Assembly (NCBI RefSeq): GCF_007833215.1
Contig: NZ_CP042239.1
Span: 3,904,001-3,968,000 of the forward strand
Length of the DNA: 64,000 bases
Direction of reading: 5' to 3'
DNA from: Sphingomonas suaedae
Lineage (GTDB): Bacteria; Pseudomonadota; Alphaproteobacteria; Sphingomonadales; Sphingomonadaceae
This document shows positions 1 to 64,000 of the stretch, one piece after another; positions within the stretch are counted from its first letter, which is position 1, and every line of letters starts with the position of its first letter. The notes beneath the pieces are model-generated. The model did no database searches and was not told the DNA's origin. It worked only from the letters and a program-made list of their open reading frames with translations. The position numbers and the translations under genes are program-made.

Positions 1-130
1 CGGCGGGGGACTGTTCGGCCTCATAGGCGACGCCCAACGCGCGGATATAGTCCATCGGGTGGTAGTAGCTGATGAACTGAAGCGCGTCGGCGACGCTGTC
101 GATGAGGTCGTCGGTCTTGATCGGTACCAT
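1..130 (-). CDS. Fumarate hydratase class I, N-terminal part (cut by window start)
   Basis: Only the first 43 codons are present; the gene runs off the left edge. The start is the ATG at 130. The N-terminus begins MVPIKTDDLIDSVADAL and continues through ISYYHP and AYEAEQSP. I recognise this from memory as the start of the one-subunit, iron-sulfur (FumA/TtdA-type) class I fumarases of alphaproteobacteria, which interconvert fumarate and malate in the TCA cycle. The catalytic and cluster-binding residues lie outside the window, so the family call rests on N-terminal similarity alone. Confidence 0.72.
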   Translation of the reverse strand, partial: MVPIKTDDLIDSVADALQFISYYHPMDYIRALGVAYEAEQSPA

Positions 131-168
131 TGCCTGTCCCTGTCCGCTTTTGTCCGCTTCTTTAGCGG

Positions 169-597
169 ATGACAGGGCGGTTTCCAGTCGCTAACCGCGC
201 CCTCGTGTTCCGGGGGCTGATCCTTTCGCATCGCTGGTGGGCGGCGGCGCTGATCGCGCTGGCGCTGGCGGTGAAGCTTGCCGTGCCGGCGGGGTTCATG
301 CCGGTCGCACAGGCGGGGAAGATCGTCGTGATGGTCTGTACCGGCATGGGCCAGCAGCAGGTCGAAATCGACGTGCCGGGGATGCCGGCCAAGGAGGATG
401 GCGCGACGCGGGCTGCGGGGCAGCCTTGCGCTTTTGCCGGGCTGGGGCTGGATATGATGCCGGAGGTGGACCCGGTGCTGCTGGCCGGAGCGCTGGCATT
501 TATCCTGGCGCTGGGTTTTGTCGGCGTTGCGGCGGTGCGCGTCGATCGGGCGGGGCAATATTGGCCACCACTGCGCGGGCCGCCGCTGAGTTCCTGA
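169..597 (+). CDS. DUF2946-like small membrane protein
   Basis: 142 residues. A hydrophobic segment lies at about residues 20-45 and a second at about 105-125, with two cysteines in the loop (MVCTG and QPCAF). This layout matches DUF2946-type proteins, which often sit next to TonB receptors or copper-related genes. It lies about 155 bases upstream of a TonB receptor on the same strand, with an inverted repeat between them, so shared transcription is possible but not shown. The start is the first ATG in frame. No catalytic motif is visible and the function is unknown. Confidence 0.5.
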   Translation: MTGRFPVANRALVFRGLILSHRWWAAALIALALAVKLAVPAGFMPVAQAGKIVVMVCTGMGQQQVEIDVPGMPAKEDGATRAAGQPCAFAGLGLDMMPEVDPVLLAGALAFILALGFVGVAAVRVDRAGQYWPPLRGPPLSS

Positions 598-622
598 CAG
601 TTCAAAGCCGTCTTCGATCCTG

Positions 623-699
623 GTTCTCCTGCGACAGCAGGAGCCCAGCGTGGCGACGGTCTCGCTTGTGGCCCTGGACTCCTGCTTTCGCAGGAGAAC
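623..699 (+). repeat. Inverted repeat (intergenic palindrome)
   Basis: The arms GTTCTCCTGCGACAGCAGGA (623-642) and TCCTGCTTTCGCAGGAGAAC (680-699) are near-perfect inverse complements, each with its own internal hairpin, around a spacer of about 37 bases. It lies between the DUF2946-like gene and the TonB receptor. It is built like the palindrome at 18454-18559, with mirrored arms that each fold on themselves, but the sequence differs. It may act as a weak terminator or be a REP-like mobile repeat. Confidence 0.6.
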
Positions 700-753
700 G
701 GGGATCTACGGTCACGTGCGCGGCTGGGCCGCGCCGATCAGGAATTGCCTTTC

Positions 754-2784
754 ATGAACATCCACTATTCCGCCGCGCTGCTTGCGGCCACTTGCCTTGC
801 TACCCCTGTGTTTGCCGCTGATGGCGAGCAGGATCCCGTCATCATCGTCACCGCCAAGGCCAATCCCGAAGACCCGCCCGTCGTCGCGCAAGCGCGCGAG
901 CGGCTGGCGCGGACGCCGGGGTCGGTGTCGGTGGTAGCCGCCGAAGCCTATGAGGATCGCTTTGCGGTCGGAACGCCCGACATTTTGCGCGACGTGCCCG
1001 GCGTGCTGGCGCAGAAACGCTATGGCGAGGAAGGGCGGCTGTCGATCCGCGGTTCCGGCCTCGACCAGAGCTTCCACCAGCGCGGGGTGCTGCTGGCGCA
1101 GGACGGGGTGCCGTTCGCCGATGCCGACGGGTTTTCGGACTTCCAGAAGATCGACCCGCTCGGCGCGCGCTTCGTCGAAGTCTACAAGGGCGGCAATGCG
1201 CTGCGCTTCGGCGGGGCGCAGCTGGGCGGGGCGATCAACTTCGTGACCCCGAACGGCAAGACCGCGCAGTCGCCGTTTCTGGTCCGCGTCGATGGCGGGA
1301 CCGATGAGACGATCCGCGGCGTCGCGCAGGTCGCGGGCAAATCGGGCGCGTTCGATTTCTACGCCGGGGTCAACGCGTTTCACACCGACGGCTATCGCGT
1401 GCAGGGCTATCAGGATCAGGTTCGCGGGACGCTGAATCTTGGCTGGTCGTTCGGCGAGGATAATGAGGTGCGCGCGATCCTCTATGCCGCCGATATCTAT
1501 CAGGGCGTGCCGGGGACGGTGACGCTGGATCAGGCGCTTACCGATCCGCGCGCACCCGGCGCCACTGCGGTGTCGCAGAACCAGCGCCGCAACCTCGGGA
1601 CCTTTCGCGGAACGCTCCAGACACGGTTGCGGCTGACCGATAGCCTGACCTTCGAGGGCGGGGTCTATGCGACTCAGACCGACCTCTATCACCCGGTCGG
1701 CATCTTCATCCTGCAGGACACCGGTACGCAGGGCGCGTTCGGGCGGTTCGACTGGAGGGGCGAGCTCGCGGGCATGAAGGCCGACCTGTTCTTCGGCGCC
1801 TTCTATCGCGAGGGCGGCACCGAGCAGGATTTGTTCGTCAACGCGGCGAGCGCGCAGGGGCCGCGGATCGGAGACGCGCGGCAGATCGCCAACGCGCTCG
1901 ACCTGTTCGCCGAGGGGCGCGTGTTCGTGACCGAGGGACTGGCGCTGGTCGGCGGGGCGAGTTGGGGCCATGCGGGCCGCGATTATCTCAACCGGTTGAA
2001 CGGGCGCAGCGAGAGTCAGGATTTCGAGTGGCTCGCGCCGCGCGTCGGGCTGCTCTACGAAACCGGTGACGCGCAGGTCTATGCCAATGTCACGCGCTCT
2101 GTCGAACCACCGCATTTCGGGGCGCTGGCGCAGACCAACCTGCTCGGATCGGTATTCGTGCCGCTCGACCCGCAGCGGGCGTGGACCGCTGAGATCGGCA
2201 CGCGCGGGCGCAGTGGTTCGGTCGCGTGGGACGTCACGGCCTATCGGGCATGGGTGAAGGGTGAACTGCTGAGCTTCCAGACCTCGGCGACCATCCCTTC
2301 GACCATTTTCAACGCCGACAAGACGGTGCATCAGGGGATCGAGGCGAGTCTGGACTGGTGGATCCTGGACGGGCCGGAGGGGAAGCTGCGGCTGCGCCAG
2401 ACCTATGGCTGGTCGGATTTCCGGTTCGATGATGATCCGGACTATCGCGACAACCGCCTGCCGATCGCGCCGGTGCACAGCTATCGCGCGTCGTTGCGCT
2501 ACGAGGGCAGGAGCGGAGTGTTCGTTGAGCCGAACCTCGACTGGCGGCCGCAATCGACCTGGGCGGACTATCGCAACACGATGCGCGTGCCGGGCTATGC
2601 GCTGCTGGGCGTCGGGGCCGGGTTCGAGCTGGGCGGGGTGACGCTGTTCGTCGATGCGCGGAACCTGACCGACAAGCACTATGTGTCGGATCAGTCGGCG
2701 GCGATTACCGCAACTGCGGCGAGCGCGATCTTCCACCCCGGTGAGGGGCGGACGGTGTTGGGGGGCGTGAGGGCGCGGTTCTGA
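754..2784 (+). CDS. TonB-dependent outer-membrane receptor (FecA-like)
   Basis: 676 residues. A Sec signal peptide (about residues 1-21, ending VFA-AD) is followed by a plug domain with RTPGSVSVV, LRDVPGV and RGSGLDQ. The C-terminal beta-barrel ends in an aromatic residue (GVRARF), as expected of outer-membrane proteins. It should import a chelated metal or other large substrate using TonB energy; the plug resembles iron-dicitrate-type receptors. The substrate cannot be read from sequence. I chose the ATG at 754 because AGGA lies 10 bases upstream; a TTG nine bases earlier is in frame but badly placed. The neighbouring DUF2946-like gene hints at a metal role. Confidence 0.85.
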   Translation: MNIHYSAALLAATCLATPVFAADGEQDPVIIVTAKANPEDPPVVAQARERLARTPGSVSVVAAEAYEDRFAVGTPDILRDVPGVLAQKRYGEEGRLSIRGSGLDQSFHQRGVLLAQDGVPFADADGFSDFQKIDPLGARFVEVYKGGNALRFGGAQLGGAINFVTPNGKTAQSPFLVRVDGGTDETIRGVAQVAGKSGAFDFYAGVNAFHTDGYRVQGYQDQVRGTLNLGWSFGEDNEVRAILYAADIYQGVPGTVTLDQALTDPRAPGATAVSQNQRRNLGTFRGTLQTRLRLTDSLTFEGGVYATQTDLYHPVGIFILQDTGTQGAFGRFDWRGELAGMKADLFFGAFYREGGTEQDLFVNAASAQGPRIGDARQIANALDLFAEGRVFVTEGLALVGGASWGHAGRDYLNRLNGRSESQDFEWLAPRVGLLYETGDAQVYANVTRSVEPPHFGALAQTNLLGSVFVPLDPQRAWTAEIGTRGRSGSVAWDVTAYRAWVKGELLSFQTSATIPSTIFNADKTVHQGIEASLDWWILDGPEGKLRLRQTYGWSDFRFDDDPDYRDNRLPIAPVHSYRASLRYEGRSGVFVEPNLDWRPQSTWADYRNTMRVPGYALLGVGAGFELGGVTLFVDARNLTDKHYVSDQSAAITATAASAIFHPGEGRTVLGGVRARF

Positions 2785-2792
2785 GGTGTCTT

Positions 2793-2905
2793 AAGCCCCT
2801 CCCCTTCAGGGGAGGGGTTGGGGGTGGGGCGTCTCAGTCTCACCGAGACCGATGGCCTGCGAGGACAGGCCCCACCCCAACCCCTCCCCTGAAGGGGAGG
2901 GGCTT
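2793..2905. repeat. Long inverted repeat, family A copy 1 (also likely terminator)
   Basis: Two arms of 37-38 bases face each other: 2793-2830, containing CCCCTCCCCTTCAGGGGAGG, and 2869-2905, containing CCCCTCCCCTGAAGGGGAGG. Each arm also contains its own short hairpin. The central spacer holds GTCTCAGTCTCACCGAGAC. A T-run follows on the plus strand, between convergent genes, so it probably also terminates the TonB receptor transcript. A second copy lies at 30445-30556. Confidence 0.85.
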
Positions 2906-2906
2906 T

Positions 2907-3911
2907 TTATGTGCAACCCCCGTCCCGGACCCCGCTGACGCTGCCGGTGCCGAGGATGATCTTGGCGCGGCGCGAGAAGGTCAGCGCCTGCCAGCGGCCC
3001 GAATTGCCGGTGGCGGTGCGGCTGCGCAGATAGGTCAAGTGAAGCAGCTCGAACTGTTCGTCGTCGACTCGCCCGGCGTCGATCAGGCAGGTCCATTGCT
3101 GGATGTTCCACGCATAATCGCGACCAACGCCGTCCTGATCGACCGCCTCGCTCAGCCCCTGATACCAGATGAGCATCGCCTTGAGCTTGGCGGCGCGTTC
3201 GCTGCCGGGGACGTTGCCGAGCTTGCGGCGGAGGCGGGCGACGTCCTCGTCGCCGGGCAACGTCTTTTGCTGGACGCGGGTGTCGATCGCCCATTTCACC
3301 TTGCGCGGGGTGATCGGGCCGTCGGGCCAGAGGCGGAACAGTTCGGCACGGACTTCGAGGAGCAGGGCGACATAGGTATTCGTCTGGACCTGCAGCATCG
3401 CGTCATGTTCGAACAAGCGGGTGAGTTCGGCGAGCGCGACGGGGTTCAGCTTCCCATCCGCGTCATGCGCGGCGAGAATGCCGGTGCGGCATTTGTCGCC
3501 GACCGGGATGGCGAGGCAGTCTTTCGAAAAGAACAGCTTGCCATAGGCGGGAGCGAGTTCCTTGAGCGCGCGCTTGAAGCGGCGGCGGCTGTTGAAGCTG
3601 TCGCGCCAGGCGATCAGCTGGGGCTGGAGGCTGCCGGTGCCGTAATTGCGCTGTGCCATGCCGACCGAGACCAGCTGGCTGTCGAAATTGCCGACCGGCA
3701 TCGCCCAGCAGCCCATCGTCTCGGGGATCGAGGTCTCGCGCATCCGCGCGAAGATTGCGGCGCGGTCGAGGCCGATCTCGGCGAGCTGCTCGGCGGCGGC
3801 GGGGGCGATGATGATGTGCGGCACATCGCCGACCTCGCGGCAAGGCGGGCGGTCCTGCGCGGCGGCGGGGAGGGTGGCGAACAGGGCAAGGGCGGCGGCG
3901 ATCCATCTCAT
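2907..3911 (-). CDS. Secreted protein of unknown function with six cysteines
   Basis: 334 residues with a clear Sec signal peptide (MRWIAAALALFATLPAAAQ). The mature part contains six cysteines, suggesting three disulfides and a periplasmic or extracellular location. I do not recognise the family. The central part (PVALAELTRLF, LLLEVRAELFRLW) looks helical. It starts 38 bases after the MFS transporter stop and is read in the same direction, so it probably forms the third gene of a GH3-MFS-unknown operon. That context suggests a link to glycan breakdown, but no catalytic motif supports an enzyme call. Confidence 0.65.
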   Translation of the reverse strand: MRWIAAALALFATLPAAAQDRPPCREVGDVPHIIIAPAAAEQLAEIGLDRAAIFARMRETSIPETMGCWAMPVGNFDSQLVSVGMAQRNYGTGSLQPQLIAWRDSFNSRRRFKRALKELAPAYGKLFFSKDCLAIPVGDKCRTGILAAHDADGKLNPVALAELTRLFEHDAMLQVQTNTYVALLLEVRAELFRLWPDGPITPRKVKWAIDTRVQQKTLPGDEDVARLRRKLGNVPGSERAAKLKAMLIWYQGLSEAVDQDGVGRDYAWNIQQWTCLIDAGRVDDEQFELLHLTYLRSRTATGNSGRWQALTFSRRAKIILGTGSVSGVRDGGCT

Positions 3912-3949
3912 GCGCCAAGGGTGCAGCCTGCCGGGGGGCGGGGCAACCC

Positions 3950-5164
3950 CTAGCCTTGCTGGCGGATGCCCAGCACCAGCAGCCCGCCGAGCAGGGTGAG
4001 GACCGCGAGCACCAGCATCACCGCGCCGAAATCGCGCGGCGTGGCGAGCAGCCAGGTGAGCAAGGGGCCGGCGAGCGCGGGAAGCGTATTGGTGAGATTG
4101 ATGAGCCCCAGGTCGCGGCCCCGATGCTGCGGGCTCGGCAGCAACTGCATCGCGAAGCCCGAATGAATCGACAGGAAGACCGCCGATCCGAGCGCATAGA
4201 GCGCAAAGGCGATTGCCGCCGCGTTCCAGTCACGCGCAAGGCCCATGCCGATCAGCCCGAGCGCGGCGATCGTCGCGGCGGCGACCAGGAAGGGCTTGCG
4301 CCGCCCGATCCGGTCGGACCAGCGGCCGAGCAGCACCGCGACGGGGAGGGGGAGAAGATAGGCAACCGTCATCAGCTGGCCGATCGGGCCGATATGTTTG
4401 GAGGTCGGTGCGTCGGGTTCGATGCTGGCGAAATAGTAGAGAAGGTAGAGGCCGAGCACGGTGCCCGCGACCTGAACGAGCAGCCGCGCGGTCCAGGCGA
4501 TGGCGAGATCGCGGCCGAGCAGGCGGGCGGGCGCGGGAAGGGTGGACGCCGTGATGCGCGACCGAACGCGGAGCAGCGGAAGGACGCAGAGCAGAACTGC
4601 GGCGAAGACGAAGGCGAGCCGCGGCCCTTCGCCCGCGATGCCGAGCGCGATCATCAGCGCGGCGACGGCGGAGGCGAGCGGCGAGCCGAGCGCGATCAGG
4701 CCGCCTGCGACGCCCATCTGGTCGCCCGGAACCTCATCCGCCATGATCGCGAACAGCGGCGAGAGCAGTGCGTTGACCGCGATCTGGAACAGGATGATCG
4801 CGAGGATGATGCCGGTGGCGGTGCTGGCGAGCGCCACCGCTGCGAAAGACAAAGCGAGCAGCATGAGGCCGAGCAGCGCCCAGGGGCGGCGACCCTTCCC
4901 GGTGGCGCGCGCGCGGTCGCTCGCCCAGCCGAACGCGATGTTGGAAACGCTGGCCGTGAGTGCCCCCGCGATGACGGTGGCGGTGAACAGGCCGATCCGC
5001 CCGTCTTCCCCCGCGATGGCCGCGACCTTGACCGGCAGCAACAGGCTGAGCAGCGGGAGGAAGGCGATGACGCCGCCGGCATTGGCGAGCGCGACCAGCA
5101 GGATGAACCCGATCGAGCGCCGCCCGCCATGCGTGGTGCCGGTGCTCGCCGTCATCCTCTCCAT
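3950..5164 (-). CDS. Major facilitator superfamily transporter
   Basis: 404 residues with about 12 hydrophobic segments spread over the whole length. The loop FGWASDRARATGKGRRPW after the second helix is the MFS motif A region, and a second copy (LLGRWSDRIGRRKPFL) follows the middle of the protein. It follows the GH3 glycosidase by 40 bases on the same strand, so it probably imports the sugar that enzyme releases; this is inference. The start is uncertain: the ATG at 5164 is used here, but an ATG at 5155 is equally possible and neither has a well-spaced Shine-Dalgarno sequence. Confidence 0.82.
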   Translation of the reverse strand: MERMTASTGTTHGGRRSIGFILLVALANAGGVIAFLPLLSLLLPVKVAAIAGEDGRIGLFTATVIAGALTASVSNIAFGWASDRARATGKGRRPWALLGLMLLALSFAAVALASTATGIILAIILFQIAVNALLSPLFAIMADEVPGDQMGVAGGLIALGSPLASAVAALMIALGIAGEGPRLAFVFAAVLLCVLPLLRVRSRITASTLPAPARLLGRDLAIAWTARLLVQVAGTVLGLYLLYYFASIEPDAPTSKHIGPIGQLMTVAYLLPLPVAVLLGRWSDRIGRRKPFLVAAATIAALGLIGMGLARDWNAAAIAFALYALGSAVFLSIHSGFAMQLLPSPQHRGRDLGLINLTNTLPALAGPLLTWLLATPRDFGAVMLVLAVLTLLGGLLVLGIRQQG

Positions 5165-5204
5165 CCGATGCTCGGCGGGCGGAGGCCCGCAGGTTCAGTC
5201 GACG

Positions 5205-7484
5205 CTAGGGCTTCATCGTCGTGGCGTCGAGCGTCGTGGTGAGCGTCATCGACCGGTCGGTCGCATCCCTCGCGATGGCGACGCGATAGGTGCCGCCCGC
5301 GATGCGCCAGCCGGGCAGGCTGGTGTCATAGTCGGCGAGGATGCGCGGCTCGGCGGTCAGCGTCACACGGCGCGATTCGCCGGGGTTGAGCGTCACGCGC
5401 TGGAACCCGGCGAGGCGCATCGGCTTGTTCGATCCCTCGCGTGTCACATAGAGTTGCGGCACGTCGGCGCCTGCGCGCTTGCCGGTGTTGGTGACGGTGA
5501 AGCTGACCGTCAGCGTCTTGCCGCCGCTGACCTGCGGCTGGGCATAGGCGAAGCTGGTATAGCTGAGGCCGTGGCCGAAGGCGAAGAGCGGCGTGTTGCC
5601 CTGACGCTCGTACCAGCGATAGCCGACATCGCTGCCTTCAGGATATTTGACCGGGAAGGTTTTAAGGCTGAAATCGCCCGCTGCAGCCGGGTTGGCGGCG
5701 GCGTCGCGGGCAAGTCCGGTCAGCAGGTCGAGCCCCACCGGCGTCGGGCGCGGTGCCTGGCTCTCGCGCGCGGGGAAGGTGATCGGCAGGCGGCCCGAGG
5801 GGTTGACCTTGCCGGTCAGGATGTTGGCGATCGCCTCGCCGCCGCGCTGGCCGGGATACCAAGCCTGGAGCACTGCGGGGACGGCGTCGAGCCAGGGCAT
5901 CGTCACCGGGCCGCCCGTGGTGAGGACGGCGACGGTCTTTGGCTGGGCCTTGGCAACCGCCGCGATCAGTGCGTCCTGATGATCGGGCAGGCGCAGATTG
6001 GGGACGTCGTCCGCCTCGGTCGTCCATTGCGTCGCGAAGACGATGGCGATGTCGGCCTTGGTTGCGGCTTCCAGCGTCGCGTTCAGGTTGCGGCCGTCGG
6101 TGAATTCGATCGTCGCGCCCGGCGCCGCCTTGCGCAGCGCGGCGAGCGGGGAGGAGGCGTGATAGGTGATGCGCGCGAACGAGGCCGATCCGCCATAGGC
6201 GAGCGGGATCTCGATCGGCGCGCCGCCGACCGAACGCACCTGGCTCGACCCGCCGCCCGAGATCACGCCGACATCCGCGCCGCCGCCGATGACGAGGATC
6301 TTCTTCGCGGATGCTGCGAGCGGGAGGATGTCGCCTTCGTTCTTGAGCAGGACGATGCCTGCTTCGGCGGCGCGCTGCGCGACCTGTGCATTGGCGGCAT
6401 AATCGATCGGCTGGGCGGTGGCGGGCATGGGCGTGTCGAACGCGCCGGTGAGGATCAGGCCGGTCAGGTAGCGGGCGACCATATCGTCCAACCGCTTCAT
6501 CGGCACCTCGCCCTTTTCGACAGCGGCTTTGAGCGGCGCGGCGAAGAACATCGCCTTGTCCAGCTCTTGCCCCGATTGCTGGTCGAGACCCGCATTCGCC
6601 GCCTTCACCGTAGAATGAACGCCGCCCCAGTCGCTCATCACCCAGCCGGGGTAATTCCAGTCGCGCTTCAGCACCTGGTTGAGCAGGAAGTCGTTTTCCG
6701 ACGCCCAATGGCCGTTGACCTTGTTGTACGCGGCCATGACCGATCCGGGCTTGCCCTTTTCGATTGCGATCTGGAAGGCGAGCAGGTCGCTCTCGCGCAG
6801 CGCGGCCTCGTCGATCTGCGCATCGAGGACCATGCGGCCCGTTTCCTGCGCGTTGAGCGCGAAATGCTTGATCGTCGAGACGATTCGGTTCGACTGGACG
6901 CCCGCGATATGCGCCCCGGCCAATTCGCCCGCGAGCAGCGGATCTTCGCCCAGATATTCGAAGTTGCGCCCGCCCCATGGGTCGCGAGTCAGGTTGACGC
7001 CGCCCGCGAGCAGGACGTTGAAGCGCTTGGCGCGTGCCTCTGCGCCGATCATCGCACCGCCCGCGCGAGCGATCTCGGGATCGAAGCTCGCGGCTGTGGC
7101 GAGGCTGGAGGGCAGAGCGGTGGCGACATCGCCCTTGCGCTGCTCGACCTGATTCGCGACGCCGAGCGAGGCGTCGCTTTCGCGGACGATGGGAATGCCG
7201 ACGCGCGGCACGCCATCGATGTGACCGGCCGAGGGGATCAGTTCGTTCTGCGTCTTGCCGTCGGCCATGGGTGGAAACAGGCCGTGGACCAGCGCGATCT
7301 TTTCATCGAGCGTGAGCTTCGCGACGATCGAGTCGGCGCGCGCACGGGCCTGTTTTGGGGTAGCGACGGGCCTTGCTGAGGGTTTCTGGGCCGAGACTTT
7401 CGGGGCCTCTTGCGCCACCACTGCGGTGGAAGCGATGGCGCCGACCGCGCCAGCCGACAAGAGTGCGGCGATGAACCTCGACAT
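5205..7484 (-). CDS. Glycoside hydrolase family 3 beta-glucosidase-like enzyme, secreted
   Basis: 759 residues. The signal peptide ends near VVAQ. The GH3 N-terminal barrel shows NLTRDPWGGRNFEYLGEDP (about 164-182) and KHFALN (206-211). The nucleophile aspartate is in VMSDWGG (Asp285). The C-terminal domain holds LLKNEG, QAWYPGQRGGEA and a fibronectin-III-like tail (TVTNTGKRAGADVPQLYV). The fold and motifs fit a retaining beta-glucosidase or xylosidase in the periplasm. I chose the ATG at 7484 because GGAGAGG precedes it with good spacing and the signal peptide begins there. It is divergent from the large TonB receptor across an operator-rich region and probably shares LacI control. Confidence 0.9.
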   Translation of the reverse strand: MSRFIAALLSAGAVGAIASTAVVAQEAPKVSAQKPSARPVATPKQARARADSIVAKLTLDEKIALVHGLFPPMADGKTQNELIPSAGHIDGVPRVGIPIVRESDASLGVANQVEQRKGDVATALPSSLATAASFDPEIARAGGAMIGAEARAKRFNVLLAGGVNLTRDPWGGRNFEYLGEDPLLAGELAGAHIAGVQSNRIVSTIKHFALNAQETGRMVLDAQIDEAALRESDLLAFQIAIEKGKPGSVMAAYNKVNGHWASENDFLLNQVLKRDWNYPGWVMSDWGGVHSTVKAANAGLDQQSGQELDKAMFFAAPLKAAVEKGEVPMKRLDDMVARYLTGLILTGAFDTPMPATAQPIDYAANAQVAQRAAEAGIVLLKNEGDILPLAASAKKILVIGGGADVGVISGGGSSQVRSVGGAPIEIPLAYGGSASFARITYHASSPLAALRKAAPGATIEFTDGRNLNATLEAATKADIAIVFATQWTTEADDVPNLRLPDHQDALIAAVAKAQPKTVAVLTTGGPVTMPWLDAVPAVLQAWYPGQRGGEAIANILTGKVNPSGRLPITFPARESQAPRPTPVGLDLLTGLARDAAANPAAAGDFSLKTFPVKYPEGSDVGYRWYERQGNTPLFAFGHGLSYTSFAYAQPQVSGGKTLTVSFTVTNTGKRAGADVPQLYVTREGSNKPMRLAGFQRVTLNPGESRRVTLTAEPRILADYDTSLPGWRIAGGTYRVAIARDATDRSMTLTTTLDATTMKP

Positions 7485-7559
7485 CAATATTCCTCTCCAG
7501 AAGGTCGGCGCGCGTCGATTGTGCGCAGCCATATATCGCCACCAGACAGCATAAATTGG

Positions 7560-7567
7560 GAACGTTC
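7560..7567. promoter_or_regulatory. Candidate LacI-family operator 1 (GAACGTTC)
   Basis: Perfect 8-base palindrome with a central CpG, the usual core of LacI/GalR-family operators. It is one of three AACGTT-centred palindromes in 96 bases between the divergent GH3 gene and TonB receptor. A LacI-family gene lies at the end of the receptor operon. Confidence 0.45.
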
Positions 7568-7619
7568 ACAATAGCAGATTTCCGCGGTCGCGGGATGCTA
7601 TACGGCGTTCCGAGCCTGC

Positions 7620-7634
7620 TTGACAACGTTGTAC
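7620..7634 (+). promoter_or_regulatory. Candidate LacI-family operator 2 overlapping a -35-like TTGACA
   Basis: ACAACGTTGT (7623-7632) is a perfect 10-base palindrome with a central CpG. It overlaps a consensus TTGACA (7620-7625) facing the TonB receptor. No good -10 box is visible at the right spacing, so the promoter call is tentative. Binding here would block that promoter. Confidence 0.5.
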
Positions 7635-7647
7635 AACAGGTTCAAGT

Positions 7648-7655
7648 GAACGTTC
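7648..7655. promoter_or_regulatory. Candidate LacI-family operator 3 (GAACGTTC)
   Basis: Second exact copy of GAACGTTC, within the longer GTGAACGTTCTC, 48 bases upstream of the TonB receptor start. Its centre is 24 bases from the centre of operator 2. Confidence 0.45.
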
Positions 7656-7702
7656 TCAAAGCGAGCGCGAATGGCGCGCCGCTCTATGGGGAGGATTGGG
7701 GA

Positions 7703-10687
7703 ATGCGTGACCTTAAGGCGCGCGCGCTTTCGCGACTGGTGATCGGCGTTTCGACGCTGGCAATCGCGACGGCGCCGGCATTTGCACAGGAATCGGAAAC
7801 GGCCGCACCGGCGGATGAGGGCGAGGAAATCGTCGTCACCGGTATCCGGGCGAGCCTCGAAGCGTCGATGAACCTCAAGCGCGAGGCGCAGGGTGTCGTC
7901 GATGCCATCTCGGCCGAGGATATCGGCAAATTCCCCGACACCAACCTGGCGGAATCGCTTCAGCGCATCACCGGCGTGTCGATCGACCGCTCGAACGGCG
8001 AGGGTTCGACCGTCACCGTTCGCGGCTTCGGTCCTGAATTCAACCTGGTGACCCTGAACGGGCGCCAGATGCCGACCTCGACGCTCGGCGACGGCGCCAG
8101 CCCGCCCGCGTCGCGTTCGTTCGATTTCGCCAATCTCGCGTCCGAAGGCATCGCTGCGGTCGAGGTGTACAAGACCGGTCGCGCGTCGATCCCGTCGGGC
8201 GGCATCGGCTCGTCGATCAACATCAAGACGCCGCGCCCGCTAGACCGGCCGGGGATGCGCGGCAGCATCGCCGTGAAGGGCGTGTTCGACAGTTCGTATA
8301 ACGAGGGTGACGAGATCACGCCGGAAGTGTCGGGCATCTTCAGCGCGACGGCGATGGACGACAAGATCGGCATCCTGATCGCCGGCTCGTATCAGCGGCG
8401 CAAGGCGAGCAACAACAGCTACAACACCGACTGGCGGGACGGCTATCTCGGCTCCGAGAACAATTGGGGTTCGCTGCCGCGCAACGCTGCGCAGGAAAAT
8501 CGCCCCGAGGGCAATGATGTTTATGAAGTGCCGCAGAACGGTTCGTACAATCTCAACAATATCGACCGTGAGCGCATCAACGGCCAGGCGGTGTTGCAAT
8601 TCCGCCCGGTCGAGTCACTGACCGCGACGCTCGATTACACCTATTCGCGCAACACTGTCGAAGTCCGCAACAACAGCGTCGGCATCTGGTTCAACTTCAA
8701 CAACGTGTCGAGCGCCTGGACCGACGGCCCGGTCGCTGGGCCGATCTTCTATTCGGAAGCGTTCGGCGCGAGTGAGCGCAAGGATATTTCCTACAGCGGG
8801 TCGCTCGTTGCCAATCAGAGCGAAAATCACTCATTCGGCGGCAACCTGAAATGGGAAGCGCCGGGTGGCGTGACCGTCGAACTGGACGCCCATCATTCGA
8901 CCGCAGAGTCGAAGCCGACGAACGACTATGGCAGCAGTGTTTCGGTCGGCAACGCTGTGTTCGGCGTGGCCAACCAGACAATCAATTACGACACGCGCCT
9001 GCCAGTCATCTCCTATACGATGCACCCCGGCATTGATCCGCTGGACGCCTCGCTGGTCACGCCGACCGGAAATGCGTTCCGCAACGCCTATTTCCGCGAC
9101 GAGATCAACCAGTTCCGTCTCAGCGGCAGCTATGACCATGAGGGTGGCTTCCTGGATGGCATCGATTTCGGCATGTCGTACACCGAGAACAAGGTGCGAT
9201 CAGCCTATGGCTTCATCCAGAACGAAACCTGGAGCGGCGCGGGCCCGGCATCGGACATCCCCGACGACATCTTCACGCTGGTCAGCTTGCCCGACAAATT
9301 CGGCGGCATGGATGGCGCGGGGAGCATCATCCCAAGCTTCTACACGTTCGATTTCGAGCGGATGGTGGGTCTGATCGAGGGGCTGTACGGCACCTGCAGC
9401 AGCCCGCAACAGGGCGTGGCCGCACCCGGGACCTGCCTTGCCGACTATACGGTCGATCGGCGGATCACGGAAAAGACGCTGGCACCCTATGTCCAGTTCA
9501 ACGGTCGCTTCACGGCGTTCGGCAATGAGGGCCGCCTGATCGCTGGCCTGCGCTACGAGCATACGGGTATCGATTCGTCGGCGCTGGTTCCAATTCCCAA
9601 CGGCACGTCATGGGACGCCGCAAACGAGTTCTACATCAGCTATTCGGGTCAGCAGGACTTTTCGCGCTTCAAGGGGAGCTATGAAAACTGGTTGCCGTCG
9701 ATCGACTTCGACGTCTCGCCCCTCGAAAATGTCAAGCTGCGCGCCTCTTACAGCCACACCATCGCGCGCGCGGATTATGGCAGCCTTCAGGGTGGCCTGA
9801 CGCTCGACTCGCAGTTCCGGATCGCGTTCGGGACCGGCAGCCGCGGCAATCCCGGGCTGCTGCCCTACAAGTCCAAGAATATCGATCTGTCGGCCGAGTG
9901 GTATTACGGTCGCAACAGCTACATTTCGGCCGGTTTCTTCCACAAGAGCGTCGAGAACTTCATCGCGCAGGATCGCATCGACGAGAGCGCTTTCGAGTTG
10001 CGGACCGTCGCCGGCGGGCCGCGTTACCAGGCCGCCCTGGCAGCACTCGGCCCCAATGCGGGCGCGCAGGATATCCGCCAGTATATCTTCGACAATTTCC
10101 CGGCCTCCACCGTGCCGACCGGGACCGATCCTGCCGGTTACACGACCGGGCAGATCCTGGCGCTGCCCGAAGATCCGCTGTTGAACTTCCAGATCAACAC
10201 GCCGGTCAACAGCGACCAGACCGGCAAGCTCTATGGCTTTGAATTCGCTGTGCAGCACAGCTTCTGGGATACCGGCTTTGGCGTAATCCTGAATTATACG
10301 ATCGTCCGCGGCGACGCGACATATGACAACACGCTGCCAGCCAATACGGGGCAGCTTGGGCTTGACCCGCAGTTCGCGCTGACCGGGCTGAGCGACAGTG
10401 CCAACGCGGTGCTGTTCTACGACAAGGGTGGGTTCCAGGCACGCGTCGCATATAACTGGCGCGAAAAGTTCCTCGCCGGAACTGGGGCCAATCCCTTCTA
10501 TGTCGAGGATTATGGCCAGATCGATGCCAGCGCGAGCTATGAATTCACAAAAGGCCTGACGGTCTTTGGCGAAGTCATCAATCTCACCGGCGAAAGTCGG
10601 CGCGGGCATCGTCGTTCGGACCGCAACGTCTATTTCGCTTCGCCTGGCTATGCCCGCTACGCAGCCGGCGTGCGGTTCAGCTTCTAA
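7703..10687 (+). CDS. Large TonB-dependent receptor of a carbohydrate-type locus
   Basis: 994 residues. The signal peptide ends APAFAQ. A short linker leads to a TonB-box-like segment ([11 protein letters not shown]), the plug domain ([43 protein letters not shown]), and a long barrel ending in VRFSF. The IGKFPDTN and LNGRQMP signature is typical of the large receptors linked to sugar or peptide uptake in sphingomonads, Caulobacter and Xanthomonas. The start is the ATG at 7703, with GGGGAGG 8 bases upstream; in-frame codons further upstream run through the operator region. It leads a cluster with halogenase-like, SapC, cupin and LacI genes. Confidence 0.92.
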
Positions 10688-10702
10688 GAGGCACCTCCCC
10701 GT

Positions 10703-10733
10703 GGCCACCCTCTTGCGAGGGTGGCCTTTTTTT
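10703..10733 (+). terminator. Intrinsic terminator between receptor and halogenase genes
   Basis: A 10-base-pair perfect stem (GGCCACCCTC / GAGGGTGGCC) with loop TTGC is followed by seven T residues. It begins 15 bases after the receptor stop codon, so downstream genes depend on read-through or on their own promoter. Confidence 0.85.
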
Positions 10734-10799
10734 CGGGGAGAGGCCAGACTGGATGAAGTCGAATTTGCGCTGCGCGAAAGACTTGGCGCGGCAACCGGA

Positions 10800-12353
10800 A
10801 TGACAGGCGTGGGTGAAACGGTGCAACGGATCGTCATTGTCGGCGGGGGAACCGCCGGATGGCTTTCCGCGTGTCTGATTGCTGCGCAGGCGAACCGGAG
10901 CGCCGAACGGCCCTTGTCGGTCACGCTGATCGAATCCCCGGACATTCCCACGATCGGCGTGGGCGAGGGAACATGGCCTACGATGCGGCGGACACTACGC
11001 CGGATCGGCATCGCCGAGAGTGAATTTCTGACCAGTTGCGACGCCGCGTTCAAACAGGGGTCGCGCTTCATCGGCTGGGCGAACGGTTCGCCGGGCGATG
11101 CCTATTACCACCCGTTCGGCGCGCCGGTCGACGGCAGCGCGCGCGAGATTGTCGGCGCGTGGCGCGATGCGGCGGGGAACCAGCCCTTTGCCGCCGCCGT
11201 CTCGCCGCAGCCGGGCGTGTGCGCCCTGCATCTCGCGCCGCGGCAGCGGGCGATGCCCGACTATGGCGGGGCGCTCAACTATGCCTATCATCTCGACGCG
11301 GCGAAGCTCGCTGCCCTGCTCGCGCGCCACGGCGTCGAGCGGCTGGGCGTGCGGCGTGTCCGCGGCCATGTGACCGGCGTGGATGCGCGCGAGGACGGCG
11401 ATATCGCCGCGGTGCGCGTGCGCGAGGGCGGGGCGGTGGAGGGCGATCTGTTCATCGACTGCACCGGACATGGGTCGATGCTGATCGGCGGGCATTTCGG
11501 CGTACCGTTCGTCGATCGCAGCGATGTGCTGTTCAACGATCGCGCGCTGGCGGTGCAGGTGCCGGTCGAGCCGGACAGCCCGATCGCGTCACAGACCGAT
11601 GCGACTGCGCATGAGGCGGGGTGGATCTGGGACATCGGCCTGCCGACGCGGCGTGGCGTGGGGTGCGTCTATTCCTCGGCGCATATCGATGACGATGGGG
11701 CGGCGGCTGCGCTGGGCGCCTATCTGGGCCGCGACCCCGCCGACCTTGGCGCGCGCAAGCTGGCCTTTCGCTCGGGGCATCGCGAACGCTTCTGGGAGCG
11801 CAACTGCCTCGCCATCGGCCTGTCGGCAGGGTTTCTGGAGCCGCTCGAGGCGTCGGCAATCGTGCTGATCGAACTCTCGCTCGACGCGCTGATCGGGGAT
11901 TTCCCCGTCACGCGCGACACGATGGATATCCATGCGCGTCGCTTCAATGCGCTGTTCCGCTATCGCTGGGACCGGATCGTCGAGTTTTTGAAGCTCCATT
12001 ATGTGCTGAGCGCGCGCACTGAACCTTATTGGCGTGCGCATCGCGACCCGACGACGATTCCCGAGCGGCTGGCCGAACTGCTCGCGCTGTGGCGCCACCA
12101 GCCACCGTCGGCGAGCGACTTTCCGGCGATGGACGAGATTTTTCCGGCGGCGAGCCATCAATATGTGCTGTACGGCATGGGCTATCCGCCGCCGCCGTCC
12201 GGCCCGATCGCGACCGATACGCAAGCGGCCGCGCGGGCGATGGCTCAGACCGTACAGCGTGGTCGGACGTTGACCGCCAGCCTGCCCACCAACCGCGCCT
12301 ATCTTGACGCGCTGCGCGCCGCCGCGCCACGCTCGGCGCTGGAGACCCTATGA
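10800..12353 (+). CDS. Tryptophan-halogenase-like flavoprotein 1 (atypical motifs)
   Basis: 517 residues, a usual length for flavin-dependent halogenases. The FAD-binding GGGTAG is at 15-20 and GVGEGTWP at 53-60. Lys85 (DAAFKQ) aligns with the catalytic lysine of PrnA/RebH, and Glu350 (EPLEAS) with the conserved glutamate. The WxWxIP signature is changed to WIWDIG (275-280), and the serine usually after the glutamate is Ala351. It may halogenate an unknown substrate or have lost chemistry; such genes beside TonB receptors are common and their natural substrates are not settled. The start ATG has only a weak ribosome site. Its stop overlaps sapC by four bases (ATGA). Confidence 0.85.
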
Positions 12354-13072
12354 CCGACCATCATGTCCTGACCGCCGAAAACCATCGTGACCTGCGCGTC
12401 CGCACCGACCGCGACGCCGCGCTCGGCGATGCGGTGATGTCGTGCGTGACGACGCCCGATGAGTTCCGCCGCGTCCAGAGCCACTACCCGATCCTGTTCC
12501 GCCGCAATGTCGAACGCGACGAATTCGTGGCGCTGGCACTGTTCGGGTTCGAGGATGGCGAGAATCTGTTTCTGGAGGACGGGCGCTGGGACGCGGACTA
12601 TGTGCCGCTGGCGATCGATATCCAGCCGTTCCTGATCGGCGCACCGGCGGCGGGCGGCACCGCCAAACAGGTGCATGTCGATATGGCCAGCCCGCGCATT
12701 GCCGCGCCCGACGGCGAGGGGGTGCGGGTGTTCGACGACCATGGCCGACCGACCCCCTATCTGGAGACGATCGCCGAGCAACTGGGCGCGCTGGACGCCG
12801 GGTGGCAGGGATCAGCGGACTTTTTCGCCGCGCTGCGCCGCCACGAATTGCTCGAACCGCTGACGCTGGAGATCACGCTGGACGATGGATCGACCAACCG
12901 GCTGGTGGGGTTCCATGTCATCGATGAGGAGCGGCTGCGCGGGCTGGATGGCGACGCGCTGGGCGAACTGCACCGCGACGGGCATTTGATGCCGCTGTTC
13001 ATGGCGATGGCGTCGCTCGGCAACCTCTCCGCGCTGATCGCGCGCCGGAATCGGCGGATGGCGCATGGCTGA
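12350..13072 (+). CDS. SapC family protein
   Basis: 240 residues. The N-terminal HPILFRR-like segment ([10 protein letters not shown]), the [13 protein letters not shown] stretch and the PFLIG motif match the SapC family (named from Campylobacter S-layer work). In sphingomonads and Caulobacter these recur between halogenase-like and cupin genes behind TonB receptors, and their role is unknown. There is no signal peptide, so it is probably cytoplasmic. It overlaps halogenase 1 by four bases and the cupin gene by eight, so translation is coupled. Confidence 0.88.
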
Positions 13073-14096
13073 GGCCGATCCCGGGATTCTTCAGGGGCTG
13101 GCGCAGGTCCGCGAGGTCGAGGCGGCCGATGCGGCGGCGTTGGATGCGCTGCTGCGCGAGGCGACTGCGCCGTTCATCGTGCGCGGGCTGGTGCGCGACT
13201 GGCCGCTGGTTCAGGCCGGACTGGAGTCCGGACGTGCAGCGCGCGACTATCTGTTGCGCCATCGCCGCGACGCGCAGTTCACCGTCGCGGTCGGCGCGCC
13301 GGGCAGCGACGGGCGGCTGTTCTACGATGCGGCGATGGGGATGAATTTCCGCACGTTGCGCGCCAAGCTGCCGGAGATTTTCGCGAAGATCGATGCGGAC
13401 GAGGGCGATCCCGCCGCGCCGCCCATCTATCTCGCATCGATCGATGTGCATGATTTTTTTCAGGGGCTGCACGAAGCCAATCATGTCGATCTGGGCGAGC
13501 GCCGGTGCCTTGCCAGCATCTGGATCGGCACGCGCACGCGGATCGCGGCGCATAATGATTTTCCGGCGAACCTTGCCTGTGTCGCGGCGGGGCGGCGGCG
13601 TTTTACGCTGTTTCCGCCCGAGCAGTTCCGCAATCTCTATCTGGGCCCGGTCGACAATACGCCTGCCGGGCGTGCGATCAGCATGGTGGATTTCCGGGCG
13701 CCCGATTTCGCCGCGCATCCGAAGTTTCGCGTGGCACTCGATCATGCGCAAGTGGCAGAGATGGAGCCGGGCGATGCGCTGCACATCCCATCAATGTGGT
13801 ATCACCACGTCGAGGGGCTGGAGCCGTTCAACGTGCTGGTGAACTATTGGTGGCGCGAGGTGCCGATGTGGCTGGGACAGCCGCAGGACGCGCTCAACCA
13901 TGCGATGCTGTCGATCCGCGACCTGCCGCCCGAGGCGAAGGCGCATTGGCGCGCGCTGTTCGACCATTATGTCTTCGACAATGATACGAGCGTCACCGCG
14001 CATATTCCGGAAGGCGGGCGCGGCATTCTCGATCCGATGACTCCCGAGGCGGCGTCGCGAATCCGCTCTTATCTGCTGCGGCAACTGGCCCGGTGA
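13065..14096 (+). CDS. Cupin-8 / JmjC-like Fe(II) 2-oxoglutarate oxygenase
   Basis: 343 residues. The double-stranded beta-helix shows the HxD metal motif His163-Asn-Asp165 (AAHNDFP) and the distal metal histidine in IPSMWYHHVE (His247 or His248), followed by NVLVNYWW. This is the FIH/JmjC-type cupin-8 family, whose studied members hydroxylate protein or small-molecule substrates using 2-oxoglutarate. The substrate here is unknown. It sits between SapC and halogenase 2 with an 8-base overlap upstream, inside the TonB-receptor operon. Confidence 0.88.
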   Translation: MAEADPGILQGLAQVREVEAADAAALDALLREATAPFIVRGLVRDWPLVQAGLESGRAARDYLLRHRRDAQFTVAVGAPGSDGRLFYDAAMGMNFRTLRAKLPEIFAKIDADEGDPAAPPIYLASIDVHDFFQGLHEANHVDLGERRCLASIWIGTRTRIAAHNDFPANLACVAAGRRRFTLFPPEQFRNLYLGPVDNTPAGRAISMVDFRAPDFAAHPKFRVALDHAQVAEMEPGDALHIPSMWYHHVEGLEPFNVLVNYWWREVPMWLGQPQDALNHAMLSIRDLPPEAKAHWRALFDHYVFDNDTSVTAHIPEGGRGILDPMTPEAASRIRSYLLRQLAR

Positions 14097-14107
14097 AGGG
14101 ACATGGT

Positions 14108-15595
14108 ATGAAACGCATCGTCGTCGCAGGCGGCGGCACCGCAGGCTGGATGGCGGCGGCGGCGATCGCGCGTACCATGGGGCGTACCGTCGCGGTGACA
14201 TTGGTCGAATCCGATGCGATCGGGACGATCGGGGTGGGCGAATCCACCATTCCGCCGCTGGTCACCTATAACCGGTTGCTCGGCATCAACGAGGCCGAGT
14301 TCATGCGCGCGACCCAGGCGACGTTCAAGCTGGGCATCCTGTTCGACAATTGGAAGGTCGATGGCGACCGCTATTTCCACAGCTTCGGCTTTACGGGGAA
14401 GGATCACTGGTCGGCGGGGTTCCAGCATTTCTGGCTGGCCGGGCGCAGCAAGGGGCATCAACAGCCCTATGACGATTATTGCCTGGAACTGGTTGCGGCG
14501 CTTGAGGGTAAATTCGCGCAGCTTCCGGACAATCGCGTCAACTATGCCTATCAGCTCGATTCGGGCCTCTATGCGCGGTTTCTGCGGGGCATGGGCGAGA
14601 AGGATGGCGTCACGCGGATCGAGGGGAAGATCGCGCGCGTCGAACTGGATGGCGAAAGCGGTGACATTGCCGCGCTTGGGCTGGACGGTGGCCGCCGGAT
14701 CGAGGGCGACCTGTTCCTCGACTGCACCGGTTTTCGCGCGCTGCTGATCGAGGGGGCGCTGCACGCAGGCTATGACGACTGGACCCATTGGCTGCCGTGC
14801 GACAGCGCCATTGCGCTCCAGACCCCGAACGTCCGCCCGCCGGTGCCGTACACCCGCGCGATGGCGCATGATGCGGGCTGGCAATGGCGCATTCCGCTTC
14901 AGCACCGCACCGGCAACGGCATCGTCTATTGCAGCCGTTACCTCGACCATGACGCGGCGCTCGAGCGGTTGCTCGGCAATCTGGAGGGCGAGCCGCTGAC
15001 GCCGCCCAACAAGATCCGCTTTCAGACCGGCGCTCGGCGCAAGCAATGGCATCGCAACTGCGTGGCGATCGGGCTGTCGGGCGGGTTCATGGAGCCGCTC
15101 GAATCGACATCGATCCATTTGATTCAGCGCGCGGTGCTGCGCGTGATCCGGATGATGCCCGCGCAGGGCCGGGTCAGCGAACGCGATATCGCCGAGTTCA
15201 ACGAGCAGCAGTTCCAGGACATGGAGCAGATTCGCGACTTCCTGATCCTCCATTACAAGGTCACCGACCGGCGCGATTCCTCCTTCTGGCGGCAATGCGC
15301 GGCGATGGAGGTGCCCGACAGCCTGACCCAGAAGATCGAGCTGTTCCGCGAGACGGGTCGCGTCTTCCGGCGCAATGAAGAACTGTTCGCCGAGAATAGC
15401 TGGGTCCAGGTGATGATGGGGCAGGGGATCGAGCCGCAGAGCTGGCACCCGATCGCCGAGAAGCTGACCGATGCCGAGCTCGACAAGACGCTGACCCATA
15501 TCCGCGAGGATGTGCGCCGTACGGTCAATGGCCTGCCCGCCCATGCCGATTATGTCGCCCGCTATTGCGGCGCTGCCGAACCAGCGGCGGCCTGA
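14108..15595 (+). CDS. Tryptophan-halogenase-like flavoprotein 2 (canonical motifs)
   Basis: 495 residues. GGGTAGW is at 8-14 and GVGESTIP at 42-49. Lys74 (ATFKLG) corresponds to the catalytic lysine, the full WxWxIP motif appears as WQWRIP (258-263), and MEPLESTS carries Glu332-Ser333. All residues expected of an active flavin-dependent halogenase are present, unlike its paralogue upstream. It would need FADH2 from a reductase not seen nearby. I chose the ATG at 14108 because GAAGGGA precedes it with good spacing, rather than the GTG at 14093 that overlaps the cupin stop. The LacI gene follows after 7 bases. Confidence 0.9.
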   Translation: MKRIVVAGGGTAGWMAAAAIARTMGRTVAVTLVESDAIGTIGVGESTIPPLVTYNRLLGINEAEFMRATQATFKLGILFDNWKVDGDRYFHSFGFTGKDHWSAGFQHFWLAGRSKGHQQPYDDYCLELVAALEGKFAQLPDNRVNYAYQLDSGLYARFLRGMGEKDGVTRIEGKIARVELDGESGDIAALGLDGGRRIEGDLFLDCTGFRALLIEGALHAGYDDWTHWLPCDSAIALQTPNVRPPVPYTRAMAHDAGWQWRIPLQHRTGNGIVYCSRYLDHDAALERLLGNLEGEPLTPPNKIRFQTGARRKQWHRNCVAIGLSGGFMEPLESTSIHLIQRAVLRVIRMMPAQGRVSERDIAEFNEQQFQDMEQIRDFLILHYKVTDRRDSSFWRQCAAMEVPDSLTQKIELFRETGRVFRRNEELFAENSWVQVMMGQGIEPQSWHPIAEKLTDAELDKTLTHIREDVRRTVNGLPAHADYVARYCGAAEPAAA

Positions 15596-15602
15596 CCCAG
15601 GC

Positions 15603-16649
15603 ATGGCACGACGCAAACAGGCGGTCACGATCAAGCATGTCGCAGCGGACGCCGGGGTGTCGCTGCAGACGGTGAGTCGCGTCATCAACAAGGAACCGAA
15701 TGTCCGGCCCGAGATGATGGCGCGGGTGCAGGAATCGATCGCGAAGCTCGGTTATGTCCCGTCGATCGCGGCGCAGCGGATGAGCGGGTCGCGCTCCTAT
15801 CTCATCATGGCGCTCAACGACCGCGAGCGGACGATCGAGGGGTGGAAATCGCGCGAGGGCACCGACTGGGTCGATCAGATGCTGCTCGGCGGGATGCTGA
15901 CCTGCGCCGAACATGGCTATCGTCTGATCGTCGAGCTGGTCGACACGCATAGCGACCATATCGAGCGGGAGCTGTCCGCCGCGATCGCCGCGCTCCAGCC
16001 CGATGGCGTGCTGCTGACCCCGCCGCACTCGGCCAATCCGGAGATTATCGCGCTGCTCGATGCTGCGGGGATCGAGATGGCGCGGATCGGGTCGCTGACC
16101 CCGGGGCCGGGCTTCCGGCTGACCATGGGCGACGACCTTGCCGCGGCGATGGCGACGCGGCACCTGATCGAGCTCGGTCACACGCGGATCGGCTTCATCG
16201 CCGGGTCGCTGGAATATGAACTCAGCGGCTGGCGCGTCGATGGCTGGCGCGCGGCGATGAACGAGGCGGGCCTTTCGACCGAAGGAATGCTGGGGCAAGG
16301 CGATTTCAGCATCGAATCTGGCCGCATATGCGCCCCGCAGCTGATCGACGCCGGCGCCACCGCGATCATCGCCAGCAATGACCAGATGGCGATGGCGACG
16401 CTGGAGGTCGCGCGGGCGCGCCGCCTGTCGGTGCCCGGCGACCTGTCGATCGTCAGCTTCGACGATACGCCTGTGGTCCGCTTCGCCCACCCGCCGCTGA
16501 CTGCGATCGAGCAGCCGATTGCGGCGGTGACGGCGCGCGCGGTTGAGCTGATCATCGGAGCGCGCTCCTGTCGCGCCGCTCTGGATACGCCTGTTGTCGT
16601 CACGCCGTCGCTGACGGTCCGCGAATCGACCGCGCCGCCACGATCGTAA
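15603..16649 (+). CDS. LacI family transcriptional regulator
   Basis: 348 residues. The N-terminal helix-turn-helix (TIKHVAADAGVSLQTVSRVI, about 9-28) and hinge (GYVPSIAAQRMS) are typical. They are followed by the periplasmic-binding-like sugar sensor domain with HLIELGHTRIGFIAG and the C-terminal PLTAIEQP. It should bind a sugar or derivative and repress or activate the locus. It is the last gene of the receptor-halogenase-SapC-cupin-halogenase cluster and a natural candidate to bind the three AACGTT palindromes at 7560-7655. The start ATG is supported by the HTH position; upstream in-frame codons overlap halogenase 2. Confidence 0.93.
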   Translation: MARRKQAVTIKHVAADAGVSLQTVSRVINKEPNVRPEMMARVQESIAKLGYVPSIAAQRMSGSRSYLIMALNDRERTIEGWKSREGTDWVDQMLLGGMLTCAEHGYRLIVELVDTHSDHIERELSAAIAALQPDGVLLTPPHSANPEIIALLDAAGIEMARIGSLTPGPGFRLTMGDDLAAAMATRHLIELGHTRIGFIAGSLEYELSGWRVDGWRAAMNEAGLSTEGMLGQGDFSIESGRICAPQLIDAGATAIIASNDQMAMATLEVARARRLSVPGDLSIVSFDDTPVVRFAHPPLTAIEQPIAAVTARAVELIIGARSCRAALDTPVVVTPSLTVRESTAPPRS

Positions 16650-16831
16650 CGAACCCGATCCAAAACAGGCGCGATTACGTCCCATTCCCGATCCATCTCC
16701 GTTCGTCGCCAAAGGCACCCCGCCCTAAGCTGCGCCCACAGCAAATGGGTCCGCAACGGATGGGATCATCGCCCCGACATACCCATGTTCTGGTAACGTT
16801 CCCCGATCGCGCGGCGCGGTGGGAAGAGCGG

Positions 16832-18430
16832 ATGACGATCGCCAACTCCCTGTTCTACGGGGACAATCTGGATGTGATGCGGACGCATTTCCCGGACGGG
16901 TGCGTCGATCTTGTCTATCTAGACCCGCCGTTCAACTCGAACGCCAATTACAATATCCTGTTCCGATCCCCGACCGGCAGCGATGCCGATGCGCAGGTTC
17001 AGGCGTTCGAGGACAGCTGGCACTGGAACGACGCGGCGGAGGATGCCTTCGATCAGGTGATGCAGAGCGGGCACGCCCGCGCGTTCGACCTGCTCGCTGC
17101 CTTTCGCAGCGCGCTCGGCACCAACGACATGATGGCGTACCTCGCGATGATGGCGATCCGCCTGATCGAGCTTCACCGCGTGCTCAAGGCGCAGGGCAGC
17201 CTCTATCTCCACTGCGACCCGACCGCCAGCCACTACCTCAAACTGCTGCTCGACGCGGTGTTCGGGGCCGAGCGGTTCCGCAATGAGATTACCTGGAAAC
17301 GCACTGCCGCGCACAGCGATGGCGGCCGCTACGGACGCAACACCGACACGATCCTGTTCTACGCAAAGGGCGCGAAGCCGCGCTGGAACCCGCTCTTCAC
17401 CCCCTATGACGCCGATTATGCCGCGCGTTTCCGCAACCGCGATCCCGACGGGCGGCTGTGGATGGACGACAATCTGACCGCAAAGGGGCTGTCGGGCGGC
17501 GGCTACAGCTATGCGTACAAGGGCGTGACCTCCTATTGGCGGATGCCGGTCGAGACGATGGAGCGACTGGACCGGGAGGGGCGGCTGCACTTCACCCGCA
17601 CCGGCGGCATCCGTCTCAAACGCTATCTGGACGAGGCGCGCGGGTCGCCGGTCCAGGCGCTGTGGACCGACATCCCCGCGCTCAATTCACAGGCGCAGGA
17701 GCGGCTCGGCTATCCCACGCAAAAGCCGATCGCGCTGCTGGAGCGGATCATCGCCGCCTCGTCCGACCCCGGCGATCTGGTGCTCGACCCCTTTTGCGGT
17801 TGTGGCACGGCGGTCCATGCCGCGGAAAAGCTCGGGCGGCGCTGGGCCGGGATCGACGTCACCCACCTCGCCATCGGCCTGATCGAAAAGCGGATGCGCG
17901 CCGCCTTTCCCGGCGTGGCACTGCGGGTGGAGGGGACGCCGCGCGACTGCGCCGCCGCCGCCGACCTCGCCCGGCGCGACCCGTACCAGTTTCAGTGGTG
18001 GGCGGTGGCGATGGTCGACGCGGTGCCGTTCGGCAGGCGGCGCAAGGGCGCGGATGGCGGGATCGACGGCATCATCTATTTCCGGCCCGAACGCCGCCAG
18101 ACCGCGCGGGCGCTGGTGTCGGTCAAGGGCGGTGAGCGCGTCGGCGTCGGCGTGGTCCGCGACCTCCACTCGGCAATGGAGCGCGAACGCGCCCCGATCG
18201 GCGTCGTCCTCACCCGCTCCACCCCCTCCGCCCCGATGCTGCGCGAAGCGGCGGCGGTGGGTCGGTTCCATAGCGAGGCGACCGGGCGCAGCTATGCGCG
18301 GATGCAGATTCTGACGGTAGAGGAACTGTTCAGGGGGCGACGGCCGGACATTCCGCTGGTGGACCATGCGGCGGCGTTTCGGACTGCGCCGAGGGAGCGG
18401 GTGGGAGGGGAGCAGGCGGTGTTGTTCTAG
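16832..18430 (+). CDS. DNA methyltransferase (beta-type order) fused to Mrr-like domain
   Basis: 532 residues. The catalytic motif DPPF (31-34) comes before the AdoMet-binding FCGCG (321-325), the order of beta-class N4-cytosine/N6-adenine methyltransferases; TQKP precedes the second. After about residue 385 a second domain shows GADGGIDG (406-413) and VSVKGG (429-434), the layout of a PD-(D/E)xK Mrr-like fold with serine where E or Q is usual before x-K. No separate restriction or specificity gene adjoins. It could be an orphan methylase or a single-chain modification-restriction protein; target site unknown. The start ATG has GGGAAGAG upstream. Confidence 0.82.
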   Translation: MTIANSLFYGDNLDVMRTHFPDGCVDLVYLDPPFNSNANYNILFRSPTGSDADAQVQAFEDSWHWNDAAEDAFDQVMQSGHARAFDLLAAFRSALGTNDMMAYLAMMAIRLIELHRVLKAQGSLYLHCDPTASHYLKLLLDAVFGAERFRNEITWKRTAAHSDGGRYGRNTDTILFYAKGAKPRWNPLFTPYDADYAARFRNRDPDGRLWMDDNLTAKGLSGGGYSYAYKGVTSYWRMPVETMERLDREGRLHFTRTGGIRLKRYLDEARGSPVQALWTDIPALNSQAQERLGYPTQKPIALLERIIAASSDPGDLVLDPFCGCGTAVHAAEKLGRRWAGIDVTHLAIGLIEKRMRAAFPGVALRVEGTPRDCAAAADLARRDPYQFQWWAVAMVDAVPFGRRRKGADGGIDGIIYFRPERRQTARALVSVKGGERVGVGVVRDLHSAMERERAPIGVVLTRSTPSAPMLREAAAVGRFHSEATGRSYARMQILTVEELFRGRRPDIPLVDHAAAFRTAPRERVGGEQAVLF

Positions 18431-18453
18431 GGGGAGGCAGCCTGCCCCAATCC

Positions 18454-18559
18454 GTCACCCCCGCGAAAGCGGGGGCCCATCTCCCGGACTGTCCGCGTAC
18501 CGCACCGGCAATTCGCGCCAATCCCGCAGGAGATGGGCCCCCGCTTTCGCGGGGGTGAC
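18454..18559. repeat. Inverted repeat with GCGAAAGC arms
   Basis: The arms GTCACCCCCGCGAAAGCGGG (18454-18473) and CCCGCTTTCGCGGGGGTGAC (18540-18559) are exact inverse complements, extended inward by GGGCCCATCTCC-type bases. Each arm can also form its own hairpin. This is a common style of sphingomonad intergenic palindrome, with the same mirrored layout as 623-699. Confidence 0.8.
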
Positions 18560-18641
18560 GATGATATGACGCATAAAGTTTCGAGCCACTATCTAGCGCG
18601 GATCAAAAGCCTCGGTCCCGACTCAGACAACTTGCTTGATC

Positions 18642-19025
18642 CTAGGTGTCGCGCACCCACGCCGTTTCAACGCGGTCGTTCTTCCAGCGCACTTCGAGAA
18701 TATAGATGTCCATGAAACTCGGACACAAATGCCAGTGGTCCAGAGTAGGATCCCTGCTATCTTCATCATCAGGCCGACCCAGCATCTCATAAAGCTCAGT
18801 CCGCGTCTTTCCGACGACACCTATGCGATGCTGCAAGTCGGCAATCATGCCGCATCGCGCTTCGCCCTCGCCGGTCTTCCACGCCGCCGCGTTGAAGGGG
18901 CGGGGCAGGCTGGATGTATAGGGTCCCCCGGCAAACCATCCAAAGAAGAGCAGCAACGCGGCAGCCGCACATGCGAACAGCGCCGCGCAACCGAGAATTC
19001 GCGATCGCCTGCTGGAATAGGGCAT
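18642..19025 (-). CDS. Small membrane-anchored protein with BamE/SmpA-like domain
   Basis: 127 residues from the ATG at 19025. A hydrophobic segment (about 10-33) anchors it. The rest contains GKTRTELYEMLGRPDD and a final strand YILEVRWKNDRVETAWV, the helix-then-sheet pattern of SmpA/OmlA (BamE-like) small domains. No lipobox cysteine is evident. It is a likely envelope protein of unknown role. A longer start at 19076 is possible but would put charged residues before the anchor. It stands alone between repeats and the divergent Nudix gene. Confidence 0.55.
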   Translation of the reverse strand: MPYSSRRSRILGCAALFACAAAALLLFFGWFAGGPYTSSLPRPFNAAAWKTGEGEARCGMIADLQHRIGVVGKTRTELYEMLGRPDDEDSRDPTLDHWHLCPSFMDIYILEVRWKNDRVETAWVRDT

Positions 19026-19144
19026 GGTGGATGAATGACATATCCACCGACCTTGGCAAGTGCGGTGGTTTGCCATTCATTTAACGCATTCGCTGAGCCA
19101 GCAGTCGTTGCCGATATCCGCATCTCCCCATACACCCGTCGCCA

Positions 19145-19888
19145 ATGCCCGAAGACCTCACCCCCATCCCAGCTGCCACCCTCGTCGTGTTCCGCGAGCG
19201 CGGCGACGGCCCGCCCGAGCTGCTGATGCTCGAACGCTCGGCGGCGATGCGGTTTGCCGGGGGCGCGGTGGTGTTTCCCGGCGGCAGGGTCGATGCGGGC
19301 GACCGCGCCTTTGCCGCGACCCACCCCGGCGACCCAGACGACCTCGCCGCGCGGGTGGCGGCGGTGCGCGAAACCATCGAGGAGGCGGGGGTGGCGATCG
19401 GCGTCGACCTGCCCGACCTCCCCGCCGCGCGGCGCGCGCTGTATGACGACACCCCGTTTGGGGAGGTGATCGCGGGTGCCGCGTTCGATCCCGCCGCGCT
19501 GGTCCCCTTCGCCCGCTGGCTGCCGCATCAGGGCGTTGCGCACCGCATCTTCGACACGCGCTTCTACCTCGCCCGCTGGCGCGATGGCGCGCCCGATCCG
19601 GCGGTGGACGGCAATGAGAATAGCCAGCTCTTCTGGTCGAGCGCGCGCGCCACGCTTGCCGCTGCCGATGCGGGCAAGGTGCGGATGATCTTTCCGACGC
19701 GGCGCAACCTTGAGCGGCTGGCGTTGTTCAACAGCTTCGAGGATGCGGTCGCCGACGCGCGGGCGCATCCGATCGACACGATCACCCCCTGGATCGAGGT
19801 GCGCGACGGCGTGGACCATCTCTGCATTCCCGAAGGGCTGGGCTATCCGGTCACCGCGCAACCGCTGGGTGCCGCGCTGCGGGCATGA
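19145..19888 (+). CDS. Nudix hydrolase family protein
   Basis: 247 residues. The Nudix box is recognisable as FPGGRVDAGD (44-53) followed, after an insertion, by RETIEEAGV (75-83), which supplies the metal-binding glutamates. The spacing is longer than the standard box, as in NUDT19-like or CoA-diphosphatase-like branches. It probably hydrolyses a nucleoside-diphosphate-linked compound in the cytoplasm; the substrate cannot be told. Its stop overlaps the next start by four bases (ATGA), so translation is coupled to the extensin-like gene. Confidence 0.82.
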   Translation: MPEDLTPIPAATLVVFRERGDGPPELLMLERSAAMRFAGGAVVFPGGRVDAGDRAFAATHPGDPDDLAARVAAVRETIEEAGVAIGVDLPDLPAARRALYDDTPFGEVIAGAAFDPAALVPFARWLPHQGVAHRIFDTRFYLARWRDGAPDPAVDGNENSQLFWSSARATLAAADAGKVRMIFPTRRNLERLALFNSFEDAVADARAHPIDTITPWIEVRDGVDHLCIPEGLGYPVTAQPLGAALRA

Positions 19889-20616
19889 AGGCGCTGCGCA
19901 CCTCGATCGCCGCGATTATCATCGCCGCGTTGCTGCTCACACTGGCGCTGCTCGTCTATGCGATGCTGCGCAACCGGCCCCAGGATCTGCCCTGGACGAA
20001 ACTCGACCTGTCGCAGCCGGTCGGCATGTTCACCGGGCGCAAGCTGACCGGGCTGACCGACGATTTCCCCGCCTGCCGTGCCGCGCTCGACAAGGCCGGC
20101 ATCCGCTATACCGCCTTGCCCCCACGCACCGAAGGGGAGGGGTGCGGTTACACCGACGCCGTCCGCTTCACGAAAGGCGGCGCGCGGCGCATCGGCTTTG
20201 CGCCCGCCGACCTCGGCGTCTCCTGCCCGGTCGCGGCGGGGCTCGCGGTCTGGGAATGGGAAGTCGTCCAGCCCGCCGCCCAGCGCATCTTCGGCCAGCG
20301 CGTCGCGGAGATCGAGCATTTCGGCAGCTACAACTGCCGCCGCATGTATAACCGCGAAGGCGCGAGCTGGAGCGAGCACGCCACCGCCGACGCGGTCGAC
20401 ATCGCCGCCTTCCGCCTCGCCGACGGCACGCGCATCACGCTGATCGGCGACTGGGCAGGGGAGGGGAAGAAGGCGCAATTCCTGCGCGCGGTGCGCGACG
20501 GCGGGTGCGACCTGTTCGCGACCGTGCTGTCCCCCGATTATAACGAGGCGCACCGCGACCATTTCCACTTCGACCAGGCCGAACGCGGTGCGATGGGGTG
20601 GCGCGCGTGTCGGTGA
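19885..20616 (+). CDS. Extensin-like family protein (M15-peptidase-like fold)
   Basis: 243 residues. An N-terminal transmembrane segment (about 6-30) is followed by the extensin-like C-terminal domain: SYNCRRMYNREGASWSEHAT, AVDIAAFRL, and SPDYNEAHRDHFHFD. The SEHATADAVDI and HRDHFHFD motifs carry the His-Asp-His metal site of the D,D-peptidase (M15-like) fold, so a cell-wall peptidase role in the periplasm is plausible but unproven. It overlaps the Nudix gene by four bases. Confidence 0.82.
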   Translation: MKALRTSIAAIIIAALLLTLALLVYAMLRNRPQDLPWTKLDLSQPVGMFTGRKLTGLTDDFPACRAALDKAGIRYTALPPRTEGEGCGYTDAVRFTKGGARRIGFAPADLGVSCPVAAGLAVWEWEVVQPAAQRIFGQRVAEIEHFGSYNCRRMYNREGASWSEHATADAVDIAAFRLADGTRITLIGDWAGEGKKAQFLRAVRDGGCDLFATVLSPDYNEAHRDHFHFDQAERGAMGWRACR

Positions 20617-20642
20617 GGCGTAATAGGCTGCGCTACTAACCA

Positions 20643-20748
20643 CCGTTTGCCCTGAGCCTGTCGAAGGGCCAGTCCTGAGCTTGTCGAAGGGCCGTTCCCA
20701 CCCTCACCGAGTGCAGGAATGGTGCTTCGACAAGCTCAGCACAAACGG
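20643..20748. repeat. Cluster of TTCGACAAGCTCAG-type repeat units
   Basis: Two direct units (CTGAGCCTGTCGAAGGGCC and CTGAGCTTGTCGAAGGGCC) are followed by one inverted unit (TGCTTCGACAAGCTCAGCA). The outer ends CCGTTTG and CAAACGG also pair. It lies between the convergent extensin-like and unknown genes and could form an extended hairpin. Similar short palindromic repeats are scattered in many sphingomonad genomes. Confidence 0.75.
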
Positions 20749-20769
20749 GGTTGGTTCAGTGCAATTCAC

Positions 20770-21321
20770 TCAATTCGGAAGCGCCCCCGCTTCGACCTTC
20801 TCCACCCATTGCGGGTAGAAGGCAGGCTGGCGGTTCGACCAGCCCGATGCGGTCGCGGCGGCTTCGCTGATCGACTGGAGCAGCTTGCGGCGCAGGTCCG
20901 GATGCAGATGCGGCAAGGCCGCAGCGGCACAGAAGGCGGCGGGCAGCCACGGCCGCACCTCGGCACCGACCAGCCGCTCATACAGGAAGCGATAGGCCGA
21001 GAAGCTGGTCAGCCGCCCCTGCGACAGGTCGAAGGCGGAAATGGTGATGAGCGGCGCCATGAACGGCTCCATCGCGTCGAGACCGCTATCGTCGGGGATG
21101 AGCGCGCGGATTTCCGGAAGGCGGTTGTACATATGCGCCTGCGCACGGATGCTCGCCGCCTCGACCACGTCGCGCGACCAGCGCTCCATGGCATCGTCGC
21201 GGTCCAGTCCGATATCGAGCGCCCGGCGCACATAGCGCTGGGTCGACGCCGGGAAGCCCGCAAATTCCTTCATCTCGGCCAGCGTCATCGCGCCTTCGGC
21301 CGGCTTGCTCCTTGCACTCAT
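20770..21321 (-). CDS. Conserved-looking protein of unknown function
   Basis: 183 residues. There is no signal peptide or membrane segment. It is rich in helices, with FPASTQRYVRRALDIGLDRD and SAYRFLYERL near the middle and QPAFYPQWVEKVE at the end. I do not recognise the family. The ATG at 21321 has GGGAG about 8 bases upstream. The region upstream holds TTAA-type sequences resembling CtrA half-sites, so cell-cycle control is conceivable. Confidence 0.55.
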   Translation of the reverse strand: MSARSKPAEGAMTLAEMKEFAGFPASTQRYVRRALDIGLDRDDAMERWSRDVVEAASIRAQAHMYNRLPEIRALIPDDSGLDAMEPFMAPLITISAFDLSQGRLTSFSAYRFLYERLVGAEVRPWLPAAFCAAAALPHLHPDLRRKLLQSISEAAATASGWSNRQPAFYPQWVEKVEAGALPN

Positions 21322-21773
21322 CTCCAAACTCCCACCCCAGGAACCCCGATGCGGATCATGCCCCAACATGGTTAACGGGAGCCTTAACCCCGCGTCGTCC
21401 CGCGTTAAGCATCCGACCACAGCTTCCGTTGCGTTGCAACATAGGTTGCGGCGAACCGATTGCGGCAATCGAGTTCGAGGCGGAGGCGCGGCATTTACGC
21501 AACAAAATGCTGCGCCACCGTAACAACGACCCGGCGTCTATCGTCGACAACCCGTTCGTTCACCTTAGACGGCCAGGTGGCGATCCGGTCGCGTTCGGGT
21601 CGATTTTCGGCGGGGCCGGCGCGCGGCGCTGACGCTGTGTTGCGGTGCAGAAGGTGTGTTCCGCAGGTCATCGCCTCGGCGAAACGATTCATCGGATATC
21701 GGGTCCATGGGGGTAGGCGGTCGGCAGCCGATCTGCCACTCACCATCCTAAGAGATCGGGGAAGGGGTTTTCC
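21322..21773. other. Intergenic region with possible CtrA half-sites
   Basis: About 450 bases without a convincing gene. The left part carries ATGGTTAA (21368-21375, reverse of TTAACCAT), TTAA eight bases further on (21384-21387) and TTAAGCAT (21405-21412). The right part leads to the CHAP gene with GGGGAAGGGG as ribosome site. I see no RNA gene here. Confidence 0.4.
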
Positions 21774-22316
21774 ATGATGTTCCGAACGCTTGCAGCGCGT
21801 TTCGCGCTGATGGCCGCGCTTTGCCTGGCGACGATCGCACCCGCCCAGGCGCAGTTCTGGCAGTGCGTTCCCTATGCCCGCATGATCTCCGGCATCGAGA
21901 TTTACGGCAATGCGCATACTTGGTGGGCGCAGGCCGAGGGCAAATATGAGCGCGGGCGCGAACCGGTCGAGGGCGCGGTCATGTCGTTCCAGGCGACCCA
22001 GCGGATGCGTCTTGGCCATGTGGCGATGGTGTCGAAGGTGCTGAGCGAGCGCGAGGTTCTGCTCACTCATGCCAATTGGTCGCGCCGCGGCGGGGTCGAG
22101 AAGAATGTCATCGCCGTCGATGTGTCGGAAGCGGGCGACTGGAGCCGGGTCAAGGTGTGGTTCGCGTCGAACAACGGGCTTGGCAGCTCCACCTATCCGG
22201 TCAATGGCTTCATCTATGCCGACGGCGCGCCGACCGAGGACGATCGCTTCCCGCGGATCACGATCGCGTCGGTCGATCTCTCGCAGTTCGGCGTCGAGAC
22301 CTCGCTCCAAAAATAA
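21774..22316 (+). CDS. Secreted CHAP-domain amidase-like protein
   Basis: 180 residues. A Sec signal peptide ending APAQA is followed by a compact CHAP domain: WQCVPYAR with Cys31 as likely nucleophile, GNAHTWW, and GHVAMVSKV with His82 as likely base, then THANW. CHAP proteins cleave amide bonds in peptidoglycan or glutathionylspermidine; the signal peptide favours a cell-wall target. The ribosome site GGGGAAGGGG lies upstream of ATGATG, so the start may be 21774 or 21777. It stands alone and is convergent with msrB. Confidence 0.85.
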   Translation: MMFRTLAARFALMAALCLATIAPAQAQFWQCVPYARMISGIEIYGNAHTWWAQAEGKYERGREPVEGAVMSFQATQRMRLGHVAMVSKVLSEREVLLTHANWSRRGGVEKNVIAVDVSEAGDWSRVKVWFASNNGLGSSTYPVNGFIYADGAPTEDDRFPRITIASVDLSQFGVETSLQK

Positions 22317-22327
22317 GTCAGGGTAAG

Positions 22328-22816
22328 TCAGGCGGGGCGGAAGGTCAGCGCAAGCCCGTTGATGCAGTGCCGCTTGCCCGTAGGGGGCGGGCCATCGTCA
22401 AAGACATGGCCAAGATGGCTCCCGCAGCGGCGACAGATCACCTCGGTCCGAATCATCCCGAGCGAGACATCGCGCTTGGTCCGCACCGCATTGTCTAGCG
22501 GCGCCCAGAAGCTCGGCCAGCCCGTTCCGCTCTCGAACTTGGTTTTCGAAGCGTAGAGCGGCAAGCCACACCCGGCGCAGGCGAAGACGCCGGTGCGCTT
22601 TTCCTTATTGAGCGGGCTGGACCAAGGACGTTCGGTCCCTTCCTGTCGCAGGATTCGATATTGCGCGGGGGTGAGGCGCTTGCGCCATTCGGCATCGGTC
22701 AGCGAGAATTCGAAGCGCTGGCCTGCCGCTTCGCTTTCTCCCGAGCTGCAGCCGATCGTCCCCAGGACAACGCCGGTGCCAAGGATTCCCATGAAGTGGC
22801 GGCGGCGAACGTGCAT
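22328..22816 (-). CDS. msrB: Peptide methionine-R-sulfoxide reductase, exported lipoprotein form
   Basis: 162 residues. It shows the MsrB zinc cysteines CAGC (80, 83) and CRRC (128, 131) and the catalytic Cys151 in RHCINGLAL. The front end is unusual for a cytosolic enzyme: RRRHFMG resembles a twin-arginine signal, and TIGC (Cys23) is a lipobox. It therefore probably repairs oxidised methionines in periplasmic proteins while anchored to a membrane. I chose the ATG at 22816 because GGAAGGA lies about 6 bases upstream; three earlier in-frame ATGs crowd or precede that site. Confidence 0.9.
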   Translation of the reverse strand: MHVRRRHFMGILGTGVVLGTIGCSSGESEAAGQRFEFSLTDAEWRKRLTPAQYRILRQEGTERPWSSPLNKEKRTGVFACAGCGLPLYASKTKFESGTGWPSFWAPLDNAVRTKRDVSLGMIRTEVICRRCGSHLGHVFDDGPPPTGKRHCINGLALTFRPA

Positions 22817-22947
22817 GATCATTCCTTCCATCACCAGCAGATACGAAGGCTGGAAGCCGATAGTTTCACGTCCTGCGACGAAACGAGTCGGGAACCAACT
22901 GTTTGCGTGCGATTTCAGGCCATGCGGGGGTAGCGGCGAGAAAAGAC

Positions 22948-23208
22948 ATGGCGTTCCAGCAGCTTGATCCTCCCATTCCGGTCCAGGTGATCGACAAGGG
23001 CAAGGGCTACGCCTTTGCCGTGATCGACTATGGCCCCGAGCATAATCTGATCTGGGTGACCGCGCTGGACGAAAATGGCGAAATCTGGTGCGCGCCCAAT
23101 CCGCTGGTGCGGATGCAGGGGAACTGGACGATGGGCCGCGCGAAGCCGCCGCTGCCTAGCCCGGTCAACGATGCCTGTGTAGGAATCGCGCCGGTCAGTA
23201 GCGGCTGA
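22948..23208 (+). CDS. Small conserved protein of unknown function
   Basis: 86 residues. The sequence (LDPPIPVQVIDKGKG, VIDYGPEHNLIWV, NPLVRMQGNWT) resembles a small beta-rich protein common in sphingomonads and their phages. I know of no function. The ATG at 22948 is chosen because the LDPPIPV segment follows directly; a longer reading begins at 22903. Its 3' end overlaps the convergent P450 gene by 14 bases. Confidence 0.6.
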   Translation: MAFQQLDPPIPVQVIDKGKGYAFAVIDYGPEHNLIWVTALDENGEIWCAPNPLVRMQGNWTMGRAKPPLPSPVNDACVGIAPVSSG

Positions 23209-24424
23209 GTTCCACTGGCATCTTCTTGTAGCCATGGACGAAACAGGCGGAAACCCGCTCCGGCTCGGCGATCACATTGGGGCGCAGGCGGCGCTTGGCC
23301 ATTTCCTCCATCAGCACGCCGATCTGCAACTCGGCCAGCCGCGCGCCGACGCAGCGGTGGATGCCATGGCCGAAGGCAAGGTGGCGCCGGGCATTGGCAC
23401 GATCGACGATGATGTCGTCCGGCCGCTCGAACATCGTCTCGTCGCGATTGGCGGAGAGATACCAGAGGACCAGCTTGTCGCCCTCGCGGATCTGCTGCCC
23501 CATCAGCTCGGCATCCTGCGTCGCGGTGCGCCGCATATGGGCGAGCGGGGTCTGCCAGCGGATGATTTCCTGAGTCGCATTGGCGATCAGCTCCGGATTG
23601 GCCTCCAGCTTGGCGCGCTCGTCCGGGAATTGCTCGAGCGCCCAGGCATAGGCGCTCATCGAATTGCGCGTGGTGTCGTTGCCGCCGACGATCAGCAGGA
23701 TGAGGTTCCCGAGGAACTCCATCTGGTCCATCTCCGCCATCGCGTCCGAATGGATCATCATCGAGATCAGGTCGGGGGTCGGTTCCTTGCCGACCTTGCT
23801 GTTCCACAGCGCGCCGAATTCGGATGCGCATTGGAACAGGATCTCGCGGCGCTGCTCCTTGCGCACCGGATCCTTGGCGATCTCGATATCGCCGGCCCAG
23901 TCGGACCAATAGGTCAGCTTGCGCCGCTCCTCCCAGGGGAAGTCGAACAGCAGCGCCAGCATCTGCGTGGTCAGCTCGATCGACACGCGGTCGACCCAGT
24001 CGAATGTCTCGCCGACCGGCAGCCCGTCGAGGATCTCGGCGGTGCGCCTGCGGATGTCGCCGGTCATCCGGACCATTTCGCTGGGCGTAAAGGCGGGAGC
24101 GACAGTGCGGCGCTGGCCAGTATGTTTGGGCCGGTCCATGGCGATGAACATCGGCATCTTGATGTCTTCGGGCATCAGGTCGGCGACGGTGATGCCGCCC
24201 GCCTGGCTCGAATAGAGGTCGGGGAGCGATTCGACCTCGACAATCGGTTTGTAGGTCGAGATCGACCAATAGGGCCCGAATGCGCTGTTCTCGCAGCGAT
24301 AGACGGGCGCCTGCGCGCGCAACTGGCGAAAGGGTTCGTGCCAGATGTCATCGCGGTAGAGTTCGGGCCGGGTAACGTCGAGCGGATCGACCGCAGGCGC
24401 GGCTTCGGGTGCGAGGGTGGCCAT
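23195..24424 (-). CDS. Cytochrome P450, CYP153-like
   Basis: 409 residues. The heme loop FGHGIHRCVGARLAE places the axial ligand at Cys358, the I-helix oxygen-binding stretch is IVGGNDTTRNS, and the ExxR pair is Glu286/Arg289 in EIIRWQTPLAHMRR. FGPYWS and FIAMDRPKHTGQRRTV match my memory of CYP153 enzymes, which hydroxylate alkanes and fatty acids at the terminal carbon with ferredoxin and reductase. No redox partners adjoin. The start has GGGAGAG upstream and a sigma-70-like promoter at 24456-24484. It is divergent from an LLM-family flavin oxidoreductase. Confidence 0.88.
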   Translation of the reverse strand: MATLAPEAAPAVDPLDVTRPELYRDDIWHEPFRQLRAQAPVYRCENSAFGPYWSISTYKPIVEVESLPDLYSSQAGGITVADLMPEDIKMPMFIAMDRPKHTGQRRTVAPAFTPSEMVRMTGDIRRRTAEILDGLPVGETFDWVDRVSIELTTQMLALLFDFPWEERRKLTYWSDWAGDIEIAKDPVRKEQRREILFQCASEFGALWNSKVGKEPTPDLISMMIHSDAMAEMDQMEFLGNLILLIVGGNDTTRNSMSAYAWALEQFPDERAKLEANPELIANATQEIIRWQTPLAHMRRTATQDAELMGQQIREGDKLVLWYLSANRDETMFERPDDIIVDRANARRHLAFGHGIHRCVGARLAELQIGVLMEEMAKRRLRPNVIAEPERVSACFVHGYKKMPVELSRY

Positions 24425-24455
24425 GACGATACTCTCCCGGACTCTGTTTGGCGGG

Positions 24456-24484
24456 TAGAGTGAATTAACTTACAGATATGTCAA
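24456..24484 (-). promoter_or_regulatory. Predicted sigma-70 promoter of the P450 gene
   Basis: On the minus strand a perfect TTGACA (24484-24479) and ACTCTA (24461-24456) are separated by 17 bases, about 32 bases before the P450 start. The stretch TTGACATATCTGTAAGTTAA over the -35 is an imperfect palindrome (7 of 10 positions), a possible repressor site. Confidence 0.55.
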
Positions 24485-24581
24485 TAGCGTTGCGATCCCC
24501 CTCGCTCAGGGAGGATTTGTTGGCAGGTCGCTAGGCTTGCTTGAGTGGCGAAATGCGACGCGCCTTCCCATCTCCTGCATC

Positions 24582-25622
24582 ATGACAGCCTATTCCCTGC
24601 TCGACCTCGTCCCGATCCTGGAGGGCGGAACCGCCAGCCAGGCCTTTGCCAATGCCGCCGATCTGGCGCGCCATGCCGAGACGGAGGGCTTCGCCCGATA
24701 TTGGGTCGCCGAACATCACGGCATGGCCGGGATCGCCAGCGCGGCCACGGCGGTGGTGATCGCGCATGTCGGCGCGACGACGTCCACGATCCGCGTGGGT
24801 GCGGGCGGGATCATGCTGCCCAACCATGCACCGCTGGTGATCGCCGAGCAGTTCGGCACGCTCGACGCGCTATTCCCCGGGCGGATCGATCTGGGCCTGG
24901 GACGCGCGCCCGGAAGCGACCAGAAGGTCGCCCGTGCGCTGCGCCGGACGCTCGACAGCAGTTCAGACGCCTTTCCCCAGGATGTGATCGAGTTGCAAAG
25001 CTATTTCGCCGATGACGGCCAGACCGGCATCCGCGCGGTGCCGGGTGGGGGGGCCAAGCCCGAATTGTGGATTCTCGGCTCCAGCCTGTACGGGGCGCAG
25101 CTCGCGGCGGCGCTGGGTCTGCCCTACGCCTTTGCCTCGCATTTCGCGCCCGGCGCGCTGGACCAGGCGCTGAGCGTCTATCGCCGCAATTTCAAGCCGT
25201 CTGCGGTGCTCGCCAAGCCCCATGCGATGGCCGGGTTCAACGTCTTCGCCGCAGATACGGACGATGAGGCCGAGTTGCTCGCGACATCGATGCAGCAGGC
25301 GTTCGTCGCGTTGCGTACCACCGGGACCGGGGTCCCGCTGCCGCCGCCAGTGCCGGGCTATCGCGACAGCCTGCCGCCCCAGGCCCGCGCGATGCTCGAT
25401 CATGTCCTCGAATGTACCGCGGTGGGCGGGCCGGACAGGGTACACGATGGCCTTGCCCGCTTCGTCGAGCGGACCGGAGTGGACGAGGTGATGCTGGTCA
25501 GTTCGATTTTCGATCATGACGCACGCAAGCGCAGCCTCGGCATCGCGGCACAGGCGATGCGGGCCATCGGCGCCGCCCACCCCCCGGAGAGCGACGCCGC
25601 CGCCGTGACCGCGAACGGATAG
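24582..25622 (+). CDS. LLM class flavin-dependent oxidoreductase (bacterial luciferase-like)
   Basis: 346 residues. The N-terminus [17 protein letters not shown], then [27 protein letters not shown] and [14 protein letters not shown], are the hallmark segments of the luciferase-like monooxygenase family (FMN or F420 using). The exact reaction is unknown. It is divergent from the CYP153-like P450, so both may handle hydrophobic substrates. The ATG at 24582 starts the conserved SLLDL stretch; no strong ribosome site is visible. Confidence 0.87.
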
Positions 25623-25892
25623 ACCGCGTCGGAGGCGGGAGGATGCGCCGGATCGCTCCGACGCATCCTGCCAGCCGGAGGTGGCAGAGGGATCACCACT
25701 TCGGCCGGAACCCACCCTTTCGGTACGGCGTGTCGCCCAAAGATTTCGGCATGTTTCGGTCGCAGACATATTCGGGCGGTCGGGATGCTCATTGTGCAGG
25801 CGCGATCCATCCGCGCCTTTTCCGCGCCTGAAACCTGCCGAAATCGACTGGCAACACGGTAGCCGCAACAGGGGCCGGAAAGGAGAATGACG

Positions 25893-26072
25893 ATGCCACC
25901 GTCAACCGCCTCCGCGCGCCCGGGTGTTCGATGCCATCTCGGCATTCACCGCCCCCGCCGCCGCGACCGCCCCGGACGCGGCGAGGATGAGACCCAGTGC
26001 CGCGATTGCGGTTGCGATCTGGTGCTGAGCCCGGTGACCGGGAGATGGCGCTATTCGGGCGTGATGGGCTGA
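25893..26072 (+). CDS. Small zinc-ribbon-like protein
   Basis: 59 residues. The C-terminal half CRDCGCDLVLSPVTGRWRY and the earlier RCHLGIHRP supply cysteines and histidines suited to a single zinc site. AAGGAG lies 7 bases before the ATG at 25893, a strong start signal, which supports a real gene despite its size. The function is unknown. It is convergent with the histidine kinase gene, 3 bases away. Confidence 0.5.
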   Translation: MPPSTASARPGVRCHLGIHRPRRRDRPGRGEDETQCRDCGCDLVLSPVTGRWRYSGVMG

Positions 26073-26075
26073 GCG

Positions 26076-27533
26076 TCAGCTCGTCGCGGCAGGAAGCCGC
26101 AGTCGCACGAGCAATCCGCCCAGATCCTCGCTCTCCTCCAGCGTGACCGTACCGTCATAGATTTCGGCGACGTCGCGGACGATGGCGAGGCCCAGGCCGG
26201 TGCCGGGCTTGCCGGTGTCGAGCCGGACCCCGCGGTCGAAGATGCGGATTCGGTCGGCCTCGGGAATGCCGGCGCCGTCGTCCTCGATCATGATCTCGAC
26301 GAACCCGGCCTCGATTCCGACCGTGATGAACACGCTGCCCCCGCCATATTTGGCGGCATTCTCGACGAGATTGCCCATGATCTCGTCGAGGTCCTGACGC
26401 TCGATATGCGCGACCAGATCGCGCGGTCCGTCGGTATCGATGCGAACATGGGGATAAAGGCGCGCCACCGCGCGCTCGACCGATTCGACGCTCGGCCAGA
26501 CCGCGGCGCGGCTGTGCGCTGATCCGCGACGTCCGACCGCACGGGCGCGGGCCAGATGGTGATCGACCTGGCGGCGCATGGTCCGTGCCTCGCGCACAAC
26601 CGTCGTCGGCAGATCGTCGGCCTGCGCGGTCGCGGCATTCATGATGACGGTGAGCGGGGTCTTGAGCGCATGGGCCAGATTGCCGGCATGGCGGCGCGCT
26701 TCCTCCGCCTGCTTGTCGTTATGGGCGACCAGCGCGTTCAGTTCCTCGACCATCGGCGCGATTTCGGCGGGCATCGCGCCTTCGATCCGTGGCGTTTCGC
26801 CGGTGCGCAGCCGCTGGATGGCGAGGCGCAGCTTGCGCAGCGGCAGCAGCCCGTACCACGTCTGGAGAGCGGCCATGACGATGAGGCCTGCCGCGAGCAA
26901 CAGGAAGCTGCGCACCAGCGTCTTGCGGAGCGCGTCGATCTGCGCGTCGAGCACGTCGCGCGTCTCGGCAACCTGAAAGCGCCAGCGGATCGGCGATCCG
27001 GGCAGCCGAACGTCGCGCTCGACCACGCGCAACTGCTGCTCGAACTGCCGCGAATCATAGGTGTGAAGTTCCTGGTCCTCATGCGTGCGCGAGGTTTCGA
27101 GCCGGCGGTCCCACAGGGACCGCGAGGCGAACATCTCGACTCCCTTGCCGCTGACCTGCCAGTAGAGACCCGAATAGGGTTCGAGGAAGCGCTGGTCGCC
27201 GAGTGCGCGGTTGAACGCGACCTCGCCATTGGGATCGATCTCCGCCGACACGATCATCGAGGTCAGCAGATATTCGAGCTGGGTATCGAAATTGCGGGTG
27301 ATCGCGCCGGTCAGCACACGATCGAGCGCGAAGCCGCCGCCCGCGAGCAGCAGGGTGATCCACGCCGCGGCGATCAGGATCATGCGGCGGCCGAGCGATC
27401 CGGTGATGCGGGTATAGCCGCGCGGGGCAGGGTCGCCCGGACGCAGTTGCAAAGGCTGCGCCGCACTGCCCCCGCTGCGGCGCACGAACGGGAAGGAGCG
27501 GCTCAGTGTCAGGCCAAGGGGAAGATCAGGCAC
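26076..27533 (-). CDS. Sensor histidine kinase (PhoQ/FeuQ-like)
   Basis: About 485 residues. A first transmembrane helix (LIAAAWITLLLAGGGFAL), a periplasmic sensor region, and a second helix (SFLLLAAGLIVMAALQ) are followed by HAMP-like sequence. The phosphorylated histidine is in NLAHALKTPLTVI, and the ATPase has NLVENAAKYGGG, DDGAGIP and GTGLGLAIV. It pairs with the response regulator upstream, whose end it overlaps. I prefer the GTG start at 27533, which has GGAGG just before it; a TTG at 27566 is also in frame. With the PepSY gene this forms an envelope-sensing operon. Confidence 0.88.
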   Translation of the reverse strand: MPDLPLGLTLSRSFPFVRRSGGSAAQPLQLRPGDPAPRGYTRITGSLGRRMILIAAAWITLLLAGGGFALDRVLTGAITRNFDTQLEYLLTSMIVSAEIDPNGEVAFNRALGDQRFLEPYSGLYWQVSGKGVEMFASRSLWDRRLETSRTHEDQELHTYDSRQFEQQLRVVERDVRLPGSPIRWRFQVAETRDVLDAQIDALRKTLVRSFLLLAAGLIVMAALQTWYGLLPLRKLRLAIQRLRTGETPRIEGAMPAEIAPMVEELNALVAHNDKQAEEARRHAGNLAHALKTPLTVIMNAATAQADDLPTTVVREARTMRRQVDHHLARARAVGRRGSAHSRAAVWPSVESVERAVARLYPHVRIDTDGPRDLVAHIERQDLDEIMGNLVENAAKYGGGSVFITVGIEAGFVEIMIEDDGAGIPEADRIRIFDRGVRLDTGKPGTGLGLAIVRDVAEIYDGTVTLEESEDLGGLLVRLRLPAATS

Positions 27534-28200
27534 CGGCCTCCGCCGGTTCCTCAAGGCTATAGCCAAGACCGCGGATCGTGGTGATCACGTCGGCGCCCAG
27601 TTTCTTGCGGATGCGCGTCACGAACACCTCGATCGTGTTCGAATCCCGGTCGAAATCCTGGTCATAGATATGTTCGATCAGTTCGGTACGGCTCACCACC
27701 TTGCCCTTGTGATGGAGCAGGTAGGAGAGGAGCTTGTATTCCTGGGCGGTGAGCTTGACCGGGTCGCCAGCCTTGGTGACCTTGCCCGATCGGGTGTCGA
27801 GGCGGATGTCGCCCGCGACCAGCTCGGCGCTGGCATTGCCCGATGCGCGGCGGATCAGCGCGCGAAGGCGGGCGATCAGTTCCTCGGACTGGAAGGGCTT
27901 GGCGACATAATCGTCGGCGCCCGCATCGAGTCCGGCGACCTTGTCCGACCAGCTGTCGCGCGCGGTGAGGACGAGGACGGGGGTGGACTTGCCTTCCTTG
28001 CGCCAACGATCGAGGACGGTCAGCCCGTCGATTTCGGGCAGGCCGAGGTCGAGAACGATCGCGTCATAGGCCTCGGTCGAGCCGAGATAATGGCCTTCCT
28101 CGCCATCGCCCGCCGTATCGACGGCATAGCCCGCACCCTCCAGCGTTGCCTGAAGCTGGTTGCGGAGATTGGGTTCATCCTCGACGATCAGAACGCGCAT
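27526..28200 (-). CDS. OmpR-family response regulator (PhoP/FeuP-like)
   Basis: 224 residues. The receiver domain has the acidic pocket VEDEPN and Asp51 (VLDLGLPEIDG) as phosphorylation site, plus TARDSW and KPFQSEEL. The C-terminal winged helix (KLTAQEYKLLSYLLHHKGKV, VFVTRIRKKL, TIRGLGYSL) binds DNA. It is downstream of a PepSY gene (24-base gap) and overlaps the histidine kinase start, so all three are one operon. Target genes are not evident here. Confidence 0.93.
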   Translation of the reverse strand: MRVLIVEDEPNLRNQLQATLEGAGYAVDTAGDGEEGHYLGSTEAYDAIVLDLGLPEIDGLTVLDRWRKEGKSTPVLVLTARDSWSDKVAGLDAGADDYVAKPFQSEELIARLRALIRRASGNASAELVAGDIRLDTRSGKVTKAGDPVKLTAQEYKLLSYLLHHKGKVVSRTELIEHIYDQDFDRDSNTIEVFVTRIRKKLGADVITTIRGLGYSLEEPAEAGA

Positions 28201-28224
28201 CGGTCTTTCCCTCTTTTCGTCGTG

Positions 28225-28539
28225 TCAGCCGCCCGACCGGCTCATCACCTGGCCCGTGCGGCCATCGACATCGACCCAGATGACATTTCCATTACGCAGG
28301 AACTTCAGCGTGTAAATGCCGGTTCCCGAATCGAAATCGAACCCCAGATATTGGGCCCCCTTCTTCGTCATATAGGGGACGACGCGCGCTTCGATGACGC
28401 GCAGCGGCAATAGCCGCCCCTGCATCCGCCCCTCGCGCGCAGCCTCCTGGTCGCTGCGCCGCTCCTGGGGCGAAGCGTGCAGCGGGGCCGCAGCGGCGGC
28501 GAGTAACGCGCCGAGACAAAGAACGCCAACCATCTTCAT
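28225..28539 (-). CDS. Secreted PepSY-domain protein
   Basis: 104 residues. A signal peptide (MKMVGVLCLGALLAAAAAPL) precedes a single PepSY domain (RVIEARVVPYMTKKGAQYLG through GNVIWVDVDGRTGQVM). PepSY proteins are periplasmic and often sit beside PhoP/PhoQ-like pairs, as here, where they may modulate the sensor. The start at 28539 begins the signal peptide; no strong ribosome site is seen. Confidence 0.8.
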   Translation of the reverse strand: MKMVGVLCLGALLAAAAAPLHASPQERRSDQEAAREGRMQGRLLPLRVIEARVVPYMTKKGAQYLGFDFDSGTGIYTLKFLRNGNVIWVDVDGRTGQVMSRSGG

Positions 28540-28661
28540 TACGGGGATGGCATAGGGCGCGGGCGTTGAACAGCCCGTGAATGCGGCCGAAAGGCGCCCG
28601 ACAGCATGTGGCGCGCGGGACGGCTTGCCCGCAGCCGCCCGCGGCCCTACCTGCCCCCGCC

Positions 28662-30440
28662 ATGGCTGCACCCGTTCTATCCTATGAAAAGCTCGGCCTC
28701 GTCCAGGGATCGGGCTGGCTGTTTCGCGAACTCGATATCCATATCGGCGCGCGCGACCGGCTGGCGCTGATCGGGCGCAACGGCGCGGGCAAGACGACAT
28801 TGCTCAGGCTGATCACGGGGGAGATCGATGCGGATGAGGGGCGCCGCACGATCCGGCCCGGCACGCGCGTGGTGATGCTGGAGCAGGAGCCGCGCATGGC
28901 AGGCTGCGTCACGCTGCTGGACTATGCCCTGTCCGGCGACGATGCGCCCCAGCGGCACGAGGCGGAGGCGATTGCGGATCAGCTAGGGATCGACCTCAGC
29001 CGTGAGGCGGCGACCGCGTCGGGCGGCGAGCGGCGGCGGGCGGGCATTGCGCGCGCGCTGGCGATGGATCCGGATGTGCTGCTGCTGGACGAGCCGACCA
29101 ACCATCTCGACATCCATGCGATCGAATGGCTGGAGGAATGGCTTGGGCGCTATCGTGGCGCCTTTGTGGTCATCAGCCATGACCGCACGTTCCTGACGCG
29201 GCTGACCAAGCAGACCCTGTGGCTCGACCGCGGATCGATGCGGCGCGCCGAAGTGGGGTTCGGCGGCTTCGACGCATGGACCGAACAGGTCTATGCGGAG
29301 GAACAGCGCGCGGCGGAGAAGCTCGACGCGCGGCTGAAGCTGGAGGAGCATTGGCTCCAGCGCGGCGTGACCGGGCGGCGCAAGCGCAACCAGGGGCGGC
29401 TGAGCAAACTGATCGAGATGCGTGCCGAGCGCGCGGCGATGACGGGGCCGGCGGGGGCGGCGAACCTTGCCACCGCATCGGACGATTCGAAGACCAAGGT
29501 GGTGATCGACGCCAAGGGCGCGTCAAAAAGCTATGGCGATCGCACAATCATCCGCGATCTGACGCTGCGGATCACGCGCGGCGACCGGATCGGCATCGTC
29601 GGCAAGAACGGTGCGGGTAAATCCACGCTGCTCAAGCTGCTGACCGGCGAAATCGCGCCCGATACGGGCAGCATCAAGCTCGCCAAGACGCTCGATCCGG
29701 TCATCATCGACCAGCAGCGCAGCCGGATGCAGCCCGACAAGACCGTGCGCGAGGTCGTCGCGGACGGCGGCGAGTGGATCGAGGTGCTGGGCGTGCGCAA
29801 GCATATCCATGGCTATCTCAAGGAGTTTCTGTTCGCGCCCGAGATGGTCGAGGCGAAGGTCGGGACGTTGTCGGGTGGCGAGCGGTCCCGGTTGTTGCTG
29901 GCGCGCGAATTCGCGCGGCCCTCGAACCTGATGGTGCTCGACGAGCCGACCAACGACCTCGATCTCGAGACGCTAGACCTGTTGCAGGAGGTGATTGCGG
30001 ATTATGACGGCACGGTGCTGATCGTCAGCCACGACCGCGATTTTCTTGACCGCACGGTGACGATGACGATCGGGCTCGACGGGTCGGGGACGGTCGACAT
30101 GGTGGTCGGCGGCTATGCCGATTGGGAAGCCAAGCGCAAGGTGCGGACCGAGACGAAGAAGGCGGCGGTGAAGGCCGCGCCGGTCGCGGAGACGCCGAAA
30201 GCGCGGACCAAGCTGACTTATAAAGATCAGCGCGATTACGACCTGCTGCCGAAGCGGATCGAGGAGCTGGACGCCGCGATCGCGCGCGACGAGGCGGCGC
30301 TGGCCGACCCGGATTTGTTCGTGAAGGACCCGGCGAAGTTCGACAAGCTGATGGGGGGTATCGCGAAGGCTCGTGGGGAAAAGGATGCGGCGGAACTGCG
30401 CTGGCTGGAACTGGCGGAGATGGTTGAGGGGCTGGGGTGA
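28662..30440 (+). CDS. ABC-F family ATPase (Uup-like)
   Basis: 592 residues with no membrane segments. Two ATP-binding halves have Walker A GRNGAGKT and GKNGAGKS, signature SGGERRRAG and SGGERSRLLL, and Walker B LLLDEPTNHLD and MVLDEPTNDLD. A linker between them and a charged C-terminal coiled-coil-like tail (YKDQRDYDLLPKRIEELDAA) fit the Uup branch of ABC-F proteins, which act on ribosomes or DNA rather than transport. The start ATG at 28662 begins the first conserved stretch (APVLSYEKLGL). Confidence 0.9.
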   Translation: MAAPVLSYEKLGLVQGSGWLFRELDIHIGARDRLALIGRNGAGKTTLLRLITGEIDADEGRRTIRPGTRVVMLEQEPRMAGCVTLLDYALSGDDAPQRHEAEAIADQLGIDLSREAATASGGERRRAGIARALAMDPDVLLLDEPTNHLDIHAIEWLEEWLGRYRGAFVVISHDRTFLTRLTKQTLWLDRGSMRRAEVGFGGFDAWTEQVYAEEQRAAEKLDARLKLEEHWLQRGVTGRRKRNQGRLSKLIEMRAERAAMTGPAGAANLATASDDSKTKVVIDAKGASKSYGDRTIIRDLTLRITRGDRIGIVGKNGAGKSTLLKLLTGEIAPDTGSIKLAKTLDPVIIDQQRSRMQPDKTVREVVADGGEWIEVLGVRKHIHGYLKEFLFAPEMVEAKVGTLSGGERSRLLLAREFARPSNLMVLDEPTNDLDLETLDLLQEVIADYDGTVLIVSHDRDFLDRTVTMTIGLDGSGTVDMVVGGYADWEAKRKVRTETKKAAVKAAPVAETPKARTKLTYKDQRDYDLLPKRIEELDAAIARDEAALADPDLFVKDPAKFDKLMGGIAKARGEKDAAELRWLELAEMVEGLG

Positions 30441-30444
30441 GCTA

Positions 30445-30556
30445 AAGCCCCTCCCCTTCAGGGGAGGGGTTGGGGGGTGGGGCGTCTAAGTCTCATCGAG
30501 ACCGCGGCCCGTGTGGATAGGCCCCACCCCAACCCCTCCCCTGAAGGGGAGGGGCT
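30445..30556. repeat. Long inverted repeat, family A copy 2
   Basis: Same design as 2793-2905: outer arms with CCCCTCCCCTTCAGGGGAGG and CCCCTCCCCTGAAGGGGAGG, a GGGTGGGGC / GCCCCACCCC pair, and a centre containing GTCTAAGTCTCATCGAGAC. It lies between the convergent ABC-F and lipid-kinase genes, touching the latter's stop codon, and may terminate both. Confidence 0.85.
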
Positions 30557-30557
30557 A

Positions 30558-31445
30558 TTAGTTCGGCACCACCACGTCGATTGCGCGTTCCGCCACGCGC
30601 ACCGTCACCGGCACGCGCGCAAGCACTTCGCCGTCGATCGAGATGCGGCGGCGCGGGCGGGCGTCGAGGCGCATCTCCCGCCCGCGAAATTCCTCGACCA
30701 GCTTCTCGCGGCTGCGCAGGCGGAAGAAACGCGCATACCAGTCCCAGGCCAGCCGCCAGCGGTTGCGACCGGTAACGACCTGAATCAGCATCTCTCCGCT
30801 CTCGACACAGGCCTCGTCGCTCATCACCACGCCGCCATGGAACTTGCCGTTCAGAATGCGGACCTCGCTCGCCCACATGCGATGCGCGCCCGCATCGTCG
30901 GTGATCGTCACGCGGAAGGGGCGGAAGCGGGCGAAGCACCACACCGCCCAGAGGAGATAGCCGGCGCGACCGAAATATTTTTTGAGATTGTGCGGAACGC
31001 TGGTCCCGATCATCGGCGATAGACCCATCGCGGCGGCGTTCGCGAAATAATCCCCGTCGATCATGCCCAGATCGACGCGGCGACGCTTGCCGGTGGCGAT
31101 CGCCTTCACCGCGCCGTCGAGATCGAGCGGCAGGCCCAGCGTGCGCGCGAAGCTGTTGGCGGTGCCAAAGGGCAGGACGGCGAATACGATATCCTTGCCG
31201 ACCACATCATCGACCACGCCGGACAGCGATCCGTCGCCCCCCCCGACGATCACCATCGGTGCGCCAGAGCGGACCGCCGCGCGGACGGTATCGTCGAGCA
31301 GATCAGGGTCGCGTACCGGATGCGCGGCGATCAGGCGGATACCGGCGGATTCCAGCTTTTCGCGTGCCTGCTCGAACAGAGCCGCGCCACGCCGCGACTT
31401 CGCGTTGACGACCAGAATCGCTTCGCGGGGCACGGGGAGGGGCAT
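30558..31445 (-). CDS. Diacylglycerol/lipid kinase family protein
   Basis: 295 residues. It has the DAGK catalytic motif VIVGGGDGSLSGVV and the LPFGTANSFARTLGLP stretch for ATP and metal binding, and ends with the SIDGEVLARVPV segment typical of YegS/DgkB-type lipid kinases. It probably phosphorylates a membrane lipid from the cytoplasmic side. The ATG at 31445 is preferred over a GTG six bases earlier; neither has a clear ribosome site. Confidence 0.87.
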   Translation of the reverse strand: MPLPVPREAILVVNAKSRRGAALFEQAREKLESAGIRLIAAHPVRDPDLLDDTVRAAVRSGAPMVIVGGGDGSLSGVVDDVVGKDIVFAVLPFGTANSFARTLGLPLDLDGAVKAIATGKRRRVDLGMIDGDYFANAAAMGLSPMIGTSVPHNLKKYFGRAGYLLWAVWCFARFRPFRVTITDDAGAHRMWASEVRILNGKFHGGVVMSDEACVESGEMLIQVVTGRNRWRLAWDWYARFFRLRSREKLVEEFRGREMRLDARPRRRISIDGEVLARVPVTVRVAERAIDVVVPN

Positions 31446-31481
31446 CGTCACGGCGTCACAACGGGCGAGGGCGACAGAGGT

Positions 31482-32291
31482 TCAGAGCTTGATTCCGTTC
31501 CGTCCCGCGAGGTCGACGACATATTGCCACGCGACCCGGCCCGACCGGCTCCCGCGCCGTGTCGCCCAGTTGATCGCCTCCGCCGCGTCGAAGGGCAGGC
31601 CGTGATCTGCGGCATAGGTGCGGACGATCGCGACATAGGTGTCCTGGTCGATCGCATGGAAGCCCAGGCTGAGGCCGAACCGGTCTGCGAGTGCCAGATT
31701 GTCGTCGATGCTGTCGCGCGGATTGATTGCGCTCGACTGTTCTGCAATGTCGCGCGGGATCAGATGACGCCGGTTCGAGGTAACGAACAATCGCGTGTTG
31801 GCGGGGCGCGCCTCGGCCCCGCCCTCAAGCAGCGAGCGCAGCGCCCGCCCGTCCGAAGCGGCATCGAAGCCAAGATCGTCAAGGAAGATGACGAACGCAC
31901 GGGGCGCGTCGGCGAGCAGCGCGAACAATGTCGGAAGCGTATCCAGCGCGTCGGCCTGCGCCTCGATCAGCGCGATCGCCCCCCCTTCGCCCTGCACTGC
32001 GGCGACCGCGGATTTGGACAGCGCCGACTTGCCGGTACCGCGCGCGCCCCAGAGCAGCACGTCATGCGCGGGCAGCCCGGCGGCGAGCCTGCGCACATTT
32101 TCGACCAGCGTCGCTTTCTGCGCGTCGATCCCGACCAGTTCGTCGAGCGGGAGCGGTGCGAAGGCGCGGGCCGGGGCCAGGAAACCCCGGTGCCAGACAT
32201 AGGCGGGATGCGCGCCAAGGTCCGGGGCGGTCGGCGGCGGCGGCGCGAGCCGCTCCAGCGCGGCGGCGATGCGGTCCAGCGGGTCGGTCAT
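31482..32291 (-). CDS. DUF815-family AAA-like ATPase
   Basis: 269 residues. Walker A is LLWGARGTGKSALSK, Walker B FVIFLDDLGFD, and a sensor-like segment reads TRLFVTSNRRHLIPRD. The layout and the QDTYVAIVRTYA region match DUF815 ATPases, which are widespread but uncharacterised. It starts about 45 bases downstream of repeat B copy 1 and runs towards the lipid kinase, 36 bases away, so the two may be co-transcribed. Confidence 0.8.
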   Translation of the reverse strand: MTDPLDRIAAALERLAPPPPTAPDLGAHPAYVWHRGFLAPARAFAPLPLDELVGIDAQKATLVENVRRLAAGLPAHDVLLWGARGTGKSALSKSAVAAVQGEGGAIALIEAQADALDTLPTLFALLADAPRAFVIFLDDLGFDAASDGRALRSLLEGGAEARPANTRLFVTSNRRHLIPRDIAEQSSAINPRDSIDDNLALADRFGLSLGFHAIDQDTYVAIVRTYAADHGLPFDAAEAINWATRRGSRSGRVAWQYVVDLAGRNGIKL

Positions 32292-32333
32292 CGGCCCGAG
32301 GGCTAGGGGGTGGCGGTGGGGAAGGCAATGCTC

Positions 32334-32499
32334 ATTCCTCCCCTGCTTAGCAGGGGAGGGGGACCGCCCGCGCAGCGGGTGGTGGAGGGGCGGCTGCGTA
32401 GACAGCCGGGTACAGCTCGGCAAAACTCCGCCCTCTCCGGGGCGGCCCCTCCGTCATCGCTGCGCGATGCCACCTCCCCCAGCGAGCTGGGGGAGGAAT
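32334..32499. repeat. Repeat family B copy 1
   Basis: A 166-base element with outer arms ATTCCTCCCC and GGGGAGGAAT, internal hairpins (CCCCTGCTTAGCAGGGG; CCTCCCCCAGC with GCTGGGGGAGG), and a central block CGGCTGCGTAGACAGCCG then CAGCTCGGCAAAA. A copy with the same order lies at 60334-60500. Both end a few bases before the stop codon of a leftward gene. Confidence 0.85.
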
Positions 32500-32503
32500 T
32501 GGT

Positions 32504-34621
32504 TTACGCCAGCTTCGCCAATTTCGCCAGCAGCGCCTCCGCCGCGCCTTTGTCGGTGAAGCCGGGAGTCTCCAGCGCGGCCCGCGTCTCCGCGACCGCC
32601 TCGGCGCTGCGCCCGGCATCGGCATAGGCTTGGGCCAGTTGCCAGCGCAGCATCGGGTGGCGCGGTGCCAGCGTCACGGCCTTGCGTAGCAGCTCGATCC
32701 CGCCGACATGGTCGCCGCCTTGCGTCAGCGCCCAGCCCATCGCGCCCGCGACCGCCGGGTTGGTCGGAGCAATGATATAGGCCGCCTCGGCATAGCGCGC
32801 GGCGCGCTCCGGCTCGCCCGCGCCCGCATAGGCAAAGGCGAGCTCGGCAAGCAGCGCGACGTCGCGATTGCCGGTGCGCAGCCGGATCGCTTCGAGCGAA
32901 TCGATCGCGGCATCGAATTCGCCCGCCGCCGCCTGCCAGTGCGCCGACAGGCGCAGCGCGGCGAGGTTGAGCGGGTTTTGCGAGAGGAACAGCGCGAGCG
33001 TGCGCGATGCCTCTTGTCGCTGGCCGGAGCGGTCGAGCGCCTCGACCAGCCGCAGCATAGCGGGTTCGTTGAACCGGATGCCCGCGGATGTCTTGTACCA
33101 GGCGACCGCCTCGCCGGGCCGCTTGAGCAGCATCAATATGTCGCCGACCAGGCTGGCCGATGCGGGCGCGCCGGGATTGCGCCGGGCGATGTCCTGCGCC
33201 CGCGAAAGCGCTTCCTGGCCTCGCCCATCCTCAACCAGCCCGCGTAGCAGCGGAAGGGTTGCGCGAGGGTCGTCCCTGGGGCCGCGCGCCGCTGCGGCAG
33301 CGAGAACCGGGAGCGAATCGTCCGAGCTGAACCAGCCGGCATTGTCGCGCACGGGCAGCGCCGCGCGATCGAAATAGCGCGCCGCTTCGGCCCGCTCGCC
33401 AATCCGCTCATAGCCGCGCGCGACGAGGCTGAGCGCATAGCTGTCAGCATCGCCGCGCTCCACGACGGGGCGCAGCACATCGATGCCGTTCTTCGACGCG
33501 TCCGAGCGGAGCAATGCGGTGGCGAGCAGCTTGCGCGCGCCGATATTCATCGGTTGCAGGCTGACCAGCCCGCGCAGTTTCTCGATCGCGCGGGCATAGG
33601 CGCCTTCCTCCAGATCGAGCGCGCCGCCGAGCAACAGTCCGCCGGGAAGCTGGCCGACGCCGCCGCCCGCGCGCTGAAGCAACTGACGGGCAAGGCCGAA
33701 TTTCTGCGCGCGTGCGGCGAGGACAGCCTGAATATACAGCGCCTGGGGGCTGCGCGGACGCACCTCCATCGCGCGGCGGGTGAGCGCCAGCATTTCGCGG
33801 GTGCGCCCCGCATCGCCGAGCGTCGCGGCATATTGGATCAGGGTCGCGTGACGATAGGGATCGCGCTGGAGCGCGCGCTCGAACCAGGGCAGCGCGGCGA
33901 CAAGGCCGTATTGGGTGCGAACCAGTTCCGCGCGTAGCACCAAGGCATCTGTGTTGCCTTTGTCGAGATCGACCGCCTTGGCGCTCGCCTCGATCGCTCC
34001 GACGATATCGCCCGCATTGAGACGGAATCGACCGAGTTCGGTCCATGCATCGGCGCTGGCGGGCGCGAGGCGCACGGCGGCCATCGCGGCCTCCTGCGCG
34101 GCAGCGAGGTTGCCGCCCGCGGTATAGGCGCGGGTCTGGACGCGCAGCGCGTAGAGCCGGTCGGCCTGCGGCGCCTTGCGGCTTTCGATCAGCGCGCGGC
34201 GCGGGTCTCCCTGGAGCAATATGGCATGGGCCATCAGCGCATGGGTACGTGCAGGGGCCACGCCGCTGTCGATCGCGCGGCGGATCGCGGCCTCGGCGGC
34301 GATCCCCTCGTCGAGCATCAAATTGGCGCGGGCGAGCGCGAGATGCGCTTCGCCCCAGGCCGGGTCGGCGCGCACCGCGCCGAACGCCTGGCTGCGTGCG
34401 GCGGACGCGTTGTTGGCTTTGAGATAAGCCTCGCTGCGCGCCAGCGCCTCACGCGCGGCGGCGGGATCGGGGCGATCGGCGATGACCGAACGGAACGCCA
34501 GGATCGCGACCGCAAAGGCGCCGAGGCACAGGCCGAAGACCAGCACGCGGCGCAGCATCGGGCCGCGACGCGGCGCCGAGCGGCCGGATCGGCGGCGGCG
34601 GGGTTCAGGGCTGGAGGTCAT
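32504..34621 (-). CDS. prsT: TPR protein of the XrtA/PEP-CTERM system (PrsT-like)
   Basis: 705 residues. One N-terminal transmembrane helix (about 22-45) is followed by a long array of tetratricopeptide repeats, for example EAHLALARANLMLDEG and DAWTELGRFRLNAGD, to the end. Its place directly after prsK and prsR, overlapping prsR by 17 bases, matches the PrsT component of exosortase XrtA loci. It probably scaffolds polysaccharide or protein export at the membrane. The family is assigned mainly by context. Confidence 0.75.
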   Translation of the reverse strand: MTSSPEPRRRRSGRSAPRRGPMLRRVLVFGLCLGAFAVAILAFRSVIADRPDPAAAREALARSEAYLKANNASAARSQAFGAVRADPAWGEAHLALARANLMLDEGIAAEAAIRRAIDSGVAPARTHALMAHAILLQGDPRRALIESRKAPQADRLYALRVQTRAYTAGGNLAAAQEAAMAAVRLAPASADAWTELGRFRLNAGDIVGAIEASAKAVDLDKGNTDALVLRAELVRTQYGLVAALPWFERALQRDPYRHATLIQYAATLGDAGRTREMLALTRRAMEVRPRSPQALYIQAVLAARAQKFGLARQLLQRAGGGVGQLPGGLLLGGALDLEEGAYARAIEKLRGLVSLQPMNIGARKLLATALLRSDASKNGIDVLRPVVERGDADSYALSLVARGYERIGERAEAARYFDRAALPVRDNAGWFSSDDSLPVLAAAAARGPRDDPRATLPLLRGLVEDGRGQEALSRAQDIARRNPGAPASASLVGDILMLLKRPGEAVAWYKTSAGIRFNEPAMLRLVEALDRSGQRQEASRTLALFLSQNPLNLAALRLSAHWQAAAGEFDAAIDSLEAIRLRTGNRDVALLAELAFAYAGAGEPERAARYAEAAYIIAPTNPAVAGAMGWALTQGGDHVGGIELLRKAVTLAPRHPMLRWQLAQAYADAGRSAEAVAETRAALETPGFTDKGAAEALLAKLAKLA

Positions 34622-35969
34622 AGGCCCTCATCAGATCATACAAAGTGGGACGGCTGATCCCGAGCAGCCTTGCGGTGCCGGAGATATTGCCTTCGGCGCG
34701 GGCAAGCGCATGAGCGATGGCACGCCGATCGGCGGCCTCGCGCACGGCCTTCAAATTGATCGGTTCGGGCGCGTCGCCGGGGGCGAGGTCGAGATCCGCG
34801 GCGGTGACCTGCTTGCCCTCGGCCATGATGACCGCGCGCTTCACCCGGTTTTCCAGCTCGCGGACATTGCCCGGCCACTGCCATGCGTCGATCGCGTCGA
34901 GTGCGTCGGGGGCAAAGCTCTTTCCGCCCAGCTTCATCGCCGTGGCGTGCTTGTGCAGCAGGTGGCGCGCGAGCAGCCCAGCATCGCCCGGCCGTTCGGC
35001 GAGCGACGGGATACGCACGACGATTTCCGCCAGGCGATAATAGAGATCCTCGCGGAAGGTCGCGGCGGCGACCATCGCGTCGATATCCTGATGCGTTGCA
35101 CACACCACCCGCGTGTCGACCGCGATCGGCTTGCGCCCGCCGATCCGCTCGATCACCCGTTCCTGCAGGAAGCGCAGCAGCTTGACCTGAAGCGGAAGCG
35201 GCACGTCGCCAATCTCGTCGAGGAACAACGTGCCGCCCTGCGCCTGTTCGATCTTGCCCTCGGTCGTCTTGACCGCGCCCGTGAACGCGCCCTTTTCATG
35301 GCCGAACAATTCGGATTCGAGCAGCGTTTCGGGGATCGCCGCGCAATTGATCGCGACGAATGCGCCCTTGCGGCGGCTCGCCTCGTGCAGCCCGCGCGCG
35401 AGCAGTTCCTTGCCGGTCCCGCTGGCGCCGAGCAGCATCACCGACACGTCGGCCGGAGCGACCCGCTCGATCGTGCGGGTCACCTTCAGCATTTCGTCGG
35501 CGCCGGTGATGATCCCGCCCAGCGTGGGTCCGTTGCCCGCGCGCGCGGCGAGGCGGCGATTCTCCGCTTCCAGCGCATGAACGTGGAATGCCCGCGCGAC
35601 GATCAGGCCCAGCGCGTCGATATCGATCGGTTTCTGGTAGAAATCCCACGCCCCCATCGCGATCGCGCGGAGCATCGATTCGCGCGCGCCGTGGCCGGAG
35701 GCGACGATCACCTTGGTGTCGGGTTTCAGCGCCAAAATCGTTTCCAGCACCGCAAAGCCCTCGCTCGTTCCGTCGGGATCTGGCGGCAGGCCCAGGTCGA
35801 GCGTGACGACGGCGGGCTCTTCCGCGCGAAGCAGGGTGATGGCGCTTTCGCGGTCGCCTGCGGTCAGGATCTGATAGCCTTCATAGGCCCAGCGCAGCTG
35901 GCGCTGCAGCCCGGCATCGTCCTCGATCACGAGCAATTTTGGAAGCGGAGCGGCCTTGCTGTCGGTCAT
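34605..35969 (-). CDS. prsR: PEP-CTERM-system sigma-54 response regulator PrsR
   Basis: 454 residues. A receiver domain with Asp58 (VTLDLGLP), a sigma-54 AAA+ domain with Walker A GASGTGKE (180-187) and GAFTGA (226-231), and a C-terminal Fis-type HTH ending GISRPTLYDLMRAYDL. This is the NtrC-type activator paired with PrsK in XrtA/PEP-CTERM exopolysaccharide systems, and it should activate sigma-54 promoters of that regulon. Its start overlaps the prsK stop by four bases. Confidence 0.9.
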   Translation of the reverse strand: MTDSKAAPLPKLLVIEDDAGLQRQLRWAYEGYQILTAGDRESAITLLRAEEPAVVTLDLGLPPDPDGTSEGFAVLETILALKPDTKVIVASGHGARESMLRAIAMGAWDFYQKPIDIDALGLIVARAFHVHALEAENRRLAARAGNGPTLGGIITGADEMLKVTRTIERVAPADVSVMLLGASGTGKELLARGLHEASRRKGAFVAINCAAIPETLLESELFGHEKGAFTGAVKTTEGKIEQAQGGTLFLDEIGDVPLPLQVKLLRFLQERVIERIGGRKPIAVDTRVVCATHQDIDAMVAAATFREDLYYRLAEIVVRIPSLAERPGDAGLLARHLLHKHATAMKLGGKSFAPDALDAIDAWQWPGNVRELENRVKRAVIMAEGKQVTAADLDLAPGDAPEPINLKAVREAADRRAIAHALARAEGNISGTARLLGISRPTLYDLMRAYDLQP

Positions 35970-38002
35970 GCGGCGTGTCCAAATTCAGTCTGTGCTGCGG
36001 GCGTTGCGGCCAGGAGGGTGACGCGGAAGCGCGTGCCGCGCCCCTCGGTGCTCGAGACCTCGATCCGCCCGCCCATCTCCTCCGCCAGCTTGCGCGCCTC
36101 GAACGCGCCGATGCCGAAGCCGCCCGCCTTGGAGGAGACGAAGGGGCGAAAAAGTTTTTCGCGGATAAAGGCGGGCGACATGCCGCAGCCCCGGTCGATC
36201 ACGTCGATCGCCACTTCATCACCCAGCGCGGTGATCGCCAGCGTGACCCGCGCATCGGGTGGGCTGGCCTCGATCGCATTCTGGACAAGATGGCCGAGCA
36301 GCGTTTCCAGCCGCACCGGATCAGCGACCGCGATCGGATCGCCCTTGCCGCTCACTTCGACCGGATGGATCGGCTCGCGCGCCCGCGCGATGCGGCGGAC
36401 CAGCGGCAGGATGGGCAGGGCAACGGGCGGGTCGGTATGCGCGCGATGATGCTGGGACAGGCGCGCGAGCAGATCGTTCATCCGTCCCGCCGAATCCTGG
36501 AGCGTTGCGACCATGTCGGTGCGGAAATCGGGATTGTCGGCGTGCCGCTCGGCGTTGCGTGCAACGAGGGTAAGCTGGCTCACCAGATTCTTGATGTCGT
36601 GCATGATGAAGGCGAAACGGCGGTTGAATTCGTCGAACCGCTCGGCCTGGGCCAGCGCCTCCTGTGCGCGTTCCTCGGCGATATAGCTGGCGAGTTGGCG
36701 TCCGGCGGCCTTGAGCAGATCGAAATCCTCCCAGTCGAGCGCACGCGGCACGGGCGGGCGGGCGAGCACGATCGCGCCTGCCAGCTTGTTGTGATGGGGC
36801 AGGGGGACGACGACCCAGGCCTGATCCCAGCCACGCACCGACGGCGGGACCGCGTCGGCGCCCTCGCCGGTATCGAGTTCGATCACCATCGCCGGATCGA
36901 TGCGATCGACCTGCCAGCTCTCGCCATAGGCCAGCGGCAGATCGGCGCGCGCGACATTCCACCCCGCGCCGAGCGTCAGCGTTGCGCCCTGTGGTACCAG
37001 CAGCACGCCTGCGGGCGAATCGGTGAGGTCGGCGAGCGCCTTGACGATGCGTTCGTCGAGCGGCGCGCTGCCTTCCGGCTCGCCCAGCGTCTCGGTGAAG
37101 CGCATCCATTCGGCGCGATAGTCGTAGCGATGGCGGAAGAAGTGCTTGGCGAGCTTCACCTTGATCCAGGCGCGCAGCCAGGAGCTGGAGATCAGCGTGA
37201 GGATTGCCGCGGTCGACCCGAAGACGAAGGCGGTCTGGAGCAGTCGGGCATTGGGGCCACCGATCGCGGCGAGGGCGCTGTTCGCAGCGGCGAGCAGTGC
37301 GATGTAGAGCGCGACCGCGATCAGCGTCAGCGCCTGATAGATGACGGTGCGCGAAATCTGCATCGGCCCTTCGCCGCGGCGTTGCAGACCCGCAGCGATC
37401 GCGGCGGCGATCAGCGCCATGGCAAAGCCGCGCACCGCAGTCAGCTGGAGCGGCCAGCCCTCGGTCAGCCAGGCGACGCACAGCAGATTGATGTCGACCA
37501 GCCACATCGCGCCGAGCGCCAGCACGATCGGCCGCGCGCCATTGCCGCCGCGCGGCGCGAGCGACGCATCGAGGCTCTGGACCAGAAGCAGCGCCGCGAT
37601 GGCGGCCAGCATCTTTAGCTGAAGCGCGACATCGAGGACGGGGCGCGGCAGCCCGCTGGTTGCGCCGATCGTGTCGAGGATGAGGCCGATCACGATGACG
37701 ATGGACACGACGCCATAGACCGTCCCGATCGCGGCGGGCGGACGCTCGATCGCACCCCGGCGATAGAGCGAGACCATGAAGCCAAGCCAGGCCAGATTGC
37801 GCGCGCCGCCCGCAATCTGCGTCACCAGATCGCCATCGCCGATCCCCGCAACCGCGAGCGCCCAGAGTGCGGTGAGCGTCAGTGCCGCTACGAGCGGAAC
37901 CCGGGGAACACCCGGCGCCGCGTCGCGCCACGCCCAGAGCGCCAGCGCCCCGAACAGCAGCGCCGCGAGCGCATGGCCCCAAAGGATCAGCGTTCCCGCC
38001 AT
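35966..38002 (-). CDS. prsK: XrtA/PEP-CTERM system histidine kinase PrsK
   Basis: 678 residues. About ten N-terminal membrane helices (to about residue 280) lead to a GAF-like region (PAGVLLVPQGATLTLGAGW) and a kinase core: phospho-acceptor in FIMHDIKNLVSQL, HLVQNAIEAS, and DRGCGMSP with GFGIGAFEARKL. The polytopic membrane half plus GAF plus kinase order is that of PrsK. It should phosphorylate PrsR, whose start overlaps its stop. It follows the glycosyltransferase gene by 4 bases. Confidence 0.9.
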   Translation of the reverse strand: MAGTLILWGHALAALLFGALALWAWRDAAPGVPRVPLVAALTLTALWALAVAGIGDGDLVTQIAGGARNLAWLGFMVSLYRRGAIERPPAAIGTVYGVVSIVIVIGLILDTIGATSGLPRPVLDVALQLKMLAAIAALLLVQSLDASLAPRGGNGARPIVLALGAMWLVDINLLCVAWLTEGWPLQLTAVRGFAMALIAAAIAAGLQRRGEGPMQISRTVIYQALTLIAVALYIALLAAANSALAAIGGPNARLLQTAFVFGSTAAILTLISSSWLRAWIKVKLAKHFFRHRYDYRAEWMRFTETLGEPEGSAPLDERIVKALADLTDSPAGVLLVPQGATLTLGAGWNVARADLPLAYGESWQVDRIDPAMVIELDTGEGADAVPPSVRGWDQAWVVVPLPHHNKLAGAIVLARPPVPRALDWEDFDLLKAAGRQLASYIAEERAQEALAQAERFDEFNRRFAFIMHDIKNLVSQLTLVARNAERHADNPDFRTDMVATLQDSAGRMNDLLARLSQHHRAHTDPPVALPILPLVRRIARAREPIHPVEVSGKGDPIAVADPVRLETLLGHLVQNAIEASPPDARVTLAITALGDEVAIDVIDRGCGMSPAFIREKLFRPFVSSKAGGFGIGAFEARKLAEEMGGRIEVSSTEGRGTRFRVTLLAATPAAQTEFGHAA

Positions 38003-38006
38003 CGCC

Positions 38007-39395
38007 CTAGCGTGCGCCCTCCGGGAACAGCACCACGCGCAGCGTCTGGAGCAGGATCAGAAGGTCGAGGAACGGCGAATAATTTTTGGCGTAATAAAGG
38101 TCATATTCCAGCTTTTGACGGCTGTCTTCGATCGACGCACCATAGGGATAGTTGATCTGCGCCCAGCCGGTGATGCCGGGCTTTACCATGTGTCGCTCGG
38201 CATAATAGGGCAGCTGCTGCTCCAGATCCTCGACGAATTGGGGGCGTTCGGGGCGCGGCCCGACAAAGCTCATCTCGCCCTTGAGGACAGACCAGCATTG
38301 GGGGAGCTCGTCGATCCGCACCTTGCGGATGAAACGGCCCACGCGGGTGATGCGCGGATCGTCCTTTTCCGCCCAGACCGCCTTCCCCGCGACCTCGGCG
38401 TCCTGCCGCATCGAACGCAGCTTGATGATGTCGAAGCCCTGGCCGTACAGGCCGACGCGACGCTGGCGGTAGAAGGCGGGGCCCTTGCTCTCCAGCTTTA
38501 CGGCGAGCGCACCAAGGAGGATGAGCGGGAGGGCAAGTGCGAGCAACACCAGGCTGGCAGCGATGTCGAACAGCCGCTTGAACATGCTCGACAGCATCCG
38601 CCCCGATGAGAAGCCGTCAGAGAAGATCAGCCAGCTCGGGTTGACCGACTGGAGATCGACGCGGCCCGTTTCGCGTTCGAGGAAGGTCGAGATCTCGTTG
38701 ACATGGACGCCGGTGGTCTTGATGCGCAACAGATCCTTGAGCGGGAGCGCGTTGCGCCGCTCCTCAAGCGCCAGCACCACTTCGCTTGCGTTGAGCAGGA
38801 CGACATGATCGGCGAGATTGTAGATCGCGTCGCGCGCGATGGCCTCCGGGATCACGCGGTTCGGCTCGCTCATCGCGACATAGCCGACGACGACGAACCC
38901 CGATCCCGGCTTTTTCGACAGGATTTTGAGTCGTTCCGCCCGTGCACCCGCACCCAGCACGACGACGCGCCGCTTGAACACCTGGCTCCCCAATGTCTTG
39001 CCGAGCAACAGCCGCAGCGCGAACAGCGCGACCACCGAAGCGAGCATCGCGTAGAGCAGGTTCGATCGCCAGAAGGTGAGCGCGGGGACGAGGAAGAACA
39101 GCACCGAAAGAAAGATCGTCCCCAGCGATACCGCGACCAGCAGCCGCGCGGTCGCCACGCGGATCGACTGGAGCGCGTCGGCGCCATAGACGCCGACCGC
39201 GATCATCGCGAGTTCCAGGCACGCGGCAAAGCTGATGATCTGCGGAATGCGGGTGTGGAAGGGATCGACCGCCATGCCGATCTGGTGCGCGCGATAAATC
39301 CACCCGAACTCCGCAGCCGCAAGGAGCAGCGCGATGTCGAACAGCGCGAGCAGCAGCACGGCGTTGGGAATATAATGTTTGAACAGGCGGATCAT
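38007..39395 (-). CDS. XrtA-system polyprenyl glycosylphosphotransferase (EpsB-like)
   Basis: 462 residues. Four or so N-terminal helices, a CoA-binding-like Rossmann region (RRVVVLGAGARAERL) and a fifth helix precede the C-terminal sugar transferase domain, with KRLFDIAASLVLLALALP, KLRSMRQDAE, RKVRIDELPQCWSVLKGEM, SFVGPRPERP and KPGITGWAQI. It would transfer the first sugar-phosphate to undecaprenyl phosphate for exopolysaccharide. The gene order with prsK-prsR-prsT marks it as the XrtA-associated branch. It leads the leftward operon. Confidence 0.9.
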   Translation of the reverse strand: MIRLFKHYIPNAVLLLALFDIALLLAAAEFGWIYRAHQIGMAVDPFHTRIPQIISFAACLELAMIAVGVYGADALQSIRVATARLLVAVSLGTIFLSVLFFLVPALTFWRSNLLYAMLASVVALFALRLLLGKTLGSQVFKRRVVVLGAGARAERLKILSKKPGSGFVVVGYVAMSEPNRVIPEAIARDAIYNLADHVVLLNASEVVLALEERRNALPLKDLLRIKTTGVHVNEISTFLERETGRVDLQSVNPSWLIFSDGFSSGRMLSSMFKRLFDIAASLVLLALALPLILLGALAVKLESKGPAFYRQRRVGLYGQGFDIIKLRSMRQDAEVAGKAVWAEKDDPRITRVGRFIRKVRIDELPQCWSVLKGEMSFVGPRPERPQFVEDLEQQLPYYAERHMVKPGITGWAQINYPYGASIEDSRQKLEYDLYYAKNYSPFLDLLILLQTLRVVLFPEGAR

Positions 39396-39554
39396 GACTG
39401 CAATCCTAGCCAGCGAGTGTAAACAAAACCGACACCGTGCCGACCGTCTCGGATAAATTGACGAAGAAATGCTGAACGGGCGGAAACCCGAGCCGTGATA
39501 AGTGTTTGGCGGGTGTGCCGCGCGCCGCTACGCCGGGTCCGAAAAGAGGTATTG

Positions 39555-40616
39555 ATGAGCCGAGCCGATGCGATCGTCCCCGTGATCCTCTCCGGCGGTG
39601 CCGGGACCCGGCTCTGGCCGATGTCGCGGCCCGAACGCCCCAAACAGTTGCTTGCCCTGACCGCCGAGGAGACGATGCTCCAGCTCACCGCGCGGCGCGC
39701 GCCGGTCGATGCCGGGTTTGCGGCGCCGGTGGTCGTAGCCAATGCGCTGCACGCCGACCTGATCCTCGAGCAGCTGGCGCAGTCGGGGGCGGAGCCGCAG
39801 GCGGTGATTCTCGAACCGATGGGGCGCAACACCGCGCCCGCCATCGCGCTTGCCGCGCTGGCGGTCGGCGGGGGATCGACGCCCTTGCTGGTGATGCCGT
39901 CCGATCATGTCATCGCCGATATCCCGGCTTTCCATGCGGCAATCGCGACGGCGATGCCGAGGGTATCAGAGGGCTGGATGGTGACGTTCGGCATCACGCC
40001 CGACCATCCCGAGACCGGCTATGGCTATATCCGCGTCGGCGAGCCGATCGGCGAGGGGATCCACAAGGTCGCCCGGTTCGTCGAGAAGCCGCCGCGCGAC
40101 ACCGCCGAGGCGATGGTCGCGAGCGGCGATCATGTCTGGAATGGCGGCATCTTCCTGTTCCGCGCGGATGTCTTTCTGGATGCGCTCGCGGACCACGCAC
40201 CCGAGATATTGGCGGCGGCACAGGCGTCGATGGACCGCGCTATCCGCGAAGGGAGCCGCGTTCTGCCCGACGCTGCCGAATTTGCCCGGTCGCCATCGGA
40301 CTCGATCGATTATGCGGTGATGGAAAAGGCGGAACGGGTGGCGGTGGTCCCCGTCGCGATGGGCTGGTCCGATGTCGGTAGCTGGGACGCGCTGCATGGC
40401 ATCAGCGATTGCGACGCGCAGGGCAACGCCTGTCGCGGCGACGTGGTTGCGATCGATACGGCCAATTGCCTGGTCCGTGTCAGTGCGGGCAAGCGGGTCG
40501 CGCTGGTCGGCGTCTCCGACCTGATCGTGGTCGCGGACGGGGATGAGATACTGATATTGCCGCGCGGGCGCAGTCAGGAGGTCAAACGCATCATCGAGGC
40601 GATGAAGACGGATTGA
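39555..40616 (+). CDS. Mannose-1-phosphate guanylyltransferase
   Basis: 353 residues. The nucleotidyltransferase signature LSGGAGTRLWPMSR is at the N-terminus, followed by PKQLL, EPMGRNTAPAIALAA, MPSDHVI, ETGYGYI, FVEKP, WNGGIFLF and GWSDVGSWDAL. It makes GDP-mannose for exopolysaccharide. It lacks the C-terminal phosphomannose-isomerase cupin of long ManC/AlgA proteins. The start at 39555 has GAGG 8 bases upstream. It is divergent from the glycosyltransferase operon and overlaps the next convergent gene by 26 bases. Confidence 0.92.
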   Translation: MSRADAIVPVILSGGAGTRLWPMSRPERPKQLLALTAEETMLQLTARRAPVDAGFAAPVVVANALHADLILEQLAQSGAEPQAVILEPMGRNTAPAIALAALAVGGGSTPLLVMPSDHVIADIPAFHAAIATAMPRVSEGWMVTFGITPDHPETGYGYIRVGEPIGEGIHKVARFVEKPPRDTAEAMVASGDHVWNGGIFLFRADVFLDALADHAPEILAAAQASMDRAIREGSRVLPDAAEFARSPSDSIDYAVMEKAERVAVVPVAMGWSDVGSWDALHGISDCDAQGNACRGDVVAIDTANCLVRVSAGKRVALVGVSDLIVVADGDEILILPRGRSQEVKRIIEAMKTD

Positions 40617-42216
40617 CCACGGGCTCGAAGGCGATGGTGATGCCGTCCAGCGGTCGGACCTTGTCGATCAACGGCGGCGGGATCGGCTCGCCATCGATCA
40701 GGATATAGAGGCGACCCGGAACGATCTCGCCAGCGCGGAAACGCGCGGTTTCCTGCTCCTGTCGCGCCGCACTCTGGGGTGAGGCGCGGGCGACATAGAC
40801 GCTGCGGACTGCGACCTGCGCCTTGGCGGCGCGCCACGCGATCTCTTGAAACAGGCCGAGGTCCTTGGTGACTTCGGCCGGGATGAAGGCGATGCCATGC
40901 GCGCGCTCGATCAGCCGATCCCATTCGGGGGCGGGCGTCCTGAGATAGCGTGGGGCGATACCTGCCTCGATCGTCTGGCTGCGGATTGCACGCGCCATCG
41001 GGGCGAGGTCGGCGATCTGGACCATCGTGACCGCAAGCAGTGCCAATCCCGCCATGCGCTCGGGAAGTCGGAAGGCGATCCGCAGCGCGGCCAGCACCGC
41101 CACATAGGCCACGGGCCAGAACAGGCGCCCGGACGCACGGACCGCGTCGAGCGCATCCGCGACATCCTGAGGCAACTGCCAGCGGGGGAGCATCCGCCCG
41201 GCAAAGTCGGGATAGGTGCTGATCGCCAGCAGCGTGAGGACAATGAGCGCGGGCAGGAGCCAGCTATAGCGTGCGAGACTCCCGGACGCGTCCGGTGCGG
41301 GGCGCGGCAGGCGGCGAACCGCTATCGCGGCGCCGGGGAGAAGGATCAGCAGGCCTAGGCCCAAATACTGAAAGCCCTCGAAACCCCGGCCGGGGCGTTG
41401 CTCAATGGCGGGCAAAAACGTCGAATACGTATCGACGCCCGGATTCCACAGCGCGTCGAGCGGCATGGCGAAGGCGCCGTAATTTCCCGACGGGCGGTGC
41501 GGTTCGAACACGCCGAGCGACCAGGCGATCGCAGCGACCATCGCGATCATTGCCAGCCCTTGCACGATCAGGCGCGGGGCGGCGGCGCGATCCTTCCACA
41601 GCCGCTCCAGCATGGCGCTGGCCCAGATCGCACCCACCATGACGAGCAGATAGCTGTGGATCAACGCGGTGATCGCGATCAGCGCCGCCCAGCCGCGATT
41701 GGACGCCGAGCGCTCAGGATCGTCGAACCGCCAGAGCGCCCAAAGGATCAGCCAGTGCGCCATCAGGTTCACATGGACGAACCGGTTGAACAAAGTGGGG
41801 AGGGCGGCGAGCAGCAGCACGCCGCACCACAAAGCCAGCCCGTTGGGCGCATGGCGCCGCAGCAGCAGCCACGCGAATAGCACCTGCAGGAACAGGCAGG
41901 CGAGGATCCACCAGCCGATCAACTGAGTATCTGCTGGAAGAATGCCGCGCAGCGGAAAGGCAAGCACGGCGAGCAGGGGATTGCTGTCGGTGAACAACAG
42001 CCCCGTCCCTTCGGGGGCGCCAAGCAGCGCGGTGCGCAGGAACCCCGGTGACGGGTCGTGAAGCCAGGCGTGAAGACCCAGCGCATTCTCGCCATTGTCA
42101 CTGCCGCGCAGCAGCCAGCCGATATTGGTGACGTCGAGAATCTGCCAATGGAAGAAGATGCCGAACAGCGCGAGCGGCAGCAGGATCAACGGCAAATAGG
42201 TCGGTGCGGCGCGCAT
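40591..42216 (-). CDS. Polytopic membrane protein (DUF6311/GT-C-like)
   Basis: 541 residues with about ten membrane helices. An early periplasmic loop (GSDNGENALGLHAW, TDSNPLL) resembles the acceptor loop of GT-C-type integral membrane glycosyltransferases or DUF6311 proteins. The soluble C-terminus (RLYILIDGEPIPPP) is beta-rich. It may add or flip sugars for surface polysaccharide, given its neighbours; no catalytic residue can be assigned. The ATG at 42216 is tentative; a TTG at 42249 also fits. Confidence 0.65.
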   Translation of the reverse strand: MRAAPTYLPLILLPLALFGIFFHWQILDVTNIGWLLRGSDNGENALGLHAWLHDPSPGFLRTALLGAPEGTGLLFTDSNPLLAVLAFPLRGILPADTQLIGWWILACLFLQVLFAWLLLRRHAPNGLALWCGVLLLAALPTLFNRFVHVNLMAHWLILWALWRFDDPERSASNRGWAALIAITALIHSYLLVMVGAIWASAMLERLWKDRAAAPRLIVQGLAMIAMVAAIAWSLGVFEPHRPSGNYGAFAMPLDALWNPGVDTYSTFLPAIEQRPGRGFEGFQYLGLGLLILLPGAAIAVRRLPRPAPDASGSLARYSWLLPALIVLTLLAISTYPDFAGRMLPRWQLPQDVADALDAVRASGRLFWPVAYVAVLAALRIAFRLPERMAGLALLAVTMVQIADLAPMARAIRSQTIEAGIAPRYLRTPAPEWDRLIERAHGIAFIPAEVTKDLGLFQEIAWRAAKAQVAVRSVYVARASPQSAARQEQETARFRAGEIVPGRLYILIDGEPIPPPLIDKVRPLDGITIAFEPVVNPSSSPR

Positions 42217-42278
42217 CGGCACCCGCTGTGCCGCGATCAGGGTCAACAAGCCGTTAACCCTGTCGCTTCGGGACGAGG

Positions 42279-43340
42279 TCAGCGCGCCAGTCGGCGCCGT
42301 GTGGCCCTCGTCGCGGCGGCGAGTCCCGCAGCAACTCCGGACACGCTCCGCAGATCGAACAGGCGCAGCCGGTGGCGCTCCCGGCGCTCATCCATCCATT
42401 CGGCTTTGTACGGTTCATCGCCATTGCCATAGTCGATCAAGTCGGGCCGGTCATGGTCGAGGACGTGACGGAACATCGCATAGGAGAGCAGGGTGCCGGG
42501 CGAATGCTCGCGCTCGCTCTCCAGATGGGCGAGCTTGTGGATCGTCGCGACCCCGTTCTCGACCGTCCAGAATTGCGCCGCAACCGGCCGACCACCGCGC
42601 CGGGCGATGCCGAGGCGCAGCGTTCCCGCCGCGCCCTCCTGCTCCGCATAGGCGCGCAGGAAGCCCGGCGAACCCTCGGCGGGTTTCCAGCTGGCGGCAT
42701 AGACCGCCTCATAGTCCGCCCAGGCCGCAGGGTCGAAGGCGTCGAGAATCTGGACATCGACGGCACTGTTCTTCGCGCGACGCCGCACGGTATTGCGCAG
42801 CTTCGACGCGCGACGCGCCCAATAGGCGTCGAAGTCCTGACCCTGTGTATGCGCGACCCAATGCGCGGCCTCGACCCGCTCGATCGCCAGCCAGCCTGCG
42901 CCGCGGAATGCCGCTTGCAGCTCCGTCGATATTTCGGGTTCGAGCGGCCAGAGCGTGATCGCGCCGAACCGGCGCCGCAACCGCCTGGCGATCGCCGCCA
43001 GCAAGACCGCGCGGACCGATGCCGGGCAGCCGGGCGTGGCGAGAGGCGCGAATGCGAGCGTGTACCAGCTGGCAAAGCCGCGCGCGCGCCGATGGCCGCA
43101 ATCGCGCAGCGGCAGCCACAGCGCATCGGCACCCTGCCGCGCGGTTGCCGCGACAAAAGGCGTGTCAGGCCAGATATGGTCGCGCGTCGCGCGCAACCAG
43201 TCGATCCGATCATAGGGTCCGGGTTGTGCACCGCGTCCCAGCACGCCCGCGCCATCATGGGCGAGCATGTCCAGCGATCCGATCAGGGCCGTTTCGACCG
43301 GCGCGACCTCTGCCTCGATCAAGGGGAAATGGGCGGTCAT
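42279..43340 (-). CDS. FemAB/GNAT-like acyltransferase 1
   Basis: 353 residues. The C-terminal half has the Acetyltransf_6-type GNAT layout: YWARRASKLRNTVRRRAK, YAASWKPAEGSPGFLRAYAE, RPVAAQFWTVENGVATIHKL, GTLLSYAMFRHVLD and IDYGNGDEPYKAEWMDERRE. Relatives transfer acyl or aminoacyl groups in cell-wall or polysaccharide synthesis. It is the third gene of a coupled set: its ATG overlaps the cupin stop by four bases. The substrate is unknown. Confidence 0.8.
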   Translation of the reverse strand: MTAHFPLIEAEVAPVETALIGSLDMLAHDGAGVLGRGAQPGPYDRIDWLRATRDHIWPDTPFVAATARQGADALWLPLRDCGHRRARGFASWYTLAFAPLATPGCPASVRAVLLAAIARRLRRRFGAITLWPLEPEISTELQAAFRGAGWLAIERVEAAHWVAHTQGQDFDAYWARRASKLRNTVRRRAKNSAVDVQILDAFDPAAWADYEAVYAASWKPAEGSPGFLRAYAEQEGAAGTLRLGIARRGGRPVAAQFWTVENGVATIHKLAHLESEREHSPGTLLSYAMFRHVLDHDRPDLIDYGNGDEPYKAEWMDERRERHRLRLFDLRSVSGVAAGLAAATRATRRRLAR

Positions 43341-44194
43341 TCGGTGTGGCCGGTCATCCGTTTCGCTTTCGCGATGCTGCGCCAGGCCAGCGACTTGATC
43401 AGATTCTGGCGGGGGTAGCGGGCGGGGGCAGCGGGGGTCATCCCCGCCTTCCGCAGCAACCGGTTGAAGGCGTGCGCATCGGCCTCGCGATAGCTCCACT
43501 CCGATCGCCACGTGACCGACAGCGAGATCGACATCGCGTCGCCATTCTGCACCCAGTGCGGCGCCTTGACCGGGACATAGATCGCGTCGCCCGGGGTCAA
43601 CCGGATCGGCGTCCCCTTTGCCGCGAAGCTGTCCTGGAACGGCAGGTTGCGATGGCCGCCCTCATGGAAGGTTTCCTGAAGGTGGCTGGGGACCAGTTCG
43701 GGATCGGCGGCGGGGAACACGGTCATCACCTTTTTGCCGCGCAGCTGGATTAGGATATTGTGCTCGGGGTCTATGTGGAACGGGGTGACCGCGCCGGGCG
43801 AGGAGACGAAGATGAACGCCTCGCGCTTGAGCATGGCGCCGGTGCGGGTGGCTACCAGCGGCTCGATCTCGTCGAGAACCTCGTCCAGCAGCGCGCGATA
43901 CACCGGATCCTGATCGACGAACTTCAGCACCATCCACGACCCGTTCTGCTCGATCGAGCGGATCGAGTCCTCGACCGAGAGGCCATTGTGCCGGATGTCC
44001 GCGGGATCGATGCCGATCGGCAGGTTGGCGAGATTCTGCTCGACATCGACCGGGCGGATGCGCTGCGACAGCGCGACCAGTTCGTCGAGCTCGAACAGCG
44101 GATGGCCGCACAGGCCATGGGCGATCGTGCCGGGCCGCTCGGGATAGAGCGCTGCAAAGGCGGCGCGCGCGTCATCGTCGAACACGGGCTTCAT
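43337..44194 (-). CDS. Cupin-8 / JmjC-like oxygenase (second in window)
   Basis: 285 residues. The metal site is His140-x-Asp142 (PFHIDPEHN) with distal His213 (APHWVQNGD), within a double-stranded beta-helix containing LIQLRGKKVMTVFP and TPGDAIYVP. It is a likely Fe(II)/2-oxoglutarate oxygenase. It is sandwiched between two FemAB-like genes with four-base ATGA overlaps on both sides, so the three proteins are made together and probably act on one substrate. Confidence 0.85.
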   Translation of the reverse strand: MKPVFDDDARAAFAALYPERPGTIAHGLCGHPLFELDELVALSQRIRPVDVEQNLANLPIGIDPADIRHNGLSVEDSIRSIEQNGSWMVLKFVDQDPVYRALLDEVLDEIEPLVATRTGAMLKREAFIFVSSPGAVTPFHIDPEHNILIQLRGKKVMTVFPAADPELVPSHLQETFHEGGHRNLPFQDSFAAKGTPIRLTPGDAIYVPVKAPHWVQNGDAMSISLSVTWRSEWSYREADAHAFNRLLRKAGMTPAAPARYPRQNLIKSLAWRSIAKAKRMTGHTE

Positions 44195-45396
44195 TCGGAG
44201 TCCTCCTGGGGCGCTTGCGGGCGGCGGTTGCGCAGGGATTTGAATGCGGCTGCGGAGCGTTCGAGCGTGCGGGCCGCCGTGAAGGCGATCCGGCGACGAC
44301 GTCCGGCGAGTGGGAGGGTGACGCGGACGATCGCGCGGCGCTGACCCCACAGGCTGTCGATCATCGGGTGATTCTCGACCGCGCAGCTGTCGACCCAGTC
44401 GATGTCGTCGCGCGCAAGGATCTGAAGGTTTTCGATCTGGAGCAGCACGCCGGGGGAGAAGCGCGCGAACCCCTCGTCATAGGCCGTCTTGAACGCGAAC
44501 GCGCCGGGGGCGGCGATCAGGTTGACGAGCATCGCGATCGGCGCGCCGTCGAGGTCGAGGCGGAGGAAGTCGAGTCGCCCGGCACGGTGCGCCTGCGCCA
44601 CGACCTCTCGGAAAAATGCGCTGGTTTCGGGCGTGCAGGCGAGCGCGGACCCCGCCGCCCCCTTCCACCCGGCGTGTTCGAGCGCGAGAAAGGCGTCGGT
44701 CCAGGCGTGAGGCGAGGCGTCCGCTGCCAGCCGCCGGGTTTCGAGGCTGCCCTGTTCTGCGAGGCGGGCGCGCAGGCGGGCGATCTCCTTGCGCTTCTTC
44801 TTGCGCACGGTTGCCGCGTAATAGGCGTCGGGGGCCATATCGCTGGCGAGCATCGCGCGTTCGATCCGGTGGACGGTGTCGCAGGGGCGCCCGGCGAGCC
44901 GCGCTGCCTCGATCAGCCCGCGATGCACCGGGCCGTTCTCGACCAGGCCGGTCAGGTGGAGCAGGCTGCCCGCGTCGCGATCCGCGTCGAGCGCGGCGAT
45001 GATCGCGGACCAAGCCGCGACCTCCTGACCCCGGCGCAGCAGCGGAGCGCCGAGGAAGCGGTGATAATGGACCCAGTTCACACTGTGGCGCAGCGGTAAC
45101 CGCCCGTAGCGCGAGTCGCGCCCTACCGGCATCAGGCCGATCAGCCGCCCGGCGCTGCGGATCGCGAGCAGCCGGGCGTCGGGTGGCGCGAGTGCGGCGC
45201 TCGCATCGGCGAACCAGCGCTGCGCAAAGACGTCTGGCTCCGCAGCTTCGGCTGCCAGCGCGTCCCATTCCTCGCAAAGCCGGTCCGCCAGCGGCGACAG
45301 CGGCAGCCACTCGGCCTCGGCGCCCGGCAGCGCAGGCGCGTGGCGCGCGGGCAGCGCGCACGCGTTCGACAGATCGATGGCGGTCGCTGCGGTCAT
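44191..45396 (-). CDS. FemAB/GNAT-like acyltransferase 2
   Basis: 401 residues. The N-terminal part (SVNWVHYHRFLGAPLL) and C-terminal GNAT part (ATVRKKKRKEIARLRARLAE, LALEHAGWKGAAGSAL, FFREVVAQAHRAGRL, MLVNLIAAPGAFAFKTAYDE, LLQIENLQI) fit the BioF2-like/Acetyltransf_6 group used in capsule and exopolysaccharide work. It is first in the FemAB-cupin-FemAB operon. The ATG at 45396 has GGAGTGG upstream. Confidence 0.8.
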   Translation of the reverse strand: MTAATAIDLSNACALPARHAPALPGAEAEWLPLSPLADRLCEEWDALAAEAAEPDVFAQRWFADASAALAPPDARLLAIRSAGRLIGLMPVGRDSRYGRLPLRHSVNWVHYHRFLGAPLLRRGQEVAAWSAIIAALDADRDAGSLLHLTGLVENGPVHRGLIEAARLAGRPCDTVHRIERAMLASDMAPDAYYAATVRKKKRKEIARLRARLAEQGSLETRRLAADASPHAWTDAFLALEHAGWKGAAGSALACTPETSAFFREVVAQAHRAGRLDFLRLDLDGAPIAMLVNLIAAPGAFAFKTAYDEGFARFSPGVLLQIENLQILARDDIDWVDSCAVENHPMIDSLWGQRRAIVRVTLPLAGRRRRIAFTAARTLERSAAAFKSLRNRRPQAPQEDSE

Positions 45397-45956
45397 CGCC
45401 ACTCCAGAGGCCGTGTCACGGGCGCCGGAATAAGGGCGAAGCGTTAAATTTCCGGTAGCTGCCCGGCGCCACCCGACATGGATTTTTCGCATTTGCGAAC
45501 GCAATTTCGGTCGCCAGGTCGAGTGGTGGCAGAAATACTTTCCAAATCTGGAACTTGGCTTGCGGGCAGGATCGCGTCCGAGCCGACGCGTTCGCCATCT
45601 GACTCGCCGCGACTCGCGGACTCAGCTTTGGTTGGCGCGGCAGGGAAAGCGGTTACCCCCGTGACCGCCTCCGCATGATGGTAGCGTTATCAACAATTGA
45701 ATTTGATACGCTATCGCCGAAGACTTTGCTCTGTGAACGATATGCTAAAGTTTGTCATAGTAAAATGTCGCGACAGACTCTCAATATAAGACAAAGCTTA
45801 ATATGTAACCGACCGTGATTTGTTTGGATATTCTATCGCGTTTTTCGGTTTTCAAACTGTAGATTCTCGGATCGTAGAATCCCGATATCGCCGATTAACC
45901 ATGAATCGGGACAAAAGGTGCTTGTTGATACGGTGAGTCGGGTACGGAGAGTGTCG
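45397..45956. other. AT-rich, palindrome-rich intergenic region
   Basis: 560 bases with no convincing gene. From about 45680 to 45920 the base composition drops well below that of the surroundings. It holds an imperfect hairpin (TAGCGTTATCAA at 45682 with TTGATACGCTA at 45703), the palindrome TGTCGCGACA (45766-45775), and an exact CtrA-like half-site TTAACCAT (45895-45902). It is probably the control region of the MraZ-like gene. A 66-codon frame at 45478-45678 is not convincing. Confidence 0.5.
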
Positions 45957-46583
45957 ATGCGTAATGTTGCGTCAGAGCGTTCCAATGCAGTTGCCAGCCA
46001 GCTTGGCCGAATGACGCCGTGGCCCAGCCCGGCGGGCACGAGCGACCGCAGCTTGTTTGCGCCCTCCGACGGGCGTTTCGCCCCGGCGCCCCCGGCGCGA
46101 CCCGCGCGGTCGAAACCGCTGGGTGGGATGGTCCCCTATGTCGGGCATTGCATCGTGCCGGTGAAGGCAAATGGTCTGGTGCGACTCCCCTCCTTCGTGC
46201 GCCGCAATGTAAACAATGAGGGGCCAAGCATCTTTCTGGGGCTCCATGCCTCGCAGCGCTGTCTCGTCGGGTCGAGCGTGCAATGGTGGCAGCAGCTGAC
46301 TGTGACGTGCGACGAGCATCGCTTCGACGGTGCGCAGGCGCCGCGCGAAATCCCGCCGCCGCCGCCGGCTTCGCGCCGCCTGTTTGGATTTTGCGAGGAA
46401 TTCTGGCGCCCCAACGAATTCGTGAAGCTGCCGAGCTGGGCGCGGGCCGTCGCAGGGATTGCCAACGCCGCGCTGTTCGTCGGGATGGGCGAGACGTTCG
46501 AGATCTGGTCGCTGGAGGATGCGCTCAAATCGAACGATCCCAATCTGGTCGCGCTGGCCCATTCCGCAACCAAGCTTCAGTAA
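45957..46583 (+). CDS. Divergent MraZ-like double AbrB-fold protein
   Basis: 208 residues. After a disordered, proline-rich N-terminus (to about 60), two AbrB-like halves can be aligned to MraZ: VPVKANGLVRLPSFVRRNV with SIFLGLHASQRCLVG, then RPNEFVKLPSWARAVAGI with ALFVGMGETFEIWSLEDAL. MraZ normally controls the division and cell-wall cluster, but no such genes are here. The DxxxR DNA-contact motif of MraZ is not kept in either half, so DNA binding may differ. The start has GGAGAG six bases upstream. Confidence 0.65.
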   Translation: MRNVASERSNAVASQLGRMTPWPSPAGTSDRSLFAPSDGRFAPAPPARPARSKPLGGMVPYVGHCIVPVKANGLVRLPSFVRRNVNNEGPSIFLGLHASQRCLVGSSVQWWQQLTVTCDEHRFDGAQAPREIPPPPPASRRLFGFCEEFWRPNEFVKLPSWARAVAGIANAALFVGMGETFEIWSLEDALKSNDPNLVALAHSATKLQ

Positions 46584-46597
46584 GCGGGAGCGGGGAC

Positions 46598-46963
46598 GTG
46601 GCGCAGTTCTGCCATCTGATCGGTCATCAACCGGGCGACGATCCGGTTTGGAACGAGGGTTATTTTTTCACCAGCTGTATCCGCTGCGGGCGGGACATGA
46701 TGCGCGCCGACGGGCCGTGGCGGTCGGTGCCGCGCAAATACCGCGTCGCGTGGCGCAGCGGCTATCATCGGCACGCGCTGCCCAGCGATTTCGGGCGGCG
46801 GCTGCCGGTTGCGGCGACCATGCTGCGCGACCAGCGGGCGAAACTGCCCAGGCACAGTGTCGGGTGCGTGCTGGTTCCGTCTCCGCCGCCCGACGAACGC
46901 GGCGGGGATGGCGAAGGGATGGAACAGGCGATTGCCGCCTTCCGTCTGCTCCGGAGGTTGTAG
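46598..46963 (+). CDS. Small protein with CxxC motif, unknown function
   Basis: 121 residues from a GTG at 46598 with GGGAG eight bases upstream. The conserved-looking front (FCHLIGHQPGDDPVWNEGYF, TSCIRCGRDMMR, WRSVPRKYRVAWR) contains a CxxC that could bind zinc with the nearby Cys/His. The tail is less ordered. I do not know a function. It follows the MraZ-like gene by 14 bases and is probably co-transcribed with it. Confidence 0.6.
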   Translation: MAQFCHLIGHQPGDDPVWNEGYFFTSCIRCGRDMMRADGPWRSVPRKYRVAWRSGYHRHALPSDFGRRLPVAATMLRDQRAKLPRHSVGCVLVPSPPPDERGGDGEGMEQAIAAFRLLRRL

Positions 46964-46993
46964 GCGTAGCGTATCGTGTAGCCGGAGCATGAA

Positions 46994-47027
46994 GAAAGGG
47001 CCGGGGAGGCGACTCCCCGGCCCTTTC
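46994..47027. terminator. Bidirectional intrinsic terminator
   Basis: A 15-base perfect stem, GAAAGGGCCGGGGAG with CTCCCCGGCCCTTTC, and loop GCGA, ending in A- and T-rich flanks. It lies between the convergent CxxC gene and groEL. Confidence 0.8.
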
Positions 47028-47066
47028 GATTTGGTCCAGCCTTGGGGGCTGGGAGGTTCGGATCCG

Positions 47067-47162
47067 GTTCCCGGCAAAGCCGGGAACGCGTCGGACGGGT
47101 TCGGCGGAGCCGACCCGCCGTCCGGATCGGAACGAGTCCGGGATTAGCGCCGCTAATCCCGG
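47067..47162. repeat. Two further hairpins downstream of groEL
   Basis: GTTCCCGGC-AAA-GCCGGGAAC (47067-47087) and CCGGGATTAGCG with CGCTAATCCCGG (47138-47162) lie between the groEL stop codon and the terminator. They may stabilise or end the groESL transcript. Confidence 0.6.
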
Positions 47163-47172
47163 CCGTTCGCGA

Positions 47173-48828
<1,656 letters not shown>

Positions 48829-48909
48829 TCAAATCTGGAAGTTTACATTGGATTGACACTGTCGGCCGATCGGCTGCCGATCCGCCGAGGTCCACGTAAA
48901 TCGTTGAAA

Positions 48910-49197
48910 TCAGCCAACAATTCCGAGGATGTCGCTTTCCTTCATGATCAGCAGGTCTTCGCCATTCACCTTGACCTCGGTGCCCGACCATTTGCCGAAC
49001 AGGATGCGGTCGCCGGCCTTGACGTCGAGCGGGGTAACCTCGCCCTTTTCGTTCTTGGCGCCCGAACCGGCGGCGACGACTTCGCCTTCCTGCGGCTTTT
49101 CCTGGGCGGTGTCGGGGATGATGATGCCGCCGGCGGTCTTGGCCTCGGCCTCTACGCGGCGGACCAGCACGCGATCGTGCAACGGACGAAAGTTCAT
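48910..49197 (-). CDS. groS: Co-chaperonin GroES
   Basis: 95 residues. [12 protein letters not shown], the mobile loop [33 protein letters not shown] and the final DILGIVG are typical. It caps GroEL. AGGAG lies 7 bases before the ATG. It is first in the groESL operon, with CIRCE 33 bases upstream. Confidence 0.99.
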
Positions 49198-49229
49198 GGA
49201 GTACTCCTGAACACGGGTTGATTAGGATG

Positions 49230-49256
49230 TTGGCACTCACCTGATGCGAGTGCCAG
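49230..49256. promoter_or_regulatory. CIRCE element (HrcA operator)
   Basis: TTGGCACTC and GAGTGCCAG separated by 9 bases, against the consensus TTAGCACTC-N9-GAGTGCTAA. The centre of each arm (GCACTC/GAGTGC) is intact. It sits just downstream of the -10 box, where HrcA would block groESL transcription until heat shock. Confidence 0.92.
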
Positions 49257-49263
49257 CAGCGGG

Positions 49264-49292
49264 CATATGGGCAGGCGTAAGGGTCTAGTCAA
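49264..49292 (-). promoter_or_regulatory. Sigma-70-like promoter of groESL
   Basis: On the minus strand TTGACT (49292-49287) and CATATG (49269-49264) are 17 bases apart, immediately upstream of CIRCE. The expected start of transcription falls at the CIRCE edge. Confidence 0.65.
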
Positions 49293-49447
49293 GCTGGCCA
49301 GCAGTTTCAGAGCATCGCTTTTTCGAGGAGGATTGTCCGAGAAAATCGTTACGCTGCCGCGCGAAAATGCGAGACCCGGAGCATTTCGCGCGATAGCCTT
49401 AGGTCGGACTTTGGTCGGCTGGTGCCATCGACTGGGGGTGGGGAGTC

Positions 49448-50413
49448 ATGGGCGGTGCTCTCGTCAAGCTTGTGGGGCTCGTGGCAATGGTCGGCATTGT
49501 CGGCATTGCCTTTATCGGCATTCAGCTCGTCCGCGGTCGCGGACGACTCGCCCTTGTTTCCGGCATCGGATTTTCGATTCTGCTCGTCGGTTACAATGCC
49601 TATTTGGAGGAAGAGACGGGGCGGGGGTTCGTTCGGCACCTTTATTGCGCGGCGACGACGTGTCGCGCCCTGACCGCCCCCGCAGAGGGGGTCGATGAGG
49701 ACGAAATGGCGCCGGGCGAAGAGCCCATGGCCATCGACGACTCGATGGCGATGCCCGATGCCGTGTCGCCGTCGCCGACGGTCTCCTCTCCATATTCTGG
49801 CGTTTATGGGAGCGATTATGGTCCGGTGCGGGTTACCGAAGCCGGCGGAAGTTACAATGGTGGCTCGGGAACGCTCACCGGTACGCTAAACGGAAACGTG
49901 CTTACCGGTCGATGGCGGCGCTCCCCCGCCATGTTCATCCGCTCATGTTCGAGCGGGGTGCCAGAGGGCGATTTTCAATTTCAGTTCACCTCTGGCGGCT
50001 TCCTCGGTCGCTGGGCCTATTGTGACGAACCGCTCAAGGATACATGGGACGGCTGGCGCCCCAAGATTTTCGCTTATCGCAACAGATGCGCTTTTCCGGT
50101 CGTGGTCTATTTACGCTGGTACAATGCCGATGCGCGCCAAGTTTCTGCAGGCGGATGGGTGCTTGCGGCGAACAGCACCACCAACCTGATCGACGCCGAC
50201 GAGGGCGTGGTTGCGCCACCGATGCGCACATCGAGTGCGAGCGCATATGCTCATGTACGGAACCATGCCACGGGATTGCCCATATTCTCTGGCCAGACGA
50301 ACGTAACCATAGGCTCGTCGAGCTATGCCATGAGTTCCATCAGCGGGACCCATGAGGCGGATCGCATCGTTTTCGGTCCCGACTGTCGCGTCGGCGACCA
50401 AGGCGGGGAATAG
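49448..50413 (+). CDS. Membrane-anchored protein with beta-rich domains, unknown function
   Basis: 321 residues. Two N-terminal membrane helices (about 5-27 and 33-50) are followed by an acidic linker. A beta-barrel-like domain (YNGGSGTLTGTLNGNVLTGRW, FQFTSGGFLGRWAY, WDGWRP) and a C-terminal DUF1036-like stretch (YRNRCAFPVVVYLRWYNADA, GGWVLAANSTTNLI) complete it. Paired cysteines suggest a periplasmic domain. The ATG at 49448 has GGGGAG upstream. It is divergent from groES, so a stress role is possible but unsupported. Confidence 0.6.
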   Translation: MGGALVKLVGLVAMVGIVGIAFIGIQLVRGRGRLALVSGIGFSILLVGYNAYLEEETGRGFVRHLYCAATTCRALTAPAEGVDEDEMAPGEEPMAIDDSMAMPDAVSPSPTVSSPYSGVYGSDYGPVRVTEAGGSYNGGSGTLTGTLNGNVLTGRWRRSPAMFIRSCSSGVPEGDFQFQFTSGGFLGRWAYCDEPLKDTWDGWRPKIFAYRNRCAFPVVVYLRWYNADARQVSAGGWVLAANSTTNLIDADEGVVAPPMRTSSASAYAHVRNHATGLPIFSGQTNVTIGSSSYAMSSISGTHEADRIVFGPDCRVGDQGGE

Positions 50414-50518
50414 CGCCTGCCGGTTCCTGTATCACTCCCTTAACACAGCGGCTTTACTCGCTTGCCCTCACGCCCTACCTGTGTGTCAATTGCCCGGGGC
50501 ATTTCGGAGAAGACGAAC

Positions 50519-52417
50519 GTGAAACTGGTACGCGGCGCATGGAAGCTGCTGGTCGGCATCAAGGATGCCCTGGTCCTGCTGTTCATGCTGTTCTTCTTTG
50601 GGGCGCTGTTCGCGCTGCTCTCGGCCAAGCCCAACCCCGCCGCAGTCAAGGACGGCGCGCTGGTGCTGGCGATTGACGGCACGATCGTCGAGCAACCGGC
50701 GCAGCCCGATCCCTTTGCCAGCATCGGCGGCGGCGAAATGCCCCGCGAGTACCGGATGCGCGACCTGATCCGCGCGCTGGACAAGGCGAAGGACGATGCG
50801 CGCGTCAAGGTCGTGGTGCTCGATCTCGACCGGTTCATGGGCGGCTATCCCGCCGCGATCGAGGAAGTGGGCGAGGCGATCCGCCGCGTGCGCGATGCGA
50901 AGAAGCCGGTGCTCGCCTATGCCACGGGCTATTCGGACAGCTCGTACCTGCTTGCGGCCAATGCCAGCGAGATCTGGGTCCACCCGATGGGCGGCACGAT
51001 CTTTACCGGTCCCGGCGGATCGCGCCTCTATTACAAGGGGCTGATCGACAAGCTGGGCGTCACCACGCACGTCTATAAGGTCGGCAAGTTCAAATCGGCG
51101 GTCGAACCCTATACCCAGACTCAGCAATCGCCCGAGGCGCGTCAGGCGAACGAGGCGCTGTACGGCGCGATCTTCGAACAGTGGAAGGACGCGGTGAAGA
51201 CCGCACGGCCCAAGGCGCGGATCGAGCCGCTGCTGACCACTCCGGCGGAAGCGGTCGCCGCGACGCAGGGCGACTTCACCAAGATGAATCAGCAGCTTGG
51301 CATGGTCGACAAGGTCGGCGACCGGCTGGCGTTCGGCAAGCGGGTCGCGGAGATTGCCGGCGTCGACAGCGGCAAGCCTGCGGGCAGCTTCAAGTCGATC
51401 AAGCTCGCCAACTGGCTGGAGGCCAATCCGGTCGCCAAGACCGGCGACGCGATCGGCGTGATCACCGTTGCGGGCGAGATCGTCGACGGCAAGGCGGGTC
51501 CGGGCACGGCGGCAGGGGACACCATTTCCGGCCTGCTGCTCAAGGGGCTGGCCGAGAAGAAGCTGAAGGCGCTGGTCGTGCGGGTCGATTCGCCCGGCGG
51601 GTCGGCGCTTGCCTCCGAACATATCCGCCAGGCGATCCTGCAGGCGAAGGCGCAGAAGCTGCCGGTCGTCGTGTCGATGGGCAGCCTGGCCGCCAGCGGC
51701 GGCTATTGGGTCTCGACGCCTGCCGACGTGATCTTTGCCCAGCCCAACACGATCACCGGATCGATCGGCATTTTCGGGGTCATTCCGACCTTCGAGAATA
51801 CGCTCGCCAAGATCGGGGTGACGACGGACGGGGTGAAGACCACGCCACTGACCGGCCAGCCGGACGTGCTGGGCGGTACCAACGAGACGCTCGATCGGGT
51901 GCTTCAGGCCGGGATCGAGGACGGCTATCGCCGCTTCATCGGCCTGGTCGCCCAGTCGCGCAAGATGACGCCGCAGCGGGTGGACGAGATCGGCCAGGGC
52001 CGCGTCTGGGACGGCGGTACCGCCCGCCAGCTGGGGCTGGTCGACCGGTTCGGCAACATCGACGATGCGATCGCCGAAGCGGCAAAGCGCGCCAAGCTCG
52101 ACCCGGCCAAGACCCATGCGGTCTATCTGGAAAAGGAGCCGGGCTGGTTCGACCAGCTGATTGCAGGCTTCTTCCGCGACAGCGGCGACGAGGAGGAAGA
52201 GGCTGCGCCCGAGAGCGGCGGCGATCTCTATGCCCGGATCGCGGTGGAGCGGCGTGCGGTGTTCGCCCAGGCTTTGGGCGATGCGCGCCGGATCGCGGGC
52301 GCGTCGTCGATGCAGGCACGCTGCCTCGAATGCGCGGCCTTTGGACCGGGCCTGGGCGGCACCGGCGCGGCGGACGCGCGGCTGATCGATCTGGTGGTGG
52401 CGAAGCTGGGCCTATGA
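50519..52417 (+). CDS. sppA: Signal peptide peptidase SppA, 67K type
   Basis: 632 residues. One N-terminal membrane anchor (about 17-35) and two tandem protease folds. The catalytic lysine is Lys192 in GKFKSAVEPY and the nucleophile Ser393 in SLAASGGYW, matching the Lys/Ser dyad of E. coli SppA. It degrades cleaved signal peptides at the membrane, facing the periplasm. The start is a GTG with GGAGA eight bases upstream; an earlier ATG in frame has no ribosome site. The acetyltransferase gene follows after 13 bases. Confidence 0.93.
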   Translation: MKLVRGAWKLLVGIKDALVLLFMLFFFGALFALLSAKPNPAAVKDGALVLAIDGTIVEQPAQPDPFASIGGGEMPREYRMRDLIRALDKAKDDARVKVVVLDLDRFMGGYPAAIEEVGEAIRRVRDAKKPVLAYATGYSDSSYLLAANASEIWVHPMGGTIFTGPGGSRLYYKGLIDKLGVTTHVYKVGKFKSAVEPYTQTQQSPEARQANEALYGAIFEQWKDAVKTARPKARIEPLLTTPAEAVAATQGDFTKMNQQLGMVDKVGDRLAFGKRVAEIAGVDSGKPAGSFKSIKLANWLEANPVAKTGDAIGVITVAGEIVDGKAGPGTAAGDTISGLLLKGLAEKKLKALVVRVDSPGGSALASEHIRQAILQAKAQKLPVVVSMGSLAASGGYWVSTPADVIFAQPNTITGSIGIFGVIPTFENTLAKIGVTTDGVKTTPLTGQPDVLGGTNETLDRVLQAGIEDGYRRFIGLVAQSRKMTPQRVDEIGQGRVWDGGTARQLGLVDRFGNIDDAIAEAAKRAKLDPAKTHAVYLEKEPGWFDQLIAGFFRDSGDEEEEAAPESGGDLYARIAVERRAVFAQALGDARRIAGASSMQARCLECAAFGPGLGGTGAADARLIDLVVAKLGL

Positions 52418-52430
52418 CGAAGCTGAGCCT

Positions 52431-52988
52431 GTGATTCAGCTTCGCGCGGCCGAGCCAGGCGATGCGGCAGCGATCGCGGCGATCTATGCGCCCTATGTGC
52501 TGACCGGGACCGTCAGTTTCGAATTCGATCCGCCCGACGCCCGCGCGATGCGGGGGCGGATGGAGGCTTCGGACGGGCTGTATCCGTGGATCGTCGCGAC
52601 CAACAGCGAGGGGCGCGGGGTGCTGGGCTATGCCTATGCGACCAAGTTCCGCGAGCGGGCGGCCTATCGCTATGTCGTCGAGACTTCGGTCTATGTCGCG
52701 GGTGCGGTGCAGGGGCAGGGCGTCGGACGGCTGCTCTACGAAGCGCTGATGCACACGTTGCGCGCGCAGGGCTTTACCCAGGCGATCGGGGTGATCTCGC
52801 TCCCCAACGACCAGTCGATCAAGACGCACGAACAGGTCGGCTTTCGCCGTGCCGGTCAGCTGCGCGAGATCGGGTTCAAGGAAGGGCGCTGGGTCGATAT
52901 CGGCATCTGGCAATGCGCGCTCAACGACAGCGTCGTGCCGCCGGTCGAGCCGCGACCGTTCAGCGAAACGGGCGTCGTGCGGGGCTGA
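52431..52988 (+). CDS. GNAT acetyltransferase, phosphinothricin-acetyltransferase-like
   Basis: 185 residues. It is recognisable by AAIAAIYAPYVLTGTVSFE, YPWIVATN, ETSVYVAGAVQGQGVGRLLY (the CoA-binding loop QGQGVG) and ISLPNDQSIKTHEQVGFRRAG. This is the Pat/YwnH group, which acetylates methionine derivatives or phosphinothricin; the natural substrate here is unknown. It starts with GTG 13 bases after sppA, probably in one transcript. Confidence 0.88.
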   Translation: MIQLRAAEPGDAAAIAAIYAPYVLTGTVSFEFDPPDARAMRGRMEASDGLYPWIVATNSEGRGVLGYAYATKFRERAAYRYVVETSVYVAGAVQGQGVGRLLYEALMHTLRAQGFTQAIGVISLPNDQSIKTHEQVGFRRAGQLREIGFKEGRWVDIGIWQCALNDSVVPPVEPRPFSETGVVRG

Positions 52989-53051
52989 TCGCCCGCGCTG
53001 CGATGAACCGCCGCCCCATCCGGTAGGACGGAGCGGCGAGATCGCAGGCCC

Positions 53052-54227
53052 TTACAAAACTTCGAACAGGCCGGCGGCGCCCATGCCGCCACCCACGCAC
53101 ATCGTCACGACGACGTACTTTGCGCCGCGACGCTTGCCCTCGATCAGCGCGTGGCCGGTGCAGCGCGCGCCGGTCATGCCATAGGGATGGCCGATCGAGA
53201 TCGAGCCGCCATTGACGTTGAGCAGATCGTTGGGAATGCCGAGCTTGTCGCGGCAGTAGAGGACCTGCACCGCGAACGCTTCATTGAGCTCCCACAGGCC
53301 GATATCGTCCATCTTGAGGTTGAACCGGTCGAGCAGGGCGGGGATCGCATAGACCGGGCCGATACCCATCTCGTCGGGCTTGGTGCCCGCGACCGCCATG
53401 CCGACATAGCGGCCGAGCGGGGTCAGGCCGCGCTTCTCGGCGAGCTTTTCCTCCATCAGCACGCTGGCCGAGGAGCCGTCCGAAAGCTGGCTGGCATTGC
53501 CGGCGGTGACGGTGCCGTTCGGGACGACCGGCTGGAGCGACTGGAGCCCCTCCAGCGTGGTCTCGGGGCGGTTGCCCTCGTCCTTGGTCAGCGTCACTTC
53601 CTTTTGCGTGACTTCCTTCGTCTCCTTGTTGACGACGTTCATCGTCGCGGTGACGGGGATGATCTCGTCGTCGAACTTGCCCGCGGCCTGTGCGGCGGCG
53701 GTGCGCTGCTGCGACTGGAAACCATATTCGTCCTGCACCTCGCGGCTGATGTTATAGCGCGCGGCAACCACCTCGGCGGTCTGGAGCATCGGCATGTACA
53801 CGTCATTGTGCATCGCCAGCAGTTCGGGATCCATCGCGACGCGCATCTGCGGGGTCTGGACCAGGCTGATGCTCTCGACACCGCCGCCGATGGCGATGTC
53901 CATATTGTCGACGACGATCTGCTTGGCCGCGGTGGCGATCGCCATCAGGCCGCTGGCGCATTGACGGTCGACCGACATGCCCGCGACGCTGGTCGGCAGG
54001 CCAGCGCGGAGCAGCGCCTGACGTGCGATATTGCCCGCCTGATGCCCCTGCTGGAGCGCGGCGCCGAAGACGACATCCTGGACCTCGGCGCCGTCGATCC
54101 CGGCGCGCTGCACCGCGGCCTCGATCGATTTCGCGGCGAGGGTCTGGGAAGGAAGCGCGTTGAACGCACCGCGATAGGCGCGGCCGATCGGGGTGCGGGC
54201 GGTGGAAACGATGACGGCTGAACGCAT
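53052..54227 (-). CDS. Acetyl-CoA C-acyltransferase (thiolase)
   Basis: 391 residues. Nucleophile Cys90 in [11 protein letters not shown], His347 in [12 protein letters not shown] and Cys377 in [10 protein letters not shown] form the thiolase active site. It catalyses thiolytic cleavage or condensation of 3-ketoacyl-CoA. It lies 21 bases downstream of the MaoC-like gene, so both probably serve fatty-acid or polyhydroxyalkanoate metabolism. Chain-length preference cannot be read. Confidence 0.95.
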
Positions 54228-54248
54228 ATTTGGGGTCCTTCTCGACGC

Positions 54249-54728
54249 TTAAATCACACGAAAATCTGGCTGATCCATTCGGCGACCAGGGCAGGCTTGT
54301 CCTGCCCCCTCGATCTCGATGGTGAATTCGACCGTCTGCTGCCACTGGCCGGGGCGTTTTTCGACCAGTTCGATGGTGGTGAAGCGGCCGCGCACGCGGC
54401 TGCCCGAGCGTACCGGGGTCAGGAAACGGACCTTGTTGCCCCCATAGTTCACGCCCATTTTCATGCCCGCGATCCTGGGTTGGGGCGTGCGCTGGCCGAG
54501 CATCGGCATCAGCGACAGGGTCAGGAAACCATGCGCAATGGTGCCGCCGAACGGGGTCATCGCCGCGCGGGCGGGATCGACATGGATGAACTGGTGGTCG
54601 CCGGTCGCATCGGCGAATTTGTCGATCATCGCCTGCGTCACCTCGACCCATTCGGACACGCGCTCCTCACCGGTGCGTGCGGCGAGTTCCTGGATGGTGA
54701 CGGTTTCCTGCGTGTCGGTATCGGCCAT
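54249..54728 (-). CDS. MaoC-like dehydratase with frameshifted C-terminus
   Basis: 159 residues as read. The hot-dog fold shows FADATGDHQFIHVDPARA with the hydratase Asp/His, then FGGTIAHGFLTLSLMPML. It would hydrate enoyl-CoA. The last 20 or so residues (AGQACPGRRMDQPDF) are unlike the family. Removing one base from the run of five G's (54305-54309, C's on the plus strand) restores a usual ending, QDKPALVAEWISQIFV, with a TGA at 54254-54256. This may be a sequencing slip or a real recent mutation. The start ATG at 54728 has a ribosome-like GGAG upstream. Confidence 0.82.
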   Translation of the reverse strand: MADTDTQETVTIQELAARTGEERVSEWVEVTQAMIDKFADATGDHQFIHVDPARAAMTPFGGTIAHGFLTLSLMPMLGQRTPQPRIAGMKMGVNYGGNKVRFLTPVRSGSRVRGRFTTIELVEKRPGQWQQTVEFTIEIEGAGQACPGRRMDQPDFRVI

Positions 54729-54888
54729 GACGGCTCCCTGCGGCATCCTCGTGCGCGCATCTAGGCGCAACCCCCCGCCATCGGCAAGGGGGGCGCCTAC
54801 TCCATGCGTGAAATTTGCCGCTTCCGTAAGGGAAAGTGCGCCGAGGGTGCCAAACCCGATCTTCGAAAATGGGATTCGGGCGGTCGAA

Positions 54889-56082
54889 TCAGCGTTCCCC
54901 TTGTTCCTTGTCGACGCGCATCACCGGTTGGACCTGGGGATAAGGGAGGATCAGCTTGCCCTGCGGGTCGGCGGTGTAGGTGGTTTGCGTCGGGAACGGA
55001 ATCGAGATGCCCTCCGCGGCGAAGCGGCGCAGGATGCCGATGATGACCGCATCGCGCACCTTGTGCGCCGTCGGCCAGTCGTCGCCGGGAATGTCGAACC
55101 ACAGAAAGAAATCGACCGAACTGGCGCCGAGCCCCTCGAAGCTCGCGCGCGCGATCGTCCCACCCGCTTCCTCGACGATGCCGGTCAGCATGTCGGGCAG
55201 CGCTTCGAGCTGCTCGGGCGGAGTTTCATAGGCGACGCCGACCGGCAGCTTGATGCGGATATGATCGCGGTTGGAGATGTTCTGGATCTCCTTGTCGAGC
55301 AGCTGCTTGTTGGCGATGATCCGCACCTCGCCGTCGAACGAGCGCACGCGGGTGGATTTGAGTCCGATTTCCTCGACCACGCCGACGGTCTGGTCGTACA
55401 TGACCTTGTCGCCGCGCCGGAATGGGCGATCGAAGATGATCGCGAGCGCGGCGAACAGGTCGGCGAAGATGCCCTGTGCGGCAAGGCCGATGGCGATGCC
55501 GCCGACGCCGAGACCTGCGACAAGGCCGGTGACGTTGACGCCGAGATTGTCGAGCACCACCACCAGGGCGATCGCGAACAGCGCTACGGTGACGAGCAGG
55601 CGGATCAGGCCGAGCGCTGAGAGCAGCGCCTCTCCATGATAGTTTTCCGCCGCCGTCCGTTTCTCGATCGCGCCCAGAATGATCTCGCGCGCCCACACGG
55701 CCCCCTGGAACACGACCGCCACGGTGAAGAGGAAGGCGATGGTCTTTTCGAGCATCTCGGGCGGCGCGGCATAGTTGGAGACGAGCCGCACCGACATCAT
55801 CACGATGAAGAAGCTGCCCGTACGCGACACCGCGCGGCCGAGGATCGTGCCCCAGCCCATGGGTCCATCGGACCGTTGGCAGAGCTTCGTGCCCCAGCTG
55901 CGCAGCCAGTAGAGCAGCAGGACGATGCCGACCGCGATGCTGGTGGCGATCAGGATCTGGAGCCAATGGGTCTGGACCCAGATTGCGGCATCGACGAAGA
56001 AGGCACGGGTCTGTGCCTCCATCGCGTTGCCGGTGTCGGTGGCGGCCTGCTCGGCCGCGGCGGCGCTATTGGTGACGGTCAT
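54889..56082 (-). CDS. MscS-family mechanosensitive channel
   Basis: 397 residues. N-terminal helices at about 40-60, 85-105, 115-135 and 150-175 lead to the pore helix VAGLGVGGIAIGLAAQGIFADLFAALAIIFDRPFRRGD, followed by the beta domain (VGVVEEIGLKSTRVRSFDGE) and a cytoplasmic vestibule. It releases solutes on osmotic downshock at the inner membrane. AAGGAA lies five bases before the ATG, partly inside the end of the topoisomerase gene, 9 bases upstream, so the two are co-transcribed. Confidence 0.92.
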   Translation of the reverse strand: MTVTNSAAAAEQAATDTGNAMEAQTRAFFVDAAIWVQTHWLQILIATSIAVGIVLLLYWLRSWGTKLCQRSDGPMGWGTILGRAVSRTGSFFIVMMSVRLVSNYAAPPEMLEKTIAFLFTVAVVFQGAVWAREIILGAIEKRTAAENYHGEALLSALGLIRLLVTVALFAIALVVVLDNLGVNVTGLVAGLGVGGIAIGLAAQGIFADLFAALAIIFDRPFRRGDKVMYDQTVGVVEEIGLKSTRVRSFDGEVRIIANKQLLDKEIQNISNRDHIRIKLPVGVAYETPPEQLEALPDMLTGIVEEAGGTIARASFEGLGASSVDFFLWFDIPGDDWPTAHKVRDAVIIGILRRFAAEGISIPFPTQTTYTADPQGKLILPYPQVQPVMRVDKEQGER

Positions 56083-56091
56083 GAAGTTCCT

Positions 56092-57099
56092 TCAGGCAGC
56101 TTTGGCGGTAATCCCGCCGCTCTCGAGAAAGGCGATCAGCCCCCGCTCGGCGCGGGTCAGATAATGGGTCGTGCGGGGCAAGCACAGCGTCTCGCGGAAC
56201 AGCTCCTGCGCTGCACGATCCTTGGTCAGGGCGATCAGGTCGGGGTGAACATAGGATTTGCGCGCGATGGCGGGTGTGTTGCCCAACGCCCGCGTTACAG
56301 GTTCGAGCATCGTCTTCAGCCCGACATATCCGTCCGCACCGGCCAGCGTCTCGAACGCGATCACGCTCGCGCCCCAGGTGCGGAAATGCTTGGCAGTGAA
56401 ATCGGCGCCCATCGCTTCGCGGATGTAAAGGTTGACGTCGGTCGATGTCACGGGATGCGCCTCCCCCGCCTCATCGAGCCAGCCGAACAGATGCTGGCCG
56501 GGCAGGTCCTGGCACTTTTTGACGAAACCGATCAGACTGCCGTCGGTAATCCGCAATTCGCGGATCTTGCCGGACTTCGCGCGATACTGAAGCTTGAGCG
56601 ACCGGCCGCTCAGCGTCGCATGACGCTTGCGCAGCGTCGTCGCGCCGAAGCTCTTGTTCGCCTTTGCATAGCCTTCGTTGCCGATGCGGACATGGCCGAG
56701 ATCGAGCAACCGCACGACCGCGGCAACCGCGCGCTCGCGGCTCAGTGCGCGCTTGCGCAGATCGGCCTCGATCCGGGCGCGCAGCCTGGGCAGGCGGTGG
56801 CCGAAGTCGGCGCAGCGATCATATTTGGCGGCCTCCTGCGCGGCGCGGAACTCGGGGTGGTAGCGATATTGCTTGCGCCCGCGATCGTCGATGCCGGTCG
56901 CCTGGAGGTGGCCATTTGGGTGCGGGCAGAACCAGGCGTCGCGATAGGCTGGAGGCAAGCCGACGGCGTTCAGCCGGTCGATCTCGTCGCGATCGGTGAT
57001 GCGCTTTCCCTTCGCATCCCAATAACCCCATTTGCCGCGAATGAGGCGACGGGTGATCCCCGGTGCGCCATCGTCGCAAAATCGCAGTCTCTTGCTCAT
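56092..57099 (-). CDS. DNA topoisomerase IB
   Basis: 335 residues from the ATG at 57099. The catalytic tyrosine is Tyr283 (ARKSYVHPDL). Supporting residues include VRIGNEGYAKANKSFGATTL with its arginine, the KLQYRAKSGK lysine, and KHFRTWGAS. It relaxes supercoils through a 3'-phosphotyrosine link, as in poxvirus and Deinococcus type IB enzymes, which many alphaproteobacteria carry. GAGG precedes the chosen start; a longer reading from 57153 is possible. It is in an operon with MscS. Confidence 0.92.
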   Translation of the reverse strand: MSKRLRFCDDGAPGITRRLIRGKWGYWDAKGKRITDRDEIDRLNAVGLPPAYRDAWFCPHPNGHLQATGIDDRGRKQYRYHPEFRAAQEAAKYDRCADFGHRLPRLRARIEADLRKRALSRERAVAAVVRLLDLGHVRIGNEGYAKANKSFGATTLRKRHATLSGRSLKLQYRAKSGKIRELRITDGSLIGFVKKCQDLPGQHLFGWLDEAGEAHPVTSTDVNLYIREAMGADFTAKHFRTWGASVIAFETLAGADGYVGLKTMLEPVTRALGNTPAIARKSYVHPDLIALTKDRAAQELFRETLCLPRTTHYLTRAERGLIAFLESGGITAKAA

Positions 57100-57203
57100 T
57101 CCGGCCTCGTCATGGCGGATGAATGCGCGGCCCGTCGCATCGTTCCGGAACATGTGAACGCGGCACCTGTTGAGAGGGCATATCCACAGACAGGAGACTG
57201 AAG

Positions 57204-57755
57204 ATGGCCGAGCTTTCGAACGCGCGTGTCCTGATGATCGCGACCGACGGATTCGAGGAGTCCGAACTGATGAAGCCGCGACAGGCGCTGATCGATGCCG
57301 GGGTGAAGGTGACGCTTGCCTCGCTCAAGCCCGACCCGATCCAGGGCGAGAAGGGCGGCGAGAAGGGTGCGACGATCACCCCCGACATGACCGTCGAGGA
57401 TGTCGACACCGAAGATTATGACGCGCTGGTCCTGCCGGGCGGCGTCGGCAATCCGGACAAGCTGCGCATGGACGAAACCACCGTCGATCTGGTGCAGGAA
57501 TTCTTCGACGACGGAAAGACCGTCGCGGCGATCTGCCACGCGCCGTGGCTGCTGGTCGAGGCCGATGTGCTCGACGGCAAGCGCGCGACCGGCTGGCCGA
57601 GCGTGCGGACCGACATGGAGAATGCCGGCGCCGACGTGGTCGACGAGGAAGTGGTGGTCGACGGCAATCTGATCACCAGCCGTAACCCCGACGACATCCC
57701 CGCCTTCATCGACGCGATCAAGGCGGCGCTGGTGAAGGAAACCGCCGACGCCTGA
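57204..57755 (+). CDS. PfpI/DJ-1 family protein (type 1 glutamine amidotransferase-like)
   Basis: 183 residues. The nucleophile elbow AAICHAPWLL puts Cys111 beside His112, and Glu18 (DGFEESEL) is the usual partner. LVLPGGVGNPDKLR and the final ITSRNPDDIPAF are typical of PfpI/YhbO-type proteins, linked to stress protection and possibly protein deglycation. GGAG lies 9 bases upstream of the ATG. Its transcript ends at the hairpin at 57812-57840. Confidence 0.92.
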   Translation: MAELSNARVLMIATDGFEESELMKPRQALIDAGVKVTLASLKPDPIQGEKGGEKGATITPDMTVEDVDTEDYDALVLPGGVGNPDKLRMDETTVDLVQEFFDDGKTVAAICHAPWLLVEADVLDGKRATGWPSVRTDMENAGADVVDEEVVVDGNLITSRNPDDIPAFIDAIKAALVKETADA

Positions 57756-57811
57756 CCCGAGCTGAGTCCCTTCCCGCAAAGGGGAGGGGCTTCTTAACGG
57801 TCTGCATTCAT

Positions 57812-57840
57812 AAGCTCCGGCAAACCGCCGGAGCTTTTTT
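57812..57840 (+). terminator. Terminator hairpin that also holds the next gene's ribosome site
   Basis: The stem AAGCTCCGGC / GCCGGAGCTT, with loop AAACC, is followed by a T-run ending at the ATG at 57841. The GGAG (57830-57833) in the right arm is the only ribosome site for the next gene, 7 bases before its start. Confidence 0.75.
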
Positions 57841-58770
57841 ATGCGCCTGATCGCACTTGCCGCCGCCCTGCTGGCCACCACCGCTCCCGCCGTGCCGCAG
57901 GCGCAGCAGGGGCCGTTCACCGTCGAGGGCGGGCGATCCTTCGCGAGCTTACAGGAGGCGGTTGCATCGATCGGCGAGGGGCGCGGGACGATTCGGATCG
58001 CCCCCGGCCGCTATGGCGAGTGCGCGGTGCAGGAGGCGGGCGAGATTGCCTATGTCGCGCAGGTGCCGGGCAAGGCCGTGTTCGACCGCGCGATCTGCGA
58101 GGGCAAGGCGACCCTGGTCCTGCGCGGCCGCGCGGCACGGGTGGACGGCATCGTCTTCATGCGCACGCTGGTCGAGGACGGCAACGGCGCGGGCATCCGG
58201 CTTGAGACCGGCAACCTCCACGTCTCCAATGCGATGTTCATCGACGGCCAGTGCGGCATCCTGACCGCGAGCGACCCGCGCGGCACCATCGTGATCGAGC
58301 GATCGACCTTTGCCGGGCTGGGCAAGGATCCGACCGGCAACGGCGCGCACGCCATCTATATCGGCAATTACGGGAGCCTGCGCGTGGTCGAATCGCGCTT
58401 CGAACGCGGCACCGGCGGCCATTATGTGAAGGTGCGCGCGCCGCGCGTCGAAATTCTCGATTCGAGCTTCGACGACAGCATGGGGCGCAACACCAATTAT
58501 GCGATCGACCTGTCGAACGGTGCGACCGGGCGGATCGCGGGCAATGCGTTCGAACAGGGGCCGGCCAAGGACAATTACGGCACGATCATCGCGGTCGCGC
58601 CCGAGGGAGCGAAGCACAGCTCGGCAGGCTTGGTGATCGAGCGCAACAAGGCGTGGCTGTCGCCCGGGTTCAAGGACAGCACCACCTTTGTCGGCAATTG
58701 GTCGCGCGATTCGCTGGTGGTGCGGGACAATGAGCTTGCCGATCGGATCGCGGTGATCGCCCGCCGCTAA
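57841..58770 (+). CDS. Secreted right-handed beta-helix protein
   Basis: 309 residues. A signal peptide (MRLIALAAALLATTAPA) precedes a parallel beta-helix with repeated turns: FASLQEAVASIGEGRGTIRI, GIRLETGNLHVSNAMFID, IVIERSTFAGLG, LRVVESRFERGTGGHYVKV and VEILDSSFDDS. Such folds occur in pectate-lyase-like enzymes and in structural proteins; no catalytic residues can be named. Its only ribosome site lies in the preceding hairpin. Confidence 0.75.
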   Translation: MRLIALAAALLATTAPAVPQAQQGPFTVEGGRSFASLQEAVASIGEGRGTIRIAPGRYGECAVQEAGEIAYVAQVPGKAVFDRAICEGKATLVLRGRAARVDGIVFMRTLVEDGNGAGIRLETGNLHVSNAMFIDGQCGILTASDPRGTIVIERSTFAGLGKDPTGNGAHAIYIGNYGSLRVVESRFERGTGGHYVKVRAPRVEILDSSFDDSMGRNTNYAIDLSNGATGRIAGNAFEQGPAKDNYGTIIAVAPEGAKHSSAGLVIERNKAWLSPGFKDSTTFVGNWSRDSLVVRDNELADRIAVIARR

Positions 58771-58776
58771 CGGGCC

Positions 58777-60279
58777 TCAGCCATAGCCGTTGCGCGCGCG
58801 CTCCGCGGCGCGCACGGCGGCGCGGCCGACCGGCGGCGGCTTGGCGGGATCGGGCCAGGACGGGGCGGTGGTCCAGCCGAGATGCGGCAGGCTGACGCTG
58901 CGTTTGCCCGACAGGTCGGTGCGCGCGACGATCAGGCCCTTTTCCTCGATATGCGCCATCATCCGCTTGGCGCGGCCCAGAGAGCTGGTGCCGTAGAGCG
59001 CGGCGATGCGTGCGTCTGAGGGGCAGGGTTCGCCCATACGGGCTGCCTTGGCGATGCCGAGGAAGGGCGCGAGCATCTCCTCGGGCAGCGATGCGGCGAG
59101 GGTGAGTGCATCGTCCCAGCCGGTCGTGTCGGTGATGCCTGCGCGTGCCAGCGCGAGCGCGGAGCGGAACTGACCGAGATCCATGCCGGGATCGACCCCG
59201 CGCATCTTGCAGCGCACGCCATAGTCCTGAAAGATCGTCGCTAGCGGGGCGCGGCTGTCCTCGCCGCCGATTTCGGCGAGGATCGACTGGCGAATGTCTT
59301 CCTGCTCGCCTTCTTCCAGCACCGGCATGTCGGGGACCGGTGGCGGTGCGGGGGTGGCGACCGCGCGCATCAGATCGGCCATCGGCACGGGCGCGGGCGG
59401 CGGCGGGGGCGGTGCCTCGTCCTCCGCCGCGGGGGCGAAGAGCATGTCGCGCATGTCTTCGGTCGGGGCGGTGGGGAGCGGGGTCAGCTTGGGGCTGACC
59501 GCGCGCGAACCGGTCTCGACCGCGCCGATCTTCACGCTGATCGGGCGACGCGTAATGGCGGGACCGAGCGCGAGGAACTCGCCGCGCGCGAGATCGCGGA
59601 TCGTGTCCGCCTGTTTGCGATCCATGCCGAGCAGGTCGGCGGCACGCGCCATGTCAATGTCGAGAAAGGTGCGACCCATCAGGAAGTTGGACGCTTCGGC
59701 GGCAACATTCTTGGCGAGCTTGGCGAGGCGCTGAGTGGCGATCACGCCGGCAAGGCCGCGCTTGCGACCGCGGCACATCAGGTTGGTCATCGCCGCGAGC
59801 GAGGTGCGGCGGGCTTCCTCGGTCACCTCACCTGCCGCAGCGGGGGCGAAGAGCTGCGCCTCGTCCACCACGGTGAGCACCGGGTACCAATGTTCGCGCG
59901 GGGCATCGAACAGCGCGGAGAGGAATGCGGCGGCGGCGCGCATCTGGCCGTCGATCTCCAGCCCCTCAAGGTTGAGGACGACGCTGGCGCGGTGCTCGCG
60001 CACGCGCGCGGCGAGGCGGGCGAGTTCGGGCAGGCTGTACTCGGCGGCGTCGACGGCAATATGGCCGAACGCGTCGGCGAGGCTGACGAAATCCCCCTCT
60101 GGATCGATCACCACCTGCTGGACGAGGCCCGCGCTCCCCTCGAGCAGGCGGCGGAGCAGGTGCGACTTTCCCGATCCCGAATTGCCCTGGACGAGCAGAC
60201 GGGTGGCGAGCAACTCCTCCAGATCGACGGCAACCGGGTTGCCGCGCGTGTCGAGTCCCATGTCGATGCGGGCGGTCAT
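58777..60279 (-). CDS. HerA-like/DUF87 ATP-binding protein
   Basis: 500 residues. Walker A is VQGNSGSGKSHLLRR, Walker B VLTVVDEAQLFAP, and an arginine-rich segment CRGRKRGLAGVIATQRLAKL follows, as in HerA/FtsK-type ATPases with DUF87. A proline-rich linker (about 290-320) joins a helical C-terminal half. It could be a DNA translocase or pump, but no NurA-type nuclease gene adjoins. It is convergent with the beta-helix gene. Confidence 0.8.
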   Translation of the reverse strand: MTARIDMGLDTRGNPVAVDLEELLATRLLVQGNSGSGKSHLLRRLLEGSAGLVQQVVIDPEGDFVSLADAFGHIAVDAAEYSLPELARLAARVREHRASVVLNLEGLEIDGQMRAAAAFLSALFDAPREHWYPVLTVVDEAQLFAPAAAGEVTEEARRTSLAAMTNLMCRGRKRGLAGVIATQRLAKLAKNVAAEASNFLMGRTFLDIDMARAADLLGMDRKQADTIRDLARGEFLALGPAITRRPISVKIGAVETGSRAVSPKLTPLPTAPTEDMRDMLFAPAAEDEAPPPPPPAPVPMADLMRAVATPAPPPVPDMPVLEEGEQEDIRQSILAEIGGEDSRAPLATIFQDYGVRCKMRGVDPGMDLGQFRSALALARAGITDTTGWDDALTLAASLPEEMLAPFLGIAKAARMGEPCPSDARIAALYGTSSLGRAKRMMAHIEEKGLIVARTDLSGKRSVSLPHLGWTTAPSWPDPAKPPPVGRAAVRAAERARNGYG

Positions 60280-60333
60280 TGCCGGGGGCTTTGGCCTATG
60301 GCCGGGGGTGGGGGCAAGGGGAGTGAGTCGAAA

Positions 60334-60500
60334 ATCCTCCCCTGAGCTTGCTCAGGGGAGGGGGACCGCCGCCTTAGGCGGTGGTGGAGGGCGGCTGCGC
60401 AGACAGCCGTAAGCAGCTCGGCAAAATACCGCCCTCTGCGGGGCGGCCCCTCCGTCAGCGCTGCGCGCTGCCACCTCCCCCAGCGAGCTGGGGGAGGAAT
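60334..60500. repeat. Repeat family B copy 2
   Basis: 167 bases. It has the same order of blocks as 32334-32499: a CCTCCCCTGAGC hairpin, GACCGCCGCC with GGCGGTGGTGGAGG, CGGCTGCGCAGACAGCCG, CAGCTCGGCAAAA, GCCACCTCCCCCAGCGAGCT and a final GGGGGAGGAAT. It ends 3 bases before the stop codon of the leftward hydrolase gene. Confidence 0.85.
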
Positions 60501-60503
60501 GCG

Positions 60504-61361
60504 TTACTGCTTCAGCCGCTCGGCCAGGATCGCGAGGATTTCGGTTTCGGTCGCGGCCTTGGCTTCGGCGTTGGCCGGGACCGACTGGCGCGACCTGATC
60601 GGGGTGTCGTAGCTGTGGGTCGCGTCCTTGAACATGCGGATGGTGATGTCGCCGCCCTTGGCCTTGCTGCGCGAGACGAAGCGTTCGCACAAGGTGGGCG
60701 AGACTTCCTCGTCGCCGCTGCCCATGAAGACGCGGACCGGGTGATAGGGCTTGTAGCCCTTGGCGAACGCGTTCTTCAGGCCGCAGCCGGGATAGAGCGG
60801 GATGCCGATCGCGAAGCCGATCTTGCGCATGTCGCCCGGCTTGTCGTCGGCCATCGCGGCGAGCGTGGCGCTGCCGCCGTTCGACCAGCCCATCAGCGCG
60901 ACCCGGTTGGCGATAATATCGGGCCGGGTCTGGAGATAGCGCAGCGCGCCATAGGCATGGAGCGGTCGCATCGTCACTTCGTTGAGCGCGGCGGGGCGAT
61001 CGCCATAGGTGAAGCGCCCGAAGCCGTCGGGATAGCCCATCGGCCCGAAATCATCGACCATCAGCGCGGCATAGCCATTCTGTGCCAGCAGCTTGCCCCA
61101 CATCTTGTGCCGCGCCGACAGGGTGGAGGCGTCGTACTTGCCCTTGGCGAGGCTGGAATAGGCACCGCTGCGGCCATGGAGCATGACCACGGCGGGCAGT
61201 TTCTCGGGGGCGTTTGCGGGTTTGAAGAGATAGCCTTTTACCTGCGTCTTGCCGTCGCGGCTGAGGAATTTGACGTCCTCGATCTGCACCTCTTGCGCAG
61301 TCGCGGGGGCGGCGAGGGCGATTGCGGCGGTGAGCGCTATGGGGGCGAGCAGGTGGCGCAT
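60504..61361 (-). CDS. Dienelactone-hydrolase-like alpha/beta hydrolase, exported
   Basis: 285 residues. The signal peptide ends PATAQ. The alpha/beta hydrolase fold shows VVMLHGRSGAY, the nucleophile serine in MGWSNGGSAT, an acid in MGSGDEEVSP and the histidine in KDATHSYD. It belongs to the dienelactone hydrolase group; the substrate is unknown and the enzyme is probably periplasmic. It starts one base after the gamma-glutamyltransferase stop, with AGGAAG as ribosome site, so it is the last gene of that operon. Confidence 0.87.
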   Translation of the reverse strand: MRHLLAPIALTAAIALAAPATAQEVQIEDVKFLSRDGKTQVKGYLFKPANAPEKLPAVVMLHGRSGAYSSLAKGKYDASTLSARHKMWGKLLAQNGYAALMVDDFGPMGYPDGFGRFTYGDRPAALNEVTMRPLHAYGALRYLQTRPDIIANRVALMGWSNGGSATLAAMADDKPGDMRKIGFAIGIPLYPGCGLKNAFAKGYKPYHPVRVFMGSGDEEVSPTLCERFVSRSKAKGGDITIRMFKDATHSYDTPIRSRQSVPANAEAKAATETEILAILAERLKQ

Positions 61362-61362
61362 C

Positions 61363-63084
61363 TTACTTCCTTGTCGGCAAAGTGATGGTCTTGGCGACGC
61401 CGTCGCGGCGGGGGTCGGCGCCGCCGTCGAACCTGCCGTCGCGGATCATGACGCCGTGGAGTCCTGAATCCTCGCCGGTGCCGCCGCGCACGGTGACGCC
61501 GCGCTCCGCCATTGCGGCGCGCAGTTCGGGAGAGAATTTGTCCGCCTCACCGTTGAAGCTGCTGCCGCGCGCGATCAGGTTGGGCAGCGCGATGGCGTCG
61601 GCGACCGGGAGCTTCCAGTCGATCATGCCGACCAGAGCCTTGGACACATAGCCCAGGATCGCATTGCCGCCGGGCGAACCGATCGCGCCCGCGAGGCTGC
61701 GATCCTGGCGCAGGATAACGGTCGGGACCATCGACGAGCGCGGCCGCTTGCCGGGAGCGATGACATTCGGCCCCTTCGGCACGAAGGAGAAGTCGGTCAT
61801 CTGGTTGTTGAGGAAAAAGCCGTCGACCATCCGGCCGGTGCCGAAGAAACTTTCGACCGTGGTGGTCATCGACACCGCATTGCCCTCGCCATCGATGACG
61901 ACGAAGTGCGAGGTGCCGGGGACTTCGTTGGTGGCGTCGATCCGGGCGGTGACGGCGCCGGGGGGCGTCCCCGCCTGTGGCGCGGGACCCGCGCGATCGC
62001 CGATCAGCGCGGCGCGGCTGGCGACATAGGCGGGATCGAGCATTCCCTTGACCGGTACGGTCGCGACGTCGCCGACATAGGCGTCGCGATCGGCATACAT
62101 CAGCCGGCTCGCCTCGGCATATTTGACCCAGGCGACGGGGTCGTTCGGGCCGCGCGACCCGATATCGGTACGTTCGATCATCGCCATCAGCTGAAGCAGG
62201 CCGACGCCTGAGGACGGGGGCGGGGGCGCGCAGAGGATGTAGGCGCGATAGGGGTTGCAGAGGCCGTCGCGCACGACCGGCTTGTAGGTGGCGAGGTCCG
62301 CTTCGGTCATCGAGCTGGCGAGATCGCCTTCGCGAACGCGGGCGACGATGCGGCGGGCGGTTTCGCCTTTGTACATTGCGTCCGGCCCCTGCGTTGCGAG
62401 GCGGCGGAGGAAGGCGGCATAGGCGGGGTTGCGAAGCGTGTCGCCGGCCTTGGTCTTGCTGCCGTCCGCATTGCGGAAATAGGCGAGCGAATCCGGGGTG
62501 TTCGCCTGCGGACCGCTGGAATTGATGAAGCGGCCGAGGCGCGCGGTGACGGTGAAGCCGTTGGTCGCGGTGCGCTCGGCATCGGCGAACAGATCGCGCC
62601 AGGCGAGCTTGCCGTGCTTTTTCTGGGCGAGCGCGAGCATCCGGACGACGCCGGGAACGCCGGTGGCGCGACCGGAGAGGACAGCGGTGCGAAAACCGAG
62701 CGGCTTGCCGTCGGGTCCGATGAACATGTCCGGCGTCGCGCCCGCAGGCGCAGTCTCGCGGCCGTCATAGACGGTGACGCCCTTGGTCTTCGCATCGTAG
62801 CGGACCATGAAGGCGCCGCCGCCGACGCCCGAACTTTGCGGTTCGACGAGGCTCAGCATCGCCTGGATCGCGACGGCGGCATCGACCGCGCTGCCGCCGT
62901 TGCGCAGGACGTCCAGCCCCGCCTCGACCGCGAGCGGGTGGGCGGCGGCGACGAAGGCCTGACGCTGTTCCGGGGCTGTCGTGACGGGCGCGGGTGCGGC
63001 GGTATCGACCGCGCCGCGCGGGGCGCAGGCGGTGAGTGCAGTCGCCGTGAGCGCGAGCAACAGGGTGGAACGGGTCAGCTTCAT
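61363..63084 (-). CDS. Gamma-glutamyltransferase, lipoprotein form
   Basis: 573 residues. The lipobox LTAC (Cys20) predicts membrane anchoring. VAAAHPLAVEAGLDVLRNGG and MLSLVEPQSSGVGGGAFMV are the large-subunit signatures; the small subunit would begin at the catalytic threonine of TSHFVVIDGEGNAVSMTTT. It cleaves or transfers gamma-glutamyl groups, such as in glutathione, in the periplasm. Its ATG overlaps the stop of a second GGT by four bases, so the pair are tandem paralogues. Confidence 0.9.
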   Translation of the reverse strand: MKLTRSTLLLALTATALTACAPRGAVDTAAPAPVTTAPEQRQAFVAAAHPLAVEAGLDVLRNGGSAVDAAVAIQAMLSLVEPQSSGVGGGAFMVRYDAKTKGVTVYDGRETAPAGATPDMFIGPDGKPLGFRTAVLSGRATGVPGVVRMLALAQKKHGKLAWRDLFADAERTATNGFTVTARLGRFINSSGPQANTPDSLAYFRNADGSKTKAGDTLRNPAYAAFLRRLATQGPDAMYKGETARRIVARVREGDLASSMTEADLATYKPVVRDGLCNPYRAYILCAPPPPSSGVGLLQLMAMIERTDIGSRGPNDPVAWVKYAEASRLMYADRDAYVGDVATVPVKGMLDPAYVASRAALIGDRAGPAPQAGTPPGAVTARIDATNEVPGTSHFVVIDGEGNAVSMTTTVESFFGTGRMVDGFFLNNQMTDFSFVPKGPNVIAPGKRPRSSMVPTVILRQDRSLAGAIGSPGGNAILGYVSKALVGMIDWKLPVADAIALPNLIARGSSFNGEADKFSPELRAAMAERGVTVRGGTGEDSGLHGVMIRDGRFDGGADPRRDGVAKTITLPTRK

Positions 63085-64000
63085 GGTTCGATCGCCTTTG
63101 CACCGGGGCGACGCGGGTCGGCTGCACCGAGGAACAGGTCCCCGCTGAGCATGATCGACTGGGCGCTCCCCATGGTTTCGTCCGAAGTGATGCGATGGCC
63201 CTTTGCCTCGAGCGCCGCAACCGTGTCCGGGTTGAAATTGGGCTCGACACGCAGCGATGTGGTCGTTCCCTGATAGATACGCGGCTTGTGCGTCGCCTCG
63301 TCGACGTTGAGGCCATAGTCGATCATGTTGACGATGACCTGGACCACCGTGGTCGGGATGGTGCTCCCGCCCGGCGTGCCGGTGACGATCCACGGCTTGT
63401 CGTCCTTGAACACCAAAGTCGGCATCTGGGTGGAGAGCATCCGCTTGCCCGGGGCGAGCGCGTTGAGCGGGGGCGGGGTGCCGGTGCGCTGCGCCTCCCA
63501 TGCCTGTTCGTGGCTGAAATTGTTCATCTGGTTGTTGAGCAGGATGCCAGTGCCCGCGATCATCACGCCCGAGCCGAAGTCCGAGCCGAGCGTGTAGGTG
63601 GTCGAGACGACGTTGCCTGCGCTGTCGGCGACCGAGAAATGCGTGGTCGAGGGGCTTTCATATTGCAGCGGGTCGCCCGGCGCGACCTGCGCGGCGGGGC
63701 GCGCGCGTTCGGGATCGATCAGCTTGGCGCGCTCGGCGGCATAGCCCTTTGAGATGAAGCCGTTGACCGGGGCGGTGACGAAGGCGGGGTCGCCCAGCAC
63801 GCGATAGCGATCGACATAGGCGAGCTTCATCGTCTCGGCGAGGATGTGGAGCGAGGCGGCGCTGCCCTGTCCGAGCGCCTTCATGTCGAACCGCTCGAGG
63901 ATGTTGAGCATGTTGAGCAGCGTCGCGCCGCCCGCGCTGGCAGGGGGCGGGGTATAGACGCGATAGCCGCGATAGGTGCCGACCAGCGGATCGCGCTCGA
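63081..64000 (-). CDS. Gamma-glutamyltransferase, second copy (5' end outside window)
   Basis: The C-terminal 306 residues or so are present; the reading frame stays open to the window edge (VYTPPPASAGGATLL upstream). The catalytic threonine is in TTHFSVADSAGNVVSTTYTL, and GSGVMIAGTGILLNNQMNNFS and PGGSTIPTTVVQVIVN follow. It is a closer match to classical GGT than its downstream paralogue. It precedes the second GGT with a four-base ATGA overlap. Confidence 0.9.
   Translation of the reverse strand, partial: ERDPLVGTYRGYRVYTPPPASAGGATLLNMLNILERFDMKALGQGSAASLHILAETMKLAYVDRYRVLGDPAFVTAPVNGFISKGYAAERAKLIDPERARPAAQVAPGDPLQYESPSTTHFSVADSAGNVVSTTYTLGSDFGSGVMIAGTGILLNNQMNNFSHEQAWEAQRTGTPPPLNALAPGKRMLSTQMPTLVFKDDKPWIVTGTPGGSTIPTTVVQVIVNMIDYGLNVDEATHKPRIYQGTTTSLRVEPNFNPDTVAALEAKGHRITSDETMGSAQSIMLSGDLFLGAADPRRPGAKAIEP

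Follow-up and report, generated by a model that had tools for sequence, protein, structure and literature searches.

Why should a locus that encodes an outer-membrane receptor also encode two halogenase-like enzymes, an oxygenase and SapC, and which molecule do these enzymes modify? The question arises from a stretch of 64,000 nucleotides of Sphingomonas suaedae (NZ_CP042239.1, positions 3,904,001 to 3,968,000), here called the window. A preliminary description of this DNA had placed six genes on one strand at 7703..16649, the five downstream of the receptor being tightly packed or overlapping. It read them as a system of uptake plus modification, and proposed as targets the imported ligand, the receptor or an associated peptide. 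Strong family scores bear out the six genes, all on the plus strand (Table 1), and the junction coordinates bear out the packing. FDHa and SapC overlap by 4 bp (12350-12353), SapC and Cupin_8 by 8 bp (13065-13072), and Cupin_8 and FDHb by 4 bp if FDHb starts at GTG 14093 (ATG 14108 is possible instead); the FDHb stop at 15595 is followed by the LacI ATG at 15603. The FDHa reading frame opens at 10566, and its start was placed at ATG 10800, leaving 112 bp after the receptor stop at 10687 that hold a terminator-like hairpin.

Table 1. Features of the receptor locus, in window coordinates.
Feature	Position	Strand	Evidence
MFS permease, divergent arm	3950..5164	-	PF07690 86 bits
GH3 glycosidase	5205..7532	-	PF01915 197 bits, PF00933 119 bits
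LacI-type operator-like palindrome TTGGGAACGTTCACAA	7556..7571	no strand	similar sites upstream of receptor in orthologous loci
Third AACGTT palindrome TTGACAACGTTGTACA	7620..7635	no strand	also in L099
LacI-type operator-like palindrome AAGTGAACGTTCTCAA	7644..7659	no strand	pattern match and conservation
TonB-dependent receptor (TBDR), TIGR01782 subfamily, NWR motif residues 918-920	7703..10687	+	TIGR01782 628 bits
Terminator-like hairpin, then T7, between receptor and enzyme genes	10703..10726	+	pattern scan
FDHa, flavin-dependent halogenase-like, Trp_halogenase family	10800..12353	+	PF04820 417 bits
SapC (PF07277), 240 aa	12350..13072	+	225 bits
Cupin_8 Fe/2OG oxygenase	13065..14096	+	218 bits
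FDHb, flavin-dependent halogenase-like, Trp_halogenase family	14093..15595	+	PF04820 622 bits
LacI-family regulator	15603..16649	+	PF13377 (Peripla_BP_3) 116 bits, PF00356 (LacI HTH) 53 bits

The GH3 and MFS genes diverge on the minus strand from the receptor arm. Together with the receptor and LacI they have, in profile searches, the composition of a TonB-dependent carbohydrate utilisation locus. Judged from this predicted gene content the setting is carbohydrate uptake, with beta-glucosides or beta-glucans as the probable substrate; the top NCBIfam models for GH3, below cut-off, are alpha-L-arabinopyranosidase and beta-glucosidase. A SusD-like gene, the receptor's partner in SusC/SusD-type loci, is absent from the families listed for the window and from the 25 of 50 listed for neighbouring genes. 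GH3 probably starts at ATG 7484, its N-terminus reads by eye like a signal peptide, and the glycosidase is probably exported. By eye, too, the receptor (994 aa) has a signal peptide, and none is apparent in FDHa, SapC, Cupin_8 or FDHb.

The divergent arm and the receptor arm have predicted operator-like sites in common. The operator pattern has two exact matches, both within the divergent region. Allowing one mismatch, the whole window holds 5 matches against 2.9 expected, and 17 of 100 shuffles hold as many. As the pattern is thus not enriched window-wide, the case for the putative operators rests on their conservation: of 14 Sphingomonas loci examined that have a LacI, window included, all except L103 carry AACGTT palindromes in the divergent region (13 loci). 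A scan of 7000-17000 for sigma-70 promoters found none.

The gene set recurs far beyond chance. Seven gene families were mapped in 80 named loci. These loci were the top-scoring hits of an alignment of FDHb sequences, five from SapC clusters and one from an FDH array. The order TBDR-FDHa-SapC-Cupin_8-FDHb on one strand was found in 41 of the 80, which is not a random-sample proportion because the loci were chosen as best matches. The 41 comprise 24 gamma-, 9 beta- and 8 alphaproteobacterial loci; the five-gene core is common to three proteobacterial classes and is more widely conserved than had been claimed. Sphingomonas and Sphingopyxis carry the set, whole or minus FDHa, confirming its recurrence near uptake receptors in sphingomonads, and so do Alteromonas, Shewanella, Colwellia, Massilia, Duganella and other genera. 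One record of Asticcacaulis, a member of the Caulobacteraceae, has the set without FDHa (L311). The families are also present in C. vibrioides, a control genome scored for their presence alone. Across 61 genomes SapC was matched 98 times, not counting two short fragments in G059, and in 45 cases the next gene downstream, on the same strand, is Cupin_8. The co-occurrence of SapC, Cupin_8 and halogenases with the receptor in related genomes, on which the preliminary description had been made to depend, is therefore found, and its framing as uptake plus modification holds. Relatives of the window's LacI, GH3 and MFS genes are variable companions, lying within 20 kb in 22, 16 and 6 of the 41 loci, respectively. 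The constant large exported partner of the enzymes is thus the receptor and not a sugar-specific gene.

The receptor gene is set apart from the enzyme genes in many of these loci. The three common junctions between enzyme genes have median gaps of 11-21 bp, against 94-136 bp between the receptor and the first enzyme, measured to the profile start. In the window, the hairpin after the receptor has the longest stem (10 pairs) of the terminator-like sites in 10 kb, which number 7 against 6.3 expected. Among relatives, a terminator lies behind the receptor in 79 of 131 cases where enzyme genes come directly next (1.3 in shuffles), in 8 of 22 with partners elsewhere nearby (0.0) and in 14 of 49 without partner genes (0.3), counts that take receptors as independent and ignore their relatedness. 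The other 52 of the 131 have no terminator by the pattern used. The useful control is this comparison of receptors with and without partners, rather than the gaps of the enzyme block; terminators there number 0 of 243, which says little because most gaps are too short for one. A terminator at this position would probably yield much receptor and little enzyme; it is also compatible with plain co-regulation.

Enzymes and receptors have also diverged together. Across 82 sets, distances among receptors correlate with those among SapC (r = 0.88), Cupin_8 (0.81) and FDHb (0.70); none of 999 permutations gave values as high. The exact nearest neighbour is the same in just 32-37 of the 82. Five genomes have two sets, four of them comparable, and in all four every FDHb is nearer to one from another genome's set (67-98%) than to the paralogue in its own genome (51-54%). 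One Teredinibacter record (L303) has two tandem sets, each with its own enzymes. Co-inheritance makes operons co-diverge whatever the target of their enzymes.

Flavin-dependent halogenases have an FAD motif, catalytic Lys and Glu residues, and WxWxIP. FDHb carries all of these (GGGTAGW, FK, GFMEPLEST and WQWRIP). FDHa keeps Lys and Glu and is classed as FDH-like by family profile alone, having WIWDIGL, a WxWDIGL variant, where WxWxIP is expected; its likeness to PDB entries 9ltb (E 8.9e-206), 2pyx and 9lu2, a group known by chain names, lies in the overall match. Of 82 FDHa, 78 have the Lys motif and all 82 the Glu motif; of 248 FDHb, 230 and 245 do, respectively. Both sets were selected by the tryptophan motif, so that degenerate members fall outside the counts. 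The best PDB match of Cupin_8 is FIH (factor inhibiting HIF), itself a protein hydroxylase (E 6e-16, residues 161-268). The likeness to FIH/JmjC protein hydroxylases consists of this match, confined to the catalytic part, and of HxD...H, the metal ligands of Fe(II)/2-oxoglutarate oxygenases; H163, D165 and H247 are invariant in 127 of 127 distinct sequences. SapC matches its profile over the full model (1-220 of 220). Fold searches with a confident structure model of SapC found no recognisable solved relative, and a viral structure library gave no match (best E 0.041). A C-terminal winged helix was considered because weak Foldseek matches were winged helices; neither the domain model nor Pfam at E up to 10 supports it.

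Which residues of the receptor might be modified was approached by comparing receptors linked and not linked to the enzymes. A first contrast (61 linked, 11 unlinked) singled out W919. A contrast of 88 linked with 44 unlinked receptors, for which 8 others within 1150 bp of a locus end were dropped and duplicates merged, weakened it: W919 occurs in 15 of the 44 unlinked receptors, without any neighbouring enzyme. A tree-aware test was likewise unsupportive of W919 as an enzyme-tracking residue (1.5 against 0.6 of 12 independent pairs, 98th of 288 columns), and none of the 288 columns clearly tracks the enzymes after allowing for the tree. The NW pair, chosen post hoc, scored 4.4 against 0.3 in this test, in which a level of 0.05 is out of reach unless at least 6 pairs differ. 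The Asn-Trp-Arg (NWR) motif occurs in 71 of the 88 linked and 8 of the 44 unlinked receptors, and in all 30 that have SapC as well as Cupin_8 within 1150 bp. It is the best candidate for a modified site, and only a suggestive one. Among 85 SapC/Cupin_8-linked receptors FDHa was gained or lost 14 times; in a comparison of 51 receptors with FDHa and 34 with SapC-Cupin_8 but not FDHa (22 further linked receptors left out), no aromatic residue clearly follows it.

The gene arrangement suggests that the receptor, and not the sugar, is what the enzymes finish or modify. We favour, with somewhat less than even confidence, a carbohydrate uptake locus under LacI control whose receptor carries its own maturation set. 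An inducer would release LacI; receptor mRNA would be made in excess, and a fraction of transcripts would read through the terminator to give little FDHa, SapC, Cupin_8 and FDHb. With no export signal apparent by eye in any of the four, their place of action would be the cytosol and their substrate the unfolded receptor precursor, which must be caught before export. SapC may bind or present the precursor, the Fe/2OG enzyme hydroxylate one of its side chains, and the halogenases modify its aromatic side chains, all before the Sec machinery exports the precursor and the receptor is inserted in the outer membrane. There the receptor would import beta-glucoside or beta-glucan oligomers, the exported GH3 would cut them, and the MFS permease would take in the product. 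A more specific version, in which SapC-guided halogenases and a JmjC-type oxygenase oxidise or halogenate the receptor before export, possibly at Asn918-Trp919, this being the native job of orphan indole-accepting halogenases, is a possible but rather doubtful proposal.

The enzymes might instead serve small-molecule chemistry in the cytosol, producing or altering an aromatic metabolite, a signal or protectant whose production is tied to growth on sugar, with the receptor merely co-regulated. The presence of LacI, receptor and enzymes in one operon accords with this, as do the names of the matches to other FDH-family members, which are metabolite enzymes. The nearest PDB match of FDHb is Xcc4156 (6y1w). 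The third, BrvH (6frl), is described as slowly brominating free indole, which puts small molecules within reach of such FDHs; the region it came from has a second FDH gene (42.7% identical), and the native substrates of related halogenases are there called unknown (PMC5945002; PMC7336383). However, the core contains no other biosynthetic gene among the seven families mapped, paralogous sets within one cell each retain an FDHb of their own, for which a shared metabolite gives no need, and SapC also occurs beside exported-type proteins; we consider this account rather unlikely. An improbable target is the imported ligand, for instance the phenolic aglycone of a plant beta-glucoside changed before catabolism. 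Sphingomonas is often plant-associated, and several genomes have GH3, GH1, GH16 and MFS genes on either side of the core (among the 25 of 50 families listed). Yet the core is common in the marine genera Alteromonas, Colwellia and Shewanella, in which plant phenolics are an unlikely common nutrient, and halogenating a nutrient would be metabolically odd. By eye, moreover, the enzymes look cytosolic and GH3 exported, so the oligosaccharide is probably cut before it reaches the cytosol. Of the three targets first proposed, the ligand seems on this signal-peptide pattern the least likely; the receptor is the favoured candidate.

Little probability attaches to a third account, in which the enzymes modify some other exported or surface partner encoded elsewhere and SapC is a common adaptor. 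Five of 12 receptor-independent SapC loci outside the window's order lie near two-partner secretion or giant exported-type genes, a finding that counts towards receptor maturation as well, but no FDH or Cupin_8 lies within 20 kb of them, and the core's own constant large exported product is the receptor. A bulk scan of 43 ORFs neighbouring stand-alone SapC listed FAD-linked oxidase (4), outer-membrane efflux protein (3) and ShlB (2). The FDH-like proteins and SapC might also serve mainly as non-catalytic helpers of receptor folding or export. This would suit the degenerate FDHs that accompany intact ones at some loci holding two to four (those of L065 and L073 are without the Lys and Glu motifs, that of L141 without Lys); it sits poorly with Lys and Glu motifs mostly kept in FDHa and FDHb and with invariant metal ligands in Cupin_8, and we think it quite unlikely.

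If receptor maturation is the correct reading, the modification could tune carbohydrate binding or hide the receptor from phages and bacteriocins that exploit such receptors, and it would be a new kind of outer-membrane protein modification in widespread environmental bacteria. For halogenases of the orphan type, the locus supplies a constant partner, an operon that is conserved and a probable stoichiometry, and the question of their substrate is narrowed to one proteomics experiment. Halogenase transcripts of Colwellia and phage have been reported, with speculation on virus-receptor interactions, in one study (PMC11337851). A literature search with subscription papers and preprints outside its scope found no paper joining SapC, tryptophan halogenase and TonB-dependent receptor, and no description of the operon; 'SapC' in PMC4911050 names a clay, not a protein.

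In contrast to the descriptions of BrvH and Xcc4156, FDHb has here a fixed genomic setting: 'receptor' is absent from both main texts, 'transporter' from that of PMC5945002 and 'TonB' from that of PMC7336383. A receptor, glycosidase, permease, regulator and putatively shared control region liken the window to the TonB-dependent carbohydrate loci of Xanthomonas and Caulobacter. The paper on these uses 'halogenase' 0 times (PMC1790865), whereas the window has the SapC/Cupin_8/halogenase block. The order of receptor gene, terminator and enzyme genes likens the window to peptide-modifying RiPP pathways. To our knowledge, the block is not part of the description of the Xanthomonas and Caulobacter loci, whose genes are reportedly laid out around a shared control region. 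In RiPP pathways an exported product gene is followed by a terminator and then by modifying enzymes made at a lower level, and peptide halogenases exist. The difference is that the core appears too tight for a short precursor gene within it, and that the putative product is a 994-aa outer-membrane receptor.

The locus is an ordinary-looking sugar-uptake system with a strongly conserved enzyme block, of which no description was found in the literature searched. As the preliminary description had it, Pfam and NCBIfam matches place six genes on the plus strand, encoding a TonB-dependent receptor, a flavin-dependent halogenase-like protein (FDHa), SapC, Cupin_8, a second halogenase-like protein (FDHb) and LacI, with GH3 and MFS genes divergent from them. 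The tight packing claimed there also holds: the genes overlap or almost abut, except for a 112-bp gap 3' of the receptor. A signal-peptide-like N-terminal stretch is present in the receptor and, if read from its likely start, in GH3; inspection by eye revealed none at the N-termini of FDHa, SapC, Cupin_8 and FDHb.

Positions of features in the window and in other mapped loci (L-numbers)
Location	Strand	Feature	Remark
10800	+	FDHa	ATG start
15603	+	LacI	ATG start
16745-18430	+	ORF directly downstream of LacI	Residues ~317-388 resemble adenine-specific DNA methyltransferases (e.g. CcrM), below cut-offs
43499-43852	-	Weak Cupin_8 match, away from cluster	36.9 bits, E 7e-9
L065:12010-13419		Degenerate halogenase	No catalytic Lys; beside intact ones
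L073:5124-6500		Degenerate halogenase	No catalytic Lys; beside intact ones
L141:9722-11140		Degenerate halogenase	No catalytic Lys; beside intact ones

Recurrence in relatives, also proposed earlier, is borne out in 61 genomes (37 of the genus, its own included, and 24 from the order). SapC is carried by 42 of them, the halogenase family by 46 (45 above cut-off) and Cupin_8 by 37 (36 above cut-off). Cupin_8 lies immediately downstream of SapC on the same strand for 45 of 98 SapC matches; among the 72 Cupin_8 matches scoring 116 bits or more, 45 come right after SapC. These counts omit two SapC fragments and weaker Cupin_8 matches. The window's own genome has three SapC genes, 18 TIGR01782 receptors above cut-off and 17 halogenase matches, counted as 14 genes; five further loci in it (L062, L065, L071, L072, L073) hold receptors with 1-3 adjoining halogenases, and other receptors there have none. 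Among 100 selected 20-kb loci mapped for gene order, the six-gene arrangement is repeated in L099, L104, L109, L111, L137, L138 and L139. Other receptors have subsets of the set or arrays of 1-4 halogenases, at times with Cupin_8, and SapC often stands without its partners.

Phylum-wide, SapC was found in 138 of 398 sampled genomes. Of 20 selected SapC loci outside the window's taxonomic order, eight adjoin a receptor with such partners, three in the exact five-gene order from receptor to FDHb (L163, L172, L176), and 12 do not. An FDHb alignment supplied 80 named loci, the best of 586 relatives; 41 have the exact order (24 gamma-, 9 beta- and 8 alphaproteobacterial) and 62 have SapC, Cupin_8 and a halogenase together. 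These shares are biased upward, since the loci are the best relatives and the query consisted mostly of cluster members; the gene order itself is free of that bias. Contig ends truncate eight sets, and in five loci clear of contig ends the halogenase adjoins no mapped partner. L303 (Teredinibacter waterburyi) carries two tandem receptor-enzyme sets, the second lacking FDHa.

The flanks probably indicate a beta-glucoside/beta-glucan setting, judging by the families of 75 ORFs beside 15 cores that are whole or retain most of their genes: MFS_1 (8) and MFS_2 (5; the two may overlap), GH3 (7, five with an Exop_C domain), GH1 (4), GH16 (2), LacI (4), glucokinase (1) and an Entner-Doudoroff-type dehydratase (1). 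A relative of the window's GH3 is present in 16 of 41 full-core loci. The divergent region contains three AACGTT palindromes, which are candidate operators. With loci unmerged, and LacI liable to be missed in short ones, such sites precede 16 of 35 enzyme-linked receptors with LacI nearby versus 6 of 66 without, and 0 of 3 and 5 of 51 unlinked receptors, respectively; they are absent from three of four gammaproteobacterial loci inspected. From this distribution, LacI probably regulates both arms in the Sphingomonas loci.

What the enzymes act on is a matter for weighing. Maturation of the receptor precursor is the likeliest reading, if a tentative one. The receptor is favoured because it is the constant exported partner, and because enzyme and receptor distances correlate across 82 sets, most strongly for SapC (r 0.88), although exact nearest neighbours coincide in no more than 32-37 of them. 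In the four of five two-set genomes that were comparable, each FDHb is closest to an FDHb from another genome rather than to its own paralogue. The receptor is also favoured by a terminator-like hairpin before the enzyme genes, found in 70 of 119 gaps between receptor and partner. Over a fixed 130 bp, with identical stretches merged, hairpins come after 79 of 131 receptors whose partners are immediately downstream, compared with 14 of 49 that have no partners and 8 of 22 whose partners lie elsewhere in the vicinity. By this pattern, then, a terminator ahead of the enzymes is commoner than one at the end of a lone receptor.

The last argument is that SapC elsewhere lies near exported-type proteins: of the 12 loci outside the order where SapC is away from receptor sets, 5 (L162, L166, L170, L175, L180) have two-partner secretion genes nearby, or else giant exported-type proteins, the other seven having been scanned in bulk or in part. 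In those five, SapC adjoins ShlB genes with giant ORFs, adjoins an RTX protein, or lies within a few kb of other giant exported-type proteins. Simple co-regulation would also fit each of the four arguments, which limits confidence in receptor maturation; a small-molecule product ranks next and is rather unlikely.

A target residue was sought among receptors with and without adjoining enzyme genes, a linkage with just 14 changes across the receptor tree. At position 919 (window receptor numbering), 73 of the 88 linked receptors have Trp, as do 15 of the 44 unlinked ones; in a tree-aware test Trp919 tracks linkage in 1.5 versus 0.6 of 12 independent pairs, ranking 98th of 288 columns. Phe753 ranks first and Asn918 second (4.6 versus 0.0). 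The NWR motif (residues 918-920) occurs in 71 of 88 linked and 8 of 44 unlinked receptors, and in all 30 with SapC and Cupin_8 both within 1150 bp. As a post-hoc choice among 288 columns with fewer than six differing pairs, Asn918/NWR is a lead only.

By their motifs, the enzymes look active. FDHb has WxWRIP and GFxEPLEST, FDHa has WxWDIGL and GFLEPLEAS, and both keep the Lys; the Lys, Glu and tryptophan motifs are interpreted as in PrnA-type enzymes. Of 126 halogenases, 110 have K in the Lys column. Over all mapped loci, with members chosen by the tryptophan motif (which excludes degenerate ones) and overlapping loci unmerged, 78 of 82 FDHa keep the Lys pattern and all 82 the Glu pattern; for FDHb the corresponding figures are 230 and 245 of 248. 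The Cupin_8 HxD...H is conserved in 127 of 127. The degenerate halogenases in L065 and L073 also lack the Glu motif; they and the one in L141, in loci carrying 2-4 halogenases, are possible pseudo-enzymes. For BrvH and the Xanthomonas enzymes, two papers state the native substrates to be unknown or unidentified (PMC5945002, PMC7336383). SapC has no sequence relative in the PDB; the nearest entries by sequence are Xcc4156 for FDHb, 9ltb for FDHa and FIH for Cupin_8.
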